From Halorussus salilacus (lineage in GTDB: Archaea > Halobacteriota > Halobacteria > Halobacteriales > Haladaptataceae), in assembly GCF_024138125.1 (NCBI RefSeq), contig NZ_CP099993.1:2294001-2358000 (forward strand): a DNA stretch of 64,000 nucleotides, in the 5' to 3' direction. The notes beneath the pieces are model-generated. The model was not told where the DNA came from. It did no database searches and saw nothing but the letters and a program-made list of their open reading frames with translations. The position numbers and the translations under genes were made by a program. Within the stretch, counting starts at the first letter, position 1, and each line of letters starts with the position of its first letter. Shown here piece by piece: positions 1-64,000 of this stretch.

Positions 1-276
1 CCTGAGGGCCGAATCAGCTCCGACGACGTAGCCATCGTGGAGAACAAGTCGGTTCGACCGGCGGAAGTAATCGTCGAGGATCAGGACGGCCAACTCCACG
101 AGCAGACCCATCCGCGAAAGAAGACCGTCACCCTCGAACTCACACTTAACACGACAGAAACCGACGACGAACTCCTGTTCCGCGACGAGCCGCTTGAGGT
201 CGGCCGCGAGCTGACCCTCGACCTCGGCCGCGTCACCGTCGACGGAACCGTCACGGAATTCCCGAACGAGGGCTGA
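1..276 (+). CDS. DUF4330 family protein, C-terminal part (cut by window start)
   Basis: An open frame enters from the left edge (first codons read P-E-G-R-I-S-S-D-D-V) and stops at 274-276, so only about the last 91 codons are present. The pattern of beta-strand-like segments, the T-H-P-R-K-K-T-V-T-L stretch and the late E-L-T-L-D-L-G segment followed by V-x-G-T-V-T resemble the end of haloarchaeal DUF4330 proteins, which carry one N-terminal membrane helix and an extracytoplasmic beta-rich domain. Function is unknown. The apparent GTG at 37 is internal, because the frame is open upstream of it. Family assignment is from memory of the C-terminal pattern. Confidence 0.7.
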   Translation, partial: PEGRISSDDVAIVENKSVRPAEVIVEDQDGQLHEQTHPRKKTVTLELTLNTTETDDELLFRDEPLEVGRELTLDLGRVTVDGTVTEFPNEG

Positions 277-329
277 CGAGATCCGGTTTCGACCCTCTCC
301 GAGGGATCGACCGAGTTCGAGCCGTCTCG

Positions 330-572
330 ATCTGGACGTGAGGTAGGGTTCGCCCTGCTGTTGAACGAATTCGACGGTAGAATCGGCTCCGCTGAACATG
401 TCGGTGATGGCCGATGAGTCGAGAAACGTTATTGCTAGAGACTCTTTCGGGAGCGTTCCATGGCCTCGCGTGTCCGATAGGCGTCGTCGGCCTATGGGCC
501 GATATCGATGAAATCCGCTGCGTAGCCCAGTCGGCTCAGGGATTCGTCCCACGTTTCGTCGTTCCGCTTCAA
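330..572 (-). pseudogene. Remnant of a VapBC-type toxin-antitoxin pair
   Basis: Two decayed fragments lie head to tail on the minus strand. From 572 to 492 a frame reads L-K-R-N-D-E-T-W-D-E-S-L-S-R-L and ends in a stop, like the C-terminal half of haloarchaeal VapB-type antitoxins; a TGA lies just upstream and no start remains. From about 432 downward a second frame reads I-T-F-L-D-S-S-A-I-T-D-M-F and later G-E-P-Y-L-T-S, like the N-terminal strand of a PIN-domain VapC toxin including its first Asp. It has no start codon and after about 35 residues no longer resembles a PIN domain. Order and spacing fit a vapBC operon reduced by deletion. The rest of 277-590 holds nothing else I can name. Confidence 0.55.
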
Positions 573-590
573 TCAGAAGCGCCTGTCTGC

Positions 591-1835
591 TTACCCCTCG
601 GGAACCAGCACCGACAACACCGCCGTAACCGCTCCCACACCCGCCAACAAGAAGAACGCCTCGTCGAAGTACCCCATATCGGCCAGCGCCCCCATCACGG
701 TCGGACTCCCCGCACCCACCAGCATGTAGCCGGTCCGCAACGCCCCCAGACCGGTCCCCTGCACGTCATCGGGAAACGCGTCGGTCAGATACGTCAGCGT
801 GATGGTGCCGTACCCCAGCAGACTGCTCGCGAGCGCGGTCACCGCGATAATCCCGACCAGCCCGTCGACCAGCGGGAGCGCGACCAGCGACGCCGTCAAC
901 GCCACCAGCACGACCGGAAGAACCCGACGGAGCCCGCGGGCGTCGTAGGCCGACCCCGCGAGGGGCTTGACCAGAATACCCAGCGCGAAGAAGCCTCCGA
1001 ACAGCACGGTCGAAGTCGTCGGAGCCAGCTCCTTGACCTCGACGAGGTAGGTCGGGTAAAAGCCCGTGAACGCCTGCCAGACGCAGTAGCTCAGCGTCTG
1101 GATGGCGACCACGAGCGCGACCGGGCGACGCCACAGCGCGCCGCCGATTCGGCGTATCGTGTCGAACGCACCCCGGGAGTTCGCCCCGTCGCCCGTCGCG
1201 TCGGCCTCCGGTCGGGAATCGCTCGCATCGCTCGGCACCACGACGTGGATGCCGACCGCCGCGACCACGAGTAACGGAATCGCGAGTCCGAACCCGAGTT
1301 GCCACGCGAGCGCGACCGCGAGCGCCCCCGCAAGCGGGGGCAGGAGACTATTCCCTAAATCCCCCGCGGCCATCGTCAGCCCGATGGCGGTCCCGCCGCG
1401 CTCGGGGTACGTCGTCGTCAGAATCGTGAACCGGGCGACGCCGTACAGTGCGGTCGCGAACCCGAACAGCAGGGTCGCGCCGAACAGCACCGCCACCGAG
1501 TCGGCGACCACGACGAACGCCAGCGCGAGCGCCGAGACCACCGTACTCGCGACCAGCGTCCGCCCGCCCCCCAACCAGTCGTCGAGTATCCCGCCGGGAA
1601 GCTGGCCCAGCGCGTAGGCCACCCACAGTGCGGTGATGAGCAGGCCCGCGGTCGTCAGGTCGAGGGTGTAGGCCTCGCGCAACTGGGGCAGGACGGCGGG
1701 GTATATCATCCGGACGCCCAGCGAGAGGAACCACCCGCCCGCGACCGCGGCGAGGACCGGACCGCGGCCACCGCTCCAGAGTTCCCGGCCTAGGCGACGA
1801 AGGCTCCCGAGTCGGTCGGCGACACCAATCGGCAT
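591..1835 (-). CDS. MFS transporter
   Basis: A 414-residue membrane protein with about 12 hydrophobic segments in two halves joined by an acidic cytoplasmic loop near residues 190-215, the usual major facilitator layout. The segment G-Q-L-P-G-G-I-L-D-D-W-L-G-G between TM2 and TM3 is the MFS motif A region. The frame is open further upstream, but I choose the ATG at 1835 because the next 60 residues are basic, low-complexity and non-membrane. It probably exports or imports a small solute; the substrate cannot be read from the sequence. It stands alone, with the vapBC remnant downstream. Confidence 0.85.
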   Translation of the reverse strand: MPIGVADRLGSLRRLGRELWSGGRGPVLAAVAGGWFLSLGVRMIYPAVLPQLREAYTLDLTTAGLLITALWVAYALGQLPGGILDDWLGGGRTLVASTVVSALALAFVVVADSVAVLFGATLLFGFATALYGVARFTILTTTYPERGGTAIGLTMAAGDLGNSLLPPLAGALAVALAWQLGFGLAIPLLVVAAVGIHVVVPSDASDSRPEADATGDGANSRGAFDTIRRIGGALWRRPVALVVAIQTLSYCVWQAFTGFYPTYLVEVKELAPTTSTVLFGGFFALGILVKPLAGSAYDARGLRRVLPVVLVALTASLVALPLVDGLVGIIAVTALASSLLGYGTITLTYLTDAFPDDVQGTGLGALRTGYMLVGAGSPTVMGALADMGYFDEAFFLLAGVGAVTAVLSVLVPEG

Positions 1836-2153
1836 GCTCGTGACTGCTCCCGTACCACGCTCTGGCTCTCCGCACGCTAAAACCCCGTCTTCGAGGCAAG
1901 GGGAACGGACTTCCTTAGCTACTCGGGGTGATTTATTATCTCCGTTTGCGTAAGGCCCAGTCTGATAATCTTCCGCTTGTGGCTTCCGTCGACTCCGACG
2001 ACGGTCAAGAACTACTGGCAAAGCCCCTGAGTTGTCCAGCAGGATTCACTACTGAACGAAGTGACAAGCTTCGCCACACCGAGCAGAAATAATTCAGTTC
2101 ACGATAGATAGATATCCGATAGGGTCCAACGATTAGGAGACAGGAGGATGGTG
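1836..2153. other. Intergenic region between divergent genes
   Basis: This 318-bp spacer separates the minus-strand MFS gene from the plus-strand DUF7342 gene. An AT-rich stretch at 1930-1941 could be a minus-strand TATA element, although it lies about 95 nt before the MFS start. A strong Shine-Dalgarno AGGAGG at 2142-2147 abuts one ATG (2148) and is correctly spaced for the ATG at 2154. I see no RNA gene or repeat. Confidence 0.4.
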
Positions 2154-2720
2154 ATGGATTTGACTGACGTTCCCGACGATGTTCGGAATCCAGACGAGGA
2201 ACCGCCGGATTTCACCGAGTGGGACGCACCCGAGAAGGTCCTGAAAGGCGGTCCAACGCGAGAACGACTACTCGGTGTCGTCTTACAACTCCGTACCCCA
2301 ACCAAAGTCGCTGAAATCGCGGACAGAGCAGACTGCGATACCGAGACCGCGCGCGACTACCTTGAATGGTTCACCTCGATGGGGATGACGCGCGAGATTC
2401 CGGGGCGGCCGGTGAGATACGAGCGAAACGAGTCGTATCTGCGGTGGCGCAGAATCGAACAGATTCGAGAACAGTACTCTGAGAGTGACATCGTCGAGGA
2501 ACTCAAACAAACGATGGAGCAGCTCGAAGAGTACCGGGCGCGATTCGACGCTGACAGTCCGGATGACGTGTCGCTCGTGGACGAGACTGGCGAGTCAGCG
2601 GTCGAAGAGGTGTGGGAGGCGGTGAACGAGTGGAAGACGCTTGAGCGACGGGCAGAGCTGTTAGATACGGCGCGGCAGAACGGTCATCCGTCGAGCGGCG
2701 GTTCCAGGGTCGATGCCTGA
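2154..2720 (+). CDS. DUF7342 family winged-helix regulator
   Basis: A 188-residue acidic protein. Residues about 35-95 form a winged helix-turn-helix (P-T-K-V-A-E-I-A-D-R-A-D-C-D-T-E-T-A-R-D-Y-L-E-W), followed by a coiled-coil-like helix rich in E, Q and R (about 105-140) and a second helical segment. This is the layout of the haloarchaeal DUF7342 group, usually encoded with a small partner. I choose the ATG at 2154, not 2148, because AGGAGG at 2142-2147 leaves six nt to 2154 and none to 2148. The partner gene follows with an 8-bp overlap (2713) but is broken. The role is probably DNA binding; no target is visible apart from its own operon. Confidence 0.7.
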   Translation: MDLTDVPDDVRNPDEEPPDFTEWDAPEKVLKGGPTRERLLGVVLQLRTPTKVAEIADRADCDTETARDYLEWFTSMGMTREIPGRPVRYERNESYLRWRRIEQIREQYSESDIVEELKQTMEQLEEYRARFDADSPDDVSLVDETGESAVEEVWEAVNEWKTLERRAELLDTARQNGHPSSGGSRVDA

Positions 2721-3161
2721 CGACCGGCCGAGTGACGACGAGGACGTCGCGGAGAATGTCGGTGGCATCGACACCGAGATTCTCGAACAGATCGGACAAC
2801 ATCTCGAACGAAGCCAGCGGTTCTCGGAGGTCGTGTTCCAGCCGGACTACGCGCCGAGTTCCGTCGTGGCAGAATACGACACGGATACTTTCCGGCGGCC
2901 ATCCACCGGGCGTATCTGTAGATTCGATGGTACGAAACGGACGATTTCAGCGTCCACTACTCCGAGCAGTACAGCGATGGAGGCCAGTAGGAGTGTCGGT
3001 GGGGCCGCCATCCGAACAGCCACAACACGCGCTCTCATTTTCACCCGCCACCAAATGCAACGACACCCGGCGACGATGCGCAGTACGCCAGCGACTGGCG
3101 AGACGTCCTTTCGAGCGTGCTTGAGGACTTAGACGACCGAATCGAAGCGTTCTGGGAGTGA
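2713..3161 (+). pseudogene. Frameshifted partner of the DUF7342 gene
   Basis: The gene starts at 2713, overlapping DUF7342, and reads normally to the segment S-S-V-V-A-E-Y-D-T-D. Near 2884-2887 the frame shifts by one nucleotide (apparent 1-nt deletion). In the new frame the expected sequence continues (Y-F-P-A-A-I-H-R-A-Y-L, then I-R-W-Y-E-T-D-D-F-S-V-H-Y), interrupted by TAG at 2919-2921 and again by TAG at 2988-2990, before running through H-F-H-P-P-P-N-A-T-T to a proper stop at 3159-3161. With three lesions it is a true pseudogene, not a sequencing slip. The intact family is a conserved haloarchaeal protein of unknown function paired with DUF7342. Confidence 0.8.
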
Positions 3162-3291
3162 ACTCGAAAGTCGTCTTATCCTCTCTTGGGTTCAGAACAG
3201 CTACGCAGTTAGCGAATCCGTGATTCGACGCCTGTGACGGTGGATGCACTTCAGGACGGACTCGAAGAGCGATACGCTCCCAAAGAACGAA

Positions 3292-3705
3292 CTACGAGTC
3301 CGCGGGCCGCGGCGCGTTCTCGTACTTGACCATCTTCTCGGGCTTGTCGGAGATCGTCTTGTAGATTCGCTGAAGCGTCTCTTCGGCCGCGAGGAGGTTG
3401 TGTTCGTCGAGGAACTCGCGTCCTTCGTCGGTGAGGCCGTAGAACTTCCAGGGGTAGCCTTGGCGGCGCTCGTCGTCGTCGAGCGCGACCTCCTCGACGA
3501 TTCCGGCGTCGATCAGCTTCTGGACGTGCTTGTAGACGGTGGCGTCGCTGACGCTCGGATTGAGTTCCTCGAGTTCGTACATCGAGGGGAGTTGGTCGGG
3601 GTGCTGGAGGATATTGTTGACGAGCGCGAACCGCGTCTCCTGCGTGACGAAGTGGAGCAGTTCGCGGGTTTCGCTTCCGCCAGTGGTCCCGAGGTCAGTG
3701 CTCAT
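3292..3705 (-). CDS. Winged-helix transcriptional regulator (PadR-like)
   Basis: A 137-residue DNA-binding protein. Residues about 12-75 form a winged helix with the recognition segment N-P-S-V-S-D-A-T-V-Y-K-H-V-Q-K-L-I-D-A-G, then a wing and a C-terminal helix that probably dimerises. The ATG at 3705 is preferred: the frame runs upstream, but codons between 3705 and 3795 cover the promoter and a perfect dyad operator. Haloarchaea have many such regulators; the effector is unknown. The dyad right next to its start suggests autoregulation, and the divergent gene at 3834 may share the control. An upstream start at 3795 is possible but unlikely. Confidence 0.75.
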   Translation of the reverse strand: MSTDLGTTGGSETRELLHFVTQETRFALVNNILQHPDQLPSMYELEELNPSVSDATVYKHVQKLIDAGIVEEVALDDDERRQGYPWKFYGLTDEGREFLDEHNLLAAEETLQRIYKTISDKPEKMVKYENAPRPADS

Positions 3706-3732
3706 ACGACCCAGTAGGAGACGCGGCGACAA

Positions 3733-3768
3733 GTAGTTTACCCTTGAGTAAACTACCCCGCGGTAAAC
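3733..3768. promoter_or_regulatory. Perfect dyad operator with an extra half-site
   Basis: GTAGTTTAC (3733-3741) and its exact complement GTAAACTAC (3748-3756) flank a 6-nt spacer. A further GGTAAAC half-site lies at 3762-3768. The dyad starts 28 nt before the winged-helix start codon (3705), overlapping the expected promoter, and sits in the spacer shared with the gene at 3834. It is the best candidate binding site for the adjacent regulator. Confidence 0.65.
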
Positions 3769-3833
3769 AAGGGCACTAATCACTGAGCGGGTCACCCAAA
3801 AACGATATTCCCGTTGCGTGGGACACCTCCCTC

Positions 3834-4382
3834 ATGCCCGACGACGCGCCGCCGGTCCCGCACGAACTTCTCACGAGCGCCAGGGAGGAACTCGACGACG
3901 AGGAGATATCGCTGGCCGACAACGAGGAGATACTGCACGCGCTGAGCGAACTAACCCCCGTCTACGAGAACGAGCGGTCGTACTTCGTGCTCGGCAACTA
4001 CGACCGAGAACCGATTCGCCGATTGAATCTCGTCGTCGATAGACTGAACCGACGGACGGACGCCTACGCCTTCCGCATGGTCGACGTCCGCGGCGAGTGG
4101 GACAACAGCATCCAGAAGTTCTGCCTCATCGCGGATATCGTCACGTACCTCGTCGGCGTCGCTGAGAAGGAACCGAGCGACTTCCTAGTCGAGCAGGGAC
4201 TCCTCGTCGGTACGACCGAGTACTTCTCGAAGAGCCACGTCCTCAAGCGAGAGTACGAGGACGAGGAACACCCGTTCGGGTGGATGCAGGACGGCGTCTT
4301 CGAACTGTTCGACCGCGAGGGCCAACTGTACCGGTGGCGAACCGAACCAGACCTCGTCGAGGCGACCGACGAACTGCCGTGA
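3834..4382 (+). CDS. Conserved haloarchaeal protein of unknown function
   Basis: A 182-residue soluble, acidic protein. I see no signal peptide, membrane segment or catalytic motif. Residues about 45-110 (S-Y-F-V-L-G-N-Y-D-R-E-P-I-R-R-L followed by Y-A-F-R-M-V-D-V-R-G-E-W) look like an alternating alpha/beta domain, and a later part mentions conserved aromatic positions (F-G-W-M-Q-D-G-V-F-E-L-F). The pattern resembles domains that handle or sense small molecules, but I do not recognise the family. It is divergent from the winged-helix gene at 3705, with the dyad operator between them, so the two may be co-regulated. Confidence 0.65.
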   Translation: MPDDAPPVPHELLTSAREELDDEEISLADNEEILHALSELTPVYENERSYFVLGNYDREPIRRLNLVVDRLNRRTDAYAFRMVDVRGEWDNSIQKFCLIADIVTYLVGVAEKEPSDFLVEQGLLVGTTEYFSKSHVLKREYEDEEHPFGWMQDGVFELFDREGQLYRWRTEPDLVEATDELP

Positions 4383-4409
4383 ACTCGATTCGGAGCAGGA
4401 AACTCAGTC

Positions 4410-6200
4410 CTACTCCACCGTCACGCTCTTCGCGAGATTCCGCGGCTTGTCGATGCTCCGACCCAACTCCGCCGCGACGTAGTAGGCGACCAACTGCAAC
4501 TGGACGTTCGCCAGCACCGGCGCGACCCGCGGGTGGGTCTCGGGAATCGAGAGCACTTCATCGGCGTAGCGCTCGACCTCCGACGCGCCGTCGGTCACCG
4601 CGACCACCGGCGCGTCCCTCGCTTCGACCTCCTTGACGTTGCCCACGGTCTTGGTCGCCTCCTCGCCGTCGCCCGTCACGACCGCGAAGACGGGCGTCCG
4701 GTCGGTCACGAGCGCGAGCGGGCCGTGTTTCAGCTCCCCGGCGGGAAAGCCCTCGGCGTGCCGGTAGGTGATCTCCTTCATCTTGAGCGCGCCCTCCAGC
4801 GCCACCGGGTGGTGGTAGCCCCGGCCGATGAAGAAGTAGCCGTCGCTGTCGACGAACCGGTCGGCGACCTCCTCGGCGCGCGAGGAGTCGAGTATCTCCT
4901 GGACTTGCCCGGGCAGGTCACGGAGCGCCTCGACGACCTCGCGGGCGTCGCCGCGCTCGGCCAGCGACGCCGACAGCAGATTGGCCGCGACCACCTGCGA
5001 GGAGAACGTCTTGGTCGCCGCGACCCCGATCTCCGGCCCGGCGCGGATGAACAGCGTCCGGTCGCACTCCCGGGCCGCGGTCGAGCCGACGACGTTGGTC
5101 AGCGCCAGCGTCTCGACGCCCCGGCCCTTGGCCCGCCGGAGCGCCGCCAGGGTGTCTGCGGTCTCGCCGCTCTGGGTGATTCCGACCACCAGCGTTCCGT
5201 CCGAGATCGGCGGCGGCGAGGTGGCGTACTCGCTCGCGAGGAACGCCTGGGCCCGGACGCCCGCCGCTCGCAACGTCTGTGCGCCGTAGAGCGCGGCGTG
5301 ATAGCTGGTCCCGCAGGCGACGAACTGGACCGCGTCGGCCTCCAGCCCCTCCAAGGCCTCGACGTTCACGGTTCCGGTCAGCTCGTCCACCCGCCCGCGC
5401 AGGCACTTCCGGAGCGCCCGGGGCTGCTCGTGGATCTCCTTGAGCATGTAGTGGTCGTAGCCGCTCTTTGCGGTCTCCTCGGCGTCCCACTCGACCCGCG
5501 AGACCGACTTGTCGAGTCGCGCGCCCGACGCGTCGGTCACGCTCCAGGTCCCCGACTCCAGTCGCGCGAACTCGCCGTCTTCGAGGTACACCACGCGGTC
5601 GGTGTACTCCAGGAACGCGGGCACGTCGCTCGCCAGATACGCGGCGTCGTCGCCGACGCCGAGGACCAGCGGCGACCCCGACCGAGTCGCCAGCAACGCC
5701 TCGGACCCGGCGAACACCGCGGCGAGCGCGTAACTGCCCTCCAGCCTCGCGACCGCCGACCGGAACGCCTCCTCGGGGCTCGCACCGCCCGCGAGCGCGT
5801 CCTCGATCAGGTGCGGAACGACCTCGGTGTCGGTGTCGCTGTCGAACTCGTGGCCCGCCTCCCGTAGCTTCGCTTTGAGTTCGTCGTAGTTCTCGATGAT
5901 GCCGTTGTGGACGACCGCCACGTCGCCCGAACAGTCGGTGTGGGGGTGGGCGTTAGCGTCGCTGGGCGGTCCGTGGGTCGACCAGCGGGTGTGGCCGATA
6001 CCGACCGGCCCGCCGAGTCCGGGGTCGACCGCGCGCTGGAGCATCTCGATCTCGCCCTCGCGCTTGCACACGTCGAGGTCGCCGTTCGCGAGCGCCACGC
6101 CCGCCGAATCGTAGCCGCGGTACTCCAGTCCTTCCAGTCCCGCGAGCAGCACGTCGAGGGTCCGGTCGGCCCGCCCGGCGTGACCGATGATTCCGCACAT
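4410..6200 (-). CDS. glmS: Glutamine--fructose-6-phosphate aminotransferase
   Basis: A 596-residue enzyme making glucosamine-6-phosphate from fructose-6-phosphate and glutamine. The N-terminus M-C-G-I-I-G-H-A-G supplies the catalytic Cys of the Ntn glutaminase domain (about 1-215). Two SIS sugar-isomerase domains follow; the first holds C-G-T-S-Y-H-A-A and T-Q-S-G-E-T-A-D-T, and the protein ends with P-R-N-L-A-K-S-V-T-V-E, the conserved C-terminal loop. Length is normal. One nucleotide separates its start from the stop of the GlmU-like gene (6202), so the two are co-transcribed to supply amino-sugar precursors for surface glycans and N-glycosylation. Confidence 0.96.
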   Translation of the reverse strand: MCGIIGHAGRADRTLDVLLAGLEGLEYRGYDSAGVALANGDLDVCKREGEIEMLQRAVDPGLGGPVGIGHTRWSTHGPPSDANAHPHTDCSGDVAVVHNGIIENYDELKAKLREAGHEFDSDTDTEVVPHLIEDALAGGASPEEAFRSAVARLEGSYALAAVFAGSEALLATRSGSPLVLGVGDDAAYLASDVPAFLEYTDRVVYLEDGEFARLESGTWSVTDASGARLDKSVSRVEWDAEETAKSGYDHYMLKEIHEQPRALRKCLRGRVDELTGTVNVEALEGLEADAVQFVACGTSYHAALYGAQTLRAAGVRAQAFLASEYATSPPPISDGTLVVGITQSGETADTLAALRRAKGRGVETLALTNVVGSTAARECDRTLFIRAGPEIGVAATKTFSSQVVAANLLSASLAERGDAREVVEALRDLPGQVQEILDSSRAEEVADRFVDSDGYFFIGRGYHHPVALEGALKMKEITYRHAEGFPAGELKHGPLALVTDRTPVFAVVTGDGEEATKTVGNVKEVEARDAPVVAVTDGASEVERYADEVLSIPETHPRVAPVLANVQLQLVAYYVAAELGRSIDKPRNLAKSVTVE

Positions 6201-6201
6201 G

Positions 6202-7479
6202 TCAGCGCAACACCTCGGCGCGTTCCTTGACGTTTTCGGAGACGGTCACGCCCGTGTGGAGATGCGCGCGCGGGGCGACGAGCGTCCCCGGCGCGAAGCT
6301 CACGTCGCCGTCGGCGCGTACGCGGTCGGCCACCAGCGCGCCGAGCTGCTGGTCCTCGAACACGACGTCCTCGACGCGCACGTCGCCCGGCCCGCCGGGG
6401 ACCGTGGTGTTCGCGCCCAGCGCGACCCCCTGTCCGGTGACGCAGTCGATGAGGGTCGAGTTCGGGCCGACCCTGGCGTCGGTGTCGAGGACCGACCGCT
6501 CGACCACTGCGTTCGCGCCGACCGTGGCGTTGCGGCCCAGCGCGGTGAACGGGCCGACCACGGCCCCGGGCCGGACCTCCGAGTCGGGGCCGACCACGAC
6601 CGGCCCCTGAAGGGTGGCGTCGTCGTGGACGGTCGCCGAGTCGGCGACCCACACCGCGTCGTCGCGCTCGGGTTCGGTGACCCGTCCCTGAAGTAGCAAC
6701 TCTCGGGACACGTCCAGCAGGTCCCACGGGTAGGTCGCGTCGACCCACAGCCCCTCGGTGGTGACGCCCCGGACCGTGGTCTCGTCGGCCGAGGGGTCGT
6801 CGGCCGACGACCCCTCGGCCGACGATTCGTCTCCGGATGCCTCCTCCTCGTCGGCCTCCCGCTGGATGAGTCGGACGAGGGTGTCGGTCAGCGCGAGTTC
6901 GCCCTGGACGCGCGGGGTCTCCTCGACCGCGTCGAAGATGGAGCCGTCGAAGGCGTAGACGCCAGCGTTGAGCAGGCGGTAGTCGTCGGTCTCGGGCTTC
7001 TCGACCAGTTCGACCACGCGGTCGCCCTCGGTCACGACCGCGCCGTAGTGGGAGACGTCGGCCTGCTCGGTCACCGCGAGCATCGCGCTCGCGCCGTCGC
7101 CCTCGAAGGCGTCGAGCACGTCCTCGACCATCCGGCGTTCGATGACTTGGTCGCCGTTGACCACGAGGAAGCCGTCCTCCCCGGCGACGCCCTCGCGGGC
7201 CGCCAGCAGGGCGTGACCGCTCCCGAGTTGCTTCTCCTGGACGACGTAGTTGATGGGGACGTTCCGATACGTCGGCCCGAAGTGGTCCTGCACCCGGTCG
7301 CGCTTGTAGCCGACGACGACGTGGAGGCGCTCGATTCCCGCGCCGATGAGCGCGTCGAAGACGTGTTCGAGGATGGGCCGGTCGGCGGCCGGGAGCATCG
7401 GTTTCGGGCGATTGCGGGTCAGGGGACGGAGCCGAGTGCCCTCGCCCGCGGCCAGCACGACGGCGGCGCGAACTGTCAT
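6202..7479 (-). CDS. GlmU-like sugar-1-phosphate nucleotidylyltransferase/acetyltransferase
   Basis: A 425-residue two-domain enzyme. The N-terminal nucleotidyltransferase carries L-A-A-G-E-G-T-R-L-R-P-L-T and P-K-P-M-L-P, the nucleotide-binding and sugar-phosphate motifs. The C-terminal part (from about residue 260) is a left-handed beta-helix with hexapeptide repeats such as V-G-P-D-S-E and L-G-R-N-A-T. It probably makes UDP-GlcNAc from GlcN-1-P with the GlmS product. The ATG at 7479 (M-T-V-R-A-A-V-V-L-A-A-G) is chosen over upstream codons. Between the domains, a Ser/Asp/Glu-rich insert (about residues 219-235) is encoded by a perfect palindrome. No glmM is in the window. Confidence 0.9.
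   Translation of the reverse strand: MTVRAAVVLAAGEGTRLRPLTRNRPKPMLPAADRPILEHVFDALIGAGIERLHVVVGYKRDRVQDHFGPTYRNVPINYVVQEKQLGSGHALLAAREGVAGEDGFLVVNGDQVIERRMVEDVLDAFEGDGASAMLAVTEQADVSHYGAVVTEGDRVVELVEKPETDDYRLLNAGVYAFDGSIFDAVEETPRVQGELALTDTLVRLIQREADEEEASGDESSAEGSSADDPSADETTVRGVTTEGLWVDATYPWDLLDVSRELLLQGRVTEPERDDAVWVADSATVHDDATLQGPVVVGPDSEVRPGAVVGPFTALGRNATVGANAVVERSVLDTDARVGPNSTLIDCVTGQGVALGANTTVPGGPGDVRVEDVVFEDQQLGALVADRVRADGDVSFAPGTLVAPRAHLHTGVTVSENVKERAEVLR
6782..6825. repeat. 44-nt perfect palindrome inside the GlmU-like coding sequence
   Basis: Bases 6782-6803 are the exact reverse complement of 6804-6825, with no loop. On the coding strand it specifies a Ser-Ala-Asp/Glu linker between the transferase and beta-helix domains and keeps the reading frame. 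A perfect 22-bp arm is far beyond chance even at this GC, and placement in a flexible linker suggests insertion or slippage growth that the protein tolerates. Confidence 0.8.
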
Positions 7480-7548
7480 GGTTCGGTCATCGGTCAGAAC
7501 CGGTATCAACCTTCGGCTTTTTTACGGGATCGTCGTCGATTCGACCCC

Positions 7549-7579
7549 GGCGAGCGCGCCGACCGTCGGCGCGCTCGCC
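7549..7579. terminator. Strong GC hairpin downstream of the YdjM-like gene
   Basis: A perfect inverted repeat with 14-bp arms (7549-7562 and 7566-7579) and a CCG loop lies 73 nt beyond the stop of the minus-strand gene at 7653 and about 70 nt before the start of the GlmU-like gene. It may end the upstream transcript or process the message. A TAAAAAAG stretch follows on the minus strand and could be the AT-rich promoter element for the GlmU-glmS pair. Confidence 0.4.
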
Positions 7580-7652
7580 GAGGTCGCGACCTCCGCGCCC
7601 ACGTCGTTGCCGTCGCCGTCGGTCAGGGACGAGACCGCTCCGACGCCGCCTG

Positions 7653-8147
7653 CTACTCGGACCCGCGGCGATACCGCGTCGCGAGCCAGACGGCCGCGGC
7701 GAACGCCGCGGCCGCGACGGCGGGGTCGGGCTGGGTGCTCAGGTACAGCCCCGGCGTCGGCGGGTGGTACTGCGAGACCGGCCAGCCAATCGCGTACGAG
7801 CGCCCCGACGGCTTCAGGAGCAGGCCGTCGGCCAGCAGATGGGAGACCGCGCCGACGCTCAACAGCGCCGCCACGCGGCCCCGCTCGGCCCGGGCGACGA
7901 CCGTCGCTCCGAGCGCTATCGCGACGAACACGCCGCCCGCGGTGTGGAGCGCGAACCAGTCGAACGGGACGCCGAGCGCCGCTTCGACGGCGGTGCTGGG
8001 AACGAGTAGCTCGGCCTTCGAGAGGTCGGGGACGAACGCGCCCGCCATGACGACCGTGACGTACGCGGGCGACAGCCACGCGTAGCGCCACGAGAGGAGC
8101 AGACCGAGCGCGTACGCGAAGAGTGCGTGAGCGAGCAGGTCAGGCAT
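7653..8147 (-). CDS. YdjM/DUF457-type membrane-bound metal-dependent hydrolase family protein
   Basis: A 164-residue membrane protein with four to five hydrophobic segments. The N-terminus M-P-D-L-L-A-H-A-L-F-A-Y, the segment G-A-F-V-P-D-L-S-K and S-H-L-L-A-D-G-L-L-L match the family pattern, in which His and Asp residues at the membrane face may bind metal. The precise reaction is unknown; relatives are linked to membrane stress. Its start overlaps the end of the gene at 8140-8676 by eight bases, so translation is probably coupled. Downstream lies a strong hairpin. Confidence 0.8.
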   Translation of the reverse strand: MPDLLAHALFAYALGLLLSWRYAWLSPAYVTVVMAGAFVPDLSKAELLVPSTAVEAALGVPFDWFALHTAGGVFVAIALGATVVARAERGRVAALLSVGAVSHLLADGLLLKPSGRSYAIGWPVSQYHPPTPGLYLSTQPDPAVAAAAFAAAVWLATRYRRGSE

Positions 8148-8676
8148 CCTCGTCCTCCCGCCCGGCGAGAGTCCGGAGTCGTCCGAACCCGGGGGCGTCG
8201 CGCTCCCCGCCCCGGGGTTCGAGCGCCCACCCTTCGGCGTCGAACCGCCACTGGCGTGCGAGCCGCGCGAGCACCCAGAGCCCGGCGAGCAGCGACGCCG
8301 ACAGCGCGTACCGCGTCCCGCCCGACCCGACCGTGAAGGCGTTTTCGGCCCGAACCGTCCGGCCCGGTTCGACGACGCCGAAGACCCACAGCGTCTCGCC
8401 CTCCCGGACAGGCGTCGAGAGGTCGGTGACGGTCAGCTGGCGGGAGTCGCCCGCGCCAGTGACGACCACGGTGACCGGGTCGGTGTCGACGACCTGCCCG
8501 GTCAGGGTCGCGCGGTCGCCGACGTACGCGTCGTACTGTCCGAGGAGGTCCTCCTGGTCCGGGTGGGCCCCGAGTTCGGGCGCGGGAGCCAGCGCCCCGT
8601 ACCAGACGCAGAGTCCGAACAGGAGCGACAGGAGGGCGAACACCGCGGCGACTCGGCTTCGAGGGGTGGTGAGCAT
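8140..8676 (-). CDS. Membrane protein with extracytoplasmic OB-like domain
   Basis: A 178-residue protein with an N-terminal membrane helix (about 9-30) that ends in an extracytoplasmic region: Y-V-G-D-R-A-T-L-T-G-Q-V-V-D-T-D-P-V-T-V-V-V begins a five-stranded, OB-fold-like segment. A second helix (about 130-147) and a charged cytoplasmic tail follow. I know this architecture from uncharacterised haloarchaeal proteins but can give no function. The ATG at 8676 is chosen because a TATA-like box is correctly placed upstream and the earlier frame is basic and low-complexity. It overlaps the YdjM-like gene by eight bases. Confidence 0.7.
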   Translation of the reverse strand: MLTTPRSRVAAVFALLSLLFGLCVWYGALAPAPELGAHPDQEDLLGQYDAYVGDRATLTGQVVDTDPVTVVVTGAGDSRQLTVTDLSTPVREGETLWVFGVVEPGRTVRAENAFTVGSGGTRYALSASLLAGLWVLARLARQWRFDAEGWALEPRGGERDAPGFGRLRTLAGREDEDA

Positions 8677-8734
8677 GCGTCGAACGGCGAGACGGCGCGG
8701 GTCGGCCGTCGGTACCGACGAGGACGCGAACGAG

Positions 8735-8743
8735 GATAAAAGG
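8735..8743 (-). promoter_or_regulatory. TATA-like box for the 8676 operon
   Basis: On the minus strand the sequence reads CCTTTTATCC about 60 nt before the ATG at 8676. It is the only AT-rich site in a GC-rich spacer, and would give a leader of about 30 nt for the OB-like and YdjM-like pair. Confidence 0.4.
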
Positions 8744-8795
8744 TAGCGTCCCCCACCGGCCTCGCGTCGGCCGCTGGGGTACGGTCCGAACCGTC

Positions 8796-9833
8796 CTACG
8801 CCGTCGTCTCGACGGGGCTCTCGGCGGTCTCCGCGCGCGCCGCCGCCTCGTCGAGCCACGCCTCGGCGTCGAGGGCGGCCATGCTCCCGGTGCCAGCGGC
8901 GGTGACCGCCTGCTGGTAGCGCGAGTCCATCACGTCGCCAGCGGCGAAGACGCCCTCGACCGACGTCTCGGTCGTCTGGCGGCCGTCGTCGTCGGTGCGG
9001 GGCAGGACGTATCCCGACTCGTCGAGTTCGACGGAGGTTTCGCGCAGGAAGCCGGTGTTCGGCGCGTGGCCGATGCCGTAGAAGACGCCCTGCACGTCGA
9101 CTTCCTCGACCTCGACCTCGGCGTCACCGTCGGACAGCTTCTCCTTCGGTAGCCCGTCGGGGTGGCTGACCAGCGTGGCCCCGGTGAGCCCCTCCTCGGG
9201 GGAGCCATCGAGCGCCAGCAGTTCGGTGTTCCACCGGAACGCGATGTCCTCGTGCTCGCGGGCGCGTCGGGCCATGATTTCGGAGGCGCGCAGCTCGTCG
9301 CGGCGGTGGACGACGGTCACCGACTCGGCGAACTTCGCGAGGAAGAGCGCCTCTTCCATCGCGCTGTCGCCGCCGCCGATTACCAGCACGTCGTCGCCGC
9401 GGTGGAACGCGCCGTCGCAGGTCGCGCAGGTCGAGAGGCCGTAGCCCATGAGCTCGTCCTCGCCCTCGGCACCGACCCACCGGGCGCTCGCGCCGGTCGC
9501 GACGACGAGCGCCCGGGTCAGGACCGACTCGCCGTTCGACAGCGAGAGCTCGAAGGGCCGGTCGTCGAGGGCGGCGTCCTCGATGGTCGCGCGCTCGAAC
9601 GCCGCGCCGAATCGCTCTGCCTGCTCGCGGCCGCGCTGGACGAGTTCCATCCCGCCGACGCCCTCGGGGAATCCGAGGTAGTTCTCGACGTCGGTGGTGA
9701 GGGTGAGCTGGCCGCCGGGCTCGTCGCCCTCCAGCACCAGCGGGTCGAGGTCGGCCCGGGCGGCGTACACCGCCGCCGAGAGCCCGGCCACGCCCGACCC
9801 GGCGATCACGAGGTCGCGGGTCTCCCGGGTCAT
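8796..9833 (-). CDS. trxB: Thioredoxin reductase
   Basis: A 345-residue flavoprotein that passes electrons to thioredoxin. The N-terminal FAD site is G-S-G-V-A-G-L-S-A-A, the redox-active Cys pair is C-A-T-C-D-G-A-F (about residues 141-148), and the NAD(P) site is V-I-G-G-G-D-S-A-M-E-E-A. Near the C-terminus G-V-F-A-A-G-D-V-M-D closes the FAD site. Length is slightly above the usual 310-320 because of an acidic insert near 225 and a tail. Its ATG follows directly after the trxA stop (9834), so the two form one redox operon. Confidence 0.95.
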   Translation of the reverse strand: MTRETRDLVIAGSGVAGLSAAVYAARADLDPLVLEGDEPGGQLTLTTDVENYLGFPEGVGGMELVQRGREQAERFGAAFERATIEDAALDDRPFELSLSNGESVLTRALVVATGASARWVGAEGEDELMGYGLSTCATCDGAFHRGDDVLVIGGGDSAMEEALFLAKFAESVTVVHRRDELRASEIMARRAREHEDIAFRWNTELLALDGSPEEGLTGATLVSHPDGLPKEKLSDGDAEVEVEEVDVQGVFYGIGHAPNTGFLRETSVELDESGYVLPRTDDDGRQTTETSVEGVFAAGDVMDSRYQQAVTAAGTGSMAALDAEAWLDEAAARAETAESPVETTA

Positions 9834-10190
9834 CTACTCGGCGTACTCCCCGATGAGGGACGCGAGCTGTTCTTTCGGCCGGACGCCGACGACCCGCTCG
9901 ACGGCCTCGCCGTCGGCGAACAGGAGCAGCGTCGGGACGCCCTGAACGCCGTACGCGCCAGCGAGCTTCTGGTTCGCGTCGACGTCGACCTTCGCGACGG
10001 TCGCGTCGGTCTCGGCCGCGAGCGAGTCGACGACGGGCGCGAGCATCTGGCAGGGGCCACACCAGTCGGCGTAGAAGTCCACGAGCACGACCGCCTCGTC
10101 GCCGACGAGCTCGTCGAACTCCTCTCGACCCTGTACCTGAACGGGTTCGTCTGCGGTTTCGTTCGTTTCCGGAGTAGCTTCGTTCGTCAT
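9834..10190 (-). CDS. trxA: Thioredoxin
   Basis: A 118-residue thioredoxin with the active site W-C-G-P-C at about residues 46-50, the cis-Pro segment G-V-P-T-L-L-L-F and an acidic N-terminal extension of about 25 residues typical of halophiles. The ATG at 10190 (M-T-N-E-A-T-P-E) is preferred over the one at 10199, since GGGAG lies just upstream. The stop touches the trxB start codon, so reductase and substrate are made together. It serves general disulfide reduction in the cytoplasm. Confidence 0.93.
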   Translation of the reverse strand: MTNEATPETNETADEPVQVQGREEFDELVGDEAVVLVDFYADWCGPCQMLAPVVDSLAAETDATVAKVDVDANQKLAGAYGVQGVPTLLLFADGEAVERVVGVRPKEQLASLIGEYAE

Positions 10191-10450
10191 CACTCCCACC
10201 TACGGACCGAGGGATGTTAAGGGTTTTGTGTATATCGCACAATATAGTTGCGGGCCGAACTGGACATCGCTCTCGTCAACGTCGGAGATGTCGGCCGACA
10301 TTCGACTCCGGCATCTGTTTCTGTTGCCGAGGGGCGTCCGGCGTCTCATCTCGGTCGGCTATGCCGCCATCGATGTTGTGCAAATCTAGCAATACCGATG
10401 GTCCGGGTCGGACCGCCTCCGGCCCGTGGGCCCGCCGGACGCGGGCGGCC

Positions 10451-11272
10451 TCACACCACCAACAGACCGCCGCCGAGCATCGCGAGCGCGCCGAGGCCGA
10501 CGCAGACGCCCCAGAACGGGACGCGCTCGACGACTCGCATCAGCGCGTCGATGGTGAGGTAGCCGACGACCGCCGCGCTCGCGAGCGCGAGCGCGGCGGC
10601 GTCGAGTCCGACCTCGGGCACGCCCCCGTCGGCGACCGACAGCACGCCCGCGCCGAGCGCGGCCGGAATCGACAGCAGGAACGAGAGCCGGAACGACGAG
10701 GGGCCGTCGTGACCCCGGAAGAGCAGGGCCGAGGCCGTCGTTCCCGACCGCGAGACCCCCGGCAGGATGGCCAGCCCCTGCAGGGAGCCGACCAGCAGGG
10801 CGTCGAGGAGGTCGGGGTCCTCGCGGCCGCCGAACTCGAAATTGTCGGCGACCCGCAGCAGGACGCCCGTCCCGACGAGCAGGAGGCCCACGAGCGCGAC
10901 GAACGCGCCCCCGGTGAGCGCCGAGACCGCGGCTTCGAGCGTGGCGTAGGCCGTGAGGCCGACCACGCCCGAGGCGAGCGTGGCGACCCCGAGGAACGAG
11001 AGGGTCGCGCGCTCGCCCTCGGACGAGAACGCGTCGCGCGGCCGCCACTCGGGGAGCGCTCCCAGCACCTCGCGGAGTTCGGCCCGGTAGTACGCCGCCG
11101 CCGAGACCGCGGTCCCGGCGTGGAGGAACAGCGAGAACCCGACCGCGGCCTCGGGCGTCGACCCCAGCGCGGTCAGGAAGACGGTGATGTTGCCCTCGCT
11201 GGAGATTGGCAACCACTCGAAGACGCCCTGAAGGACGCCAGCGACGAGCGCGACGAGCGCCGACCTGTCCAT
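10451..11272 (-). CDS. uppP: Undecaprenyl-diphosphatase (UppP/BacA family)
   Basis: A 273-residue integral membrane phosphatase with about eight hydrophobic segments. The two family motifs are present: E-W-L-P-I-S-S-E-G-N near residue 20 and P-G-V-S-R-S-G-T-T-A-S-A near the middle. In bacteria the first reads S-S-S-G-H; E and N here are the archaeal variant. It should dephosphorylate polyprenyl (probably dolichyl) diphosphate to recycle the lipid carrier for N-glycosylation. The start at 11272 (M-D-R-S-A-L-V) is chosen because earlier residues are basic and non-hydrophobic. A cis-prenyltransferase that makes such lipids is at 50533. Confidence 0.9.
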   Translation of the reverse strand: MDRSALVALVAGVLQGVFEWLPISSEGNITVFLTALGSTPEAAVGFSLFLHAGTAVSAAAYYRAELREVLGALPEWRPRDAFSSEGERATLSFLGVATLASGVVGLTAYATLEAAVSALTGGAFVALVGLLLVGTGVLLRVADNFEFGGREDPDLLDALLVGSLQGLAILPGVSRSGTTASALLFRGHDGPSSFRLSFLLSIPAALGAGVLSVADGGVPEVGLDAAALALASAAVVGYLTIDALMRVVERVPFWGVCVGLGALAMLGGGLLVV

Positions 11273-11384
11273 GGTCGAGGGGCGACGTGCCGGGGCCAAA
11301 GGTGGTTCGGTTCGGCGTGGGGTCGGCGGGGGGTCGAGAGGGGGACGAGCGCGAGCGCGGGCGAAACGCTGTGAGAGCGTTACA

Positions 11385-11392
11385 CATTTATC
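11385..11392 (+). promoter_or_regulatory. TATA box of the restriction-modification gene
   Basis: CATTTATC lies 30-37 nt before the ATG at 11422 in a GC-rich context. The spacing predicts a transcript starting at or just before the start codon, a leaderless or near-leaderless message as is common in haloarchaea. Confidence 0.5.
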
Positions 11393-11421
11393 CCCGGTGT
11401 GGGTGTATTCCCGTAGTCAAC

Positions 11422-14400
11422 ATGGCGGAGACGGAGACGGAGACCGAGACCGAGACGGCGGCGGAGACGACCACGGCGGTCCGGTCCGTGCTGGCGGCGT
11501 TCGTCCGCGACCTCCACGGACGACTCGACGACCAGCAGGGCGGGTCGGGAGCCCACGAACTGGAGGTGGTGCTGTCGGACGACACCTACTCGCTCGAAAG
11601 CGTCGAGCTCGGGGCCAAGCCCGAGACCTACACCGAGGACCACCTCATCCGCCCGTTGCTCGAAGCGGTGGGGCTGGCCTCCGAGCGCCAGCCCTACGGC
11701 GAGCGCGGCGGGACGGTCGTCTGGCCCGACTTCGAGGTGACGAACGTCGAGACGACGGTCATCGGCGAGAGCAAGCCGCTGAACGGGGTGGGCGAGGCGG
11801 TCGAGGAGATTCAGGACTACCTCGACCGCAAGTCCATCGGCGCGGAGTACGGCATCGCGACCGACGGCATCGAGTGGCACCTCCGGAAGATAGAACTGGG
11901 CGGGGACTTCACCGAGTACCCCGACATCGAGCACCTGAACCTCCGGGCGACCCTGCTGGCGGTCGCCCGCGAGGAGGGGCTCATCGAGCAGTCGGACCTC
12001 GACGCCGACCCCGAGGAGACGATTCGGTCGTTCGTCTCGGTGTTCGAGCGCGATTCGTTCGCGGAGTTGCTGTCGAAGACCGCGCCGCGGGAGATTCGCG
12101 ACCGGCGCAAGCGCGACGTCGAGACGTTCTACGAGCTGTACATCGAACTGCTGTTCGGAGAGAGCGACGAACACGACTACGAGACGTGCCTGATGGACGA
12201 CATCCGGTTCGTCGGCGACCGCGAGCCGAGCGAGCGCGACAAGCGCCTCTTTGCCATCACGCTGATGAACCGCCTGCTGTTCGTGAAGTTCCTCGAAACG
12301 CGAGGGGTGCTGTCGGAGGGGTTCCTGCGCGAGCGCGTCGAGTACTACGAGCGCCACGGCGAGGGGCTGGCGGGCAACCTCTACGAGACCCAGATTCGGC
12401 CGCTGTTCTCGGACCTGCTGAACACGCCGGAGGGTGCGCGTGAGCCGAAGCACCGCAATCCCGACAGCTGGTTCGCCGACGTGCCGTACCTCAACGGCGG
12501 GCTGTTCCGGGCGAACGTGGCCGACGAGTCGCGCTACCGGGTCATCGACCGCATCCTGCCCGACGTGATTCGGGACCTCATCGAGGGGAGCAAGCTGGAG
12601 CTCGACGGGCGGGGGTTCGACCCCGCGCTACTGGGCAGCGTGTTCGAGAAGACCATCAACCACATCGAGCAGGAGCGCACCCAGAAGGACATCGGGGCCT
12701 ACTACACGCCCAACGACGTGACCGAAATCGTGACCGAGCAGTCGGTCGACCCCAAGATTCGGGACGCGATAGTCGAGACGTTCGCCGAGGGGGTCGCAGG
12801 CGATGGGGTGGACGGAGAGGGCGATGGCAGCGCCGAGGACGCCCGGGCGTACATGGAACAGCTGGACCTCTCGGAACTCCTCCGGAAGATAGAGGACGGC
12901 GACGAGGCGGTGCTGTCGCCGGGCGAGGACCAGACCCGCATCGACTTCGGCGACGAGGAGATTCTGTCGGCGGTCAAGGACACCCTCCGGCAGCTGAAGG
13001 TGCTGGACCCCGCGTGCGGGTCGGGTCACTTCCTGACGACCGCGATGGACGAGATTCACCGCGCGCAGGTGTCGGTGTTGCGCGGGCTGGCCGACGGCGA
13101 GGACCCCGACCCCGAGACGCGGTTCGCCGAGAAGAAGGCGCTGGCGCTCGACGCCATCTACGGCGTGGACGTGGACCGAATCGCCTCGGAGATCGCGAAG
13201 CTGCGGGTGTGGCTCAAGATCGTCGAGGGCAACGGCTGGGAGCCGGAGTTCGGCAAGCTCCCGAACATCGACGTGAACATCACCCACGGGAACTCGCTGG
13301 TGGGGCTCCCGCTCGCGGGGTCGTTCGACGACGCCGACGTGTGGGACAACGACATCGGCGAAATCGAGCAGAAGCGCATCGAGTACAAGCGCGACGACGA
13401 GGGCGACCCCCGCGAGATAGAGCGATTCCTCGACGAGGAGATACGGCCCGCGCTCGACCGGACGTACCTCGACCTGTTCTCGAAGCCGGTCGAGACCGAA
13501 ATCGAGAGCGTCGAGGCCTTCGACGCGGTGGTCGAGTCCATCGAGGCCGACACCCTCTATCCCACCGTCTCGATGGTCCGGGCGAAGCGCGAGGACGGAG
13601 ACGCCTTCGACGACGAGGAGACCGAGCGACTGGAGGAGATGGGCTTTTCGGTGTACACGAAGAGCGCCACGCGCGACGTGGCCGAGTGGGAGCGCACCCT
13701 CAAGACCAAGCAGAACGGCAGGGGCGGGTACGACAAGGACCTGCTGGTCGGAACGCTCCGGGGACTGCTGGAAGACGGCTACGTCTTCTCGGAGGTCCAG
13801 CGCCAGCCCACCCGGTACGACCTCGACCGGATTCAGGGCAAGCCGTTCCACTGGCTCGCGGAGTTCCCCGAGGTCGCCGAGGAACGCGGCAACACCCACT
13901 CGATCAACTTCGATATCGTGCTGGGGAATCCGCCGTACGGGGATTTGTTGTCGGACGAGGAGAAGATGTTCGTCTCGACGTACGAGACGAGCGGGATTCG
14001 GGATATCTCGGCGAACTTCGTGGAACGACAGTTGCAGTTGCTTGAGGAAGGTGGATACTTCGGGAACGTGACGACGCTGAGACTGGTGTATCAGAGTACA
14101 CTCTCGGAGTTACACGATTTGATTCAAACACAATTAGAGACCACTAAAATCGCCTGCTTCGCAAAACGACCAAGCCACATCTTCGACAATGCTCAAGTTC
14201 GAGTCGCAACAATAGTCGGCAAAAAGGCCCAGAATGATGGAGGAATTAAGACAAGCGGATTCATTAGATTTGATAGTGAAGACCGAGGTAAGAAAATCTC
14301 GGACATCTCTTACGGAAGTGTTGACGGACTAATTTTGGGGGATAAAATAGGGATTAGTGATGAAAAGTATGCTATTCTACCGAAAGTCGGTGGTAGCACT

Positions 14401-14973
14401 CCTAGAGGAATCCTTGAAAAGCTAAAGTCCCATTCAGACACGGTGTTCCGGGATGTTCAGTCACGGAAGGAGAAAACAGACTATGAAGTCTGGCGAATGA
14501 GGCATCCTGACAACTGGATAAATCCCATGCTCTCCGAGATGTACGACGCTCAGGACCTTGAGCCGATGTACTTTGAGAACACACTGAAACGTGATAGTGC
14601 CTTCTTAATCATGAGTTCATCCCTCTTTTACTTCTACTGGATGGTCTACGGTAATCAGCGTGATTTGAATTGGGGGCAGGTAGAAGCATTCCCCTATCCC
14701 GACGAGGAAGAATTGGAAGCAAACGCTGATGAAATCCAGAGCCTCGCAGAAGAACTCTGGAATGGAATGGTCGAAGAATTCACCACCGAACCCACGCCGC
14801 ACTACGAAAGCATGAGCCGACTGAAGCCTCTCATCAATTCGGCAGATGAACTCTTTGGTCCGATGTATGGACTAGATAGTGGGGAAATCGAGTTCCTGAA
14901 GAATTATCACGGAGAGTACGGTCGCTCCGGCCCCGAAAACCACCAATTAGACGAACTTGAAGCCGACGACTGA
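11422..14973 (+). CDS. Type IIG-like restriction enzyme/N6-adenine DNA methyltransferase (Eco57I family)
   Basis: An 1183-residue single-chain enzyme. The N-terminal part has a PD-(D/E)xK-type nuclease signature (P-D103-F, then G-E116-S-K118). The middle is an adenine methyltransferase with D529-P-A-C-G-S-G-H-F-L (AdoMet site) and N836-P-P-Y-G-D (catalytic). From about 14100 (residue 890) to the end, the target-recognition part, base use becomes clearly AT-rich, with A/T-ending codons and Lys/Ile/Asn-rich protein, unlike the GC-rich first two thirds. The gene is therefore chimeric, probably by replacement of the recognition domain. The start at 11422 is supported by the TATA box and an E-T repeat at the N-terminus. 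No separate S or R subunit is nearby. Confidence 0.88.
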   Translation: MAETETETETETAAETTTAVRSVLAAFVRDLHGRLDDQQGGSGAHELEVVLSDDTYSLESVELGAKPETYTEDHLIRPLLEAVGLASERQPYGERGGTVVWPDFEVTNVETTVIGESKPLNGVGEAVEEIQDYLDRKSIGAEYGIATDGIEWHLRKIELGGDFTEYPDIEHLNLRATLLAVAREEGLIEQSDLDADPEETIRSFVSVFERDSFAELLSKTAPREIRDRRKRDVETFYELYIELLFGESDEHDYETCLMDDIRFVGDREPSERDKRLFAITLMNRLLFVKFLETRGVLSEGFLRERVEYYERHGEGLAGNLYETQIRPLFSDLLNTPEGAREPKHRNPDSWFADVPYLNGGLFRANVADESRYRVIDRILPDVIRDLIEGSKLELDGRGFDPALLGSVFEKTINHIEQERTQKDIGAYYTPNDVTEIVTEQSVDPKIRDAIVETFAEGVAGDGVDGEGDGSAEDARAYMEQLDLSELLRKIEDGDEAVLSPGEDQTRIDFGDEEILSAVKDTLRQLKVLDPACGSGHFLTTAMDEIHRAQVSVLRGLADGEDPDPETRFAEKKALALDAIYGVDVDRIASEIAKLRVWLKIVEGNGWEPEFGKLPNIDVNITHGNSLVGLPLAGSFDDADVWDNDIGEIEQKRIEYKRDDEGDPREIERFLDEEIRPALDRTYLDLFSKPVETEIESVEAFDAVVESIEADTLYPTVSMVRAKREDGDAFDDEETERLEEMGFSVYTKSATRDVAEWERTLKTKQNGRGGYDKDLLVGTLRGLLEDGYVFSEVQRQPTRYDLDRIQGKPFHWLAEFPEVAEERGNTHSINFDIVLGNPPYGDLLSDEEKMFVSTYETSGIRDISANFVERQLQLLEEGGYFGNVTTLRLVYQSTLSELHDLIQTQLETTKIACFAKRPSHIFDNAQVRVATIVGKKAQNDGGIKTSGFIRFDSEDRGKKISDISYGSVDGLILGDKIGISDEKYAILPKVGGSTPRGILEKLKSHSDTVFRDVQSRKEKTDYEVWRMRHPDNWINPMLSEMYDAQDLEPMYFENTLKRDSAFLIMSSSLFYFYWMVYGNQRDLNWGQVEAFPYPDEEELEANADEIQSLAEELWNGMVEEFTTEPTPHYESMSRLKPLINSADELFGPMYGLDSGEIEFLKNYHGEYGRSGPENHQLDELEADD

Positions 14974-15026
14974 GCGCCCGACCGACTGTTCCACGGAAAC
15001 GCCCGCCCGACCAATCCTCGGGGTGG

Positions 15027-15152
15027 GACTGAAAGGGGCCGCCCGCTCGCGGGCCGAAGGCCCGTGGTCGTCTCAGCGACCCCTATCTCGGCCGGGCGGT
15101 GCGGAGAGGCCGAGATATGTCGCTGAGCGACCGCGAGCGGGCGGGGGCTTTC
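15027..15152 (+). repeat. Structured repeat family 1, copy 1
   Basis: The element begins GACTGAAAGGGG and ends GGGGGCTTTC. Outer stem: 15031-15035 (GAAAG) with 15148-15152 (CTTTC), then a perfect 14-bp stem 15039-15052 with 15131-15144. Inside are a GGCC-GAA-GGCC hairpin, an 8-bp stem (15072-15079 with 15120-15127) and a 10-bp stem (15084-15093 with 15108-15117). The copy at 59275-59398 has the same outline with different paired bases. It could be a non-coding RNA or a non-autonomous mobile element. Together with the next repeat it fills the 429-bp gap after the restriction gene; I see no protein here. Confidence 0.7.
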
Positions 15153-15186
15153 GAAGACGTATTCTTCGATAGCAACTGAGAACTCT

Positions 15187-15367
15187 GATTCGACCAGCGA
15201 GAAGCTAGCTACTCCCGGTACCTAGGAGAACCGCACAGCACCGCGACCGCAAGCCTCGGGCCTCCCCAACCGCCTGCGGTCCTCGGTCGCTCTGCTCCCT
15301 GCGGTCCTCAGCCCTCGCGCGCCTTGGCGCGACCTCAAACAGCAAGGTCGCGCCAGCGCGCGCCGAG
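15187..15367 (-). repeat. Dispersed repeat family 2, copy A
   Basis: Read on the minus strand, this copy starts with a GC-rich hairpin (9-bp arms 15326-15334 and 15346-15354 around a loop ending GTTTGAG on that strand) and ends with a core of about 95 nt (15187-15282) containing CGGTGCTGTGCGGT, CTAGGTACCGGGAGTAGCTAG and CTTCTCGCTGGTCGAA. The core is about 90 percent identical by eye to that of the copy at 49603-49795. There is no open frame conserved between copies. Confidence 0.75.
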
Positions 15368-15402
15368 GTGGATAGTCAATCGAGTGCGGTAGGAGGGTTC
15401 GA

Positions 15403-15675
15403 TCAGGCAGTGTCCGAGGGGTCGTCGGGTTCCAATTCGTCGGCGTCGAGTTCTTCGTCCAGATACTCTCGGCCGAGGTCGCTCAGTCGGTAGTACCCGC
15501 CCTCTTCCTTTTCGAGTAGTCCGTATTCGGCCAACTCCAGACAGCGCTGGCCCGCGTAATTTCGGTGGATGTCGATGTTGCGTGCGATAACTGCGGGAGG
15601 GACTTCGCCAGCGTCACGAGTGTACTCCAAGATAGCATCGTCGGCCGGTTTCATCCACTCGGCACGCTGGCGCAT
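15403..15675 (-). CDS. PhiH1 repressor-like winged-helix protein
   Basis: A 90-residue acidic DNA-binding protein. The pattern W-M-K-P-A-D-D-A-I-L-E-Y, then V-I-A-R-N-I-D-I-H-R-N-Y-A-G (recognition helix), Y-G-L-L-E-K-E-E-G-G-Y-Y-R-L (wing) and L-G-R-E-Y-L-D-E-E-L matches the haloarchaeal family related to the repressor of phage phiH1. These single-domain regulators occur in many copies per genome, on chromosomes, plasmids and proviruses. No other phage gene is nearby, so this is probably a stand-alone regulator. Confidence 0.8.
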   Translation of the reverse strand: MRQRAEWMKPADDAILEYTRDAGEVPPAVIARNIDIHRNYAGQRCLELAEYGLLEKEEGGYYRLSDLGREYLDEELDADELEPDDPSDTA

Positions 15676-15890
15676 GGCCGGAAGGGAGAGAAAGAGCAGG
15701 ATAACGTCTCCGGTGCAACACAGTATTGAGACGAACGACTCTGGAAATCCTTGCGTTTGGTAAGATTAAAGTTGGCGCGAAAACCACTCTGATTCACGGA
15801 AGCCTCACCCATGGACCCGGGTCCGACGACGAGAGCCGGTCGGTACCGAGGACGCGGGCCGGGGTGCTTCCGGCAGACGAGAGCACACCC

Positions 15891-16301
15891 ATGACAGGTA
15901 CCGACCGGACCGATTGGGAACGAATCGCCCGCCAGACGCTGTGGCAGTCGCTGGTTCGCCTCGGCGAGGACGCCAGCAGGACCACCGAGGAGGTCGCCGA
16001 CGCGCTCTACTGGGGTAACGACCTCGACCCCGAGCAGGTCGAGCGCATGCGACGGGCCGCCTTCGACCTCCGGTACGTCACCGAGGAGTACCTCGCGCGC
16101 CTCTGTGCGGGGACCGACCCGTGGGACGACGCCGACGACGCGCGGACTCCCTCGTGGCACCCCACCGAGGGGCCGATGCCGGACGACTCCGAGGGCCCGG
16201 ACGACTCCGAGGGCCCGGACGACTCCGAGGACTCGGACGACTCCGAGGACTCGGACGACCCCGAGGACTCGGACGACCCCGAGGACTCGGACACGAACTG
16301 A
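15891..16301 (+). CDS. Haloarchaeal protein with an Asp/Ser-repeat tail
   Basis: A 136-residue protein. The first 80 residues look like a compact helical domain (D-W-E-R-I-A-R-Q-T-L-W-Q-S-L-V-R-L-G, then L-D-P-E-Q-V-E-R-M-R-R-A-A-F-D-L). From about residue 96 the chain consists of short repeats of D-D-S-E-G-P, D-D-S-E-D-S and D-D-P-E-D-S, encoded by an almost exact DNA tandem repeat (16186-16290, period 15 nt). The start at 15891 is chosen because the helical domain begins there; the open frame further upstream overlaps the promoter of the divergent repressor. Function unknown. Confidence 0.65.
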   Translation: MTGTDRTDWERIARQTLWQSLVRLGEDASRTTEEVADALYWGNDLDPEQVERMRRAAFDLRYVTEEYLARLCAGTDPWDDADDARTPSWHPTEGPMPDDSEGPDDSEGPDDSEDSDDSEDSDDPEDSDDPEDSDTN

Positions 16302-16355
16302 CCTCCCGAACGAATCGCGGGGTGACCCGCATTTCCGACGTTTCGACACGCATCG

Positions 16356-16526
16356 ATGACATCGCTATCGGACGATATCGAGGTGTACGAGCTGTACAGC
16401 CGCGGTGAGATGGACGAGGAGACGGCGCGCGCCCTCCTCGGCGAGAAAATCGACAGGGTGGCGGAGGAACGGGACGCCTTCGAAGCGGCCGCAGACCGCG
16501 ATACGTCGCGGTTCCTGTCCGAATAG
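16356..16526 (+). CDS. Small conserved helical protein (56 residues)
   Basis: A short frame starts at ATG 16356 and reads M-T-S-L-S-D-D-I-E-V-Y-E-L-Y-S-R-G-E-M, then A-R-A-L-L-G-E-K-I, ending S-R-F-L-S-E. It is strongly acidic, with good haloarchaeal codon use and a two-helix look. I recognise the general type (short haloarchaeal proteins with Y-x-R-G-E-x-x-x-x-T-A-R), reminiscent of antitoxin-like proteins, but no toxin gene is adjacent. It lies 54 bases after the Asp/Ser-repeat gene on the same strand and may be in one transcript. Confidence 0.65.
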   Translation: MTSLSDDIEVYELYSRGEMDEETARALLGEKIDRVAEERDAFEAAADRDTSRFLSE

Positions 16527-16537
16527 CGACCGAGGCC

Positions 16538-16906
16538 CTACACCTCGTTCGGCCCGCCCTCGCTCTGGACCTGCCACCCGCCGCGAATCCCGCAGGCCTC
16601 TCGGACCTCGAACTCGACCGCCGTCTCCGGCCCGAGCGTCTCCCCGCCCTCGATTCGCTCGACCCGGAGGGGCACGTCGAGGGTGCTCCCACAGCATCCC
16701 ACGCCGACGAACTCCTCCCAGACGTCGCCCTGCCGGACCCGGTCGGTCTTGGTCTTGCGGAGGAAGGCTTTGAACGGCGACCCCTCGACTTGGAACCGGC
16801 CCCAGTCGCTGAGGTCCTCGGGGTAGGAGATCACGACGCGGTCGGCGGGCGCGAGGTCGTCGGTCCCGGTCTGCGCCTCGGTCTCGGTCTCGGTTTCAGT
16901 CGTCAT
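16538..16906 (-). CDS. Conserved haloarchaeal protein of unknown function
   Basis: A 122-residue soluble protein starting M-T-T-E-T-E-T-E-T-E, followed by a beta-rich core: R-V-V-I-S-Y-P-E-D-L-S-D-W-G-R-F-Q-V-E, then V-G-V-G-C-C-G-S-T-L-D-V-P-L-R-V and A-V-E-F-E-V-R-E-A-C-G-I-R-G-G-W. The C-C pair and later Cys could bind a metal, but that is inference. The ATG at 16906 is selected because the upstream frame is repeat-derived. It converges with the small gene at 16356 and diverges from secF. Confidence 0.6.
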   Translation of the reverse strand: MTTETETETEAQTGTDDLAPADRVVISYPEDLSDWGRFQVEGSPFKAFLRKTKTDRVRQGDVWEEFVGVGCCGSTLDVPLRVERIEGGETLGPETAVEFEVREACGIRGGWQVQSEGGPNEV

Positions 16907-16940
16907 ACTCGGAGGTAGGGGCGCGAGGAGGTTAGGTGTT

Positions 16941-17017
16941 GTCGCGTGGCCGGTCCGGCGGTCGTCGCGGGGCTGGTCCGGCGGTCGTCGCGTGGCCGGT
17001 CCGACCGTCGTCGCGGG
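16941..17017. repeat. 23-nt tandem repeat upstream of secF
   Basis: About three imperfect copies of a 23-nt GC-rich unit (GTCGTCGCG followed by GGCYGGTCCG) lie between the divergent gene at 16906 and secF. The secF promoter with ACACTTATCC at about 17063-17072 follows. The repeat is non-coding. Confidence 0.6.
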
Positions 17018-17098
17018 GGCGTTCGACGGACTTCCTTTCCGACTGCGCGAAAACGGATAAGAACACTTATCCACGGCCGACCCACATTCCTCACCCAT

Positions 17099-17983
17099 AT
17101 GGTAGCCTTCGAAGTGCCGGAGGTGGATTATACCAAGTACACCAACCGGCAGTTGGCGGCGGTGCCGTTGGCGGTCCTCGCCCTCGCGCTGCTGATACTC
17201 GCCGGGTGGTACGTCACCACCGGCGCGCCGGTAGCGCTCGGAACCGAGTTCACGGGTGGGACCGAACTCAGGGTCCAGACCGCCACGCCGTCCGACGAGC
17301 TCTCCGACCAGTTCGACGCCGAGGTCGTGTCGATCAGCCCGGTCCAGACGGCCGACGACACCTACATCGTGACGTTCGGCCCCGACGCCGAGAACGTCGG
17401 CGACCAGGCGCGAAACAACCTCCAGCCAGTCGAGGGCCAGTCCGAAGACGACATGGTGAAGTCGGTGCAGGGCACCTCAGCGAGCTTCGGGCAGAACACC
17501 CAGCGGCTCGCGCTCTACGGACTGGGCGTCGCGTTTGCCGGGATGAGCGTGCTGGTCTTCCTGATGTTCCGGACGTTCGTCCCCTCCATCGCGGTCGTCA
17601 TCTCGGCGTTCAGCGACATCGTCATCCCGCTGGCGCTGATGAACGTCCTCGGCATCGACCTCTCGCTGGGGACGGTCGCGGCGCTGTTGATGCTCATCGG
17701 TTACTCGGTCGACTCCGACATCCTGCTGAACAACCACATCCTGCGGCGGTCGGGTGACTTCTACGAGTCGACCTACCGCGCGATGCAGACCGGTGTGACC
17801 ATGACCGTCACGTCGCTGTCGGCGATGGCCGTGATGGCGCTCGTCGCGTACGTCTTCGGCATCGACCTGCTGGCGTCCATCGGTATCGTACTCGTCATGG
17901 GGCTCGCGGCCGACCTGATGAACACGTACATGCTCAACCTCAGCCTGCTTCGCTGGTACAAGTACGAGGGGGTGGCCCAATGA
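17099..17983 (+). CDS. secF: Protein translocase subunit SecF
   Basis: A 294-residue membrane protein with six predicted TM helices (one near residues 20-40, five from about 140 on) and an extracytoplasmic domain. F-T-G-G-T-E-L-R after TM1 and the later S-V-D-S-D-I-L-L-N-N segment in TM4-TM5 are SecF signatures. With SecD it forms the proton- or sodium-driven SecDF complex that helps protein export. The ATG at 17099 is chosen (M-V-A-F-E-V-P-E-V-D-Y-T-K-Y); the frame upstream is low-complexity. It overlaps secD by four bases (ATGA). Confidence 0.95.
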   Translation: MVAFEVPEVDYTKYTNRQLAAVPLAVLALALLILAGWYVTTGAPVALGTEFTGGTELRVQTATPSDELSDQFDAEVVSISPVQTADDTYIVTFGPDAENVGDQARNNLQPVEGQSEDDMVKSVQGTSASFGQNTQRLALYGLGVAFAGMSVLVFLMFRTFVPSIAVVISAFSDIVIPLALMNVLGIDLSLGTVAALLMLIGYSVDSDILLNNHILRRSGDFYESTYRAMQTGVTMTVTSLSAMAVMALVAYVFGIDLLASIGIVLVMGLAADLMNTYMLNLSLLRWYKYEGVAQ

Positions 17984-19548
17984 GTATCCGCGACAACTGG
18001 CGGGTCCTCCTGCTGGTGGTCTTCCTCGTCGCGAGCACCTTCGCGATATTCGCCCCCGGCGTCGGGGGCGGCGGCGAGGGTGGCGGAGCCGACTCGTTCG
18101 TCGCCGAGAACGACGGCCCGACCAACCTCCAGTACGGCCTCGAACTCTCGGGCGGGACCCGGATTCGCGCGCCCGTCGACGGACAGACCGCCTACGAGGT
18201 CGAGGTCTCCGAGGGCGAACGACCCGGCGAGGTCGAGCAACGTGTCGCGGGCAACGTCTCGGGCGCCGACGCCGCCGACGTGACCGCGCGCCTCTCGCCC
18301 AACGGGACCACCGTCGAGCTCACCGTCGGCAACGTCAGCCAAGAGGAGTTCGGCTCCGGTCTCGAAGCCGCGGGCTACGAGTACGACCGCATCGAGGACG
18401 GCGTCACCGACGAGACCCGCGAGACCATCGTGCGCATCCTCCGGGACAAGATTTCGCAGGCCGGACTCTCCGGCGGGCAGGTCCAGGAGGTGACCACCGC
18501 AGACGGGAACAACTTCGTGGTCATCGAGATGCCCAACGCCAACCAGACCGAGGTCGAGAGCCTCGTCACCGAGCGCGGGCAGGTCGAGGTCGTCGCGGTC
18601 TTCCCCGAGGAGGACAACGGCTCGGAGTACAGCAGAGACCCGGTCCTCCAGCAGGGCGACTTCAACAGCATCGGGCAGGCGACCGACAGCCCCGAGCAGG
18701 GCCCGCACGTCCCGCTGGTGCTGAACGACGAGTCGGCCGACAACTTCTCGTCGGCGATGCGCGAGCACGGCTTCACCCGCGAGGGCGTCCAGAGCTGTCG
18801 GTACGAGAACGAGTCCACCGAGGACCCCGGCTACTGCCTGTACACCGTGGTCGACGGCGAGACCGTCTACGCGGCCGGGATGGGCGCGGACCTCGCGCGG
18901 TCGTTCGAGAACGGCGACTTCGAACAGCAACCCAGCTTCATCATGCAGACCGAGAACATGTCCGAGGCCCGCGAACTCCAGATTCACCTGAACGCGGGGT
19001 CGCTCCCGGCGTCGCTGAACATGGACGACGGGACCTCCTACTTCCTCGCGCCCAGCCTCGCCGAGGAGTTCAAGCTCTACTCGCTCATCACCGGCATCAT
19101 CGCGGCGCTCGCGGTCACCGTCGCGGTGTTCCTCCGGTACGGTGACCCCAAGGTCGCCGCGCCGATGCTGGTGACGGCGCTGTCGGAGGTCGTCATCCTC
19201 CTCGGGTTCGCGGCCGCGATCCAGTTGCCGCTGGACCTCAGCCACATCGCGGGATTCATCGCGGTCATCGGGACCGGGGTCGACGACCTCGTCATCATCG
19301 CCGACGAGGTGATGGCCGAGGGCGAGGTCCACTCCTCGCGCGTCTTCCGGAGCCGGTTCCGGAAGGCGTTCTGGGTCATCGGCGCGGCCGCGGCGACCAC
19401 CATCATCGCGATGAGCCCGCTCGCGGTCCTCTCGCTCGGCGACCTCCAGGGCTTCGCCATCGTCACCATCCTCGGCGTGCTGGTCGGCGTGCTGGTGACG
19501 CGTCCGGCGTACGGTGACATCCTGCGCGCCCTGCTGACCAGCAAGTAG
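17980..19548 (+). CDS. secD: Protein translocase subunit SecD
   Basis: A 522-residue partner of SecF: TM1 near residues 8-27, a large outside domain with Y-G-L-E-L-S-G-G-T-R-I-R-A-P-V-D and N-A-G-S-L-P-A-S-L, then five TM helices from about residue 350. The segment G-T-G-V-D-D-L-V-I-I-A-D-E corresponds to the conserved D-x-x-x-x-x-x-D region of TM4-TM5. It overlaps secF by four bases. The F-before-D order is the usual haloarchaeal one. A strong hairpin 95 nt downstream ends the operon. Confidence 0.95.
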   Translation: MSIRDNWRVLLLVVFLVASTFAIFAPGVGGGGEGGGADSFVAENDGPTNLQYGLELSGGTRIRAPVDGQTAYEVEVSEGERPGEVEQRVAGNVSGADAADVTARLSPNGTTVELTVGNVSQEEFGSGLEAAGYEYDRIEDGVTDETRETIVRILRDKISQAGLSGGQVQEVTTADGNNFVVIEMPNANQTEVESLVTERGQVEVVAVFPEEDNGSEYSRDPVLQQGDFNSIGQATDSPEQGPHVPLVLNDESADNFSSAMREHGFTREGVQSCRYENESTEDPGYCLYTVVDGETVYAAGMGADLARSFENGDFEQQPSFIMQTENMSEARELQIHLNAGSLPASLNMDDGTSYFLAPSLAEEFKLYSLITGIIAALAVTVAVFLRYGDPKVAAPMLVTALSEVVILLGFAAAIQLPLDLSHIAGFIAVIGTGVDDLVIIADEVMAEGEVHSSRVFRSRFRKAFWVIGAAAATTIIAMSPLAVLSLGDLQGFAIVTILGVLVGVLVTRPAYGDILRALLTSK

Positions 19549-19642
19549 GTCGCCATCGAAATCTCTCACGTCTGGAGTCTCCCGGAAACTCTCACGTCTG
19601 CAGTCTCGCCATCGAAACCTCCCTCCTCCCCTCTCCGCTGGG

Positions 19643-19681
19643 CCGGGCGGCGGCCCGCGGTCACCGCGGGCCGCCGCCCGG
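19643..19681. terminator. Hairpin after secF-secD
   Basis: Perfect 19-bp arms (19643-19661 and 19663-19681) are separated by one base. It lies 95 nt after the secD stop and about 50 nt before the promoter of the histidine kinase. It fits a transcript-ending or stabilising hairpin, but the near-perfect palindrome also belongs to a group of long palindromes seen in this window. Confidence 0.5.
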
Positions 19682-19733
19682 GTTCCACCTTGACACCGCG
19701 GCCACGTTCTCATCTCGGGTACCGACGACCAAT

Positions 19734-19742
19734 CTATTTAAG
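19734..19742 (+). promoter_or_regulatory. TATA box of the histidine kinase
   Basis: CTATTTAAG lies 22-30 nt before the ATG at 19764, predicting a leaderless transcript. Confidence 0.55.
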
Positions 19743-19763
19743 CGGGGCTACGATGTCTCGACC

Positions 19764-20930
19764 ATGAGCGCGGATTCGAGGAGACATCTCATCTGCAGAT
19801 CGGACCACCTCCCGTCGATACTCTCCGCAATCGGGGTGCTGTTCCTGGCCAGCGCCCTCGGCGAGTGGTTGCTGTTCAACGGGACGGGAGAGTTCGACTC
19901 CGTCGACTTCTTCGCCAGTACCTCGGTCTCGGCGTTTCTCACCGCCGCCATCGTCTACGGCGGTTTTCGGCTGGGGCGAAGCGACATCTCGAACGAACGG
20001 TACCCCCGCATCGTCGGGTGGATTGCGGGGTGTTCGTCGGCCTTCCTCGCGGTCAATCTCCCCATCATGCTCGCGTGGATTCCGGCCACCGTCCCGGCCC
20101 AGCTCTGGTGGGCGCGATTCGTCGTGAGCGTCGGTCTCGTCGGCGGCCTCTTCATCGGGAGCATCGAGGCGCGGGCCATCGAGCGCGAGCGAGTCGCCGA
20201 GCGCGCCGCGGTCCGGGCCGAGGAGGCCGAGACTCACCACCGGCACCTCGATTACCTCAACAGCCTCCTGCGCCACGAGGTGTTGAACACCGCCAACGTC
20301 ATCACCGGCTACGCGTCGCTGCTCCTCGAAAACGACGAGGTCGCGGCCGAGGCCCGCGACCGCGTCGAGACCATCCACAGGCGAGGAGAGGACATGACGA
20401 GCGTCATCCGGGACGTGCGAGTGCTGCTCACGACGACCAGCGGGACCGCCGCGCTGGAGCCCACGGACCTCTCCTCGGTCCTCGAAGCCGAACTCGACGA
20501 CCTCCGTCGGACGGCCGACGCCGTCGAAATCGAGGCGTCGATACCCGACGGCGTGGTCGTGGTGGCCGACGACCTCCTCGCCCGAGCGTTCTCGAACCTC
20601 CTCACGAACGCGGTCGAACACCACGACGGGGGCGTCCCGCGAGTGACCGTGACGGTCGAGGAGTCGGCCGAGACGGCAACGGTGTACGTCGCCGACGACG
20701 GACCCGGGATTCCTCCCGGCGAGCGGGCGACACTGTTCGAACGCAGCGACAACACCGGCGGTTCCCACGGCCTCGGCCTCTACCTCGTGCGGACGCTGGT
20801 CGAGCGCTACGGCGGCACGGTCGAACTGGTCGAGACCGGCGACGACGGCACCGAGTTCGCCCTCACGTTGCCGAAGGCGACCCGAACCACGGACGACCGC
20901 CCCCGACGGGTAGGAGCGCAAACACTTTAG
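19764..20930 (+). CDS. Membrane histidine kinase
   Basis: A 388-residue sensor kinase. Four hydrophobic segments fill residues about 15-135, then a short coiled coil (I-E-R-E-R-V-A-E-R-A-A-V-R-A-E-E-A-E) leads to the phospho-acceptor box L-L-R-H-E-V-L-N-T-A-N-V-I. The ATPase domain has N-L-L-T-N-A-V-E-H-H (N box), D-D-G-P-G-I-P (G1) and G-L-G-L-Y-L-V-R-T-L-V-E-R-Y-G-G (G2). This is the common haloarchaeal type with only membrane helices as input domain. No response regulator is adjacent, so the partner and signal are unknown. Confidence 0.9.
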   Translation: MSADSRRHLICRSDHLPSILSAIGVLFLASALGEWLLFNGTGEFDSVDFFASTSVSAFLTAAIVYGGFRLGRSDISNERYPRIVGWIAGCSSAFLAVNLPIMLAWIPATVPAQLWWARFVVSVGLVGGLFIGSIEARAIERERVAERAAVRAEEAETHHRHLDYLNSLLRHEVLNTANVITGYASLLLENDEVAAEARDRVETIHRRGEDMTSVIRDVRVLLTTTSGTAALEPTDLSSVLEAELDDLRRTADAVEIEASIPDGVVVVADDLLARAFSNLLTNAVEHHDGGVPRVTVTVEESAETATVYVADDGPGIPPGERATLFERSDNTGGSHGLGLYLVRTLVERYGGTVELVETGDDGTEFALTLPKATRTTDDRPRRVGAQTL

Positions 20931-20954
20931 GCGGGAGCGAGAGAACGGAGTGAC

Positions 20955-21227
20955 ATGTCGACAGACCCCTCCGACGAGCGCGTCGAGCGCATCGTCCGGC
21001 GCGCGGTGCGCAAGGAACTCGAACTCCTCGGCGAGCGGCTGTTCTGGACGTTCGTCTCGGCACTCGGGCTGTTCTGGGGCCTCTTGCTCGTCGCGTCGGG
21101 AGCCAACTCCCCGGGCGACCTGTCGCTCGGGTTCGCCGTCTTCGGCGCGGCGCTGGCGCTCGCGGCGGTCCGAACCCTCCTGCTGACGTGGGAGCTTCCG
21201 CCGTACCGCTCGGCCCCGGACGAATAA
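20955..21227 (+). CDS. Small two-helix membrane protein
   Basis: A 90-residue protein: a charged amphipathic N-terminus (D-E-R-V-E-R-I-V-R-R-A-V-R-K-E-L-E-L-L), then two membrane helices (about 28-49 and 56-77) joined by A-N-S-P-G-D-L-S. It is conserved-looking but of unknown function. The ATG follows 24 nt after the kinase stop on the same strand, although CACTTTAGG at 20921-20929 could be its own promoter. Confidence 0.65.
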   Translation: MSTDPSDERVERIVRRAVRKELELLGERLFWTFVSALGLFWGLLLVASGANSPGDLSLGFAVFGAALALAAVRTLLLTWELPPYRSAPDE

Positions 21228-21251
21228 CCCCGACCGGACGCCCGAGCGCGC

Positions 21252-21911
21252 TCAGAAGTCCCCGAGTCCCGACTGTTCGGCCGCCGCCAGCACGTCGTCG
21301 CAGGTCGACCAGCTCCGGCGCGCGCAGTCGGGGAGCCGACCGTGTTCGGCCACGAACGCCGCCAGAAACTCGCGGGTGGTCGGGTCGCTCGGGTAGCCCG
21401 ACCCCAGTTCGGCGAACGCCTCGCCGTACTCCTCGGCGTACGCCTCCGCGAGGTCGGCGACGTGGGCGTCCCTCGCGACCTTCGCCACGATGCTGGCGGC
21501 GCTCACGACCGCGTGGCTCTCGTCGGCCCCGTGCTCGGCGGTCAAGTCGACCGCCGCCGGAACCCGGTCTTCGACCCGGCGGGCGAACCGGCGTTCGCTG
21601 GTGTCGCCCGCGTCGGCGATTCCCGCCGCGTCGTCGTCGGCGACCGCCGCGACCGCCTCGGCGTGGGCCTCGACGGTCAGCGTGTTCATGTCGGTCTCGC
21701 CGTCGATGCGCGCGACCGGCACCTCGGCGAGTCCGACCGCGACGCGGTCGGACTCGCGCAGCCTCGCCGCGATCTCCTCGCGGCGCGCGGGCGCGACGTT
21801 CTTCGAGTCGTCCACGTCGGCGGGCAGGACCGCGGGGTCCTCGACCGCGACCGCGGCCGCGAACATCGACCCCAGCACCGGCCCCTTGCCCGCCTCGTCC
21901 ACTCCGAACAC
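21252..21911 (-). CDS. rnhB: Ribonuclease HII
   Basis: A 219-residue enzyme cutting the RNA strand of RNA-DNA hybrids. The first acidic pair is in F-G-V-D-E-A-G-K-G-P; D-D-S-K-N-V, S-A-A-S-I-V-A-K-V-A-R-D and G-S-G-Y-P-S-D-P-T-T continue the family pattern. No ATG suits the N-terminus: the frame runs 75 codons upstream through palindromic DNA, whereas archaeal RNase HII normally begins only a few residues before the D-E-A-G motif. I therefore choose GTG at 21911. It is convergent with the small membrane gene and is probably expressed from the region before 22154. Confidence 0.88.
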   Translation of the reverse strand: MFGVDEAGKGPVLGSMFAAAVAVEDPAVLPADVDDSKNVAPARREEIAARLRESDRVAVGLAEVPVARIDGETDMNTLTVEAHAEAVAAVADDDAAGIADAGDTSERRFARRVEDRVPAAVDLTAEHGADESHAVVSAASIVAKVARDAHVADLAEAYAEEYGEAFAELGSGYPSDPTTREFLAAFVAEHGRLPDCARRSWSTCDDVLAAAEQSGLGDF

Positions 21912-21944
21912 GGGCCGACCGACGCACGCGGGGTAGTTGTAGCT

Positions 21945-22092
21945 TGCTGACCGCGATTTCGTCCCGGTTGGGACCCGCGATTTCGTCCCGGGCCAGCGCG
22001 GGCGCGCTGGCCCGGGACGAAGTTGTGAGAGGTGCGAAGTCGCGAGAACCGCGAAGTCGCGAAATCGCGAGAACCGCGAAACCGCGGGACTG
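21945..22092. repeat. Large hairpin with flanking direct repeats
   Basis: A perfect hairpin with 18-bp arms (21982-21999, 22004-22021) and a GGGC loop is preceded by two copies of GCGATTTCGTCCCG and followed by short repeats built from CGCGAAGTCGCGAGAAC (22038-22092). It occupies the spacer between rnhB and the DUF5789 gene, where the promoter of rnhB must lie. No protein is encoded. Confidence 0.65.
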
Positions 22093-22153
22093 CGGGCCGT
22101 CCCTGACGGGTCGGCCCGAAGTCCTATCCGCGCCAACGCGGTAGTCCCGGGCG

Positions 22154-22480
22154 ATGGACTTCACACCGAACGCCGACGACCGACTCGTCTCGCTTCAGGT
22201 CGAACGAATCGACGAACTGCTCGGCGACACCGACTTCCCGACCACCACCGACGAGGTGGTCGCGGAGTTCGGCGACGTGGTCGTCGAGTACGCGGGCGGG
22301 GGCAGCGAGTCGCTCGAAGGCATCCTCCGGACCGCGGGCGACGAGGAGTACGCCACGACCGACGACCTCCAGCTCGCGGTCCTCAACGGCGTCGACCGCG
22401 ACGCGGTCGGGAGACCCCACTACAGCGACCGCGACCCGCCGGTCTCGGGCGTCGACCGCGGGCCGGACCAGTCGTTCTGA
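22154..22480 (+). CDS. DUF5789 family protein
   Basis: A 108-residue haloarchaeal protein. The pattern L-Q-V-E-R-I-D-E-L-L-G-D-T-D-F-P-T-T-T-D-E-V, then G-D-V-V-V-E-Y-A-G-G and S-L-E-G-I-L-R resembles the DUF5789 group, small acidic proteins of unknown function that are very common in Halobacteria. It ends with a disordered, charged tail. It is divergent from rnhB and convergent with DUF2270. Confidence 0.75.
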   Translation: MDFTPNADDRLVSLQVERIDELLGDTDFPTTTDEVVAEFGDVVVEYAGGGSESLEGILRTAGDEEYATTDDLQLAVLNGVDRDAVGRPHYSDRDPPVSGVDRGPDQSF

Positions 22481-22507
22481 GCACGCTCTCGGCGGCCGCG
22501 AATCGCC

Positions 22508-23254
22508 TCACTCGTCGTCCCACGGGTCGGTCCGCTCGCGCTCGTGGAACTCTCCGCTGGGCGACCATAGCACGTAGTAGCCCGAGACGGCGGTCATCGC
22601 GAGGTAGAAGGCTGCGACGGCGGCGACGACCGCTTCCCCCGGTATCCCCGGCATCGCGGCGGTGGTCCGCCACGACTGTCCCGATTCGAACGCGGTGATG
22701 CGGACCACCCACGCCGCGAGCAGGACGAGGAGTAAGGGGTAGTAGACGCGGCTGAGTCGGCGCGCGAACGCCCGGAACAGCGACACCTTCACCGCGGGAT
22801 TCCGGAGGTCGTCGCCGATGCGCTCGCGCCACTCGCGGTGGGGGAGTTCCTCGTCGGGGTCGAGCAGCTGGGCGAACAGGTCGCGTTCGAGCAGGCGGAC
22901 CCGCTCGCGCCACACGTCGTAGGCCCGGTAGCGGCGGGTCTCGACGAGCAGGAACATCGAGAGCGTCGCCATCCCGATGACGATGAGGTAGTGAGGGTTG
23001 TCGCGACTGGAGAACGCCCACGTCAGGATGGCGGCCATGATGGTGACCGCCCAGTAGGTCGTCCGGTCGAGGCGGCTGCGCCACGAGGTCACGCGGTCCA
23101 TCTGGCCCCGGTAGAGGTGGCCCAACAGGCCCACCATCTCCGACGGGTCGGTCGCCAGCTCCTCGCCGACGTCTCCGCGCGCCTCGCCGTCTTCGTCCGC
23201 CGAGCCGGGTCCGTCGGTCTCGTCGGCCGGACCGCTCGCATCCCCCATGCGCAC
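22508..23254 (-). CDS. DUF2270 family membrane protein
   Basis: A 248-residue protein with an acidic N-terminal tail (about 1-38), then L-L-G-H-L-Y-R-G-Q-M-D-R-V-T-S-W-R-S-R-L-D and four membrane helices in two pairs (about 66-108 and 160-235). Between the pairs, R-A-Y-D-V-W-R-E-R-V-R-L-L-E-R-D-L-F is the conserved cytoplasmic segment. The domain is found in bacteria and archaea without known function. Either ATG at 23254 or 23248 may start it. The gene lies 42 nt beyond pus10 on the same strand. Confidence 0.85.
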   Translation of the reverse strand: MRMGDASGPADETDGPGSADEDGEARGDVGEELATDPSEMVGLLGHLYRGQMDRVTSWRSRLDRTTYWAVTIMAAILTWAFSSRDNPHYLIVIGMATLSMFLLVETRRYRAYDVWRERVRLLERDLFAQLLDPDEELPHREWRERIGDDLRNPAVKVSLFRAFARRLSRVYYPLLLVLLAAWVVRITAFESGQSWRTTAAMPGIPGEAVVAAVAAFYLAMTAVSGYYVLWSPSGEFHERERTDPWDDE

Positions 23255-23296
23255 GGAGACGGCGTTCGCCGACCTACGGTTTACGGCGGGTCGGAA

Positions 23297-24619
23297 TCAG
23301 GCGACCTCTTTCAGGTACTCGGGGTCGTCGAACTCCTCGTCCTCGCCCTCGACCGCGAGCACGTCGAGCGCGGTGACGACCGCGTCGACGCCCAGCAGGC
23401 CCGCGAGGCTCGGGGTCGTCCGGCCCTCGTCGCCCGAGACGAGCTCCTTGACGTAGAGGCCGCCCTCGCCGTGGACCTCGAGTTCGCCGCGGCGGGGGTC
23501 GTGGAGTTCGCCCGAGACGGCGTAGGCCTCCCGCGTCCGGGTCAGACTCGCCCGGCGGTGGTCGACGCGCTGGGGGGTGTCCTGTTCGATGGTCGCGCCG
23601 TCGAGTTCCCCGACCGCGGCCTGCAGTTCCTCGTCGGTCACGTCGGCCCCGAACTCCACGTCCATCCGGTAGGTCTTGCTCGCGTCGAGTTCCTTCACGC
23701 GCTCGACCATCTCGTGGCTCGCGGGCGCGAGGTCGGTCACCTCGACCGCCCCGTCGGCGAACTCGTTTATCTCGGCTTCGAGCGCGTCGATGTCCACGCT
23801 CCGAACCCGGGGTTGCTTGACCTCGATGACGAACGGCCTGCCGGTCCCGACCATCAGCGCGTCCACGTCCTCGCGGCCCGCGCCGTGGAACAGCGCCTCC
23901 TCGCCGTCCATCGCGTCGAGGACGGGCGGGGTGGTCAGCTCCTCGACGCTCTCGTCGTAGAGGTAGCCCGACCCGCCGCAGTGCTCGCAGTCCTCCTCTC
24001 CCCCGCCTTCGGCGAGCTGTTTGCCCGACCCGCCACACTCCCGGCAGGGCCACTCGGTCTGGGGGATGTCGCGTTCGAGCTTCCGATACCGGCCGTAGAC
24101 GAACGCGGAGTTCACCTGGACCTCGACCGCGTGGGCCGAGAGGTCGGCGCGCTCTGGGTCGACGTTCAGCAGGGCCAGCACGTCGGGGCGCTCGAAGTCG
24201 ACCTCCGTGCCGGTGAGCTGGCCCACCCGCTTGCCGACCTCGCGGTTGAACTCCGACTTGAACAGCTCGCCAGCGTCCTCGGGGAGGTCGGCCGACTCCC
24301 GGAGCAGTTTCTCGTTCTCCTCGACCAGCGGCGGGACCCGGGTCCCGACCTGATAGGTGTCGAACTCCCAGCCCTCCAGCGCCTCGGCGACCGTCTCGGC
24401 CCACTCGTCGAACCGCTGGCTCTCGCCCTCGCAGACCCAGCACTCGGCCGTCTCGTCCTCGTAGGGGTCGTCGTCGGCCAGCGCGACCGCGATGCGAAGC
24501 GAGCGGCCGCGCTCGTCGTTCGTGAGTCCGAAGCTGCGGTCGGCGAAGCACCGACCCAGACAGGCGTCGCACACCGGGCCGTTCTCGATGACCCGGCGAG
24601 CGTCGGCGAGGATGGTCAT
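23297..24619 (-). CDS. pus10: tRNA pseudouridine synthase Pus10
   Basis: A 440-residue archaeal enzyme making pseudouridine 54 and 55 in tRNA. The N-terminus holds C-D-A-C-L-G-R-C and later C-W-V-C, zinc-binding Cys pairs, followed by a THUMP-like region (about 60-170) and the catalytic domain with M-V-G-T-G-R-P-F-V-I-E-V-K. An extra Cys-rich insert near residues 192-220 (C-R-E-C-G-G-S-G then C-E-H-C-G-G-S-G) looks like a DnaJ-type zinc finger. The C-terminus has the L-Y-V-K-E-L-V-S-G-D-E-G-R-T-T-P-S motif. It is followed by the DUF2270 gene. Confidence 0.92.
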   Translation of the reverse strand: MTILADARRVIENGPVCDACLGRCFADRSFGLTNDERGRSLRIAVALADDDPYEDETAECWVCEGESQRFDEWAETVAEALEGWEFDTYQVGTRVPPLVEENEKLLRESADLPEDAGELFKSEFNREVGKRVGQLTGTEVDFERPDVLALLNVDPERADLSAHAVEVQVNSAFVYGRYRKLERDIPQTEWPCRECGGSGKQLAEGGGEEDCEHCGGSGYLYDESVEELTTPPVLDAMDGEEALFHGAGREDVDALMVGTGRPFVIEVKQPRVRSVDIDALEAEINEFADGAVEVTDLAPASHEMVERVKELDASKTYRMDVEFGADVTDEELQAAVGELDGATIEQDTPQRVDHRRASLTRTREAYAVSGELHDPRRGELEVHGEGGLYVKELVSGDEGRTTPSLAGLLGVDAVVTALDVLAVEGEDEEFDDPEYLKEVA

Positions 24620-24688
24620 GTCCGACCCGTGGGGTTCGGGCGGTAAACGGGTTTCTCATTCGTTCGCGCGGTCGGTCGGCGCACGCCG

Positions 24689-24886
24689 TCACAGGTCCCG
24701 GAGGTCGGCTTCGAGGTGGTCGTCGCCGACCCACGTCACGTCCTCTCGGGCGACCAGTTCTGCGAACTCCCACGGGTTCATCCCGGCGATTTCGGCGGCT
24801 TTCGAGAAAGAGGCTTCACCCTCGCCGAGTTCCGCGAGCGCCCGCGATTCGCGGTCCATGTTCCCGTCGACGAACCCTCGACCCAT
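24689..24886 (-). CDS. UPF0175-like small protein (short form)
   Basis: A 65-residue acidic protein: L-A-E-L-G-E-G-E-A-S-F-S-K-A-A-E-I-A-G-M-N-P-W-E-F-A-E-L-V matches the helical C-terminal part of UPF0175 proteins, which often act as antitoxins. The N-terminal DNA-binding strand-helix region is missing, and I find no trace of it upstream, where the divergent gene at 24940 begins. It may be a naturally short form or a truncated gene. No PIN-type toxin is adjacent. Confidence 0.65.
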   Translation of the reverse strand: MGRGFVDGNMDRESRALAELGEGEASFSKAAEIAGMNPWEFAELVAREDVTWVGDDHLEADLRDL

Positions 24887-24939
24887 GGACCTTTCGGCGG
24901 TCCCGCAGGATTTTGTGGTAGTCTCTCGTCTGTGCGCCC

Positions 24940-25329
24940 ATGCCCCATCGCGCCAACTACGCGCTGGTCAACGTGAGTTGCCACCTCGGGCCGACCGACG
25001 ACGCCATCGAGGTGCCGTGGGCCGAGTACGTCGGCGACGCCACGCCCGAATTCGAGTTCGAGGTGCCGACCGACGACGCGACCGACGCCTATCTCGGCCT
25101 CCAGGCGTTCCGGGTCGGGACGTTCGACCACGAACTCCGGATCAACGGCGAGTCGCTCGGCGGGTTCGACGTGCCCCCCGCCGACGGCTGGCAGTACTGG
25201 GAGGACGCCGTCACCGAGGTGGAGTTGCGCGAGGGAACCAACACCCTGCAGGTGGTCCGGGACGAGTCCGTCGACGACAGCTTCGCGGTCAACAACGTCA
25301 CGGTCCACTGGCGCGAGCCGGTCGAATAG
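24940..25329 (+). CDS. DUF7383 family protein
   Basis: A 129-residue, cytoplasmic, beta-rich protein without signal peptide: A-L-V-N-V-S-C-H-L-G, F-E-F-E-V-P-T-D-D-A-T-D-A-Y-L-G-L-Q, H-E-L-R-I-N-G-E and T-N-T-L-Q-V-V-R-D suggest a jelly-roll or carbohydrate-binding-like sandwich. The combination matches what I remember as DUF7383. Function unknown. It is divergent from the UPF0175-like gene with a 53-nt spacer. Confidence 0.65.
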   Translation: MPHRANYALVNVSCHLGPTDDAIEVPWAEYVGDATPEFEFEVPTDDATDAYLGLQAFRVGTFDHELRINGESLGGFDVPPADGWQYWEDAVTEVELREGTNTLQVVRDESVDDSFAVNNVTVHWREPVE

Positions 25330-25375
25330 CTGTCGAGACGCGGGATGACCAAGCGCGACCGGAAGTCGCGACCGC

Positions 25376-26524
25376 TCAGAAGTGCTGAATCTGCTTCGAG
25401 ACGTAGTCCGCCCAGTTGAGGTGGAACTCCAACAGCCACGTTTCGTCGAGTGTCCGGTCGCCCGACTCGGCCCGCTCGGTCGACCACCGTATCTCGCCGT
25501 CTGCGACCCAGACGTGCAGGGACTCCCCGCTGGTGAGGTCCGTATCGAGCGCGTCTCTGTACCACTGCTCCTCGGCCGAACCGGGAGCCCTGTCGAGGAT
25601 GATCTCTGCCCCTGCCGGAACGGCTTGCCCGCCCTCGTGTGCGAGCGTCAGCGACCGCTCGTCGTCGGCGAGTGTGCCCCGTATGGTCGGCGCGCGGTCC
25701 CGGGCGGTCTCGGCCCAGTTGGGTTCGGTGACCGTCGTCTCGCCGATATCGGTGACGGCCAGTTCGCTCTCCAGCAGTCGGTCCTCGCCGTCGCTGGTCG
25801 CGTCGAACGCACCCTCGAACGACCGGACGATGCCGTCGGACGTGGCGACGAGCGTGGCCGAGATATCCCCGAGTCGGTAGTCTCCGAAGCCGGTGGGGCC
25901 ACTGAGCGCGTCCTCGTCGGCGACGCTGTTCGACGTGAGCTCGAACTGCTCGCCGTCGTCCTCCTCGACCGGCGGTCCGAACGAGCCAGCGCGGATGAAC
26001 GCTTCGAGTTCGAGGGCGAACGTCGCCGGTTCGGGCTCGATGTCGTATGGGACCCCCTCCGGGCGGATGTCGATGTAACCGTACCAGACGTCCCCCTCTT
26101 GGGTCTGGCGCCACCAGCCGTCGTTGCCGTCGTAGTAGAACTCTATCGGTCGACTCTCGTCCCAGCCGGGATTCTTCGTTATCGTCGCTCGCTCGTCGTC
26201 CATCACGACGGTCGTCTCTTCGGCGTCTTCGCGAGAACTGTCCTGAAACTCGAAGTCGAGTGTGTACGTCCGTTCGGACAGCCGACTCGCGTGCGTCTCA
26301 GCGAGCGTCGTCGAGACGCCGTCTTCGCCGACTCCGAGCGGATAGTTGGTTCCTCCGGCCTGCCCGTCACTCGACGCCCCGTCTTCGTCTGGGTCGCTCT
26401 CCTCGTCCGGGTCGCTCTCCTCGTCCGGGTCGGCTCCGTCCCCCGACTCGCTTTCGCCGATGAATCTGAGACAGCCGCTCGTCAGCAAAGCACCTCCCGC
26501 GCCCAGTAGCGTCCGTCGGTGCAT
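25376..26524 (-). CDS. Tat-exported lipoprotein (DUF7537-like)
   Basis: A 382-residue secreted lipoprotein. M-H-R-R-T-L-L-G-A-G-G-A-L-L-T-S-G-C is a Tat signal with a lipobox, so the mature chain is anchored through Cys18. An acidic linker follows, with three tandem D-P-D-E-E-S units encoded by an 18-nt DNA repeat (about 26388-26430). The rest is a large beta-rich domain like that of haloarchaeal DUF7537 lipoproteins, possibly a ligand-binding or LolA-like fold. The ATG at 26524 is preferred to 26533 because the Tat signal begins there and the TATA box fits a leaderless start. Confidence 0.8.
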   Translation of the reverse strand: MHRRTLLGAGGALLTSGCLRFIGESESGDGADPDEESDPDEESDPDEDGASSDGQAGGTNYPLGVGEDGVSTTLAETHASRLSERTYTLDFEFQDSSREDAEETTVVMDDERATITKNPGWDESRPIEFYYDGNDGWWRQTQEGDVWYGYIDIRPEGVPYDIEPEPATFALELEAFIRAGSFGPPVEEDDGEQFELTSNSVADEDALSGPTGFGDYRLGDISATLVATSDGIVRSFEGAFDATSDGEDRLLESELAVTDIGETTVTEPNWAETARDRAPTIRGTLADDERSLTLAHEGGQAVPAGAEIILDRAPGSAEEQWYRDALDTDLTSGESLHVWVADGEIRWSTERAESGDRTLDETWLLEFHLNWADYVSKQIQHF

Positions 26525-26546
26525 GTTTCGCATATTTTCTCCTTCG

Positions 26547-26560
26547 TTTATAAATTTATA
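26547..26560 (-). promoter_or_regulatory. AT-rich promoter of the lipoprotein gene
   Basis: TTTATAAATTTATA is a near-palindromic AT stretch centred about 30 nt before the ATG at 26524 on the minus strand. It is by far the most AT-rich site here and predicts a leaderless transcript. Confidence 0.55.
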
Positions 26561-26675
26561 CAGATACGTACGGATTGCGGTATTTCAGGTTCGCTCACGT
26601 CTCACTCGCGAGTCCGACGCCGAACCACCGCCGTTCCCCGGCAGATTTTTGCTGGGGCCCTCACAATCCACGGAC

Positions 26676-27554
26676 ATGGTAACGGTCCGGGCCCCCGCGA
26701 CGAGCGCGAACCTCGGGAGCGGCTTCGACGTGTTCGGCGTCGCGCTCGCCCGCCCGGCCGACGTGGTTCGGGTCGAGCGCGCAGACGAGACGAGCATCGA
26801 CGTGACCGGCGCGGGCGCGGAGTTCATCCCGACCGACCCGGCCGAGAACACCGCGGGCGTGGTCGCCCGCGAACTCGACGCCCCGGCGCGAATCCAGATC
26901 GACAAGGGCGTCCGCCCCTCCTCGGGGATGGGGTCGTCGGCCGCGAGTGCCGCGGCCGCCGCGGTCGCGCTAAACGAACTCTACGACCGCGGGCTCACCC
27001 GAGAGGAACTGGTCCGGGTCGCCGCGCACGGCGAGGCCGCGGTCTCGGGCGAGGCCCACGCCGACAACGTCGCGCCAGCCATCCTCGGGGGGTTCACGAT
27101 AGTCACCGACGACGACGTGACGCGGATGGACGCCGACCTCGACGTGGTGGCCTGCCTGCCCGAGACCGTGGTCTCGACCCGCGAGGCCCGGGGTGTCCTC
27201 CCCGAGGAGGTCGGGATGGACGAGATGGTCGAGACGGTGGGCAACGCCGCGACGCTGGTCGCGGGGATGTGCAGGGACGACCCCGAACTGGTGGGCAGGG
27301 GGATGGGAGACCCGGTGGTGACGCCCGCCCGCGCCGCCCTCATCGACGGCTACGACGCGGTCGAGTCGGCCGCCCGCGACGCGGGCGCGACCGGCGTCAC
27401 GGTGTCTGGCGCGGGACCGACCGTGCTGGCGGTGTGTCGGTCCGGGACGCGCCAGCGCGTGGCTGGCGCGATGGTCGAGGCGTTCGGTGAGGAGGGGGTC
27501 GACGCCCGGGCGTATCAGACCGAGGTCGGGACGGGTGCGGAATTCTGTCGGTGA
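26676..27554 (+). CDS. thrB: Homoserine kinase
   Basis: A 292-residue GHMP-family kinase that phosphorylates homoserine in threonine synthesis. It begins M-V-T-V-R-A-P-A-T-S-A-N-L-G-S-G-F-D, has the ATP-binding P-S-S-G-M-G-S-S-A-A-S loop at about residues 85-95, and ends with T-V-S-G-A-G-P-T-V-L-A, the third GHMP motif. Length is normal. The ATG at 26676 is the family start; the longer frame upstream overlaps the divergent lipoprotein gene. No other threonine gene is in the window. Confidence 0.94.
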   Translation: MVTVRAPATSANLGSGFDVFGVALARPADVVRVERADETSIDVTGAGAEFIPTDPAENTAGVVARELDAPARIQIDKGVRPSSGMGSSAASAAAAAVALNELYDRGLTREELVRVAAHGEAAVSGEAHADNVAPAILGGFTIVTDDDVTRMDADLDVVACLPETVVSTREARGVLPEEVGMDEMVETVGNAATLVAGMCRDDPELVGRGMGDPVVTPARAALIDGYDAVESAARDAGATGVTVSGAGPTVLAVCRSGTRQRVAGAMVEAFGEEGVDARAYQTEVGTGAEFCR

Positions 27555-27557
27555 CGT

Positions 27558-27662
27558 TCAACTGCTTTCTTCGTCGGCTTCGTCCTCGTCTAGCGCTAAC
27601 TGCGTCTCGATGTCTGGACGGTCTCGTTTCCCATCGTCCGTAGTATCGTCTTCGTCACTCAT
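27558..27662 (-). CDS. Tiny acidic protein 2 (34 residues), paralogue of the preceding one
   Basis: A short frame begins with an ATG that overlaps the stop of the previous tiny gene (ATGA) and reads M-S-D-E-D-D-T-T-D-D-G-K-R-D, then R-P-D-I-E-T-Q-L-A-L-D-E-D-E. The block R-P-D-I-E-(S/T)-Q is shared with the frame at 27655-27753, so the two look like a tandem duplication. Overlapping ATGA coupling and the shared motif argue for real genes despite their size. It converges with thrB (stop 27554). Function unknown. Confidence 0.5.
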   Translation of the reverse strand: MSDEDDTTDDGKRDRPDIETQLALDEDEADEESS

Positions 27663-27753
27663 CGCTCCCGTCTTCGTCGCTGAAGTCGCCCTTGAAGACC
27701 ATCTGTGACTCGATATCGGGGCGTTCGCGGTCTTCTTCGGATGATCCGCTCAT
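27655..27753 (-). CDS. Tiny acidic protein 1 (32 residues)
   Basis: It reads M-S-G-S-S-E-E-D-R-E, R-P-D-I-E-S-Q-M-V-F-K-G-D-F and ends in Asp/Glu/Ser. It follows the membrane-protein gene (27777-28487) by 23 nt on the same strand and overlaps its paralogue by ATGA coupling. The two peptides share the motif D-R-x-R-P-D-I-E-(S/T)-Q. They have no hydrophobic stretch. They may be modulators, antitoxin-like partners or substrates of the upstream protein; this is inference. Confidence 0.5.
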   Translation of the reverse strand: MSGSSEEDRERPDIESQMVFKGDFSDEDGSDE

Positions 27754-27776
27754 GAGTGTGTGTTAGGTTGCGGGCC

Positions 27777-28487
27777 TCAAGTATCTTCGCCATCACTTAG
27801 CAAATCAGAAATCTGATTCTTCCAGTTTAGAAACCAGGTCTCGAACCGTCTTGGTGGGTCAGTTAGCTTCCACCACCGACGCGTCGTTCCGTAAAGCCCG
27901 CTCACTTTCCCGAAAAGTAAGAAGAACCCAATTATAACCAGATTACTATACGGGTGGAGAGTTATGGAATTGTGGATATCTACGATTCCGAGCGTTAGGT
28001 AGAAAATCGAACCTACGGCGACTAACAAGGTCAGTGTGAACAGGAGGGCATTCGACGCATTCTTTTCGAAGTTGTACCGTATCATCCGACCGTATTCGAG
28101 TGCGATCTCCTCCTCGATTAAATCGTAATCGTACTTCTGATTCAGGATGCTGTCCTCTATCGCCTCTTTTGCGATCCCGATTCTCTCGGAAGTAGACGTA
28201 TATGTCACGGATGAAAGGATTATGGACGTGAATAGCAATACTCCTCCCGTCGTCGTGTACGGCGTGATGAGAACGTCGAGAGAGACATCTTCGGCGCTTA
28301 CGGCTATCGAGAGGCCGGTAACGAGGATACTTGCGACCACGAGATTGATTCGGAATATCTGAATCGCCTTCTCGTCGATATCTGAGAGCGTAGCCGTCTG
28401 CTCGTCGATGGTCTGTCTCGCTTCTTCACGGGCTAGTCGGGCGCGTGCAATCCTCTCTTCGTATTCGTCATCCGGAATATCAACCAT
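27777..28487 (-). CDS. AT-rich four-helix membrane protein of unknown function
   Basis: A 236-residue protein: an N-terminal charged helix (about 5-40), TM pair 1 (about 45-65, 76-96), a cytoplasmic helical segment with E-R-I-G-I-A-K-E-A-I-E-D-S-I-L, TM pair 2 (about 143-167, 182-202) and a basic-aromatic tail. The arrangement resembles 4-TM effectors of nucleotide-signalled defence systems (SLATT/S-4TM type), but no cyclase or sensor lies beside it. The gene is much more AT-rich than its neighbours, suggesting transfer. It is followed by the two tiny paralogous genes, probably in one transcript. Confidence 0.7.
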   Translation of the reverse strand: MVDIPDDEYEERIARARLAREEARQTIDEQTATLSDIDEKAIQIFRINLVVASILVTGLSIAVSAEDVSLDVLITPYTTTGGVLLFTSIILSSVTYTSTSERIGIAKEAIEDSILNQKYDYDLIEEEIALEYGRMIRYNFEKNASNALLFTLTLLVAVGSIFYLTLGIVDIHNSITLHPYSNLVIIGFFLLFGKVSGLYGTTRRWWKLTDPPRRFETWFLNWKNQISDLLSDGEDT

Positions 28488-28518
28488 TCGTCTTCACGGG
28501 AATATTGACTATAGATGG

Positions 28519-28528
28519 TTTATATAAT
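28519..28528 (-). promoter_or_regulatory. TATA box of the four-helix gene
   Basis: TTTATATAA on either strand lies 30-40 nt before the ATG at 28487 and is the obvious promoter for the operon of the membrane protein and the two tiny ORFs. Confidence 0.5.
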
Positions 28529-28530
28529 TA

Positions 28531-28827
28531 CATGAATGCGATAGCGAACGACCGCCCGCCTCAGCAACCGCGCCACGACTCTCCCGGTGGGTCGAGGCGG
28601 TGTCTCCGGACCCGAGTCGGCTCTCGGGACGGCCGATGAGGGACTCGAGTCCCCCGTCGAATGCGGTGACGTGGGAAGATGTTCGGGGGAAGGCGCTTTG
28701 GCAGGTAGTTGCTCTGGTCGATTGTGAGCGTCCGGGCCGCCGCTACTCGATACTCGCTACTCGCTGGCGGCGACTCGCCGCCGCGCTTCCGACGGCGGCC
28801 GACTCGGACGCCTTCCAGTACACGACC
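28531..28827. other. Intergenic region before the RIC gene
   Basis: The 340-bp space from 28488 to 28827 is AT-rich on its left, where the minus-strand promoter lies, and GC-rich on its right. The right part has a short hairpin (GGCGGCGACTCGCCGCC-like, about 28765-28780) and repeated CTACTCG. I see no convincing gene and no clear TATA box for the RIC gene. Confidence 0.35.
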
Positions 28828-29532
28828 ATGACATCGACAATCGACCCGGAGACACGACTCGGACGGCTCGTCAGGGAGAACCCCGAATTCGCGCCGGTGT
28901 TCGAATCGCTCGGCATCGACTACTGCTGTGGCGGGGACGTCGCGCTCGAACGGGCCTGCGAGGAGAGCGACCTCCAACTCGAATCCGTGCTCGAACGCTT
29001 GGAGGACGCCCGCTCGGCCGACCCGGCCGAGACGACCCCCGAATCGCTCTCGGCGCTCGTCGACGACGTGGTCGAGACCCATCACGACTACCTCCGGGAC
29101 GAACTCCCGTCGCTCGAACGCGTCGTGCGGAAGGTCGCGCGGGTCCACGGCGACGGCCACCCGGAGCTCCGGGAGATCGAATCGGAGTTCCTCGACCTCC
29201 GGGAGGAGGTCACCCACCACATCGCCGACGAGGAGGAGAACGTCTTCCCCGAGCTGGTGGCCCTCGACGGGGCGGAGTCGCTCGCGCCCGACGACGAAGA
29301 GCGGATTCGGGAGGCCGTCGACCACCTCGAATCGGAACACGACGCCGCGGCGTCCGGACTCGAACGCATCTGGGCGCTGAGCGACGACTACGCGGTCCCG
29401 GACGACGCCTGCACGAGCTACCGGAACATGCTCGACCGACTGCAGATGCTCGAAGAGGACATGCACCTGCACGTTCACAAGGAGAACAACGTGCTGTTCC
29501 CAGAGGCCGAGGAACTGCTCGCCGCCGAGTAG
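28828..29532 (+). CDS. Di-iron iron-sulfur cluster repair protein (RIC/YtfE/ScdA)
   Basis: A 234-residue protein. The N-terminal ScdA_N part contains the Cys pair I-D-Y-C-C-G-G (about residues 31-37). The hemerythrin-like domain that follows supplies His ligands in E-T-H-H-D-Y-L, H-H-I-A-D-E-E-E-N-V-F, L-E-S-E-H-D-A-A and H-L-H-V-H-K-E-N-N-V-L-F. Such proteins repair iron-sulfur clusters damaged by nitric oxide or oxidants. The ATG at 28828 (M-T-S-T-I-D-P-E) is the family start. It stands alone. Confidence 0.92.
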   Translation: MTSTIDPETRLGRLVRENPEFAPVFESLGIDYCCGGDVALERACEESDLQLESVLERLEDARSADPAETTPESLSALVDDVVETHHDYLRDELPSLERVVRKVARVHGDGHPELREIESEFLDLREEVTHHIADEEENVFPELVALDGAESLAPDDEERIREAVDHLESEHDAAASGLERIWALSDDYAVPDDACTSYRNMLDRLQMLEEDMHLHVHKENNVLFPEAEELLAAE

Positions 29533-29550
29533 CGTCTCGGGGGCTCGGAC

Positions 29551-30459
29551 TCAGTTCCCGCGACCCTGAAGCTTCTCCTCGTCGGGCAGGTCGGCGTTGG
29601 CCTCGCCCTTCATGCCCGAGCCGATGTCCTTGCTGATGGCGGCGAGTCGGTCGGGGTCGTCCCAGTTGTTCGTCGCCTCGACGATGGCGTCGGCCATCGC
29701 CTCGGGGTCCTCCGCGCCGAAGATGCCCGACCCGACGAAGATGCCGTCACAGCCGTGGTGCATCATGAGCGCGGCGTCGGCGGGGGTGGCGATGCCGCCC
29801 GCCGCGAAGTTGACGACCGGGAGCCGACCCGCCTCGGCGGTCTCGTGGACGAGGTGGGCGGGGGCCTCGATGTCGCGGGCGTAGGCCTCGCGCTCCTCGT
29901 GGGTCATCCCTTCCAGCTTGCGAATCTCGCCCTTGATGGTGCGCTGGTGGTGGACCGCCTGATTCACGTCGCCGGTGCCCGCCTCGCCCTTGGTGCGGAT
30001 CATCGCCGCGCCCTCCTCGATTCGGCGGAGGGCCTCGCCGAGGTTCCGCGCGCCGCAGACGAACGGCGCGGTGAACTCGCGCTTGTCGATGTGGTACTTG
30101 TCGTCGGCGGGCGTGAGGACCTCGGACTCGTCTATCATGTCGACGCCGACGGATTCGAGGATTTGGGCCTCCGTGGTGTGGCCGATGCGGGACTTGCCCA
30201 TCACCGGGATGGAGACCTCCTCGATTATCTCCTCGACGTCGGCGGGGTCGGCCATCCGGGCGACCCCGCCGCGCTTGCGGATGTCGGCCGGGACGGCTTC
30301 GAGCGCCATCACCGCGACCGCGCCCGCGTCCTCCGCGATGCGGGCCTGCTCGGGGTTCACCACGTCCATGATGACCCCGCCCTTCTGCATCCGGGCGAAC
30401 CCGCGCTTGACGAGTTCGCTACCGCGCTTGAGTTCCTCGATGTCTGTCGGTTCGGCCAT
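29551..30459 (-). CDS. pdxS: Pyridoxal 5'-phosphate synthase, synthase subunit
   Basis: A 302-residue (beta/alpha)8 enzyme condensing ribose 5-phosphate, glyceraldehyde 3-phosphate and ammonia to vitamin B6. Clear signatures are [16 protein letters not shown], the catalytic-Lys region M-G-K-S-R-I-G-H, and [12 protein letters not shown]. The ammonia-supplying subunit PdxT is not in the window. It converges with the RIC gene. Upstream on the same strand lies the tandem repeat and MITE-like repeat, so the promoter is probably within 30460-30530. Confidence 0.96.
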
Positions 30460-30535
30460 GTCAGACGATTTCGAGGCGAACGGTTAATGCGTACCGATTG
30501 CCCACGAGATTGCCGAGGTCGCGTGATTGGGTCGC

Positions 30536-30605
30536 TTCGGGTTCGAGGACGACTGATTCGGGTTCGAGGATGACTGATTCGGGTTCGAGGATGACTGATT
30601 CGGGT
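30536..30605. repeat. 21-nt tandem repeat upstream of pdxS
   Basis: Three copies of a 21-nt unit (TTCGGGTTCGAGGAYGACTGA) run from 30536 to 30598, with a partial fourth copy. Read on the minus strand it gives E-S-V-I-L-E-P repeats in a short open frame that ends at the pdxS start; I regard that frame as incidental. Confidence 0.7.
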
Positions 30606-30648
30606 CCAGTGTCGGTAGCTACCGGGACTACTGGTTCGTCGGCCGTGT

Positions 30649-30988
30649 CGCTAGCTACTGGCGTCACCTATGAGAAAGAAGCCCTCACTCGGCGAGCGCG
30701 CCGCAACGCGGCGCGCTGTCCTCGTTCGCCCTTCATCCGCCGAGGCATCCCCGTTCCTCCCCGCAGGCGGCGCACTCGTGCGCCGCCTGCGCGTCCCGTG
30801 GTCCGGTTGGCCTGCGAAACGCCGTTCCCGTCCGGGCCTCCGCGGTCAGGATGCACTCGCGCGCCTCCGAGAGGCGCGCGAGTGGGGAGGGACGGGGGCG
30901 CGGTGCGGTTGGGGTGCGGTCGCGGTGCGGTTGGGGTGCTGTGCGGTGCGGTCCTCACAGGTGTCGGGAGTAGCTAGCGTCTCGGCGG
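30649..30988 (+). repeat. Dispersed repeat family 2, copy C (MITE-like)
   Basis: The segment is bounded by an exact 11-bp inverted repeat, CGCTAGCTACT (30649-30659) and its complement (30969-30979). Within it are three perfect hairpins: 30695-30717 (10-bp arms), 30763-30790 (13-bp arms) and 30855-30883 (12-bp arms). It ends with GGTGCTGTGCGGT and GGGAGTAGCTAGC, shared with the cores at 15187 and 49708. No conserved protein is encoded. With the tandem repeat it explains the 646-bp gap between pdxS and the DUF1405 gene. Confidence 0.65.
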
Positions 30989-31105
30989 ACTCGTCCCCGC
31001 TGACACCGAATCCTCGGACCTCCCGCGTTCCGACCCAGAACGACCCGTCGCTCGGGTTCGATTCAGACCGCCAAAGCTTTGCGCCGGACGTGCGAGCGAC
31101 CCCGT

Positions 31106-31822
31106 ATGGCGCTTCCCGAACGCTGGGACCTCCCCGGACGCGGGGACCTCCCCGACCCGGAGGACCTCCCGCGGTACGTCGCACCCCTCCCGCGGTGGCT
31201 GGAGGACTTCGGTCTGCGGTACGCGTGGGCCATCGTCGCGATAAACCTCCTCGGCACCGCGTTCGGCTTCTACTACTACCTCCCGCAGTTCGAGTTCGAA
31301 CCGGTCGTGATGTGGCCGTTCGTCCCCGACAGCCCGGTCGCCACGCTGTTCATCGCGGCGAGCCTCGCGTGCTGGAAGCTCGGCCGCCAGCGGGCGTGGC
31401 TCGACGCCCTCGCCTTCTTCGGGTGCATCAAGCTCGGCCTCTGGACGCCGTACGTCCTGCTCGCGTTCGGGTCCGACTTCTCGTATCTCCACTGGGCGAT
31501 GTACAACTTCCTGTTCTGGAGCCACCTCGGGATGGTCGCCGAGGCGTTCGTCATCCACCGCTACTCGGACTTCCCGGTCCGGGCGGTCGCGGTCGCGGTG
31601 GGCTGGTACGGCCTCAACGACCTCGTGGACTACTTCGTCCCGGTCGTGGGCGACCCCCACCACACCACGATTCCCGCGGAGTGGACCGCGGCGGGCTACG
31701 ACCACGCGCTCGGGGCCCACGACGTGGCGGCGGCCGGGGCGGTCGTGCTCACCCTCGCGGCGACGTTCCTCGCGCTCTCGACCCGGGTGAAGAAGCTGGA
31801 AGCGAAGGGCGGCGAGACGTAA
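31106..31822 (+). CDS. DUF1405 family membrane protein
   Basis: A 238-residue protein with about six membrane helices. The N-terminal tail contains a short repeat (P-G-R-G-D-L-P-D-P-E-D-L-P) before the first helix W-A-I-V-A-I-N-L-L-G-T-A-F-G-F-Y-Y-Y. Aromatic-rich segments such as Y-L-H-W-A-M-Y-N-F-L-F-W-S-H-L-G-M and G-L-N-D-L-V-D-Y are DUF1405 features. The function is unknown. The ATG at 31106 is chosen since the upstream frame is basic and repeat-derived. Confidence 0.85.
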   Translation: MALPERWDLPGRGDLPDPEDLPRYVAPLPRWLEDFGLRYAWAIVAINLLGTAFGFYYYLPQFEFEPVVMWPFVPDSPVATLFIAASLACWKLGRQRAWLDALAFFGCIKLGLWTPYVLLAFGSDFSYLHWAMYNFLFWSHLGMVAEAFVIHRYSDFPVRAVAVAVGWYGLNDLVDYFVPVVGDPHHTTIPAEWTAAGYDHALGAHDVAAAGAVVLTLAATFLALSTRVKKLEAKGGET

Positions 31823-31889
31823 CGAGAACGACCGAAGCCGACCCGCCGCTCCGGAATCGTTTTGTGGCGCGCGTGACACCCGAAACCCG

Positions 31890-33113
31890 ATGCCGTCCGA
31901 CACGTCCTCGCCCATCTCGCTCTCCCGGCGCGAACTCCTCGCCGCTACCGCGACCGCGAGCGCGGTCGCGGCGGCCGGATGCGCCGGTACCGAATCGGTC
32001 CCCGACGACCAGCGCTGGTCCCAGTTCGGTTTCGACACCGCAAACACCGCCCACAATCCCGACGCCGAGGGACCCGCCGAGGAGCCGACCGTCGCGTGGG
32101 TCCGCGTCGGCGGTAGCTACTACCGCAACTCGACCCAGCCGCTGGTCGGCGACGCGGTGTACGCCAACGCGTGGCACGACGGCGTGTTCGCGCTCGACCC
32201 CGCGGACGGGTCGGTCCGGTGGCACGACGGGGACGCCGACAACACGCAACTCACCCCCGCGCTCGCCGAGGGAACGCTCGCGTTCCCGACGCGGGACGGC
32301 TTCCGGGGCGTCGCGGCCGACGGCGGCCTGCGCGCGTTCGGCCGGGCGGTCGGCTACGGCCGCTGGCGGACCGACCTCGACTACCCCCAGTCCCCGCCCT
32401 CGGTCGCCGACGGCCTGCTCGTCGCCGGAATCGGTGCGAACCACTCGGCCGACGGCGGCCGCGTGGCGGCCGTCGACGCGGCCGACGGCACCGTCCGGTG
32501 GGAGTTTCCGGTCGAGACGAGCGTCTGGGGCGCGCCCGCGGTCGCCGACGGCGTGGTCTACGCCGCGGCGCGCGACGACGACCAGCGGGACGCCGAGACG
32601 CAGGGGACGGTCCACGCCATCGACCTCGCGGACGGAACCGAGGTCTGGTCGCGGCCGCTCGGCGAGTCGCCCCGGTTCAACCCCGTGGGCGCGCCGGTCG
32701 TCGGCGACGGCCTCGTCTACGTGCCGACCGGGACCGGCCCGCTGGTCGCGCTCGGCGCCGAGTCGGGCGAGGAGGTCTGGCGGGCCGACCCGCCCGAGGG
32801 CGTGCAGGCCTCGCCCGCGCTCGCGGGCGGGGTGCTCTACGCTGGCTGTCTCGACGGCACCCTCCGCGCGCTCGACGCCGCGACGGGCGAGGTCGAGTGG
32901 ACCGGGGAGGCACAGACGTACTACGGCGGGCCGACGGTCGGCGAGCGCGGCGTCTACGCGGTCGGGAGCGGGGGCGAGGTCGTCTCGTGGACCCGCGACG
33001 GCCGCGAGCGCTGGCGGGTCGCCATCGACCCGCCCGTGTCCGGCTCGCCGGTTCCCGCCGAGGGGCGGCTGTTCGTCGGGACCGGCGACGGCCTGCTGTA
33101 CGCGCTGGAGTGA
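31890..33113 (+). CDS. PQQ-like beta-propeller lipoprotein
   Basis: A 407-residue exported protein. The N-terminus has twin arginines (S-R-R-E-L-L-A-A-T-A) and a lipobox A-A-G-C at about residues 28-31, so it is a Tat lipoprotein anchored outside the cell. The rest is a propeller of about seven blades with the recurring pattern G-x-V-Y-A ... A-L-D-x-x-D-G-x-x-R-W (for example V-F-A-L-D-P-A-D-G-S-V-R-W). Such propellers serve as scaffolds or bind a cofactor; PQQ binding itself is not shown. It follows the DUF1405 gene by 67 nt. Confidence 0.87.
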   Translation: MPSDTSSPISLSRRELLAATATASAVAAAGCAGTESVPDDQRWSQFGFDTANTAHNPDAEGPAEEPTVAWVRVGGSYYRNSTQPLVGDAVYANAWHDGVFALDPADGSVRWHDGDADNTQLTPALAEGTLAFPTRDGFRGVAADGGLRAFGRAVGYGRWRTDLDYPQSPPSVADGLLVAGIGANHSADGGRVAAVDAADGTVRWEFPVETSVWGAPAVADGVVYAAARDDDQRDAETQGTVHAIDLADGTEVWSRPLGESPRFNPVGAPVVGDGLVYVPTGTGPLVALGAESGEEVWRADPPEGVQASPALAGGVLYAGCLDGTLRALDAATGEVEWTGEAQTYYGGPTVGERGVYAVGSGGEVVSWTRDGRERWRVAIDPPVSGSPVPAEGRLFVGTGDGLLYALE

Positions 33114-33174
33114 GGTCTCGGGTCGCGGGGCTTCACCTCAGTTCGATGGTAAACCTTGATACAGTTGGGAGTTT

Positions 33175-35742
33175 ATGTCCGGACGAATGACCGCCGGAGA
33201 CAGAGTCGCCGATTTCGTGGTGTCCCACAGTCGGCTCGTAATCGTGATACTACTGCTGGTGACCGCGGGCGTCGCTGCGGGCGTCGACCCCTCGCCCGAC
33301 TCGCGGTCCATCGGCGACGTACAGGCCGACTCGCCCGAACAGCGCGCGCTCGACGACATCGAGGCGAACTTCTCGACCGACGACCGGACCGTCGCACAGG
33401 TCGTGGTCCGAGGCGACGACGTACTGACCCGCGAGTCGATGGTCGAAACGTTGCGCCTCCAGCGGACCCTCCGCGACGACGAGGAGATCGGACCGACGCT
33501 GGCCGACGACCGCCCGACGGTGGGGCTCGCGAACCTCGTGGCGACCGCCGCGATTCACGCTGGGGGCGGCGAGTCGGCGACGGGGACGCCGTCGCTCGAC
33601 GACCAGATTTCCCGGCTCGAATCGATGGACGACGACGAGTTCGACCGCGTTCTCTCGGCGGTGCTGGACCCAGAGAGCGAGTCGGTCCCGGCCGACCCCT
33701 ACCGGTTCCTCCCCAGCGACTACGAACCCGGCACGACCGACGCGGAGGCCCGGACGCTGTTCGTCTTCCAGACGACCGACGAGGGCGGGACCGGCGACGA
33801 GGGCGCGACAGGCGACGAGGACGCGACGGACGACGATTCGACGGGAGTCACGACCGACGAGGCCTTCGACGCGCAGGTCGCCATCGCCGACATCGTCGAC
33901 GAGCGCTTCGGCGACTCGGCGTTCGTCTTCGGGGCGGGCATCGTCGAGTCCGAGTCCGGTAACGCGCTCGTCGACAGCTTCGTCGTCCTGCTACCGCTGG
34001 CGTTCCTGCTCGTGCTGGTGGTGCTCGCGGTCGCCTACCGGGACGTCCTCGACGTGGCGCTGGGGCTGGTCGGCGTCGGCCTCGTCCTCGCGTGGCTCGG
34101 CGGCGTCATGGGGTGGCTCGGGATTCCGAGCAGTCAGCTACTCATCGCCGTCCCGTTCCTGCTCATCGGCCTGTCCATCGACTACGCGCTCCATGTCGTG
34201 ATGCGCTACCGGGAGGCCGGGCGCGAGGCCCCCGAGGCCGACCCCGCGGCCGCGATGCGGGCGGGTCTCGCGGGCGTGCTGGTCGCGCTCGCGGCCGCGA
34301 CCCTCTCGACCGGCATCGGGTTCCTCTCGAACCTCGTGAGTTCGATCCCCGCGATTCGGGACTTCGCGTTGCTGTCGGCCGCGGGCATCTTCGCCACCTT
34401 CGTCGTGTTCGGCCTGCTCGTCCCTGCGCTCAAGGTCGAACTCGACGGGTGGCTCGCCGACCGCGGCCGCGACCGCCGCAAGACCGCGTTCGGCGTCGAG
34501 GCGGGCGTCGCCAACCGCGTCCTCTCGGTCGGGGGCGAGGCCGCCCTCCGCGTCCCGGTGGCGGTCGTCGCGCTCGCGCTGGTCGTCTCAGCGGCTGGCG
34601 GGGTCGCGGCAACCGACATCGACACCGAGTTCAACGAGCAGGACTTCCTGCCGCTCGACGCGCCCGAGTGGGCCAAGTCGCTCCCCGGGCCGCTCGCGCC
34701 CGGCGACTACGACATCCGGGAGAACGCCGAGTTCGTCGGCGACTCGTTCGCGCGGCCCGGCGGCGGGGGCCAGACCGAGGTGCTGGTCGAGGGCAACGTG
34801 ACCGACCCCGAGACGCTCGACCGAATCGTCGAGGGCCAGCGCGTCGCGTCCGACCGCGCGGCGTTCGTCGCGCGGTCGGACGGCACCGCGACCGTCGAGT
34901 CGCCCGCGACCGTGCTCCGGTCGGTCGCCGACCGCGACGAGGACCTCGCCCGCCGAATCGACGCGAGCGACACCGACGGCGACGGTCTCCCCGACGAGAA
35001 CCTCACCGCGGTCTACGACGCGCTGTTCGACGCCGCGCCCGAGGAGGCCGCGACCGTGCTCCACCGGACCGACGACGGCCGGTACGTCGCGGCGCGACTG
35101 TCGCTGTCGGTCCGCGGGAGCGCCTCCGCGCAGGACGCCGCCGCCGACACCCGGGCGGTCGCCGAGGCGGTGGCCGACGCGCCCCGTGCGTCGGCCATCG
35201 CCACCGGCGGGCAGGTGGTCACCGCGGTCGCCCAAGACGGCCTGCTGGAGACGCTCGTCGAGGCGCTGGCTGTCACGCTGGTCGCGATTCTGGGCCTGTT
35301 GGCCGCGCTGTACTGGCGACGCTACCGCGCTCCCGCGCTCGGGGTCGTCACGCTCGTGCCGGTCGTCTGCGCGCTGGCGTGGCTCCTCGGGACGATGTGG
35401 GTGCTCGACATCCCGTTCAACACCGAGACCGCGGTCATCACCAGCCTCGCCATCGGTCTGGGCGTCGACTACAGCATCCACTTCAGCGAGCGGTTCGTCG
35501 AGGAGCGCCGGGGTTCCGACTCGACCGCCGAGACGCTCCGGACGACCATCACCGGCACCGGCGGCGCGCTGCTCGGGAGCGCGACGACCACGGCGGCCGG
35601 GTTCGGCGTCCTCGGGTTCGCGCTCACGCCGCCCATCCGGCGCTTCGGCATCGTCACCGGCCTCAGCATCGTGTTCGCCTTCGTGGCCTGCATGACGGTC
35701 CTGCCGTCACTGCTGGTGCTGTGGGACCGGTACGTGGCGTAG
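33175..35742 (+). CDS. RND/MMPL family transporter
   Basis: An 855-residue membrane protein with the RND plan: TM1 near residues 15-33, a large outside loop, five TM helices (about 263-425), TM7 near 465, a second outside loop, and five TM helices to the end. The Asp-containing G-L-S-I-D-Y-A-L-H in the first half and its counterpart G-L-G-V-D-Y-S-I-H in the second are the proton-relay motifs of the MMPL/HAE3 branch. An acidic insert near 200-225 has repeated G-D-E-G/D-A-T units. The substrate is probably a lipid or hydrophobic compound. ATG 33175 or 33187 may start it. Confidence 0.9.
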   Translation: MSGRMTAGDRVADFVVSHSRLVIVILLLVTAGVAAGVDPSPDSRSIGDVQADSPEQRALDDIEANFSTDDRTVAQVVVRGDDVLTRESMVETLRLQRTLRDDEEIGPTLADDRPTVGLANLVATAAIHAGGGESATGTPSLDDQISRLESMDDDEFDRVLSAVLDPESESVPADPYRFLPSDYEPGTTDAEARTLFVFQTTDEGGTGDEGATGDEDATDDDSTGVTTDEAFDAQVAIADIVDERFGDSAFVFGAGIVESESGNALVDSFVVLLPLAFLLVLVVLAVAYRDVLDVALGLVGVGLVLAWLGGVMGWLGIPSSQLLIAVPFLLIGLSIDYALHVVMRYREAGREAPEADPAAAMRAGLAGVLVALAAATLSTGIGFLSNLVSSIPAIRDFALLSAAGIFATFVVFGLLVPALKVELDGWLADRGRDRRKTAFGVEAGVANRVLSVGGEAALRVPVAVVALALVVSAAGGVAATDIDTEFNEQDFLPLDAPEWAKSLPGPLAPGDYDIRENAEFVGDSFARPGGGGQTEVLVEGNVTDPETLDRIVEGQRVASDRAAFVARSDGTATVESPATVLRSVADRDEDLARRIDASDTDGDGLPDENLTAVYDALFDAAPEEAATVLHRTDDGRYVAARLSLSVRGSASAQDAAADTRAVAEAVADAPRASAIATGGQVVTAVAQDGLLETLVEALAVTLVAILGLLAALYWRRYRAPALGVVTLVPVVCALAWLLGTMWVLDIPFNTETAVITSLAIGLGVDYSIHFSERFVEERRGSDSTAETLRTTITGTGGALLGSATTTAAGFGVLGFALTPPIRRFGIVTGLSIVFAFVACMTVLPSLLVLWDRYVA

Positions 35743-35840
35743 GCGTCGGTCGTCTCGGTCTCCCCGAAGCGGTCGCGTGAAGGAGAGACTCTACTCAGAC
35801 GAGGGACTATTTCAAGTAGGATGCGATATATGTCGAGCGT

Positions 35841-36443
35841 ATGTCTTCAAGTCGTCCTATGAACGAGTCAGTGCCTTCCGAACAAGAACTAATGAGGCAG
35901 AAGGGTATCAGAGAAGGTGGTTGGTTTTCAAAAGGGAGACTCTCAAGCGAGTATCTTACTGAACTTACTGAGAACTTTTCTTTCGATGGAGTCTCTCTCT
36001 GCTTGGTCGGAATCGTATTTGTAACCGGAATCAGTCTAATTTTCGGTAGCTTAGCATCGCTCCTGTCTATTGGCCTCCAAGGAGCACTCGTAATTACAAT
36101 TACTTTACTAACCTCGGTGTTTACACTCCTTTCTGTACGAGAAAGTAAACGAGATAGAGAGGCAAGCGTCGAACCGACTTTGTTTGTGGGCAAACGGGGG
36201 GAGAAGTACGGACTACTGAATCTCGGGAGCGGTCCCGCTCACGAACTTTCGGTGGCGATTGCTTACAACTCTCGTAAAGATTGGAAAGAACTAGAATCAA
36301 AAAGAGGCAGTATTTTGCGCGTCGATGATTTCCTATCGCTCGAAACGGAGGAACGCCCAGAATACGTTCACATGGAATATCGTAGCAACGTCGGATACAA
36401 AGAGTACAACGTCACCAGAGAGGTCCTCCCGGACGAAGACTAA
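35841..36443 (+). CDS. AT-rich two-helix membrane protein, unknown
   Basis: A 200-residue protein. A soluble N-terminal part (about 1-48) is followed by two membrane helices (about 52-71 and 77-97), a basic stop-transfer segment (R-E-S-K-R-D-R-E) and a C-terminal soluble domain of about 90 residues with E-K-Y-G-L-L-N-L-G-S-G-P-A-H-E-L. Codons are clearly richer in A/T than those of the surrounding genes, so it is probably acquired. TATA-like CTATTTCAAG at 35807-35816 predicts a leaderless transcript. It converges with the DUF6293 gene, overlapping it by four bases. I do not recognise the family. Confidence 0.65.
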   Translation: MSSSRPMNESVPSEQELMRQKGIREGGWFSKGRLSSEYLTELTENFSFDGVSLCLVGIVFVTGISLIFGSLASLLSIGLQGALVITITLLTSVFTLLSVRESKRDREASVEPTLFVGKRGEKYGLLNLGSGPAHELSVAIAYNSRKDWKELESKRGSILRVDDFLSLETEERPEYVHMEYRSNVGYKEYNVTREVLPDED

Positions 36444-37357
36444 TTCTCCCCGTCCCCGTGCGCGCGAACCCACAGCTCCCCGATGCGCGACAGCCGCGTC
36501 CGATACGACTTCCCGCGTTCCTCCTGCTCGATGTACCCTTTCCCGCCCGGCCCGAGCCGGTCGACGTTGTAGATGACCTTCGACCGGAAGCTGTCGGTGT
36601 ACTCCTCGCCGAGCTCGCGCGCCAGCGCCTCTGCGAGCTCCGAAACCGACGCGAACTCGCCGTCCTCACCGAGCTTGAACAGGATGAGCTCCTCGAAGGG
36701 CTTGACGTTCGAGAAGGAGGCGACCGGGAGTTCCACGATGTGGCCGTCGCCGACCTCCTTCGCGCCGATGGTGGTCCCGCGCTCGTCGAACTCCGCGAGG
36801 AGGTCGCGGGCCGATTCGAGTCGCGCGACGATGCGCTCGTCGGCGCCCGGGTCGGCGGCCCGTTCCTCGTCGTCGCCCGCCCGGAGGTCTTCGAGCAGGT
36901 CGACCTGCCTGCGGAGTTCCTCGGCGAGTTCGGTTTCGAGGTACTTCTCGGGCGCGGTGTAGTAGGTGTGGATGCGGTCGCGCTCGCCCTCGCGCTCGAC
37001 CATCACCGAGTGGGCCGCGGTCGCGAACGCGAAGCTCACGGTCCGGGGCATCGCGGAGATGTTGACCCACACCTCGCGGTCGGCGTCGAGTTCGGCGTTG
37101 ATGAGGTCGAACGCCTGCTCGAAGGCGGTGTCGTAGTCGTAGACGTCCTCGACCACGACGCGCTCGGTGGTCGCGCCCAGCAGGTTCCGGAAGTCCTGTT
37201 CGAGCTTCTCCGAGAGGTTCTGGGAATACTCGACGTTGGCCTCGCTCCCGACCGCTCCTTCGAGGAGGATGACGCGGTCCACGTCCAGCTGGTCGCGGAC
37301 GAGCGGGGCGATGAGCCGGTCGTAGTCGAATCCGACCGGGACGACGTGGGTTTGCAT
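36440..37357 (-). CDS. DUF6293 (HFX_2341 family) regulator: CARF-like domain plus winged helix
   Basis: A 305-residue protein starting M-Q-T-H-V-V-P-V-G-F-D-Y-D-R-L. The N-terminal Rossmann-like part (about 1-140, with W-V-N-I-S-A-M-P-R-T-V-S-F-A-F-A-T-A) is of the kind found in Csa3/CARF sensors, where the strand-end motif binds a nucleotide. A linker helix and a winged helix (about 205-300, ending R-L-S-R-I-G-E-L-W) follow. It probably senses a small ligand and controls transcription. Its neighbours are a convergent AT-rich membrane gene and a divergent tiny-ORF gene pair; no Cas gene is present. Confidence 0.8.
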   Translation of the reverse strand: MQTHVVPVGFDYDRLIAPLVRDQLDVDRVILLEGAVGSEANVEYSQNLSEKLEQDFRNLLGATTERVVVEDVYDYDTAFEQAFDLINAELDADREVWVNISAMPRTVSFAFATAAHSVMVEREGERDRIHTYYTAPEKYLETELAEELRRQVDLLEDLRAGDDEERAADPGADERIVARLESARDLLAEFDERGTTIGAKEVGDGHIVELPVASFSNVKPFEELILFKLGEDGEFASVSELAEALARELGEEYTDSFRSKVIYNVDRLGPGGKGYIEQEERGKSYRTRLSRIGELWVRAHGDGEN

Positions 37358-37497
37358 ACGTGGTAGTTAGGCGGGGACGTTATGAATCCCGTTGAGTCCC
37401 GTATCGTCCGGCGGTGGCGGTACCCTCTCTCGCCCTCGAACACCGTCTTACTCGGACCCCGACACTTTTAAGCGTGTAGTCGATGCATTCCAACGTG

Positions 37498-37629
37498 ATG
37501 CCAGGGGAGAACGACACCAAGTCGCCCGACGACCTCGCGGATGCTACCGGTGCCGATTCGGCCGTCGTTTCGAAGGAGTACGAGGCCGCAGCGGAACTCG
37601 CAGGGCTCCGTGACGATTCCGAGGAATAG
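37498..37629 (+). CDS. Small acidic protein (43 residues)
   Basis: The frame reads M-P-G-E-N-D-T-K-S-P-D-D-L-A-D, then S-A-V-V-S-K-E-Y-E-A-A-A-E-L-A-G-L-R-D-D and stops at 37629, eight bases before the next ATG. TATA-like CTTTTAAG at 37465-37472 is 26-33 nt upstream and predicts a leaderless transcript. Good codon use, promoter and close coupling make it probably real. It has one helix and no membrane segment, like a small antitoxin or modulator. It is divergent from the DUF6293 gene. Confidence 0.6.
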   Translation: MPGENDTKSPDDLADATGADSAVVSKEYEAAAELAGLRDDSEE

Positions 37630-37637
37630 GATATTCG

Positions 37638-38279
37638 ATGTCGAACCGAGGCGCGAATAACACGATTGAGCAACTCTTGGGAACTCGAACGGGCGGTCCA
37701 CGAAGCGCCGTTTCTCAGGACGTCATCAATCGCGTTCGAGTCTCGGCGAATATCGTTCGGCAGAACTTCGACGAGTTGGAGGACTTCGTGGATGGACGGT
37801 TAGATAACGACGCTCTATTCATCGTGTACACGCCGAACGGTGGCGAAGCGGCGTCGTATCTCTACAAGCACATCCATAACTATCTCTCGTCGCTGTACTC
37901 GTTCAACGAGCAGATTCGAGAACGAGTCAACGACCTCGCACCCGAGAATTCGATTACCAAGCAGGATATCATCTCAGGGCAGTCGTTCTATTCCGAACGG
38001 TTGGCGTTCCTTCGGGGGCTTCGACACGACGTTCAACACGGGGAGTACAACAGCCTAAAACTGGACTGCCGTCACACAGCAGGCAATTTCCGAATATACT
38101 GCGTCGAGTTCAACGAACAGGCGTTCAGTAGCGGAGCAGTACGGCACCCGCCCGATTATCTTCGACATACGAACCAACGGGACCGCAGATATCCGCTTCC
38201 GTACATCGCCGAATTCCATAAGCAGTACTTCAACGGTTTCGTCGACGATTCGGTCGATTGGCTGACCGGGAATCCATAG
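37638..38279 (+). CDS. Unknown soluble protein paired with a tiny ORF
   Basis: A 213-residue protein with moderate GC. Helical stretches dominate: Q-D-V-I-N-R-V-R-V-S-A-N-I-V-R-Q-N-F-D-E-L, then A-A-S-Y-L-Y-K-H-I-H-N-Y-L-S-S-L, and S-E-R-L-A-F-L-R-G-L-R-H-D-V-Q-H-G. The H-D-V-Q-H-G segment and a C-terminal Y-I-A-E-F-H-K-Q-Y-F recall helical proteins around toxin or RNA-binding systems, but I cannot assign a family. It is co-transcribed with the 43-residue gene and ends convergent with the SSS symporter. Confidence 0.65.
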   Translation: MSNRGANNTIEQLLGTRTGGPRSAVSQDVINRVRVSANIVRQNFDELEDFVDGRLDNDALFIVYTPNGGEAASYLYKHIHNYLSSLYSFNEQIRERVNDLAPENSITKQDIISGQSFYSERLAFLRGLRHDVQHGEYNSLKLDCRHTAGNFRIYCVEFNEQAFSSGAVRHPPDYLRHTNQRDRRYPLPYIAEFHKQYFNGFVDDSVDWLTGNP

Positions 38280-38304
38280 AAGGCGTCTTCTCCGTTAAAC
38301 TCAT

Positions 38305-39837
38305 CTAGTCCGCCCGTAGCCCCTCGTACACCGCGGGCTCCTCGTCGGCCGCTGGCGTCGTGACCGCCGAGACGGAGAGCGTGAGGACGAGCCCGAGGAG
38401 CATGCCGACGACCGAGGCGCTCCAGCCCCAGTAGGTGTCGGGGACAGCAATCTGAATCACGTAGCTCTCGGTCAGGAGCGGCACCCAGTCGAGCAGGTCC
38501 ACCCTGACGGTCGGGACGAACACGCTCGCGAGGTAGAACGCCTGACTCCCGCCGAGGCCCGCGAACATCCCCGCGCGGGTCGTCCCGCGCCAGTAGAGGG
38601 CGACGATGACGGGCAGGGCGAGCTGGGCGAATCCGCCGAACGCGGTGTCGCCGATCTCGATGAGCGTCCCGGGCTGGAACAGGCTGGCGACGAACGCGAG
38701 GGTGGCGAACACGGCGACCCCGACCCGAGCGAGTACGTCCTCTCGTCGGTCGCTCGCGTCGGGGTCGACGAACGGCCGGTAGAGGTCGCGGGTGAAGTAC
38801 GACGACCCCGACAGCAGCATCGAGTCCGAGGAACTCATCATCGCCGCGAGCGCCCCGGCGACCACCAGCGCCGCGAACCACCCTGGCGTGTACTCGTTGA
38901 GCAACACCGGGAGGACGTTGCCGCCCTCCGGAACCGACACGCCGAGTCCCTGCGCCCACGCCCCGAGCATGAACGCCGGGACGAACAGGAGCACGACCAG
39001 AATGGGCCACAGCGCGAACGTGCGCTTGAGCACCGTCTTCGAGCGCGCGACGAAGAAGCGCTGATTGACCTGCGGGAACATCGCCACCCCGAACGCGATT
39101 GAGACGGCGGTCGAGAGCATGTACTCGGGGGTGTAGAGGCCGCCGCCGAGCGCGAGGAACTCGGGGTTCGTCTCGGCCAGCGTCCCGGTGGCCTCGCCCG
39201 CGCCCCCGACCGCGGCGAGCACCCACGCGACCGCGCCCCAGACCATCACGAGCATGAACGCCCCCTGCAACGTGTCGGTCCACGCGATACCGCGCATCCC
39301 CGCGAGGACGACGTAGGCTATCATGAACACCGTCACGAGGCCCGCGCCGCCCCAGTAGGGTATCGCGCCGTTCGTGAGCGCTTCGAGCGCGGTCCCGGCT
39401 CCGACCTGTTGCAGCATCACGTAGGGGAACAGCCAGAACAGGCTGATTCCCGCGACCAGTCCGCGGAGCGTCTGGGACCCGAACCGGTCGCCGAGCATCT
39501 CGCCGAGCGTGACGTAGCCGTACGTGCGCCCGACCAGCCACTGCTTGTAGCCGACGACGTACCACAGGACCGCAAAGAGGATGCCGTCCATCAGCCCCAT
39601 CACCAGAATCCACTCGGGGCCCGCGGAGTAGGCGAGGTTCGGCCCGCCGAAGAAGGTGAACGCCGACAGCAGGGTGGCGAACGTCGTAAAGAGCAGGACG
39701 ACCGTCCCGAGCGTCCGGTCGGCCAGATAGTAGTCCTCGGCGGTCCGGTCGGTGAGTCGGAACGCGACCAGACCGATAGCGAGCGCCAGCACGAGGTAGC
39801 CGCCCACGATGGCCGACTGGATGGCGAGGTCGCTCAT
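38305..39837 (-). CDS. Sodium:solute symporter (SSS family)
   Basis: A 510-residue transporter with about 13 membrane helices. The first helices contain Y-Y-L-A-D-R-T-L-G and F-F-G-G-P-N-L-A-Y-S-A-G, and the later segment A-L-A-A-M-M-S-S-S-D-S-M-L-L-S-G-S is the classic SSS sodium-site motif. Its ATG overlaps the end of the DUF3311 gene by four bases. DUF3311-SSS pairs usually take up organic or monocarboxylic acids, which is my inference here. A palindromic operator lies before DUF3311. Confidence 0.92.
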   Translation of the reverse strand: MSDLAIQSAIVGGYLVLALAIGLVAFRLTDRTAEDYYLADRTLGTVVLLFTTFATLLSAFTFFGGPNLAYSAGPEWILVMGLMDGILFAVLWYVVGYKQWLVGRTYGYVTLGEMLGDRFGSQTLRGLVAGISLFWLFPYVMLQQVGAGTALEALTNGAIPYWGGAGLVTVFMIAYVVLAGMRGIAWTDTLQGAFMLVMVWGAVAWVLAAVGGAGEATGTLAETNPEFLALGGGLYTPEYMLSTAVSIAFGVAMFPQVNQRFFVARSKTVLKRTFALWPILVVLLFVPAFMLGAWAQGLGVSVPEGGNVLPVLLNEYTPGWFAALVVAGALAAMMSSSDSMLLSGSSYFTRDLYRPFVDPDASDRREDVLARVGVAVFATLAFVASLFQPGTLIEIGDTAFGGFAQLALPVIVALYWRGTTRAGMFAGLGGSQAFYLASVFVPTVRVDLLDWVPLLTESYVIQIAVPDTYWGWSASVVGMLLGLVLTLSVSAVTTPAADEEPAVYEGLRAD

Positions 39838-40058
39838 CGCGGCGCACCTCCCTCCGACTCGATGCCGAGTCCCCACGCCCGGCGAGCGAAGAGCGCGAAC
39901 ACGCCCGCGGCGACGACCATCCAGCCGACGTGCCACCAGAGCCACGCCGGGAGTCCGGCGACCACGGTCGCGTCGCGCCACATGAACCACGGTATCGCGA
40001 GCGCGACGACGACCGCGAAGGCGAGCGCCCAGCCGAGCGATTCGAGCTTGGATACCAT
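39834..40058 (-). CDS. DUF3311 small membrane protein
   Basis: A 74-residue protein with two helices (about 9-24 and 39-60). The loop I-P-W-F-M-W-R-D-A-T-V-V-A-G-L-P-A-W-L-W-W-H is the family hallmark. DUF3311 proteins are accessory subunits or assembly partners encoded just before SSS transporters. Its stop overlaps the symporter start by four bases. Confidence 0.88.
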   Translation of the reverse strand: MVSKLESLGWALAFAVVVALAIPWFMWRDATVVAGLPAWLWWHVGWMVVAAGVFALFARRAWGLGIESEGGAPR

Positions 40059-40070
40059 GTCAACCGGTTA

Positions 40071-40087
40071 TTATCACACGGTGATAA
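40071..40087. promoter_or_regulatory. Palindromic operator before DUF3311-SSS
   Basis: TTATCAC-ACG-GTGATAA is a perfect inverted repeat with 7-bp arms, starting 13 nt before the DUF3311 start codon (40058) and next to the likely minus-strand TATA element ACTTATC. This position between promoter and gene fits a repressor site. No regulator gene is adjacent. Confidence 0.55.
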
Positions 40088-40114
40088 GTATTGCTAAAGT
40101 CCACCAACGGAGTG

Positions 40115-40139
40115 CTTTGAAGGAGAATTTTATTCAAAG
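40115..40139 (-). terminator. Inverted repeat after the glycosyltransferase gene
   Basis: CTTTGAA (40115-40121) pairs with TTCAAAG (40133-40139) around an AT-rich loop. It lies 50-75 nt beyond the stop of the minus-strand gene at 40190 and upstream of the DUF3311 promoter, fitting a terminator. Confidence 0.35.
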
Positions 40140-40189
40140 TCGCGCGGCGAGGGCGGCTCGAACGCCGAGAGACGTCGCTTCGTTCGACC

Positions 40190-41620
40190 TCACTCCGTTC
40201 GCTCGAACACGGGCGTCCCCGGATTCCCGGCGTCCTCGTATCCCCGCCGCCGGAGCGCGAACACTATCTCGCTCAGCGCGCACTTGCCCGACAGGATTGG
40301 GTCGCCGTGGTCGGTGTACGCGGCGGTCGCCTCGTTCAGGTCGTCCAGCGCGAACGAGTCGCCCAGTTCCGCGAGCGCCTGCCCGACGATTCGGTCGTTG
40401 TCGTCGACCGCGGGGTCGTCGGCCTCGACTTTCGCCTCGACGCGCCGGGCCATGTCGTCGTACGTGCGCCGACCCGAGCGCTCGGGGTCCCGTATCTCCT
40501 TGGCGTGTTCGAGCATCCGCCGACTCTCCGCGACCGCCTCGTCCCAGTGTTCGACCGCCCAGACCGCCAGTTCCGGGAGTTCGTCGAGGTCGCCCGCGAG
40601 CCGGTACTCGCGGGGGATGGCGTCGTAAATCCACGGCCGGTCGCGGGCGACGAGCACCTGCCCGCTCGCGGCCTGCTCGAACCACGTCCGGGCCAGCGTC
40701 TCGTACTCGCTCGCCGAGACGCAGAGGTCGCCCTTCCGGAGCGCGGCCTCGAACTCCTCGCGGGAGGCCTTCGAGTGGGCCTCTATCCACTCGGTCTCGG
40801 CGTACTCGTCGGGAATCTTGCTCATGCTCGTCATCACGGTCCGGATTCCGAACTTCTCGTGGAGGAGTCGCGCGATTCCCATCACCGTCCCGACCTGCTT
40901 TTTGTCCCAGACCGAGCCAGCGACGTGGAGCCACTCGGGTTCGTCGGCGTAGGTCTCCTCGAACTGCGAGAAGTCGATGGGACTGCCCGTCTGGACCGCG
41001 GCGTCGAGCGCCCACTCGACGACCGACTCGTCCATGAACTCCGCGCCGTACTCGGCCATCCCCTCCACGTCCACGGCGGCCTTGAACCACATCCCGTCGG
41101 CGAGGACCGCGTCAGTGATCTCGGTCTCGCGCTGGAACGCGTTTCGCCACCCGGTCTCGGCGTACTTGAACGGCAGCTGAAGGTCGTGGACGTTGACCAC
41201 CACGTCGAACGGTTCGGGATGCTCGGTCCGGTGGCCGTCGAGCGAGAGCAGCCACTTGTAGAGGTCGGCGCGCCCCCGCCGGAGCTGGTCGACCACCACG
41301 TCGACGTACCCCAGTCGGTCGTAGATGGCCTCCCGGAGCGCCCGCAACTGCGTCTCGCTGTACCCAGACTCGGTGAACGCGCCCTGATGGTCCGACCCGT
41401 GCATGAACGGTTCGGCCGTTATCAGGGTCACCCGCTCGCGGTCGGCGTGGACGTACTCGGGGTCGTAGTTCGCCACCTCGGGCGGCGACAACAGCCAGTA
41501 GACGTGGAGGTCGGGGTCGATGTCGAGCCACTCGCCGACCCACACCACCGCGTCGTTGAGGGTGCCGTTCGCGGTCGCGTCGCCGGGCCGGTAGAGTTCC
41601 GGAACGATGAGCACGCGCAT
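40190..41620 (-). CDS. GT-B-type glycosyltransferase-like protein
   Basis: A 476-residue soluble protein. It starts M-R-V-L-I-V-P-E-L-Y-R-P-G-D-A-T, a Rossmann strand. The second half has L-H-V-A-G-S-V-W-D-K-K-Q-V-G-T-V and C-V-S-A-S-E-Y-E-T-L-A-R-T-W-F-E-Q-A-A-S-G-Q-V, the pattern of the donor-binding half of GT4-like enzymes, with E in the usual catalytic E-x7-E region. It probably transfers a sugar, but acceptor and donor are unknown. The ATG at 41620 is chosen by the Rossmann start; the longer frame upstream is basic and palindromic. Confidence 0.75.
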   Translation of the reverse strand: MRVLIVPELYRPGDATANGTLNDAVVWVGEWLDIDPDLHVYWLLSPPEVANYDPEYVHADRERVTLITAEPFMHGSDHQGAFTESGYSETQLRALREAIYDRLGYVDVVVDQLRRGRADLYKWLLSLDGHRTEHPEPFDVVVNVHDLQLPFKYAETGWRNAFQRETEITDAVLADGMWFKAAVDVEGMAEYGAEFMDESVVEWALDAAVQTGSPIDFSQFEETYADEPEWLHVAGSVWDKKQVGTVMGIARLLHEKFGIRTVMTSMSKIPDEYAETEWIEAHSKASREEFEAALRKGDLCVSASEYETLARTWFEQAASGQVLVARDRPWIYDAIPREYRLAGDLDELPELAVWAVEHWDEAVAESRRMLEHAKEIRDPERSGRRTYDDMARRVEAKVEADDPAVDDNDRIVGQALAELGDSFALDDLNEATAAYTDHGDPILSGKCALSEIVFALRRRGYEDAGNPGTPVFERTE

Positions 41621-41798
41621 GGGTCCACCCCGATGGCCTCGAAGACGGGAGACTGACCCTTGAATCTGTCCGGCGACCGTGGTGGCGTTCGGTCGTCGCC
41701 TCGGTTGCCCCGGTCGCGCGAACCGTCCCCCGCCGTTCCGTGGTCGGTCCTCCCTCAACCGCCCCCCGCGGCTCGGCGGTCGGTCCTCCCTCGTTCGA

Positions 41799-41834
41799 GC
41801 GCTGACCGCGCCGACGCGTCGGCGCGGTCAGCGC
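41799..41834. repeat. 36-nt perfect palindrome
   Basis: Bases 41799-41816 are the exact reverse complement of 41817-41834, centred on GACGCGTC. It sits between the divergent glycosyltransferase and isomerase genes, about 15 nt before CGATTTAGG, the likely TATA box of the isomerase gene at 41878. It may be an operator, a cruciform-forming repeat or an insertion. Confidence 0.75.
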
Positions 41835-41877
41835 GACCCGCAACAACCGATTTAGGCGCGCTCGGCGTACCGCGGGT

Positions 41878-42600
41878 ATGCGCCCCGCAATTCAGCTCTA
41901 CACGCTCCGCGCGCTCGACGAGCCCCTGCCCGACCTGCTGGCCCGGGTCGGCGACACCGCGTTCGAGGGGGTCGAGTTCGCCGGACTCGGCGACTCGACC
42001 CCCGAGGCGGTTCGGGACGCGCTCGACGACGCGGGCCTCGACGCGGCCGCCGCCCACGTCGGCATCGATGCCCTCGACGCCGACCTCGACGCCGCGGTCG
42101 AGACCTACAGAACGCTCGACTGCGACCGAATCGTGGTCCCGTGGCTCGACGAGTCGCACTTCACGAGTCGCGAGAGCGTCGCTGGGGTCGCGCGCAGGCT
42201 CGCGGAGCTCGACGCCCGCCTCGGCGACCGGGGGGTCTCGCTCGCGTACCACAACCACGACCACGAGTTCGTCGAGGTTGGAGCGACCACCGGGTTCGAC
42301 ATCCTCGTCGAGGAGACCGACCTCGACTTCGAACTCGACGCGGGGTGGGCGACGGCGGCGGGCCGCGACCCGATAGACCTGCTCTCGGACCTGCGCGGGC
42401 GCGTCCCGCTGGTCCATCTCAAGGACGTGTCGGGCGAAACCCCGGTCGAACTCGGCGACGGCGACCTCGACGCCGGGGGTTGCGTCCGGGCCGCCCGCGA
42501 GGCAGACGCCGAGTGGGTGGTGTACGAACACGACGACCCCGAGGACCCCGAGGCGTCGCTCGCACGCGGTGCGGAGACGCTGGCCGAGTTGCTCGGGTGA
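41878..42600 (+). CDS. Sugar phosphate isomerase/epimerase (xylose isomerase-like TIM barrel)
   Basis: A 240-residue AP-endonuclease/xylose-isomerase-type barrel: M-R-P-A-I-Q-L-Y-T-L-R, F-E-G-V-E-F-A-G, L-A-Y-H-N-H-D-H-E-F and V-P-L-V-H-L-K-D-V-S-G. The H-N-H-D-H-E-F and H-L-K-D segments carry metal ligands of this superfamily (isomerases and inosose dehydratase-like enzymes). The exact substrate is unknown. It ends three bases before the stop of the convergent DUF3267 gene. Confidence 0.85.
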   Translation: MRPAIQLYTLRALDEPLPDLLARVGDTAFEGVEFAGLGDSTPEAVRDALDDAGLDAAAAHVGIDALDADLDAAVETYRTLDCDRIVVPWLDESHFTSRESVAGVARRLAELDARLGDRGVSLAYHNHDHEFVEVGATTGFDILVEETDLDFELDAGWATAAGRDPIDLLSDLRGRVPLVHLKDVSGETPVELGDGDLDAGGCVRAAREADAEWVVYEHDDPEDPEASLARGAETLAELLG

Positions 42601-42601
42601 G

Positions 42602-43045
42602 TCACTCCCGGCGATACAACTCACGAGCACGGCAGGCGACCGCCCAGTCGCCCGGACTGGGGAGGGCGCAGGCGGTCAGCGCGACGAGCGCGACCGTCCC
42701 CGCGCGGTCGCCGGTCGCGAGGGGGTCGGGGAGGACGCCCGCGAGGACGAGCGCCAGCGGGAGGGCGAGCGCGAGCGGCGCGAGCGCGGCCCCGCGGACG
42801 ACCCAGACGGGCGCGCTCGACGGCACTCGCTCGACCTCGACGCTGACGAGGCCGCCGGTGACGGCGTGCCCGAGCGTGCCGGACGCGGTCGGCCCGGCGT
42901 CGTCGCTCGGGAGGACGGTGACGGTGTAGGTCGCGTCGACGAGCGACAGCGGGACGACGTGGAGGAGTTCGTGGACGAAGACGCCCACAGCGAGGGTAAC
43001 GAGCAGGACGACGCCGAGGACGAGCAGGTGGAGGGGGTCGAGCAT
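42602..43045 (-). CDS. DUF3267-type membrane metalloprotease-like protein
   Basis: A 147-residue membrane protein. The first helix carries V-F-V-H-E-L-L-H-V, the H-E-x-x-H zinc-binding motif of site-2-protease-like and DUF3267 families. A soluble segment and two to three further helices follow. Whether it is an active protease or a degenerate relative is not clear; a second metal-ligand Asp/Glu is not obvious. It converges with the isomerase gene. Confidence 0.75.
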   Translation of the reverse strand: MLDPLHLLVLGVVLLVTLAVGVFVHELLHVVPLSLVDATYTVTVLPSDDAGPTASGTLGHAVTGGLVSVEVERVPSSAPVWVVRGAALAPLALALPLALVLAGVLPDPLATGDRAGTVALVALTACALPSPGDWAVACRARELYRRE

Positions 43046-43131
43046 CGGGTCGAGCGGCGCTGCTCAGTCGGGGGACTCAACTGTTGCGGAATCCGGCTGG
43101 CAGGTCGCGTTCGACCCTGCGGTCTTCGTCG

Positions 43132-43212
43132 CCTCCGTGGTCACTGTGCGCTCTGCGGTTGCGGTGGCCTCCGTGGTCACTGTGCGCTCCGCGGTTGCGG
43201 TGGCCTCCGTGG
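43132..43212. repeat. 36-nt tandem repeat
   Basis: Two nearly identical 36-nt units (43132-43167, 43168-43203) and a partial third read CCTCCGTGGTCACTGTGCGC and continue YGCGGTTGCGGTGG. The period is a multiple of three, so a minus-strand frame through it repeats 12 residues rich in Thr, Ala and Glu. I do not regard that frame as an established gene. Confidence 0.7.
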
Positions 43213-43239
43213 CGCGCTCGGGATGGCCGACGGCGATTC

Positions 43240-43279
43240 GGCGTCGAGGGGTTCGGACGCGTCCGAACCCCTCGACGCC
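43240..43279. repeat. 40-nt perfect palindrome
   Basis: Bases 43240-43259 are the exact reverse complement of 43260-43279, centred on GGACGCGTCC. It is in the 526-bp gap between the DUF3267 gene and the NhaC gene. The gap also holds the tandem repeat to its left and, to its right, an AT-rich stretch (about 43340-43440) that includes GATAAGTTTATC. Confidence 0.8.
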
Positions 43280-43459
43280 ACCCCGGATGCGGAACCGAAG
43301 CGACGGACCACCGACGGCCGAATCGAACCTCAATCTGCCTAGGGATAGTAATCAATCACGACATAGAACGAGTAATCAAATACGACACAGGTGTGGCACC
43401 GATAAGTTTATCAATACTCCCTTACGGTTGATATACTGTAGCACGGCAAGGGTGAGCAC

Positions 43460-43582
43460 ATGTCATATAGATACGCAGTTGACGACGGATTCGAGGTCGA
43501 GACGCAATCGACGGACGGCCGGAGTTCGACTCGGCCCGGGGTCGAACCGCACGCGGTAACGGGGGGTCACGATGGCCGCTGA
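43460..43582 (+). CDS. Possible leader ORF overlapping the NhaC start
   Basis: A 40-codon frame begins M-S-Y-R-Y-A-V-D-D-G-F-E-V-E-T-Q and stops at 43582, overlapping the first codons of the antiporter gene (43572) in another frame. It follows the likely TATA box GTTGATATAC (about 43427-43436) at leaderless distance, so transcription may begin with this ORF. It could couple translation or be a chance frame. Confidence 0.35.
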   Translation: MSYRYAVDDGFEVETQSTDGRSSTRPGVEPHAVTGGHDGR

Positions 43583-45191
43583 GACGTTCGGTCTGATCTC
43601 GCTGGTGCCGCCGTTGCTGGCCATCGTTCTCGCGATAGTAACCCGGAAGCCGATACTCTCGCTGTTCCTCGGCATCTGGTCGGGAGCCGTGATATTCACC
43701 GGCGGGCACGGCTTCGTCCAGACCCTCGAATGGGTCGCCGGGTCCATCGGCGACGAGAGCCTGTTCAACCCGAAGATCATGATGATCGTGCTGTTCCTCG
43801 GGGCCGGGGTCGCGCTCATCTGGCGGCTCGGCGGCGCGGCCGCCATCGCCAACGCCGCGACCTCGCGGTTGGACACCCAGCGCAAGGTCGGGCTGGGAAC
43901 GTGGATATTCGGCATGCTGTGGTTCTTCGGCGACTACTCCAACACCGCCATCGTCGGGACCACGATGCGCGAGATCGCCGACGAGATGCGCATCTCCCGC
44001 GAGAAGCTGTCGTACATCATCGACTCGACCGCCGCGCCGGTCGCGACGTTCGGGATTTCGAGCTGGGTGGTCTACCAGCTCAGCATGATACGCGAGGGGT
44101 ACGACGCCGCCGGAATCGAAGCCGGTGCCGACGCCCCCGCCGCGTTCGCGCTCTTCTTACAGAGCGTGCCGTTCAACATGTACTGCATCTTCGCGGTGGT
44201 GATGGTCGGCATCATCGTCATCACCCAGCGCGACTTCGGCGAGATGCTCGACGCCGAACACCGCTCGTGGAAGGAGGGCAAGGTCCTCCGGGACAACGCG
44301 GTGCCGATGCAGAGCGCCGAGGACAGCCTCGGCGAGATGCTGACCGACTCGCCCCAGCTCCGGTACTTCCTCGTGCCCGTGGGGTCGCTCATCGTCGTCG
44401 TGTTCAGCGGCGCTATCTACACCGGCCTTCAGGGTGCGGAGTCCGGCGCGTCGGTGCTCGACATCGTGGGCGGGGCCGACTTCGTCAGCGCGCTCCTCTG
44501 GGGCACGTTCACGATGGTCTCGGTCGGAATCATCATGGGCGTCGTCGGCGGGCTGGCCGACCTCGACGAGGCGATGGAGACGGTCATCGACGGCTTCAGC
44601 ATGATGCTGACCGCCCTCTCCATCCTCGTGATGGCGTGGACCATCGGGACGGTCACCACCGAACTCGGGACCGGCGTCTACGTCACGAACGTCGCAGAGC
44701 AGTTCGTGACCCCGATGCTCCTGCCCATCGTCGTCCTGCTGGCGTCGGCGCTCATCGCGTTCTCGACCGGCACCTCGTGGGGCACGATGGCAATCGTCAC
44801 GCCCATCGCGGTCCCGCTGGCGTGGAGCGTCGGCAGCGGGACGCCCGAACTCCTGCCCGCCGCAATCGGGACGGTGTTCAGCGGAGCCATCTTCGGCGAC
44901 CACTGCTCGCCCATCTCCGACACCACCATCCTGTCCTCGACGTTCACGGGCGCAGACCACATCGACCACGTCAGGACCCAGATGTACTACGCGGTGACGG
45001 TCCTCAGCGTCGCCATGGTGATGCTGTTGGTCTGGGGCGCGACCAACGTCACGCCGCTGGTCCTGCTTCCGGTCGGCGTCGGCCTGCTCTACGGCCTCGT
45101 CTACGCGCTCTCGGAGTGGGACGCCAACCGCAAGGGCGTGGTTCCGCAGGCCGGACGCGCACCGCAAGAAGTGTCGGCGTCGGACGACTGA
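43572..45191 (+). CDS. NhaC family antiporter
   Basis: A 539-residue membrane protein with about 11-12 helices. F-S-T-G-T-S-W-G-T-M-A-I-V-T-P and F-G-D-H-C-S-P-I-S-D-T-T-I-L-S-S are the typical NhaC motifs. It should exchange sodium for protons or transport an organic acid or amino acid with ions; the family includes both. The chosen ATG at 43572 (M-A-A-E-T-F-G-L-I) is within the short upstream ORF. No enzyme gene is adjacent to reveal the substrate. Confidence 0.92.
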   Translation: MAAETFGLISLVPPLLAIVLAIVTRKPILSLFLGIWSGAVIFTGGHGFVQTLEWVAGSIGDESLFNPKIMMIVLFLGAGVALIWRLGGAAAIANAATSRLDTQRKVGLGTWIFGMLWFFGDYSNTAIVGTTMREIADEMRISREKLSYIIDSTAAPVATFGISSWVVYQLSMIREGYDAAGIEAGADAPAAFALFLQSVPFNMYCIFAVVMVGIIVITQRDFGEMLDAEHRSWKEGKVLRDNAVPMQSAEDSLGEMLTDSPQLRYFLVPVGSLIVVVFSGAIYTGLQGAESGASVLDIVGGADFVSALLWGTFTMVSVGIIMGVVGGLADLDEAMETVIDGFSMMLTALSILVMAWTIGTVTTELGTGVYVTNVAEQFVTPMLLPIVVLLASALIAFSTGTSWGTMAIVTPIAVPLAWSVGSGTPELLPAAIGTVFSGAIFGDHCSPISDTTILSSTFTGADHIDHVRTQMYYAVTVLSVAMVMLLVWGATNVTPLVLLPVGVGLLYGLVYALSEWDANRKGVVPQAGRAPQEVSASDD

Positions 45192-45368
45192 GTAGTCGCG
45201 CGACCCACCGATTCGCCGAGCTTTTTTCGAATCCGTCGAAGTCCCCTGTGGTCTTGCGAGCGACGACAGGTATTTCAGTCGGGGCGTGCGATTTTAACCC
45301 ATCCATGGCCGCGTTCACGCACATGGACACATCATCATCCAGCCCCTCACAGGGGCAGTTCATCACTC

Positions 45369-46802
45369 ATGGACGATACAGCCAAATACGTCATTCACGC
45401 CGACATCACCGCCGACGGGGTGGTAGAGCGGAGTGACGTCGTCGGGGCGGTCTTCGGACAGACCGAGGGCCTGCTCGGCGACGACCTCGACCTCCGCGAC
45501 CTCCAGCAGTCGTCGAAACTCGGCCGCATCGACGTGGACGTAGACAGCCAGAACGGCCAGTCGTTCGGCACCATCACCATCGCGTCCAGCCTCGACAAGG
45601 TCGAGACCTCCATCCTCGCCGCGGCGCTCGAAACCATCAGTCGCGTCGGTCCGTGTCGCGCCAGCGTCTCCACCGCGGGCATCGAGGACGTGCGGGCCGC
45701 CAAGCGCCGGACGGTGGTCGAGCGCGCGAAGGAACTCCTCTCCGAATCGTTCGACGAGGACGTGATGACCTCCCGCGAAATCTTAGAGGAGGTCCGCCAG
45801 AGCGTCCGCGTCGAGGACATCGCCGACTACGAGGGCCTGCCCGCGGGACCCCGGGTCGAAGACAGCGACGCCATCGTCGTGGTCGAGGGCCGGGCCGACG
45901 TGCTCAATCTCCTGCGCTACGGCGTCAAGAACGCGGTCGCGGTCGAGGGGACCAACGTCCCCGACGCGGTCGCAGACCTCACGCAGGGCCGGACCGTCAC
46001 CGCGTTCCTCGATGGCGACCGGGGCGGCGACCTCATCCGGAAGGAACTCGCGCAGGTCGGGGACATCGACTACGTGGCGGTCGCGCCCGGCGGCAAGTCG
46101 GTCGAGGACCTCGCGCGCCACGAGGTCATGTCGGCGCTCCGGAGCAAGCGCCCGTTCGACGAGGCCGAGTCCGAGGTCGGCGGGGAGTCCGAGGCCGACG
46201 ACCCCGAACCGCAGGACGAGGGCACGGAGGTCGTGGACGCCGACGCCGCGAGCGCCGGGGCCGACGGCGGGACCGACGCGACCGGGAACACCGCCGCGAC
46301 CGACGGTAGCGCCCGCCCCGCGCCCGAGACCGACTCCGGCGTCGGCCCGGACGCGTCCGGGCCGACGCCCGACCCCGAGACCGAGTCGCCAAGCGTCGAG
46401 TCGACCGCGGAGTCGGCGAGCGCCGACTCCGCGGTCGGACCGACCGACGAGACCGGCGAACCGACCGCCGACGACCCGGACGCGGCGGCCGAGTCGGCCG
46501 CCGCGTCCGAACCCGCGACCCTCCGGGGACACGTCGAGGGCGTCGTCGACGCCGAGACGGGGGCCGCGCGCCTGCTCGACGAATCGTTCGCGACGCTCGC
46601 GGAAGTGGCCGCCGAGGACGCCTTCGACGCCGTCAAGGAGGCCGACGAGGTCCCCTACGCGGTGGTCCTCGACGGGACGCTCGAACAGCGCGTGCTGGAC
46701 GTGGCGGCCCAGCGCGGGGTCGGGCAGGTCGTCGCGGCCGACCTCGGCGAGTTCGTCAAACAGCCCGCCGACGTGCGGATTCGGACCGCCGACCAGTTCT
46801 AG
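45369..46802 (+). CDS. dnaG: Archaeal DnaG primase-like protein
   Basis: A 477-residue protein starting [20 protein letters not shown]. The Toprim domain (about 170-250) has [12 protein letters not shown] and [10 protein letters not shown]. An acidic, low-complexity linker (about 260-385) contains two DNA palindromes. The C-terminus returns to an ordered domain ([10 protein letters not shown]). In archaea it acts with the RNA exosome and can prime DNA in vitro. A TATA-like GATTTTAACC lies near 45290, giving a leader of about 50 nt. The linker is longer than usual. Confidence 0.94.
46338..46437. repeat. Two palindromes inside the dnaG linker
   Basis: 46338-46369 is a perfect 32-nt palindrome centred on GACGCGTC. 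46402-46417 pairs exactly with 46422-46437 around a GAGC loop (16-bp arms). Both lie in the part of dnaG that encodes the acidic Ser/Glu/Asp linker and keep the frame. Confidence 0.7.
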
Positions 46803-46896
46803 AGGCGGCGGTTCTTCTCTAAAAACCATCCTCCTCAAACACCACCAATCTAATCATGAAAAACACTATCACATATTATATGATAGGGCTACCCAA

Positions 46897-47703
46897 ATGG
46901 ATGAAAGACCGGTTTCGGAATTCATAGAGGAAACGCCAGGAATTGAGATTCACCAAGAGATAGAATCTCTCAAGATTTCACTAGAGATTCAGAAGGGGAA
47001 TTTTGAAGAACTACAGTCTAAACATCAGGAATTCAGAAATTTCGATGCGAACGACTGGGGGAAAACTAATCAAGCAGAACTAATAAAACAGGAATATTTC
47101 CGCCCTTTCCATAATTATGTGGCGAGTATATATACGGTGATTAAACACAGCCAACGTATTGTAGATAATTTTGGAGGAGACGACTTGTATTCAGAATATA
47201 CGAATGAAATAGTGGAGATGGAATTAGATGAGTTAGGTGAATTCCTCCGTCAACTCCGCCATTATACACAGAAGCGTAAGGTTCCTCCTGTCGAAACTGA
47301 AACTACGGTTTCAGAAACAGGACTGGAGTTCCGGTTGTACATCTCAAAAGAGCAAATGTTAGACTGGGATGAATGGAACAGTGACGCAAAATCCTACTTA
47401 GAAAGTATACCTTCTAGGATACTACTTTTAGATGTTATTGAGGAATATCAAAATAGGAGTGAAGAGTTTTATGATTGGTTTTTCAGGTATATTCGGTTCT
47501 ATTTCAAAGATGAATTGGAAGAGACACTAGAAAGAATATTTTTTGTTGAAACTATGAAATCGAGCATGCCTGAACCTAAAATTGAGAAGCAGAGAGAACC
47601 ATTTCTCCATGGTTATAGAGAAAAAGAAGTGATGCAGATGCCCGCGATTCCAATGGAATACATGCATCCATACGATCCAGAAAATATATTGAATGGATTA
47701 TGA
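46897..47703 (+). CDS. AT-rich orphan protein of unknown function
   Basis: A 268-residue protein (M-D-E-R-P-V-S-E-F-I-E-E) encoded in DNA much richer in A/T than anything nearby, with AAA/AAT/TTA codons. It looks helical and soluble: a coiled-coil-like N-terminal part (I-E-S-L-K-I-S-L-E-I-Q-K-G), a middle rich in Tyr/Phe/Glu, and a Pro/Met-rich tail. I see no known motif. It lies between dnaG and the convergent GNAT gene, and ends five bases into the GNAT stop. The composition indicates recent acquisition. An ATTATATGA stretch at 46875-46883 could be a promoter, although it is rather close to the start. Confidence 0.7.
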   Translation: MDERPVSEFIEETPGIEIHQEIESLKISLEIQKGNFEELQSKHQEFRNFDANDWGKTNQAELIKQEYFRPFHNYVASIYTVIKHSQRIVDNFGGDDLYSEYTNEIVEMELDELGEFLRQLRHYTQKRKVPPVETETTVSETGLEFRLYISKEQMLDWDEWNSDAKSYLESIPSRILLLDVIEEYQNRSEEFYDWFFRYIRFYFKDELEETLERIFFVETMKSSMPEPKIEKQREPFLHGYREKEVMQMPAIPMEYMHPYDPENILNGL

Positions 47704-48129
47704 ACCCTCTTCTGTTTCTCGACCCAGCACGATTCCCGCGCTCCCGTCGGCGTAGAACCCCTCCTCGCGGTCGACCTCCTCGAATCCCAGCGACTCGTAG
47801 AGCCGTCTCGCGGCGTCGTTCTCGGGGTGGACCGCGAGCCGGACCCGGGAACACCCCGATTCGCGCAGGCGGTCGAAGGCGGCCCCGAGGAGCCGCCGCG
47901 CCCGGCCCTCGCGCCTGCACTCGGGCGCGACCACCAGCTCGGCGACGTAGCCCGCTTCGCCGTCGTGAAACGCCACGAGGTAGCCGACCGGGTCGTCGCC
48001 GTCGGTGGTCACGAGCACGAGCGGCGGGCCCTCGATAGCGTAGTCGAGCAGGGGAGGATTCGGCTCGCGGAGGTGGGACTGGAGGTCGCGCAGTCGGTCG
48101 CGGTCGTCGGGGCGGGCGTCTCGAATCAC
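47698..48129 (-). CDS. GNAT family N-acetyltransferase
   Basis: A 143-residue acetyltransferase: V-A-E-L-V-V-A-P-E-C-R-R-E-G-R-A-R-R-L-L-G is the acetyl-CoA binding motif A, and L-A-V-H-P-E-N-D-A-A-R-R-L-Y-E-S-L-G-F-E is motif B. It starts at GTG 48129, which overlaps the DUF92 stop (GTGA), so translation is coupled. The substrate may be a protein N-terminus or a small amine; unknown. Confidence 0.87.
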   Translation of the reverse strand: MIRDARPDDRDRLRDLQSHLREPNPPLLDYAIEGPPLVLVTTDGDDPVGYLVAFHDGEAGYVAELVVAPECRREGRARRLLGAAFDRLRESGCSRVRLAVHPENDAARRLYESLGFEEVDREEGFYADGSAGIVLGRETEEGS

Positions 48130-49436
48130 GGCAGGACGACCACCGCGAGGCCAGCGCCGACGAGCGCGCCGGTCAGGGTGGCGAGGAAGTTGACGGCCTG
48201 ATTGCCCAGCCGGTCGCCTTCGAGGGTCGCGCCGAGCAGGCTGTCCATCGTCATCCCGCCAGCGCCCGCGAGGACGATGACGACCGCGCCGAGGGTCCCG
48301 ACCTCCTCGAACAGGACGACCGCGATTGCCGCGACGACCGTTGCGCCCGCGATTCCGGCGAGCTCGCCCTGCCACGTCACCGCGCCGTCGGTGCCGGGTT
48401 CGACGCGTTCGAGCGTGGTGATGAGCCGCGGCTGGTCGAACACGCCGCCGATTTCCGAGGAGAGGGTGTCGCTCATCGCGGTCGCCATGCTCCCCGCGAA
48501 CGCGAACAGGAAGAGGCTGCCTTCGACCGGGAGCCTGCCGCGGGCGGCGTACGCGAGGACCGCGACCAGCGCGACCGCGGCGTTCCCGAGGACGTTGCCG
48601 GTCCCGCGCGCGCCCTCGTTGTCCTCGGCGACGCCCCGGGCCTTCTTCTGCTCGTAGCGGAACTTGGTCGAGAGGCTCCCGATGCCGAAGAACGCGATGA
48701 GGACCGCGAACCACGCGTAGCCCCCGAGGACGATGGTGAGCATCGCGAGCAGCGCGCCGGTCAGCATGCCCGGAATCGAAGCGGTGTCGAGCGCCCACGA
48801 GATGTAGCCAAAGAGCGCGGTCACCGCGATGGCGACCGCGATGGTCTCGACGGTCACCGACACGGCGAGGTCGGCGAACAGCCACAGCAGGAACGCGACC
48901 GACAGCATCACCAGCGGGTCGTCGCGGGCGAACAGCACCGACCGGAGGAGTCCGGCGACGAGCGCGCCGCTGGCCGCGAGGAACACGATTTCGGGGAGGC
49001 CGACGCCCGCGGCGTACCCCTCGATTTCGAGCGCGAGGACCTGCCCCCCGACCGCCGCCAGCAGGGCCCCGGCGACGAACGCGCCGGTCCGGGCGATGGG
49101 CGAGGCGTCGAACCGCCACGACGCCTGCTGGGCGAGGTTGCCGTAGCCGACCACGAGGACGCTGGCGACGAACACCCTGGTCGGCAGGCCGAGCGTCGTC
49201 GAGAGCAGGGCGACCCCGGCCGCCGCGAAGGCGAATCCGGCTAGCCCGTGGAGCCGACCCGCCTGTCGGTCCGACGGCCGGGCGAACAGCTCGAAGGCCG
49301 GGCCGTCGGTGACCGACAGCGCCGCCACGGCGACCGCCCCGAACGCGACGGCGGTCGCCCAGCCGAACGTGGGGGCCGCCAGCGCCAGCGTCGAGACCGC
49401 GGCGTAGGCCGCCGCGCGCCGAACTCTCGTGGTCAC
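48126..49436 (-). CDS. DUF92 family membrane protein (polyprenol/phytyl kinase-like)
   Basis: A 436-residue membrane protein with about 12 helices. The second half holds the DUF92/TIGR00297 signature (S-L-S-T-K-F-R-Y-E-Q-K-K-A-R-G-V-A, then A-M-S-D-T-L-S-S-E-I-G and D-S-L-L-G-A-T-L-E-G). Relatives include plant VTE6, a phytyl-phosphate kinase, and related prenol kinases, so a role in phosphorylating isoprenoid alcohols is plausible in archaea, whose lipids are isoprenoids. It overlaps the GNAT gene by four bases. Confidence 0.87.
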   Translation of the reverse strand: MTTRVRRAAAYAAVSTLALAAPTFGWATAVAFGAVAVAALSVTDGPAFELFARPSDRQAGRLHGLAGFAFAAAGVALLSTTLGLPTRVFVASVLVVGYGNLAQQASWRFDASPIARTGAFVAGALLAAVGGQVLALEIEGYAAGVGLPEIVFLAASGALVAGLLRSVLFARDDPLVMLSVAFLLWLFADLAVSVTVETIAVAIAVTALFGYISWALDTASIPGMLTGALLAMLTIVLGGYAWFAVLIAFFGIGSLSTKFRYEQKKARGVAEDNEGARGTGNVLGNAAVALVAVLAYAARGRLPVEGSLFLFAFAGSMATAMSDTLSSEIGGVFDQPRLITTLERVEPGTDGAVTWQGELAGIAGATVVAAIAVVLFEEVGTLGAVVIVLAGAGGMTMDSLLGATLEGDRLGNQAVNFLATLTGALVGAGLAVVVLP

Positions 49437-49602
49437 GTTATCGTCCGTTTCCCCCGATGGCTATTTAATCCTCCCGAAGCCGCGAGACGCGGCGGCGTGC
49501 GGCCGTCTGACGGGTGTCGGACGGCACAGCGTCGTTCACGGTCGTTTTCGATTCGCGGTCGCTCCCGACGCTTCGACCGCACTTGCGAACCCCGTCTGTT
49601 CT

Positions 49603-49795
49603 GCTCGGCGCGCGCTGGCGCGGTCTCGCGGTTTGAGGCCGCGCCATCGTTCGCGCGAGGGATGAGTATCGCAGGCGACGAACGAAGTGAGTCGCCGAGA
49701 AACGCAGTCGGTTGGGGAGGTTCGTGGCTTGCGGCCGCGGTGCTGTGCGGTCTTCTAGGTACCGGGAGTAGCTAGCTTCTCGCTGGTCGAACAGT
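49603..49795 (+). repeat. Dispersed repeat family 2, copy B
   Basis: It starts with CTCGGCGCGCGCTGGCGCGG and a hairpin (49616-49623 with 49639-49646, loop containing GTTTGAG), followed by a second hairpin (GGCGAC with GTCGCC, about 49675-49697), and ends with the core at 49708-49795 (GGTGCTGTGCGGT, CTAGGTACCGGGAGTAGCTAG, CTTCTCGCTGGTCGAA). The core matches copy A almost base for base. Most of the 470-bp gap from 49437 to 49907 is this repeat; the part before it (49437-49602) shows nothing I recognise. Confidence 0.75.
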
Positions 49796-49801
49796 TGCGC
49801 T

Positions 49802-49855
49802 CACCGCCGACGAGACCCGCATCCACTTCACCGCCGACGAGACCCGCATCTACTC
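49802..49855. repeat. 27-nt tandem duplication
   Basis: CACCGCCGACGAGACCCGCA is present at 49802 and 49829 with a period of 27 nt, between repeat copy B and the UppS-like gene. It is non-coding as far as I can see. Confidence 0.65.
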
Positions 49856-49907
49856 CCGAGTGTCGCGGTCCGTGACGTTTAGGGCGGTCGCCCCCGAACC
49901 CCCTCCA

Positions 49908-50516
49908 GTGGGACTGTACGACCGCTATCTCGCCGCCCGCCTGCGCCGCCACGACGCCGACTCGCCCGGGCACGTCGCCGTGGTCATCACCGAGCGCGAC
50001 CTGCTCGAACAGGGCGCGTACCGCACGCTGGAGGACTTCTTCGAGTGGGCCTTCGAGTACGCCGCCGAGCGCGTGACGGTGTACGTCAGCGTGCTCGACC
50101 CGGGCGCGGTGCCGACGCTGGAGCGCGAACTCGAACGCGTCAGTGCCCCCCGCGACCTCGCGGTCCGCGGCCCGGAGGACACCCAGCGCGCCGACGCGCC
50201 CATCCAGCTCTCCATCGGCCTCGGCGGCAAACACGAGTTCGCCGGGGCGGTCCGGAAGATAGCCGGGGACGTCGAGTCTGGCGACCTCTCGCCCGACGAG
50301 GTGGGCGAATCGGAGGTCGAGGAACACCTCGTGTTCCCCGAGAACCCCGATTTGGTCATCAAGACCGGCGCGGAGCGCCTCTCCGATTTCATGATCTGGC
50401 AGTCGGTCTACTCGGAGCTGTACTTCACCGACGTGAACTGGCGGGACTTCCGGAAACGGGACTACCTGCGGGCGTTGCTGGACTACAAGAACCGACAGCG
50501 GCGGTTCGGGCGGTAG
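49908..50516 (+). CDS. Degenerate cis-prenyltransferase (UppS-like) homologue
   Basis: A 202-residue homologue of the UppS at 50533-51447, starting with GTG at 49908 (V-G-L-Y-D-R-Y-L). Shared segments include G-D-V-E-S-G-D-L and P-D-L-V-I-K-T-G-A-E-R-L-S-D-F, aligned with D-L-I-I-R-T-G-G-D-E-R-T-S-N-F. It lacks the catalytic D-G-N-R-R motif near the N-terminus: its sequence there is H-V-A-V-V-I-T-E-R-D. It is likely catalytically inactive and may be a partner subunit of the active enzyme, as in the NgBR-type complexes. It converges with uppS; the 16-nt spacer suggests a long-standing pair. Confidence 0.75.
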   Translation: MGLYDRYLAARLRRHDADSPGHVAVVITERDLLEQGAYRTLEDFFEWAFEYAAERVTVYVSVLDPGAVPTLERELERVSAPRDLAVRGPEDTQRADAPIQLSIGLGGKHEFAGAVRKIAGDVESGDLSPDEVGESEVEEHLVFPENPDLVIKTGAERLSDFMIWQSVYSELYFTDVNWRDFRKRDYLRALLDYKNRQRRFGR

Positions 50517-50532
50517 GCCGACGGTCTCCCGG

Positions 50533-51447
50533 TCACTCGGCCGTCTCCTCGGCCTCTAGCTCCTCGACGCTGGTCCCCTCTGGCAGTTTGTCCCGGAACT
50601 TCTCGATGACCCCCCGGGCCTCGTCGAGTTCGACGCCGCCGACCGCCTTCACCAGCGCCAGCGCGCGCTCGACCTTGGTGCGCCGCCACGACTCCTCGCG
50701 GGACTCGTAGGTCCGAACCGCCCGCAGGAAGTCGACCTTCGAGAACTCCGGCCAGTAGGGGGTACAGAAGAACACCGCGGCCTCGTTGCCGTTGGCGTGC
50801 CACGGCAGGAAGTTCGAGGTCCGCTCGTCGCCGCCGGTCCGGATGATGAGGTCGACGTCGCGCAGGGAGTCGTCGTAGAGCCGCCGCTCGATTTCGGCCA
50901 CGTCGATCTCTTCGGCGGCGAGGTCGCCCGATTCGACGTCGCGGGCAACGTCGCGGGCCGCGCTCAGGAGTTCGTTGCGCCCGCCGTAGGCGAGCGCGAC
51001 GTTCAGCGTGAACTCCTCGTAGTCGGCAGTCCGGCGCTCGGCGTAGGCGACCGCCTCCCGGACCCGGTCGGGTAGCATCCCTTCGTCGCCGATGACCCGG
51101 ATGCGGACCTCCCCGTCGTGGACCCGGTCGTCGTCGCCGAACTCGTAGAGCTTCTCCTCCAGCAGGTCGAACAGCGCCTCGCGCTCGTGGTCCGGACGGT
51201 CGAAGTTCTCGGTCGAGAACGCGTACAGCGTCAGCTCCTCGACGCCCATGTCCTTGCACCAGTCGAGCACGCGCTCGGTCGTCTGCGCGCCCGCGCGGTG
51301 GCCGTCGGGCGCGTCGGCTCCCTGCCGGTCGGCGTACCGGCGGTTGCCGTCTTGGATGACCGCGACGTGCGTCGGTGCGCCGGATATCTCCCGTCGGAGG
51401 AGGCGCTCGTAGGCGGCGTGGAACCGCCGCCGTACCCACGATGACAT
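50533..51447 (-). CDS. uppS: Cis-isoprenyl diphosphate synthase (UppS family)
   Basis: A 304-residue cis-prenyltransferase. H-V-A-V-I-Q-D-G-N-R-R-Y-A near residue 28 holds the catalytic Asp and the diphosphate-binding arginine; L-T-L-Y-A-F-S-T-E-N-F-D-R-P and D-L-I-I-R-T-G-G-D-E-R-T-S-N-F-L-P-W complete the family. It makes long-chain cis-polyprenyl diphosphate for the dolichol-type carrier of glycosylation. About 50 residues longer than bacterial UppS because of a C-terminal tail. Its degenerate homologue faces it. Confidence 0.93.
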   Translation of the reverse strand: MSSWVRRRFHAAYERLLRREISGAPTHVAVIQDGNRRYADRQGADAPDGHRAGAQTTERVLDWCKDMGVEELTLYAFSTENFDRPDHEREALFDLLEEKLYEFGDDDRVHDGEVRIRVIGDEGMLPDRVREAVAYAERRTADYEEFTLNVALAYGGRNELLSAARDVARDVESGDLAAEEIDVAEIERRLYDDSLRDVDLIIRTGGDERTSNFLPWHANGNEAAVFFCTPYWPEFSKVDFLRAVRTYESREESWRRTKVERALALVKAVGGVELDEARGVIEKFRDKLPEGTSVEELEAEETAE

Positions 51448-51546
51448 CGGTTGGTCGGACAGAGAGCGCCGAGGGGCATCAGCGTTATGACTGTCGAGCC
51501 GTCGGCTGTGGTAGTCGGTCCCATTACAGCTTCACCTAGGTCCATA

Positions 51547-51556
51547 CCTTTTTAAG
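51547..51556 (+). promoter_or_regulatory. TATA box of the cold-shock gene
   Basis: CCTTTTTAAG lies 26-35 nt before the ATG at 51582, predicting a leaderless transcript. This spacing also supports 51582, not the in-frame ATG at 51558, as start. Confidence 0.55.
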
Positions 51557-51581
51557 CATGGAGCGACTCTGGACGAGTGCA

Positions 51582-51776
51582 ATGGCGAAAGGTACGGTTG
51601 ATTTCTTCAACGACACTGGCGGTTACGGTTTCATCGACACCGAGGACGCGGACGAGGACGTTTTCTTCCACATGGAAGACGTCGGCGGCCCCGACCTCGA
51701 AGAGGGGCAGGAAGTCGAGTTCGACATCGAGCAGGCCGACAAGGGCCCGCGCGCGAAGAACCTGACGCGCCTCTGA
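51582..51776 (+). CDS. Cold-shock domain protein
   Basis: A 64-residue single-domain protein: M-A-K-G-T-V-D-F-F-N-D-T-G-G-Y-G-F-I-D-T, then D-V-F-F-H-M-E-D-V-G-G. These are the RNP1 and RNP2 RNA-binding motifs, with some acidic halophile replacements (bacterial K-G-F-G-F-I becomes G-G-Y-G-F-I). It acts as an RNA/DNA chaperone. The start at 51582 gives the normal family length. Confidence 0.93.
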   Translation: MAKGTVDFFNDTGGYGFIDTEDADEDVFFHMEDVGGPDLEEGQEVEFDIEQADKGPRAKNLTRL

Positions 51777-51881
51777 ACGGTATCGTACGTAAGTGAAACG
51801 AGTTTTTCTTAGAGCCGATAGACCAGCCGTGGCTCTCGCGGAATCGCAGGGCGTTTAACCGCCCGACCGAATTGCTCGAAC

Positions 51882-52286
51882 ATGGGAGACCCACTCGACG
51901 AGGACCTGTATCGCCGGACGAAGCAGTTGCTCGAACCCGGCGACATCGAACTCAACGGAGCCATCGTCCACACCGACTTCGGGAGCGACGAGGACATCGA
52001 GATGCACCAGACGACCGTCGACGTGGGAGAGATAATCGCCGAACGCGCGGGTCATGACCCCAGAGACACGTTCGTCTACTCGGGCACCGACGACACCGAC
52101 TTCGCCTCGAACCAGCACCAGGGGCTGACGCTGGACGACGAGGAGTTCGTCTGGGAGTGCCAACAGCTCCTGCGCGAGGGGACCTTCGACGTGGTCTTCT
52201 ACTACGAGGCCAGCGCCGACCACGGGGGCATCCTCGACGACGTTCGCGAACTGGGCTTCGAGGTGACCGGCGTCGAGGGGTCGTGA
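51882..52286 (+). CDS. DUF5778 family protein
   Basis: A 134-residue soluble acidic protein: L-D-E-D-L-Y-R-R-T-K-Q-L-L-E-P-G-D-I-E-L, D-F-G-S-D-E-D-I-E-M-H-Q-T-T and F-V-Y-S-G-T-D-D-T-D-F-A-S-N-Q-H-Q-G-L-T-L match a conserved haloarchaeal family. There are no recognisable catalytic motifs. Function unknown. It is encoded on the same strand after the cold-shock gene with a 105-nt spacer. Confidence 0.78.
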   Translation: MGDPLDEDLYRRTKQLLEPGDIELNGAIVHTDFGSDEDIEMHQTTVDVGEIIAERAGHDPRDTFVYSGTDDTDFASNQHQGLTLDDEEFVWECQQLLREGTFDVVFYYEASADHGGILDDVRELGFEVTGVEGS

Positions 52287-52361
52287 CGGGACGAGACGTC
52301 GTGACGGAACGAAACGTCGTGACGCGACCGGAGGCCGTGGGGTCACGGCGGGTCGGGACGC

Positions 52362-52396
52362 CGTCGGGAGTCGCGACGGCGTCGCGACTCCCGACG
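52362..52396. terminator. Hairpin between DUF5778 and hemA
   Basis: Perfect 16-bp arms (52362-52377 and 52381-52396) and a GGC loop lie about 75 nt after the DUF5778 stop. Upstream, two direct copies of ACGTCGTGACG-type sequence occur (52295-52325). The hairpin may end the DUF5778 transcript. Confidence 0.45.
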
Positions 52397-52535
52397 CGTC
52401 GGCGAGAGGCGGTCGAACTGTCTCGTTTGGAAGGCTTTACGTACTATCCATCCATACTCCGGACCAAGAACCGCGGACTCCGTCCGCAGGGTGAACCATG
52501 ACGTTCGGAACAACTGGCACGCGTTCGGGGAGGCG

Positions 52536-53897
52536 ATGGCCGTGACGGCAGGCACGGGCGTCGTATCGGGAGTCCGGGTCAGCCACGACCGCGCGAGCCT
52601 CGACGACGTCGAAGCCGCCTGCCATCCCGACACCGGGGCGGTCGTCGAGCGACTGCTCGCGGTGCCGGGCGTCGGCGAGGCGTTCGCGCTCCAGACCTGC
52701 AACCGGTTCGAGGCGTACGTCGTCACCGACGAACCCACGACCGGGCGGGCGGTCCTCGCCGACTTCGCGCCCGACGCGGCGGGCCACGTCACCGTCGAGA
52801 TGGGCCACGAGGAGAGCCTGCGCCACCTGATGCGGGTCGCGGCTGGCCTCGAATCGCTCGTGCTCGGGGAGGACCAGATCATCGGGCAGGTCCGGGACGC
52901 CTACGAGACCGCCCGCGAATGCGGGGCCATCGGCCCGATGCTGGAGGACGCGGTGACCAAGGCCATCCACGTCGGCAAGCGCGCCCGGACCGAGACCGCC
53001 ATCAACGAGGGCGCTGTGTCGGTCGGGAGCGCCGCGGTCGAACTCCTCGCCCAGCACTGCGATCTGGCCGACGCCACCGCGCTCGTCGTCGGCGCGGGCG
53101 AGATGGGGTCGCTGGCGGCACACGCGCTGGCCGACGCCGAGGTCGAGACGCTGTACGTCGCCAACCGCTCGCCCGCGAACGCCGCGGAACTCGCGAACGA
53201 GGTCGACCACGACGACGCACGCGCGGTCTCGCTCGACGGACTCGCCTCGGCGCTCGACGCCGCCGACGCCGTCGTGAGCGCGACCGGGAGCGAGGACCAC
53301 GTACTCGACGCCAGCCGCCTCGCCGACCGCGGCGACACGCTGGTCGTCGACATCGCCCAACCGCGGGACGTCTCGCCCGCCGCCGACGCGCTCGATGGCG
53401 TCACGGTCCACGACATGTCGGCGCTCGAATCGGTCACCGGCGAGACCGAGCGTCGCAGGCGCGAGGCCGCCGAGTCGGTCGAGGCGATGATCGACCGCGA
53501 GTTCGAGCGCCTGCTGGAGGGCTACAAGCGAAAGCGCGCCGACGAGGTCATCGCCACGATGTACGAGAGCGCCGAACGCATCAAGGCCCGAGAGGTCTCG
53601 GAGGCGCTCACAAAGCTCGACGCCCACGGCGACTTCACCGACGACCAGCGCGAGGTCGTCGAGTCGATGGCCGACGCGCTGGTGTCCCAACTGCTCGCGC
53701 CGCCGACCAAGAGCCTCCGGGACGCCGCCGCCGAGGACGACTGGACGACCATCAACACCGCGCTCCAGTTGTTCGACCCCGAGTTCGGGGACGGCGAGGG
53801 GCCGTCGGAGGCCACCGTCAGGGGTGACGAGATACCCGACGCGGTACTCGAAGAGCTGTCCGGTTCGGCCCCGGTCGCCGCGGACGACGACGACTGA
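52536..53897 (+). CDS. hemA: Glutamyl-tRNA reductase
   Basis: A 453-residue enzyme reducing Glu-tRNA to glutamate-1-semialdehyde, the first step of tetrapyrrole synthesis. The catalytic Cys is in F-A-L-Q-T-C-N-R-F-E-A-Y; E-S-L-V-L-G-E-D-Q-I-I-G-Q-V follows, and the NADPH site is V-V-G-A-G-E-M-G-S-L. A C-terminal helical dimerisation part ends with an acidic tail. The ATG at 52536 is preferred; a GTG at 52491 is in frame but adds an atypical N-terminus. A TTTACGTA stretch near 52435 may be the promoter. Confidence 0.94.
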   Translation: MAVTAGTGVVSGVRVSHDRASLDDVEAACHPDTGAVVERLLAVPGVGEAFALQTCNRFEAYVVTDEPTTGRAVLADFAPDAAGHVTVEMGHEESLRHLMRVAAGLESLVLGEDQIIGQVRDAYETARECGAIGPMLEDAVTKAIHVGKRARTETAINEGAVSVGSAAVELLAQHCDLADATALVVGAGEMGSLAAHALADAEVETLYVANRSPANAAELANEVDHDDARAVSLDGLASALDAADAVVSATGSEDHVLDASRLADRGDTLVVDIAQPRDVSPAADALDGVTVHDMSALESVTGETERRRREAAESVEAMIDREFERLLEGYKRKRADEVIATMYESAERIKAREVSEALTKLDAHGDFTDDQREVVESMADALVSQLLAPPTKSLRDAAAEDDWTTINTALQLFDPEFGDGEGPSEATVRGDEIPDAVLEELSGSAPVAADDDD

Positions 53898-53935
53898 TCG
53901 GTCACTCGTTCATCTCGGCAGGCGGGCGAACAGGT

Positions 53936-54157
53936 TTATTTCCGCAGGATAGAGCCAACGCTCACGAGAACTCCGAGTAGAGTAATCAATGACGCAAGGA
54001 GGGCAAATCCGGCGAGGAGGCTGATCAGCCCGAATGGATTAACGACGTTTGCAAGCAAATCGAGGACGGCCCATCCGACAGCGAGTGCGACGAACCCTCC
54101 CACGAGCTTTATGAGGTTGTCGATGGCTTGCCGTTTGGTCGTTTGTTCGGTCATCAT
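53936..54157 (-). CDS. Small two-helix membrane protein
   Basis: A 73-residue protein: a charged N-terminus (T-K-R-Q-A-I-D-N-L-I-K-L), one helix about residues 18-38 and a second about 43-68, with no known motif. GC is lower than average. It precedes the neighbouring membrane-protein gene 54229-54954 in minus-strand order only by position downstream of it, so both may form one transcript. Function unknown. Confidence 0.6.
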   Translation of the reverse strand: MMTEQTTKRQAIDNLIKLVGGFVALAVGWAVLDLLANVVNPFGLISLLAGFALLASLITLLGVLVSVGSILRK

Positions 54158-54228
54158 CGGTATCGATCTGCGCCTCCTCTCGTATTCGGTACTGGACTTT
54201 GGTGCGCCATCGTCATAATTGTTGGTAA

Positions 54229-54954
54229 CTAGCTATCGTCGGTCGTTTCCCCAGAATCGTCTGCGGCCGGTTCCTCCGCCGCTTCCGGTTTCGTTTCGCC
54301 TTCGGATTCACAATTGCTCGGTTCTGGTTCCGAACCCTCTCGGTCGGAATCGGACCTTGTCGGTTCTCCCTCCGAACCGGTCTCCTCGCTGTCGGTCGGC
54401 TCGGTTTCGAACTGCTCTCCTTCGGAACCGTCAGTCATCTCACCGACCATCGATAACGCCACGAATCCTATCATGGTAAGCGTAAACAGAACGAGTACCA
54501 GTGATAGCTTCAGGATTGCCGCCGTATCCGACGTGATTCCGCCAATAACGGCGAACAATCCGGCGAAAACGAGGGCGAGAACGCCCAGTAGGAGGAAGTC
54601 GCTCACGCGGTCGTCCACACTCGACTGTTCGTCGGTCGTGAACCGTATCAGGCCCGTGAAGAGCGGAAGCAGGATTCCTATCGCTTGGATGAGTCGGAGC
54701 GTGTGCTCGGGATTAGGGTCGAGGGCAGTCGAGGTGGCATTTTCCCACTTACTCCCCGACCACGAACCGAGGTTCTCAATTACTCCCGCGTTCCCCACCC
54801 CGATGCGGGAGTTCGGCGGAACGAGGCCGACCGCATTTAGAACGACACCGAGACAGATACCAACCCCGACCAGACTTCCGGCTACGGCTACATCTCTCCA
54901 ACTATACTGCCGAACGCGACGGTCCTTCAACGAGGTCAGCCAATCTCTCACCAA
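54229..54954 (-). CDS. Membrane protein with acidic C-terminal tail, unknown
   Basis: A 241-residue protein: four to five hydrophobic segments (about 24-43, 88-106, 120-140, 146-172) followed by an Asp/Glu/Ser/Thr tail of about 65 residues (G-E-Q-F-E-T-E-P-T-D-S-E-E-T-G-S). The outside loop contains G-N-A-G-V-I-E-N-L-G-S-W-S-G-S. I do not recognise the family. The tail probably lies in the cytoplasm and stays soluble at high salt. AT-rich DNA before its start (about 54955-54990) is the promoter region. Confidence 0.6.
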   Translation of the reverse strand: MVRDWLTSLKDRRVRQYSWRDVAVAGSLVGVGICLGVVLNAVGLVPPNSRIGVGNAGVIENLGSWSGSKWENATSTALDPNPEHTLRLIQAIGILLPLFTGLIRFTTDEQSSVDDRVSDFLLLGVLALVFAGLFAVIGGITSDTAAILKLSLVLVLFTLTMIGFVALSMVGEMTDGSEGEQFETEPTDSEETGSEGEPTRSDSDREGSEPEPSNCESEGETKPEAAEEPAADDSGETTDDS

Positions 54955-55053
54955 TATAACTATTTGTGACTAAATAACCTATAAAAATAAGCGTTTCTAT
55001 ATCTCGTGGCCCTGCCACCGAACTTTATGTCTCAGCACGACGAACCCCCACCT

Positions 55054-55329
55054 ATGGCAGACCTACTCTCCGACGACGAGGTCAGCGAGCGACTCCCCGA
55101 CGGCTGGGACCGCGAGGGCGAGGAGATCGTCAGGACGTTCGAGTTCGACGACTACCTCGAAGGCGTCGCGTTCGCCTCGGAGGTCGCCGAAATCTCCGAA
55201 GAGGAGTTCCACCACCCCGAGATTCGCATCGGCTACGAGGAGGTCGAGGTCCGGTTCACGAGCCACGAGGCGGGCGGCATCACCGACGACGACATCCACA
55301 TGGCCGAACTGACCAACGACGTCAGATGA
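55054..55329 (+). CDS. Pterin-4a-carbinolamine dehydratase
   Basis: A 91-residue enzyme of the PCD/DCoH family: the catalytic motif H-H-P-E-I-R-I-G-Y-E-E-V-E-V with the later S-H-E-A-G-G-I-T-D-D-D is intact. It dehydrates the pterin cofactor product after aromatic hydroxylation; its archaeal role may differ. The ATG at 55054 (M-A-D-L-L-S-D-D-E-V) is favoured over one at 55027 because ACTTTATG at 55022-55029 is the likely TATA box. Confidence 0.9.
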   Translation: MADLLSDDEVSERLPDGWDREGEEIVRTFEFDDYLEGVAFASEVAEISEEEFHHPEIRIGYEEVEVRFTSHEAGGITDDDIHMAELTNDVR

Positions 55330-55422
55330 CGGCGATGGACGAGGGCCGGTAATGGCGATGGACGAGGGCCGATGACGGATTCGAACGAGACCCGACCACG
55401 GCGATAGACGACAGCCGATAAT
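55330..55422. repeat. 23-nt tandem repeats
   Basis: The unit GGCGATGGACGAGGGCCGRT occurs at 55331 and 55354 with a 23-nt period, and a degenerate form (GGCGATAGACGACAGCCGAT) occurs near 55400. They fill the spacer between the dehydratase and the LWR-salt gene. Confidence 0.6.
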
Positions 55423-55792
55423 GGACGCCCGCTACGTGTTCGCGGTCCGATTCCGGCTCGACCCCGACGCCCGCGGCGTCGGGGTCGAGCCAGACGAGTT
55501 CGAGACGCGTCTCACTCGGGAGGCCGACCCGCCGGGCGAGGAGGGGTGGCTGTTCTTCCGGGACAACCTCTGGCGCGGCGAGGTGAACGACGCCGACCAC
55601 TTCCGGCGGCTCACCGAGGAGGCGCTGGGCGTGACGGTGGTGTCGGTCGAGTACCGCGCGTTCGAGACCGACGAGGCGTATCTGGAGGCGCTGAAAGACG
55701 AGATTCGCGACGACCTCGGGACGTTCAACGCGACCAGCGTCTCGGAAGTCATCACCAAGTACCTCGGGAGTTCGGTCGAGGTCGGTCCATAG
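55421..55792 (+). CDS. LWR-salt protein
   Basis: A 123-residue haloarchaeal protein named for the conserved motif D-N-L-W-R-G-E (residues about 47-53). The rest is a mixed alpha/beta domain: Y-V-F-A-V-R-F-R-L-D-P, then E-G-W-L-F-F-R-D and V-S-V-E-Y-R-A-F-E-T-D. The function is unknown, although the family is widespread in Halobacteria. It lies on the same strand between the dehydratase and the HAD gene. Confidence 0.85.
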   Translation: MDARYVFAVRFRLDPDARGVGVEPDEFETRLTREADPPGEEGWLFFRDNLWRGEVNDADHFRRLTEEALGVTVVSVEYRAFETDEAYLEALKDEIRDDLGTFNATSVSEVITKYLGSSVEVGP

Positions 55793-55841
55793 CAAACGGA
55801 AGAAATATTTATGCTTCCGGAGGCCCTAGAGGTGTGTCCCC

Positions 55842-56492
55842 ATGGTCGCCCGCGAGTACGATTACTGGTTGCTCGACCTCGACGGCACGCTCATCGACGT
55901 GGACTGGTCGTATCCGCGGTCGGTGTTCGACCGGGTCGGCACCCGCCTCGGCCGGGAGTTCACCGACCGCGAGGCAGAGATCATCTGGCACGGTCTCGGC
56001 GGGGGGCGCGACGCCCAGTTGCGCGAGTGGGGTATCGACCCCGGGGACTTCTGGCCCGTCTTCCACGAGATAGAGGACCCCCAGCGCCGGGCCGAGGAGA
56101 CGTTCCTCTACGAGGACGCCGAGTTCGTGGCCGACCTCGACTGCCCGGTCGGTCTCGTGACCCACTGCCAGCCGTTCCTCACGAACCCGGTCCTCGACCA
56201 CCTCGACATCCGCGACTGGTTCGACACCATCGTGTGTTGCAACGAGGACCTCGGGTGGAAGCCCGACCCCGCGCCGGTCGAGCACGCGCTGACCGACCTC
56301 GGAGCGGGCGCAATCGGCCACGAGGGGGTGTTCGCGGGCGACGGCGCGAGCGACGTGGGCGCGGCGTGGAACGCGGGCCTCGACGCGGTCCACGTCGAGC
56401 GCCACGGCCACGCCCACCGCCAGCAGTGCGTGCTCGGCGACTACCGGGTGAACAGCTTCGACGAACTGCTGGCGACTCCCGACGCCGACTGA
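55842..56492 (+). CDS. HAD family hydrolase
   Basis: A 216-residue phosphatase-like protein. Motif I is W-L-L-D-L-D-G-T-L (catalytic Asp pair), motif II is G-L-V-T-H-C, and the Lys and C-terminal Asp region is W-K-P-D-P-A-P with F-A-G-D-G-A-S-D-V-G. A helical cap follows motif I, as in phosphoglycolate phosphatase-type enzymes. The substrate is unknown. AATATTTATG near 55804-55813 is the promoter, and GAGGTG at 55829-55834 a ribosome binding site. Confidence 0.9.
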   Translation: MVAREYDYWLLDLDGTLIDVDWSYPRSVFDRVGTRLGREFTDREAEIIWHGLGGGRDAQLREWGIDPGDFWPVFHEIEDPQRRAEETFLYEDAEFVADLDCPVGLVTHCQPFLTNPVLDHLDIRDWFDTIVCCNEDLGWKPDPAPVEHALTDLGAGAIGHEGVFAGDGASDVGAAWNAGLDAVHVERHGHAHRQQCVLGDYRVNSFDELLATPDAD

Positions 56493-56494
56493 CC

Positions 56495-57253
56495 TCAGAG
56501 CGGTCGCGGGTCGACGGGCGTCCCCTCGACGACCCGTTCGACCAGTTCGTTCCACGCCTCGCGGTCGGCCCGGAGGTCCTCGACCGGGATGCCCCGGTTA
56601 TCGGTCTTGAGGCGCGGGCCGATGTCGAACCCGCCGCCGGGGTGGTACAGCCGGTCCCCGCGCTCGAAGAAGTCGGTGAAGTCACGCTTTTCGGCGTAGC
56701 CGACGACCGACACCGAGATGGGGAGGTGGCGCTCGCACCACTCCGCGACCGCGCGCTCGAACTCGGGGTCGTCGTCGGGGTAGGTCCCGGCGTCGGCCCA
56801 CGGTTCGAGGCCGACCCGGTCGGGCAGGTCGAGCTTGCAGAGGACGAACGGGTCGGCGTCGCCGTGGTCGCGCCAGATGCTCGCGCGGACCGCCAGCCAC
56901 AGATTTCTGGGTTTGGTCTTCTTCACGTCGAACCCGACGCCCGGCGGGTACTCCCCGTCGGGACCGATTCCGCCGAGGTCGGCGTCGTCGGTCTCCTCGA
57001 TGTCGCCGTACACGTCCCAGTCGACGGTCGACTCCACGCCGAACTCCTCGTCGAGCAGTCGCTGAAACGCGACCTCCCCGAGTTTGCCCTCGATTCGGTC
57101 GGCGACGAACTTCGTCATCGTCCGCTCGTTGTCGCCGCTACCGACGCCCGCGCCCCAGTCCTTGGTGGGCGACGACTGGTCGTACCACAGCGCCATCCCG
57201 TGGCGTAGCGCCCGCCGGAAGGGCGTCTCCCCGAGTTCGTAGGTGAAGTCCAT
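56495..57253 (-). CDS. Restriction endonuclease-like protein of unknown function
   Basis: A 252-residue soluble protein. The segment I-E-G-K-L-G-E-V-A-F-Q-R-L-L-D-E-E-F, followed by T-V-D-W-D-V-Y-G-D and G-V-G-F-D-V-K-K-T-K, fits the helix-strand-strand order of PD-(D/E)xK nucleases, with the Asp and Lys of D-V-K as possible catalytic residues. I do not know the family. It has no methyltransferase nearby. It converges with the HAD gene (stops two bases apart) and is followed upstream by the moeA fusion on the same strand. Confidence 0.6.
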   Translation of the reverse strand: MDFTYELGETPFRRALRHGMALWYDQSSPTKDWGAGVGSGDNERTMTKFVADRIEGKLGEVAFQRLLDEEFGVESTVDWDVYGDIEETDDADLGGIGPDGEYPPGVGFDVKKTKPRNLWLAVRASIWRDHGDADPFVLCKLDLPDRVGLEPWADAGTYPDDDPEFERAVAEWCERHLPISVSVVGYAEKRDFTDFFERGDRLYHPGGGFDIGPRLKTDNRGIPVEDLRADREAWNELVERVVEGTPVDPRPL

Positions 57254-57289
57254 ACGCGTCGTTGCGCGGAGTGAATTAAAAACGTTCGC

Positions 57290-59185
57290 CTACGGTGAAA
57301 ATCCGGGACGGGACGTGAACCGGCCGACATCCGACAGCACGGATTCGAGCGCTCGCACGCCCTCCTTGTCGGTCCGGTCGGGGTTCGCCAGCACCCGGAC
57401 CGTCTCGACGCCGACGGGCACGAAGCCCAGACCCAGCTTCTCGGCGGTCGCGCGCAGGCCGAGTCCGGCGTCGGCCTGCCCGCCAGCGACCTTCCGCGCG
57501 GGGCTCTCGTGGGCCTTCGCCGAGAGTTCGAAGCCGTCGATGGCCTCGACGAGGTCGCGACGCGAGACGCCTCTGTCGTCGGCGAGGTCGGCGAGAGCGT
57601 TCCCGAGGTTCGTCCGGAGGCCCGAGTCGGTCCCGCGGTTGACGAACCGTAGGTCGCGGTCGACGAGGTCGGCGAGGCCCTCGACTTCCTCGGGGTTCCC
57701 GCTCGCGACGACCAGCCCCCACTCGCGCTCGTAGGAGCCGAGTTCCTCGGCGGAGAGCGACCCGCGAGCGGGTCGCTCTCCGCCGTCCGCGGTCGTCACC
57801 GCGAAGTCGGCCACGCCGTCGCGGAGCCGACGCAGGCCCTGCCGGGACCCGACCGCGAGGTAGCGCGGCCGGTCGAGTTCGTCGAGCAGGCGCGCCAGCA
57901 CGGGGTCGTCCTCGCCGACGCCCAGCACCGAGGGCGGGCGCACGTCGGGCGAGAACAGTTCGACCGCGACCGCCTCGCCCTCCGCGACGTAGGCGGTGTC
58001 GGGAGCCACCTCGGCCACGCCGTCGGCCTCGACGAGGCTGGTGGTCGCGCCGCTCCCCTTGTCGACGGCGTAGGCGAGGAGGTCTCCCTCGCCGTCCTCG
58101 ACCAGTCCCACGGGCATCAGCCGCATCCGACCCTCGTCGAAGCGCTCCTCGGCGGCCATCCGGGCCTCGACGGTCGCGGTCGCTGGTTCGGGGAGTCCGG
58201 CGGCGTCTCGGATCGCGGGCGCGACGAACGTCCGGAAGATGGTCAGCGCCGAGACGGGGTAGCCCGGCAGGCCGACGTAGGCGGAGTTATCGAGCCGCCC
58301 CACCAGCATCGGCTTGCCGGGCTTGACCGCGACGCCGTGGAGCAGGAGTTCCCCGCGCTCCTCGACGACCCGGTAAATCACGTCCACCGCGCTCGCGCTG
58401 GTCGAACCGGACGAGAGCACGAGGTCGCACTCGTCGGCGGCCTCTCTGAGAACGCGCTCCATCTCGTCGTAGTCGTCGCCCGCGTGGGGGTAGAGCCGGG
58501 GGTCGCCGCCCGCCTCCTCGACCGCGGTCGCGACGGTGTAGCTGTTGACGTCGTATATCTGGCCCGCGGCGCTGTTCAGTCGCTCGCCGGGCCGGACCAG
58601 CTCGTCGCCGGTCGAGACGATGCCGACCGTCGGCTTCCCGACGACCGGCACCGACTCGACGCCGAGCGCCGACAGCAGGCCGACCTCGCGGGGCGTGAGT
58701 CGGGTCCCGGGGCCGAGCGCGCGCTCCCCGGCGGCCACGTCCGCGCCCGCGAGCATTACGTGGTCGCCCGGCGCAACCGCGGTTCGGACCAGCACGTCGT
58801 CGCCGTCCTCTTCCGTTCGCTCGACCATCACCACGGCGTCGCCGCCGGGCGGCATCACCGCGCCGGTCGAGATTTCGACCGCTTCGCCCTCGCCGACCTC
58901 CACGTCGGGCTCCTCGCCCGCGTGGACCGCTCCGGCGAGCGAGAGCCTCGCGGGGTCGGCCTCGTCGGCCCCGAAGGTGTCCCGGGCCCGGACCGCGTAG
59001 CCGTCCATGCTCGCGCGGTCGAACCCCGGCACGTCGAGGTCGGCGTCGATCCGCTCGGCGAGGATTCGGCCCCGGGCGTCCCGAAGGGGGACCTCCTCGG
59101 GGTCGGGCGCGAGGTCGAGGCTGGCGATGGCGTCGCGGGCGTCTTCGGGCGGTGCGAGGTCTCGGAACTCCTTTCTGTCGGTCAT
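57290..59185 (-). CDS. MoeA fused to a substrate-binding domain
   Basis: A 631-residue two-part protein. Residues 1 to about 400 are MoeA: A-S-M-D-G-Y-A-V-R-A, P-P-G-G-D-A-V-V-M-V-E, S-S-G-S-T-S-A-S-A-V-D and L-P-G-Y-P-V-S-A cover the molybdate-insertion site. The C-terminal part (about 410-631; V-G-S-R-Q-G-L-R-R, A-V-T-T-A-D-G-G-E and L-G-L-R-A-T-A-E-K-L-G-L-G-F-V-P-V-G) is a periplasmic-binding-protein-like domain, as in MoeA-LysR-type fusions that may bind molybdate or tungstate. A second, unfused moeA is 0.5 kb upstream. Confidence 0.92.
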   Translation of the reverse strand: MTDRKEFRDLAPPEDARDAIASLDLAPDPEEVPLRDARGRILAERIDADLDVPGFDRASMDGYAVRARDTFGADEADPARLSLAGAVHAGEEPDVEVGEGEAVEISTGAVMPPGGDAVVMVERTEEDGDDVLVRTAVAPGDHVMLAGADVAAGERALGPGTRLTPREVGLLSALGVESVPVVGKPTVGIVSTGDELVRPGERLNSAAGQIYDVNSYTVATAVEEAGGDPRLYPHAGDDYDEMERVLREAADECDLVLSSGSTSASAVDVIYRVVEERGELLLHGVAVKPGKPMLVGRLDNSAYVGLPGYPVSALTIFRTFVAPAIRDAAGLPEPATATVEARMAAEERFDEGRMRLMPVGLVEDGEGDLLAYAVDKGSGATTSLVEADGVAEVAPDTAYVAEGEAVAVELFSPDVRPPSVLGVGEDDPVLARLLDELDRPRYLAVGSRQGLRRLRDGVADFAVTTADGGERPARGSLSAEELGSYEREWGLVVASGNPEEVEGLADLVDRDLRFVNRGTDSGLRTNLGNALADLADDRGVSRRDLVEAIDGFELSAKAHESPARKVAGGQADAGLGLRATAEKLGLGFVPVGVETVRVLANPDRTDKEGVRALESVLSDVGRFTSRPGFSP

Positions 59186-59274
59186 CGGGTATCAGCTCCT
59201 GATTGGAAAATCGGTGTCCTTGTTGGTGTTCGACGCTCTCTGCAAACGGTAGACGACACGGCGGTTACGGCTTC

Positions 59275-59398
59275 GAAAGCCCCCGGGCGCTCGCGGTCGT
59301 TGCGCGGCATCTCTGCGCCTCTCAGCAACGCCCGGCGCAGAGAGGGGCCGCGCAAGCGACCACGGCCTTCGGCCGCGAGCGCCCGGCCCCTTTCAGTC
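59275..59398 (-). repeat. Structured repeat family 1, copy 2
   Basis: On the minus strand it starts GACTGAAAGGGG and ends GGGGGCTTTC, as copy 1 at 15027. Stems: GAAAG/CTTTC at the ends (59275-59279 with 59390-59394), a perfect 14-bp stem (59283-59296 with 59373-59386), a 9-bp stem (59300-59308 with 59347-59355) and a 9-bp stem (59311-59319 with 59334-59342). The paired bases differ from copy 1 but remain complementary. It lies in the 493-bp gap between the two moeA genes. Confidence 0.7.
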
Positions 59399-59488
59399 CC
59401 GCCCGACAGTCTGCTCCACCGGCACGAAACCGTGGCCGGTGACGCTCTCCGCGGAGTATCGTGCCGGTCGGTCAGCCGCCCCTTGGCG

Positions 59489-59622
59489 GACTGAAAGGGC
59501 GAGCGCGCTCGACCGGCCCCCGGCGAAGTAAGCACCGCGGAAGCCCGGAACGGCGCGAAGCGCCGCACGCCCGGAACGCGGCGCGCAACGAGTCGCGGGC
59601 CGTCGAGCGTTCGAGGGCTTTC
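59489..59622 (+). repeat. Structured repeat family 1, copy 3 (divergent)
   Basis: It starts GACTGAAAGGG and ends GAGGGCTTTC like the other copies. An inner stem pairs 59506-59513 with 59602-59609, and the central part contains a GGCGC-GAA-GCGCC hairpin. The interior is unlike copies 1 and 2. It shares the moeA gap with copy 2, in the opposite orientation. Confidence 0.5.
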
Positions 59623-59678
59623 TGGGCGGTCGTCACTCCCGATACTGCGGCGCTCGCTCCAACCAAGCGTTCGTTCCG

Positions 59679-60902
59679 TCACGCCGACCACTCCCAGTCC
59701 TGCACGGAGACCGTCTCGCCCTCGGGGATCCCCTCGCGACCCTCCGGAACAGCGACCCAGCCGTCGGCCAGCGCGACGCTCGACAGCACGCCCGACCCGC
59801 TGGCTCTGGTGGGAGTCGCAATCCGCTCGCCGTCGTCCTCCTCGACTTTCACCCGAGCGAAGGTCCTGATTCCCGGTTCGCTCCGTATCTTTCGGTCGAG
59901 TCGCGCCTCGGTGGTCGGAAAGTCGTCGTCGGGAAGCCCGCAGACCGCCTTCAGCGCGGGCCGGAGGAACTGGACCGCGTTGACGATGCAGGCGACGGGA
60001 TAGCCCGGGAGCATGACGACCGGGGTGTCCTCGACCAGCCCGACCGCCACCGGGTGGCCGGGCTTCAGCGCGACCCCGTGGAACAGGATTTCCCCGAGGT
60101 CGGCGACCACCTCGGGGAGCAGGTCGCGCTCGCCGACTGACGACCCGCCCGTGGTCACGACCACGTCCTTCGAGAGGTCGCGCTCTATCGCTTCGCGCAG
60201 CGCGTCCGAGTCGTCGGTCACCACCTCGCGGTAGGCGGCCTCGCCGCCCCACCGCTCGACGAGCCGCGAGACGGTCAGGCCGTTGGTCTCGATGACCTCG
60301 CCCGGAGCGGGGTCGGCCTGCACCAGCTCCTCGCCGGTCGGAATCACCCCGACCGCGGGGCGCTCGAAGACCTCGACCGTCTCGATTCCCACCGACTTGA
60401 GCAGGCCGAGGTCCGAGGGGCGGAGTCGGTGGCCGGGGGCGTAGAGCTGCTGGCCCTCGGCCACGTCCTCGCCGACGGGCGCGACGTTCTCGCCCTCGGC
60501 GACGGCGTCGAAGACCTCGACTTCGCGCCCGAAGGTGTCGGTCTGCTCTATCATCACCACCGCGTCCGCGCCCGCGGGGAGTTCGCTCCCGGTATGCACT
60601 CGGGCCGCGGCGTTCGGACCCATATCGTCGGCCTCGCGGAGGAGTTCGGGCGAGCGGTCGCTCGCGCCGAAGGTGTCCTCGGCGCGGACCGCGTAGCCGT
60701 CCATCGCGGCGCGGGGGTAGTGAGGGACGTTGCGCGCGGCGACGACCTCCTGGGCGAGCGCCCGGCCGTCGGCGTCCCCGAGGCCGACCGTCTCGGTGCG
60801 GTCGTGTGGGTCGACGGCGTCGAGGAGGCGCTCGCGAGCGTCGGCGAGTCGCGTCTTGTCCTTGAAGCCCGAGCGCTTGCGCTCCGGCGATTCGTCGCTC
60901 AT
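59679..60902 (-). CDS. moeA: Molybdopterin molybdenumtransferase MoeA
   Basis: A 407-residue single MoeA. A-A-M-D-G-Y-A-V-R-A, L-P-A-G-A-D-A-V-V-M-I-E-Q-T, T-G-G-S-S-V-G-E-R-D and L-P-G-Y-P-V-A are the conserved segments, with a normal C-terminal beta domain (about 340-407). It inserts molybdenum or tungsten into molybdopterin. The ATG at 60902 (M-S-D-E-S-P-E-R-K-R) is favoured by length. Having it next to the MoeA fusion may reflect separate use for molybdate and tungstate. Confidence 0.93.
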   Translation of the reverse strand: MSDESPERKRSGFKDKTRLADARERLLDAVDPHDRTETVGLGDADGRALAQEVVAARNVPHYPRAAMDGYAVRAEDTFGASDRSPELLREADDMGPNAAARVHTGSELPAGADAVVMIEQTDTFGREVEVFDAVAEGENVAPVGEDVAEGQQLYAPGHRLRPSDLGLLKSVGIETVEVFERPAVGVIPTGEELVQADPAPGEVIETNGLTVSRLVERWGGEAAYREVVTDDSDALREAIERDLSKDVVVTTGGSSVGERDLLPEVVADLGEILFHGVALKPGHPVAVGLVEDTPVVMLPGYPVACIVNAVQFLRPALKAVCGLPDDDFPTTEARLDRKIRSEPGIRTFARVKVEEDDGERIATPTRASGSGVLSSVALADGWVAVPEGREGIPEGETVSVQDWEWSA

Positions 60903-60997
60903 GGGTGGAAATCCGCGGTCCCGGGCCAAAAACGTGTGGGAACAGGGCCCACGGAGGTACCCAACCCTTTTTCGCCCCGGCGTCCCAACACGGAGGT

Positions 60998-61354
60998 ATG
61001 TCAGCGTTGCGCGAGGCCATGCGCGAATTGCCCGACGCGGTGTTCGCCGACCTGCTTGAGAGCGACGACGCCTACCTGCTGGTCGTCGACCTGCCGGGGG
61101 CGAACGAGGCGACGGTCGACGTGGGCATCGAGGACGGGCGACTCCAGATAGAGGCCCGGCGGGAGAAGGACGTTCCGATGGAGTTCTCGTACCTCCGGGA
61201 GGAGCGGTCGCTGTTCCTCGACGCCGACCTACCCCTGCCGCCCGACGCGACCGGCGCGGGCGCGGAGGCCACCATCGACCGGGGAGTGCTCGAACTGCGC
61301 CTCCCCAAGCGCGACGCCGCGCCCGAACGCGACATCCCCATCACAGGTCGCTGA
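60998..61354 (+). CDS. Hsp20/alpha-crystallin family small heat-shock protein
   Basis: A 118-residue alpha-crystallin domain protein: A-Y-L-L-V-V-D-L-P-G-A-N, D-G-R-L-Q-I-E-A-R-R, L-P-P-D-A and the final I-D-R-G-V-L-E-L-R-L-P-K, which is the conserved G-x-L motif. N- and C-terminal arms are short. It binds unfolding proteins. GGAGG just before the ATG at 60998 supports the start. The UbiB gene begins eight bases after its stop. Confidence 0.88.
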   Translation: MSALREAMRELPDAVFADLLESDDAYLLVVDLPGANEATVDVGIEDGRLQIEARREKDVPMEFSYLREERSLFLDADLPLPPDATGAGAEATIDRGVLELRLPKRDAAPERDIPITGR

Positions 61355-61361
61355 CGGCGGG

Positions 61362-63035
61362 GTGGTGACACTGGTCAACCTCCGCGCCTACCGGCGGTTC
61401 TTCGTGGTCGCGTACCACTTCCTGCCGCTCCTGCTGAGCTACGCCCGCGACCGCCGCCGGTTCCTGCTGGTCGGGCGTCCTCGCCGGGTCGACAGCCAGA
61501 CCCGCGTCGAGCGCGCGAACACCCTGCTGGAGTCGCTCCTGACGCTCGGCCCGACGTTCATCAAACTCGGCCAGCTCCTGTCGACTCGCCCCGACGTCCT
61601 GCCCCCCGAGTACGTGGACGTATTGGCCCAGTTGCAGGACGAGGTGCCGCCCGCGCCGTGGGACGAGGCCCGGGAGGTCCTCGAAGCCGAACTCGGGCCC
61701 GTGGACGAGCGGTTCGACGACTTCGACACCGACGCCATCAGCGGCGCGAGCCTCGGGCAGGTGTACACCGCGAAGGTCGACGACCGGGAGGTCGCGGTGA
61801 AGGTCAGGCGACCCAACATCGAGGAACTGGTCGCGGCCGACCTCCGGGTCATCCGGTGGTCGTTGCCCGTCCTGCTCTACTTCATCGGCGAGGCCCGAGC
61901 CTTCTCGCTCGAAAATCTCGCCGACGAGTTCGCCCGCACCATCCGCCAGGAGATGGACTACTCCCGGGAGGCCGAGATGCTCGAAGAGATACGGGGCAAC
62001 TTCGAGGGCGACGACAGCGTCGCGATTCCGGCGGTCCTCGAATCGCACTCCGGACCGCGGGTGCTGACCATGGAGTACATCCGCGGGACCAAGATAAACG
62101 ACGTCGAGACGCTCGACGAGATGGGGGTCGACCGCCACGAGCTCGCGGTGACCCTCCAGGAGGCGTACCTCCAGATGTTGCTGGAGGACGGCGTGTTCCA
62201 CGCCGACCCCCACCCCGGGAATCTGGCGGTCCAGCCCGACGGCACCGTGGTCTTCTACGACTTCGGCATGTCGGGGCGGGTCGACGAGTTCGTCCAGAAC
62301 AAGATCGTCGACTTCTACATCGCGGTCGCCAACCGCGACATCGACGGCATCCTCGACGCGCTCGTCGAGATGGGGACCCTGAGCCCGGAGGCCGACCGCG
62401 CGACGATGGGGAAGGTGATGGAACTCGCCATCGAGGACGCCCGCGGCGAGGACATCGAGACCTACCGGGTCCAGCAGATAATCGAGCAGGTCGAGGACAC
62501 CATCTACGAGTTCCCCCTCCGTCTGCCCTCGAACCTCGCGCTCGTGCTCCGAGTCGCCACGGTCGTCGAGGGGGTCTGCGTGACGCTGGACCCCGACTTC
62601 GACTTCATCTCGGTGGCGACCGACTACCTCACCGAGCAGGGCTACCGCGAGGAGTCCATCCGGCAGTTCGCCGAGGAGGCGGGCGACCAGCTCCGGTCGT
62701 CGGTCCAGTCGTCGGTCAGACTCGCGCCGAAGGTCGAGGACGCCCTCGACCGCATCGACCGCGACGACTTCTACGTCAGGGCCGACGTCGAGGACGGCAA
62801 CGACGTGTTCGACCTGCTCGCCAAGCGACTGGTCTACGGCATGATGCTGGCGTCGGGCGCGTTCTCGACCGCGTTCCTCTACGCGACCGCGGAGGTGCAG
62901 GCGGCGGCGGTCGCCGCCGCCTTCTCGACGGGAGTCGCACTCGCGCTCTACCGGACGTTCCGCAAGCGCCGGGGCACGCGAGTCACCCCGCAGTTCACCC
63001 GCCACGAGATGCGCCAGCGACGCGGCGGGGAGTGA
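61362..63035 (+). CDS. AarF/UbiB (ABC1) family atypical kinase
   Basis: A 557-residue protein with the family motifs F-I-K-L-G-Q-L-L-S-T-R-P-D (K-x-G-Q), S-L-G-Q-V-Y-T-A, V-A-V-K-V-R-R-P, R-Q-E-M-D-Y, F-H-A-D-P-H-P-G-N and Y-D-F-G-M-S-G. Two membrane helices (about 485-522) anchor the C-terminus. Relatives support quinone synthesis or lipid handling. It starts with GTG at 61362 or the adjacent GTG at 61365, closely coupled to the hsp20 gene. Confidence 0.9.
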   Translation: MVTLVNLRAYRRFFVVAYHFLPLLLSYARDRRRFLLVGRPRRVDSQTRVERANTLLESLLTLGPTFIKLGQLLSTRPDVLPPEYVDVLAQLQDEVPPAPWDEAREVLEAELGPVDERFDDFDTDAISGASLGQVYTAKVDDREVAVKVRRPNIEELVAADLRVIRWSLPVLLYFIGEARAFSLENLADEFARTIRQEMDYSREAEMLEEIRGNFEGDDSVAIPAVLESHSGPRVLTMEYIRGTKINDVETLDEMGVDRHELAVTLQEAYLQMLLEDGVFHADPHPGNLAVQPDGTVVFYDFGMSGRVDEFVQNKIVDFYIAVANRDIDGILDALVEMGTLSPEADRATMGKVMELAIEDARGEDIETYRVQQIIEQVEDTIYEFPLRLPSNLALVLRVATVVEGVCVTLDPDFDFISVATDYLTEQGYREESIRQFAEEAGDQLRSSVQSSVRLAPKVEDALDRIDRDDFYVRADVEDGNDVFDLLAKRLVYGMMLASGAFSTAFLYATAEVQAAAVAAAFSTGVALALYRTFRKRRGTRVTPQFTRHEMRQRRGGE

Positions 63036-63042
63036 GGTCGGT

Positions 63043-63059
63043 TTTAGGACAACCAAAAT
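63043..63059. promoter_or_regulatory. Possible metal-regulator operator upstream of the ZIP gene
   Basis: TTTTAGG-ACAA-CCAAAA is nearly palindromic, and TTAGG occurs again at 63069-63073. The promoter of the ZIP gene (CTTTTTACGG, 63081-63090) follows. TTAGG half-sites are typical of DtxR/SirR-type regulators, so this may be their binding region. Confidence 0.45.
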
Positions 63060-63110
63060 AATTTCCCATTAGGCGAAATTCTTTTTACGGGCGGGTGAGT
63101 CGTTTCGACC

Positions 63111-64000
63111 ATGGGACTGGTGGAGAACCTCGTACTCGTGTTCGTCGCAGGGCTGATAACCGCGCTCGCCACCGGTCTCGGCGCGATTCCGTTCTTCGTG
63201 GTCGATGACTTCAGCGACCGGTGGAACGTCGCGCTGTGGGGCGTCGCCTCCGGAATCATGGTGTCGGCGTCGCTGTTCGGACTGGTGAACGAGGGGCTGG
63301 CGTACACCGAGGGACTGCCGACCCTGATGGTCGCCGGACTCCTCGCGGGCGTCGTCCTCGTGGAGGTCTCCGACCGGGCGCTCGACGCCGTCGACCTGAG
63401 TGACGGCGACGGTTCGGGGGACCACGACGACCACGGCCACGACGACGATGACCACGACGACCACGGTCACGACGACGACCACGGCCACAGCCACGCGATG
63501 GAGGCCGAGGCCTTCGCCGAGGGCGACCTCAAGAAGCTCGTGCTCATCCTCGGCATCCTGACGGTCCACAGTTTCCCGGAGGGCGTCGCGGTCGGCGTCT
63601 CGTTCGCGGAGCTCGGGCTGGAGGGCGGCCTCCAGATTCTGGGCTTCTCGGTCCCGCTGCTCGCGGTGTTCATGACCGTCGCCATCTCCATCCACAACGT
63701 CCCGGAGGGGACCGCCATCGCCATCCCGATGCGAGCGATGGGGCTGTCGCGCTGGCGGATGGTCGGCGCGGCGGTGTTCTCCTCGCTCCCCCAGCCAATC
63801 GGCGCGGTCATCGCCTTCGCGTTCGTCCGGTGGGCCCGCGAGTTCCTGCCCTTCGGCTTCGGGTTCGCGGCCGGAGCGATGGTCTACCTCGTCCTCACCG
63901 AGTTCATCCCCGAGGCGCTGGAGACCGGCGCGGACCTGCCGGGCGAGGGTCGGCGCGAGCTCCTCGCGGGGCTGGCGGCGGGCGTGGTGGCGATGGTGCC
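63111..64000 (+). CDS. ZIP family metal transporter (cut by window end)
   Basis: An open frame of 296 codons runs off the right edge without a stop. It starts M-G-L-V-E-N-L-V-L-V-F-V-A-G-L and has seven or more hydrophobic segments. A His/Asp-rich cytoplasmic loop (about residues 100-130, with D-D-H-G-H and H-G-H-S-H) lies between TM3 and TM4. V-H-S-F-P-E-G-V-A-V-G and I-H-N-V-P-E-G-T-A-I-A are the two metal-binding helices. It imports zinc, iron or manganese. The TATA element at 63081-63090 predicts a leaderless start at 63111. Confidence 0.9.
   Translation, partial: MGLVENLVLVFVAGLITALATGLGAIPFFVVDDFSDRWNVALWGVASGIMVSASLFGLVNEGLAYTEGLPTLMVAGLLAGVVLVEVSDRALDAVDLSDGDGSGDHDDHGHDDDDHDDHGHDDDHGHSHAMEAEAFAEGDLKKLVLILGILTVHSFPEGVAVGVSFAELGLEGGLQILGFSVPLLAVFMTVAISIHNVPEGTAIAIPMRAMGLSRWRMVGAAVFSSLPQPIGAVIAFAFVRWAREFLPFGFGFAAGAMVYLVLTEFIPEALETGADLPGEGRRELLAGLAAGVVAMV

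Follow-up and report, generated by a model that had tools for sequence, protein, structure and literature searches.

The window analysed here is a 64,000-nucleotide stretch of the Halorussus salilacus genome, and all positions below refer to it unless another locus is named. It holds an open frame for a Type IIG-like restriction-modification enzyme, flanked by uppP on one side and a small gene on the other. In what follows G000 denotes the query genome, G013 a congener, and G002 a member of another genus in the same family. The features at the locus are as follows.

10451 to 11299, minus strand: uppP (BacA family), the conserved upstream neighbour (Pfam BacA; neighbourhood comparisons)
11422 to 14973, plus strand: whole gene of the Type IIG-like restriction-modification enzyme, 1183 residues (open frame; Pfam Eco57I and MmeI_Mtase; PADLOC)
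11422 to 14022, plus strand: putative resident, host-like core with nuclease, spacer and most of the methylase (GC3; DNA identity to G013)
11725 to 11775, plus strand: PD-(D/E)xK nuclease motif, P102 D103 ... E116 S K118 (conserved columns, 31 aligned sequences)
13006 to 13026, plus strand: methylase motif I, DPACGSG, residues 529-535 (invariant or near-invariant columns, 31 sequences)
13927 to 13938, plus strand: methylase motif IV, NPPY, residues 836-839 (invariant columns, 31 sequences)
14006 to 14097, plus strand: junction, codons 862-892, with mosaic and compositional break (89/93 nt identical to G002)
14023 to 14883, plus strand: putative imported segment with the end of the methylase fold, the recognition domain and most of the C-terminal helices (composition, lost G013 similarity, tree conflict)
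14284 to 14706, plus strand: predicted recognition domain proper, approximately residues 955-1095 (secondary structure and fold matches of the predicted model)
14884 to 14973, plus strand: gene tail, again G013-like (DNA comparison)
15403 to 15675, minus strand: small gene of 90 residues, weakly like the N-terminal HVO_A0261 (winged-helix type) domain (Pfam, below cut-off)

The Eco57I and MmeI_Mtase methylase domains both scored above their Pfam cut-offs in the 1183-residue product, and a Type IIG enzyme was its top PADLOC match. Nuclease and methylase motifs lie on one polypeptide, as expected of Type IIG; K118 of the nuclease motif is replaced by Arg in three aligned rows. A predicted structure built with 29 sequences (mean pLDDT 83.8, pTM 0.84) was matched by Foldseek to BrxX, MmeI, DrdV and BpuSI chains; in a second comparison, residues 231-1162 aligned to MmeI (PDB 5hr4; Z 20.5, rmsd 4.6, 579 aligned) and residues ~427-1100 to M.TaqI (Z 19-20). 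From the predicted model and its matches to MmeI, DrdV, BpuSI and M.TaqI, the domains run in the order known from Type IIG/IIL enzymes, starting with the nuclease and passing through a helical spacer, the N6-adenine methylase and the recognition domain to the C-terminal helices. MmeI itself (Type IIL) is described as carrying these same elements in one chain (PMC4833311), although its sequence identity to the query enzyme is low (~12-17%). As a Type IIG enzyme, it would methylate adenine in its target and cut the DNA beside it. A BREX PglX/BrxX methylase was rejected, the top BREX model scoring 69.4 bits vs a cut-off of 500. No restriction-modification family match was found near the gene among the neighbouring frames scanned with Pfam, a subset that included some on the wrong strand. 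The family searches run left the recognition domain itself unnamed, which does not indicate a new fold.

A drop in GC within the 3' part of this frame, as a sequence-only reading had proposed, is real by frame check, GC and GC3 changepoint. GC3 is 0.93 before and 0.52 after the best changepoint at codon 868 (within 2 lnL: codons 856-874, window 13987-14041). A mechanical selection from the window and 20 further stretches of this genome (464 kb) gave 180 ORFs of 300 codons or more; the shift found here is the largest within a gene among them (|z| 16.5; next 12.1, median 1.7), and GC as low is seen in just 0.4% of 600-bp windows of that sample. The core is host-like, with its GC3 of 0.93 vs an ORF median of 0.92. 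The same reading had described the end of the enzyme as AT-rich and rich in Lys, Asn and Ile; it is AT-rich, but these residues rise only mildly, from 12.3% in the core to 15.3% in the module, i.e. the part behind the break. It had also put the switch at ~14100, which is ~75 bp too far downstream for composition but fits the end of DNA similarity to relatives (14097-14117). The second-strongest within-gene switch of the 180 ORFs, L142:2034-3695 (G000:C1 ~1402034-1403695; GC3 0.42 to 0.91), is another candidate chimeric gene. Elsewhere in the window, a frame of 236 residues without a Pfam match (27777-28487, minus strand) lies in a local GC dip (~0.49) and is perhaps another imported gene, and a further local dip at 47001-48000 reaches 0.475 in a region of 67% GC.

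The enzyme gene of both G013 and G002 sits between the same neighbours as in the query, with a nucleotidyltransferase gene (window 6202-7509) and uppP on one side, and the small gene 15403-15675 and a frame at 15726 on the other. In G013 uppP is intact and lies ~3.3 kb from the enzyme gene; G002 keeps only a C-terminal remnant of it (residues 237-275). The small gene follows the enzyme gene in G000, G013 and G002 and is possibly a regulator travelling with the locus. Its counterparts in G013, G002 and G022 share 80-81% identity with it, and in G013 and G002 one or two weaker paralogues (31-41%) are found next to it; the G022 counterpart is close to uppP, with no enzyme gene in the 15 kb examined. 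In G011 the enzyme is missing from this arrangement, and uppP directly adjoins the gene at window 16540. A survey of uppP neighbourhoods in 17 genus-mates, with G013 examined apart and G012, G023 and G025 left out, found no enzyme gene in the remaining 13 at the DNA level, at which a very divergent copy would be missed. Two GC-rich inverted repeats lie 3' of the gene (window 15031-15152 and 15317-15363). The sequence at 15008-15157 has further matches, one in G013 and two within a single 15-kb stretch of G021, and so resembles a palindromic repeat dispersed between genes.

The three orthologues share a core but carry recognition modules of different descent. In the core tree, query, G013 and G002 form one clade (100%), with query and G013 together at 99%. 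The module tree places G013 with G326, G153, G304 and G347 (98/95), and G002 with G261 and Halorientalis persicus (97/96), leaving the query without a supported partner. AU tests, given groups taken from the core tree, reject a single clade of all three modules (p 2.4e-45) as well as the pairing of query with G013 (p 6.5e-50). Query and G013 are 0.83 identical in the core vs 0.42 in the module, by far the largest gap in 406 pairs, and the G013 module is 64-65% identical to that of G326, from another family, vs 42% to the query. Homologues with a shared N-terminal and a different C-terminal part, the comparison that the earlier reading had suggested, are thus found in G013 and G002. The trees comprise 21 rows (L024 and L089 left out) and the pairwise comparison 29 rows (L024, L089 and L128 left out). 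Broken or partial copies (L087, L088, L096, L027 and L028) were excluded from all alignments; L023 is the same gene as L101, L124 was omitted as a near-copy of L153, and L132 is present only in alignments A1 and A2. The set also excludes later matches (G466 and G488) and the matches to the core alone in G325, G065 and G257.

The joint between the two parts is itself shared with another genus. Query and G002 agree at 68/90 nt just upstream of codons 862-892, at 89/93 within them and at 50/93 just downstream, a junction of ~90 bp with 96% identity and an exact run of 38 bp at 14011-14048. At informative sites the query is G013-like up to 14010 (106/133) and G002-like from 14041 (16/18; permutation p 5e-5), and this mosaic break (14010-14041) coincides with the compositional break (13987-14041). 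When 13981-14140 was searched against 391 class genomes, similarity ended at 14078-14097 in nine of ten non-self rows and at 14118 in one. Amino-acid breakpoints at residues 889-902 were obtained for G013 (with two partner choices), G002 (partners G013 and G261), G217 and G205. Other combinations gave a less clear picture, with the break at 892-893 (G002 with query and G261, p 0.06), near 1005 (G002 with G013 and Halorientalis), near 840 (Halorientalis) and near 775 (G217 with Halorientalis and Halorubrum persicum); for Natrinema limicola, weakly supported breaks (p 0.04-0.05) fell near 390-450. Query and G002 have the junction in common but differ in the module, which means that at least one further event took place in one of the two lineages.

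DNA identity to G013 is 82% over 11460-14117, absent over 14118-14883, 73% over 14884-14971 and 84% over 15008-15168. The renewed similarity of the gene tail suggests a 3' crossover near 14884-14973, with the 3' limit of the imported segment uncertain within ~14870-15008. At the other end, the predicted model has strands at 905-913, 928-935 and 941-948 between the joint and the next domain, and a profile match to M.BseCI extends past the joint (profile positions 784-913). In our reading these strands close the methylase fold and the recognition domain proper starts from ~955, so that the replaced stretch begins inside the methylase fold, probably 60-90 residues before that domain. In family-wide distances, windows 890-929 and 920-959 track the module (r 0.87 and 0.85) above the core (0.76 and 0.72). 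Since these windows follow the module and the strands lie after the joint, the moving unit appears longer than the recognition domain. The switch does follow NPPY, by ~30-55 residues past 836-839, but by the model it falls inside the methylase fold and not at the start of the recognition domain as had been thought. By the same token, the view that only the specificity part was replaced holds for the nuclease and most of the methylase, which were kept, but not for the last part of the methylase fold, which was exchanged with the module.

A different explanation of the composition is that the AT-rich end is intrinsic, the DNA-binding residues of the module making the 3' end always AT-rich. GC3 also falls from core to module in other members: the next-lowest changes after the query (-0.425) are those of the same-neighbourhood orthologues G002 (-0.275) and G013 (-0.192), followed by G153 (-0.184), and Halorientalis persicus shows -0.126. 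The 31 other family rows nevertheless average -0.025 (SD 0.08), and several GC-rich members are flat (G149 +0.005, G365 0.000). AT-rich ends throughout the family had been named as the observation that would undo the transfer reading, and they were looked for and not found; across the 32 family rows, intrinsic composition is rejected at the family level. The tree conflict does not depend on composition and also counts against an intrinsic end, leaving this explanation with a near-negligible probability.

Two further scenarios are each very improbable. In one, no transfer took place and the module diverged in place, very fast and under virus pressure, which would have lowered its identity to G013 and let its composition drift. 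Modules are less conserved than cores across the enzyme family, and no donor was found among the searched genomes, both of which would fit. Rapid divergence, however, does not account for a G013 module nearest to other families and a G002 module nearest to yet others, nor for a junction 96% identical across genera and a mosaic break. In the other, a low-GC gene came in complete and a GC-rich core then took the place of its front part; many family members (e.g. G022, G353 and Natrinema limicola) do have low GC along the entire gene. Against such a reversal, the core is the part common to same-neighbourhood orthologues in two other species, its GC3 is that of the host, and likeness to G013 returns in the tail and past the stop.

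We therefore return to replacement by transfer, which the conflict of core and module trees supports together with breaks in composition, DNA similarity and mosaic pattern at one place: very probably, the core is resident and the 3' part was swapped by homologous recombination with an incoming related gene. The single-chain enzyme would methylate its target on host DNA and cut unmethylated foreign DNA, with one C-terminal module setting the target for both activities. The nuclease and the larger part of the methylase would represent a long-resident, host-like version, in a neighbourhood that two related species also have. Incoming DNA with a related enzyme gene would have replaced the 3' part, through an upstream crossover in the conserved methylase stretch (codons ~856-892) and a downstream crossover that probably fell in the final 30 codons or shortly beyond them. 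The imported piece would comprise the last methylase strands, the recognition domain and the C-terminal helices of a lower-GC haloarchaeal relative, and would have yet to drift to host composition. We infer that the query was the recipient, a case that rests on composition and the junction mosaic. As both activities share one recognition module, the swap should change both together without self-harm, and a changed DNA target is expected. The MmeI account likewise states that enzymes with one recognition domain for two activities can alter both together (PMC4833311).

Homologues of the module occur in 22 of the 391 class genomes (best non-self 50%), 18 of 170 genomes in the family of G217 (best 49%), 4 of 146 in that of G326, 1 of 125 in that of G122 and 2 of 9 in that of G153. 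Eleven plasmid records match, including two haloarchaeal plasmids, of Haloarcula halophila (45%, the best) and Halorubrum sp. BOL3-1 (39%), with plasmid matches outside haloarchaea at 21-23%. A phage search returned three records, all Halorubrum tailed viruses (41-42% identity), and in viral contigs the module query had no match and the full protein one. No close donor was found in the class sample, four families, plasmids, phages or viral contigs, ~50% being the best identity. This result and the unsupported position of the query in the module tree count against the transfer reading. Nor was there a second, silent copy in the query genome, where a DNA search gave the gene itself and 15 matches of at most 28 bases, and a protein search with the module only itself. 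The module is best called haloarchaeal and of lower GC, and its description as compositionally foreign would apply to the lineage but not to haloarchaea, from which its relatives come. The viral records, HRTV-24 (L123), Hardycor2 (L124) and HRTV-26 (L153), carry full-length enzyme homologues, 46-47% identical, between ribonucleotide reductase and a tRNA-Thr/integrase region. Unlike the query enzyme these are virus-borne members of the host's own restriction enzyme family, and their modules at 41-42% identity are therefore not direct donors; a vehicle of some kind is part of the proposed transfer. G403 has three copies of the enzyme family (L086, L087 and L088), one of which is open over 1127 residues, with stops or frameshifts interrupting the other two.

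The mechanism is already known in bacteria and is seen here in an archaeal single-chain enzyme. In Helicobacter pylori, recognition domains are reported to move between Type III methylase genes, at weakly similar DNA that codes for conserved methylase motifs, and to cross species boundaries (PMC3983042). The likeness lies in a recognition part swapped by recombination at such DNA; those are bacterial modification genes, whereas the present case is a haloarchaeal nuclease-methylase in one chain with a compositional scar. Domain movement is also described for Type I and two-subunit Type IIG specificity genes of H. pylori, where recognition domains are likewise exchanged while the catalytic part stays (PMC3077401). 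As described there, those systems have a separate specificity subunit, two recognition domains and flanking repeats, in contrast to one fused polypeptide with no flanking repeats seen. Haloarchaeal restriction-modification genes are reported as patchy and often transferred (PMC6471742), and H. volcanii as carrying Type IIG gene fragments (PMC4389544, PMC5867850). In the parts of the open-licence PMC literature available to us, no description was found of module exchange in haloarchaeal single-chain Type IIG enzymes.

More tentatively, the neighbourhood may be a standing specificity slot, in which independent replacements would have given a resident core new recognition cassettes in two or more, probably three, related species, by way of a short conserved DNA anchor in the methylase motif region. 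Cassettes would then come from a pool common to haloarchaeal chromosomes, plasmids and tailed viruses, and viruses would carry, and might deliver, the parts that re-aim host restriction; we regard this wider picture as possible but less likely than not. With three orthologues, one core and three cassettes of different descent, the locus offers a clean natural experiment in how single-chain archaeal enzymes switch specificity, and its natural joint at codons ~862-892 points to a site at which functional chimeras may be made. It also suggests a way in which haloarchaea could change their restriction with no need to acquire a complete system.

What the first reader, a model, noticed from the sequence alone, without database searches (positions are those of the whole stretch)
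15027..15152. A repeat family whose stems covary between copies
Copies at 15027-15152 (+) and 59275-59398 (-) share both ends (GACTGAAAGGGG and GGGGGCTTTC) and the same nested stems. In copy 1 the 14-bp outer stem is 15039-15052 with 15131-15144, and in copy 2 it is 59283-59296 with 59373-59386; the inner stems of 8-10 bp also match in position but differ in sequence. Paired changes that keep complementarity mean the fold is under selection, as in a functional RNA or a mobile DNA hairpin element. Both copies are intergenic with no conserved open frame. I know of no published family that it matches.
Basis: seen in the sequence. Interest (0 to 1): 0.8.

Follow-up and report, generated by a model that had tools for sequence, protein, structure and literature searches.

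The report
Haloarchaeal nested-hairpin repeat, plasmid-linked
The two matching hairpins belong to an undescribed family of about 110 folded DNA repeats in this salt-loving archaeon, with relatives across a third of sampled haloarchaea; their arms stay perfectly complementary in a way that points to DNA rather than RNA, and one copy sits at a fixed place beside a DNA-binding-protein gene on many megaplasmids.

Summary
The two copies are members of a family with 109 hits in this Halorussus genome. Identical ends recur in 97 of 292 class genomes, with no hit for the reversed control. Covariation is real: 22 of 38 pairs change on both sides, and none of 500 shuffles reaches that. But G-U pairs (0.6%) and one-sided changes (10 against 324 two-sided) are far rarer than in RNase P RNA of the same genus (6%; 46 against 81). 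That argues for maintenance as DNA, so "functional RNA" is not supported as stated. New here: the 3' arm recurs downstream as 54/57-nt tandem units; site and orientation are conserved against H. amylolyticus while inner stems are replaced; and one element lies 400-740 nt upstream of an RPA-like OB-fold gene on plasmids, 22 of 22 in the same orientation. Best reading: an archaeal REP/SMR-like hairpin DNA element with no known mobiliser. A cis role in mRNA is not excluded.

The parts
15020..15152 (+). Copy 1, type-a element: GGGTGGGACTGAAAGGGG ... GGGGGCTTTC
   Evidence: 139.8 bits with model R1; left boundary from duplicated pairs
15030..15035 (+). Copy 1 foot stem, pairs with 15148-15153; encloses the invariant GGG/GGG internal loop
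   Evidence: loop invariant or nearly so in 77 copies
15039..15050 (+).
15051..15063 (+). Copy 1 side hairpin GGGCC-GAA-GGCCC
15066..15080 (+). Copy 1 middle stem, pairs with 15119-15132
   Evidence: among the most variable paired positions
15084..15117 (+). Copy 1 apical stem (15084-15093 with 15108-15117) with conserved loop GGGCGGTGCGGAGAG
59275..59406 (-). Copy 2, type-a element, about 90 nt upstream of the moeA-like gene that starts at 59183 on the - strand
   Evidence: 132.3 bits; orthologue in G010 (L333) with compensated differences
59488..59622 (+). Third copy, type b, same ends with a different inner domain (GAAGTAAGCACCGC...GCGCAACGAG)

Best explanation
It is a palindromic DNA element of haloarchaea, in behaviour closest to the REP/SMR kind of non-autonomous repeat. 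Shown: a discrete unit starting at GGGYGGGACTGAAAG and ending at GGGGGCTTTC (often plus tandem 3'-arm units) has been copied to many intergenic sites; arms are kept as Watson-Crick palindromes while unpaired motifs at the foot (GGA, GGG/GGG) are invariant; interiors are exchangeable (type a, type b, minimal). Inferred: the foot and apical loop are recognised, as a single-stranded or extruded DNA hairpin, by an unidentified trans-acting factor that copies or converts the unit; this copying, rather than selection for an RNA, keeps the arms matched. A version at a fixed position beside an RPA-like OB-fold gene on megaplasmids is probably the functional or ancestral setting, with chromosomal copies as dispersed relatives, some possibly exapted upstream of genes.
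For: 22 of 38 pairs with two-sided change, 0 of 500 shuffles; G-U 0.6% and one-sided:two-sided 10:324, against 6% and 46:81 in RNase P RNA of the genus. L025 and L101, at distant loci, are 97% identical over 195 nt starting at CGGGYGGGACTG with unrelated left flanks; the two L095 copies behave likewise. Inner hairpins at orthologous sites are 0.715 identical, against 0.676 for random pairs. Double-hairpin insertions in stems and loops. Copy number 0 to at least 54 among congeners, 109 in this genome. No conserved promoter-like sequence upstream. Plasmid position: 22 of 22 in the same orientation at -401 to -737.
Against: No mobiliser was found, and no exact empty site or target duplication was shown. 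About 20 of 45 copies are retained at orthologous sites, 20 of 22 site pairs in the same orientation, which is slow for a parasite. The sense bias (35:12; 17:6 in the relative) is easier to explain by a role in mRNA. The G-U comparison counts related sequences as if independent.
Confidence: 0.5

Rival explanations
1. It is a cis-acting RNA structure in the 5' or intercistronic region of mRNAs, affecting stability or expression of the downstream gene, spread by duplication and kept by selection at sites where it is useful.
For: Mostly 100-200 nt upstream of a gene in sense orientation; codirectional pairs 35:12 (p 0.001) and 17:6 in H. amylolyticus; among the relative's shared sites, by subtraction, about 10 sense to 1 antisense; site and orientation conserved; the moeA orthologous copies are alignable where the surrounding spacer is not.
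Against: Near absence of G-U and of one-sided intermediates; fold interrupted by insertions; no conserved promoter; copies between convergent genes; a congener (G008) with no model hit.
Confidence: 0.25
2. It is the cis site of a plasmid function (replication start, single-strand initiation or transfer) served by the adjacent RPA-like protein; chromosomal copies are remnants of integrated plasmids or decoys.
For: One element at a fixed position and orientation beside the OB-fold gene, with either inner type, in Haloarcula, Haladaptatus and Halorussus, further cases in Halorientalis and Halopiger; a separate hairpin with the same GGGCGGTGCKGAGAG loop lies between gene and element in several.
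Against: Chromosomal copy number does not follow presence of the OB gene (G016 and G023 many copies, no gene found; G008 no copy, two genes); more distant OB homologues lack the element; function of the locus untested.
Confidence: 0.15
3. Neutral palindrome upkeep: replication template switching makes the arms perfect without any function, and drift and recombination do the rest.
For: Explains two-sided changes and absence of G-U.
Against: Unpaired foot positions are invariant while stems vary; ends conserved across the class; fixed plasmid position.
Confidence: 0.08

Closest known systems
Small mobile repeats (SMR-A) of Haloquadratum walsbyi (PMC3119063)
   Same: Haloarchaeal, about 110 bp, inverted ends unrelated to a known transposon, no transposase, tens of copies, unknown mobilisation, habit of combining with other palindromes
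   Different: SMR copies are commonly over 95% identical; here stems differ between nearly all copies. Our element is mainly the target of such insertions. Tandem 3'-arm units and the plasmid position are not described for SMRs. Sequence relation to SMRs was not tested.
REP/REPIN/BIME elements mobilised by RAYTs (PMC3733652, PMC3116915)
   Same: Intergenic imperfect hairpins, many copies, strand-specific foot, head-to-head pairs, mosaics with other hairpin units
   Different: Larger and multi-stemmed, no GTAG/CGTC tag, and Y1 transposases absent from several high-copy genomes
PATE / IS605 ends (PMC3119063)
   Same: Palindrome-based, haloarchaeal, no transposase in the short forms
   Different: Own IS605 copies have other ends and no element nearby
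CRISPR arrays
   Same: 23-nt repeats alternating with 31/34-nt variable segments downstream of some copies
   Different: Variable segments are homologous to each other, often tandemly duplicated, with no match beyond chance in the 420 kb searched

Membership tests
REP/REPIN with RAYT | Cognate Y1 (RAYT-type) transposase in genomes that carry the repeats | tested here: not met
   PF01797 not found in G010, G001, G002, G003, G009, G016, G023, each with 34 or more copies
REP/REPIN with RAYT | GTAG or CGTC tag at the hairpin foot | tested here: not met
   Foot is GGGYGGGACT / CTTTC
REP/REPIN with RAYT | Short intergenic hairpins, high copy, inverted pairs | tested here: met
   109 hits; head-to-head pairs in other genera
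Haloquadratum SMR-A | About 110 bp with inverted ends, no coding capacity, tens of copies | tested here: met
Haloquadratum SMR-A | High identity between copies of one type (commonly over 95%) | tested here: not met
   Inner region 0.67 identical between copies of the genome
Haloquadratum SMR-A | Insertion into palindromes of PATE/IS605 elements | tested here: inconclusive
   Here the element is itself interrupted by hairpin elements; its own targets were not resolved
MITE | Terminal inverted repeats matching a known transposon, with target duplication | not tested
   No empty site resolved; no transposon with these ends was looked for systematically
Known structured RNA (Rfam) | Match to a curated covariance model | tested here: not met
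   No match at gathering level in the window, or at E <= 5 for copy 1
Functional RNA in general | Stem evolution with G-U intermediates as in a bona fide RNA of the same genus | tested here: not met
   0.6% against 6.0% G-U; 10:324 against 46:81 one- to two-sided changes
Functional RNA in general | Transcript | not testable with these tools
   No RNA-seq available
CRISPR array | Unique spacers matching foreign or self DNA, cas genes nearby | tested here: not met
   Spacers homologous and duplicated, no matches beyond chance in 420 kb; cas genes not searched

The most novel reading that the evidence does not exclude
A class-wide haloarchaeal plasmid module, in which an RPA-like OB-fold protein acts with a structured single-strand hairpin site (foot GGGACTGAAAGGGG...GGGGGCTTTC plus a GGGCGGTGCKGAGAG loop) in plasmid replication or transfer, and whose hairpin has colonised chromosomes as a self-copying, interior-swapping repeat.
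Probability: 0.2. Interest if true: 0.85.

Novelty: new variant of a known kind. Interest (0 to 1): 0.62.

Why it matters
It shows that strong covariation, usually read as proof of a functional RNA, can come from a DNA palindrome, and offers a simple discriminator (G-U and one-sided changes against an RNA of the same genus). It adds a widespread archaeal counterpart to bacterial REP elements with no known mobiliser, and points to a conserved structured site beside an RPA-like gene on haloarchaeal megaplasmids that can be tested genetically in Haloarcula.

Tried and rejected
Pseudoknot AGGGG/CCCCT seen in the two window copies: rejected, many copies have CAAC there. RAYT/IS605 mobilisation: rejected as a requirement. 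CRISPR-like guide array: rejected. Coding tandem units: all six frames carry stops in some units. OB-fold protein as the driver of chromosomal copies: no correlation. G-quadruplex from four G tracts: dropped, because copies with CGGTCGGACTG lack them. Presence in phages: none in the collection searched. Papers on haloarchaeal repeats: only the Haloquadratum study was close; a search for the plasmid locus found nothing on it.

Full report
Observation. A pattern of the ends gave 62 places in the genome and none for the reversed control. A covariance model built from 29 copies gave 109 hits at E <= 0.01. The window holds a third, divergent copy with the same ends at 59488-59622. Nothing in Rfam matches. 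The genus is Halorussus: contig lengths of the relative G010 equal those of H. amylolyticus YC93 records.

Anatomy. Consensus, 5' to 3': GGGYGGGACT, foot stem GAAAG/CTTTC, an unpaired GGG/GGG loop (five of its six positions invariant, the sixth 90%), an outer stem of about 12 bp, a variable side hairpin or loop, a middle stem, a UAU/AUA joint, and an apical stem with loop GGGCKKUGCKGAGAG. Conservation starts abruptly at the GGG on the left. On the left many copies carry tandem 26-28-nt hairpin units (CCGGTG-ACACARTC-CACCGG), others a different structured repeat. On the right the 3' arm recurs: 31- or 34-nt variable segments followed by GTAGCGAGCGGGCGGGGGCTTTC, one to seven units, in 39 of the 93 copies parsed. 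Minimal hairpins and a second inner type (b) with the same ends exist. Modules combine widely: 74 distinct combinations in 77 copies, with neighbouring inner modules partly linked.

Covariation and what it means. On 77 copies, 98.8% of cells pair, 22 of 38 pairs have two-sided changes, and all measures exceed 500 shuffles and slid controls; the structure was derived from some of these sequences, so the slid control is favourable to it. As a yardstick I used RNase P RNA from 18 Halorussus genomes. There G-U pairs are 6.0% and one-sided to two-sided changes 46:81; in the element they are 0.6% and 10:324 (cells are not independent, so the very small p values should not be taken literally). An RNA under selection passes through G-U; a palindrome maintained or replaced as DNA need not. 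Unpaired foot bases are invariant while stems vary, which pure palindrome repair would not predict.

Mobility and turnover. Copies L025 and L101, far apart, are 97% identical over 195 nt beginning at CGGGYGGGACTG, with unrelated left flanks; two copies in L095 behave likewise. Against H. amylolyticus, 20 of 45 elements sit at the orthologous intergenic site of one of ours (the 45 are the best-scoring ones, not a random sample), and 20 of 22 site pairs keep orientation, yet inner hairpins at the same site are only 0.715 identical, against 0.676 for random pairs. Only copy 2 (85%) and L133 (88%) look orthologous throughout. Copy 2 and its orthologue differ by compensated pairs. At the moeA site some congeners have a short empty spacer, and G009 has what looks like a collapsed remnant of the type-b copy. 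About ten copies are interrupted by a separate double-hairpin element in stems or loop.

Context. With a codon-usage gene caller of my own, almost all copies are intergenic; arrangement upstream|downstream relative to the element is +|+ 35, -|+ 28, +|- 18, -|- 12, and in the relative 17, 13, 6, 6. Median distance to a sense downstream gene is about 150 nt. The bias is real but modest, and is the best evidence for a role in cis. No promoter-like sequence precedes the element.

Distribution. The exact ends occur in 97 of 292 class genomes and 39 of 77 genera, with zero control matches, outside the family mostly with type-b interiors. Type a is found on Haloarcula, Halorussus and Haladaptatus plasmids, and not in phages.

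Plasmid locus. The Haloarcula hits lie upstream of a divergent gene for a 318-408 aa OB-fold protein; its Haladaptatus relative matches the replication factor A models. Searching that protein in the family gave 30 loci. The strict model found an element near five of them at E < 1e-9. A wider end pattern, extended after seeing variants and so partly post hoc, finds one in 14 of 30 and in all 8 annotated plasmids, every one in the same orientation at -401 to -737; L354 and L367 appear to be the same locus, so distinct cases number 21. The density of chromosomal copies (about one per 33 kb) would give well under one. Two more Haloarcula plasmids and weaker cases in Halorientalis and Halopiger agree; distant OB homologues do not. 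A separate hairpin with the apical-loop motif lies between gene and element in several. The gene's presence does not track chromosomal copy number, so it is not shown to drive the repeats.

Conclusion. Shown: a real, widespread, structured repeat family with DNA-like stem evolution, discrete copied units, interchangeable interiors and a fixed plasmid position. Inferred: recognition as a DNA hairpin by an unidentified factor. Not settled: mobiliser, transcription, and whether retained chromosomal copies act on neighbouring genes.

Noticed in passing
15189-15370 (-), 49604-49791 (+), 30938-30984: A second structured repeat family (GGCGCGCGCTGGCGCG...GCGCGAGGGAYGAG...GGTTGGGGAGG...); in about 14 other copies of the genome it is fused directly to the left end of the element.
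   Followed up: partly
L120, L124, L138, L140 (loop); L135, L145, L147, L149, L151 (3' arm); L012, L143 (5' arm): A ~55-nt double-hairpin element (CCTCGYGAGCGRAGCGARYGAGG...GCGGTTTGC...) inserted at different points of the same hairpin.
   Followed up: partly
L335-L352: RNase P RNA of Halorussus ranges from about 370 to 526 nt because extra hairpins have accumulated in one variable region, most in H. amylolyticus.
   Followed up: no
L382 / G000:C3:150587-151474; Haloarcula plasmids L353-L364: RPA-like OB-fold gene with relatives on 129 haloarchaeal plasmids and a conserved structured upstream region of several hundred nt; function unknown.
   Followed up: partly
30536-30605, 16938-17018, 16162-16305: Short tandem repeats of 21, 23 and 9-18 nt in the window.
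   Followed up: no
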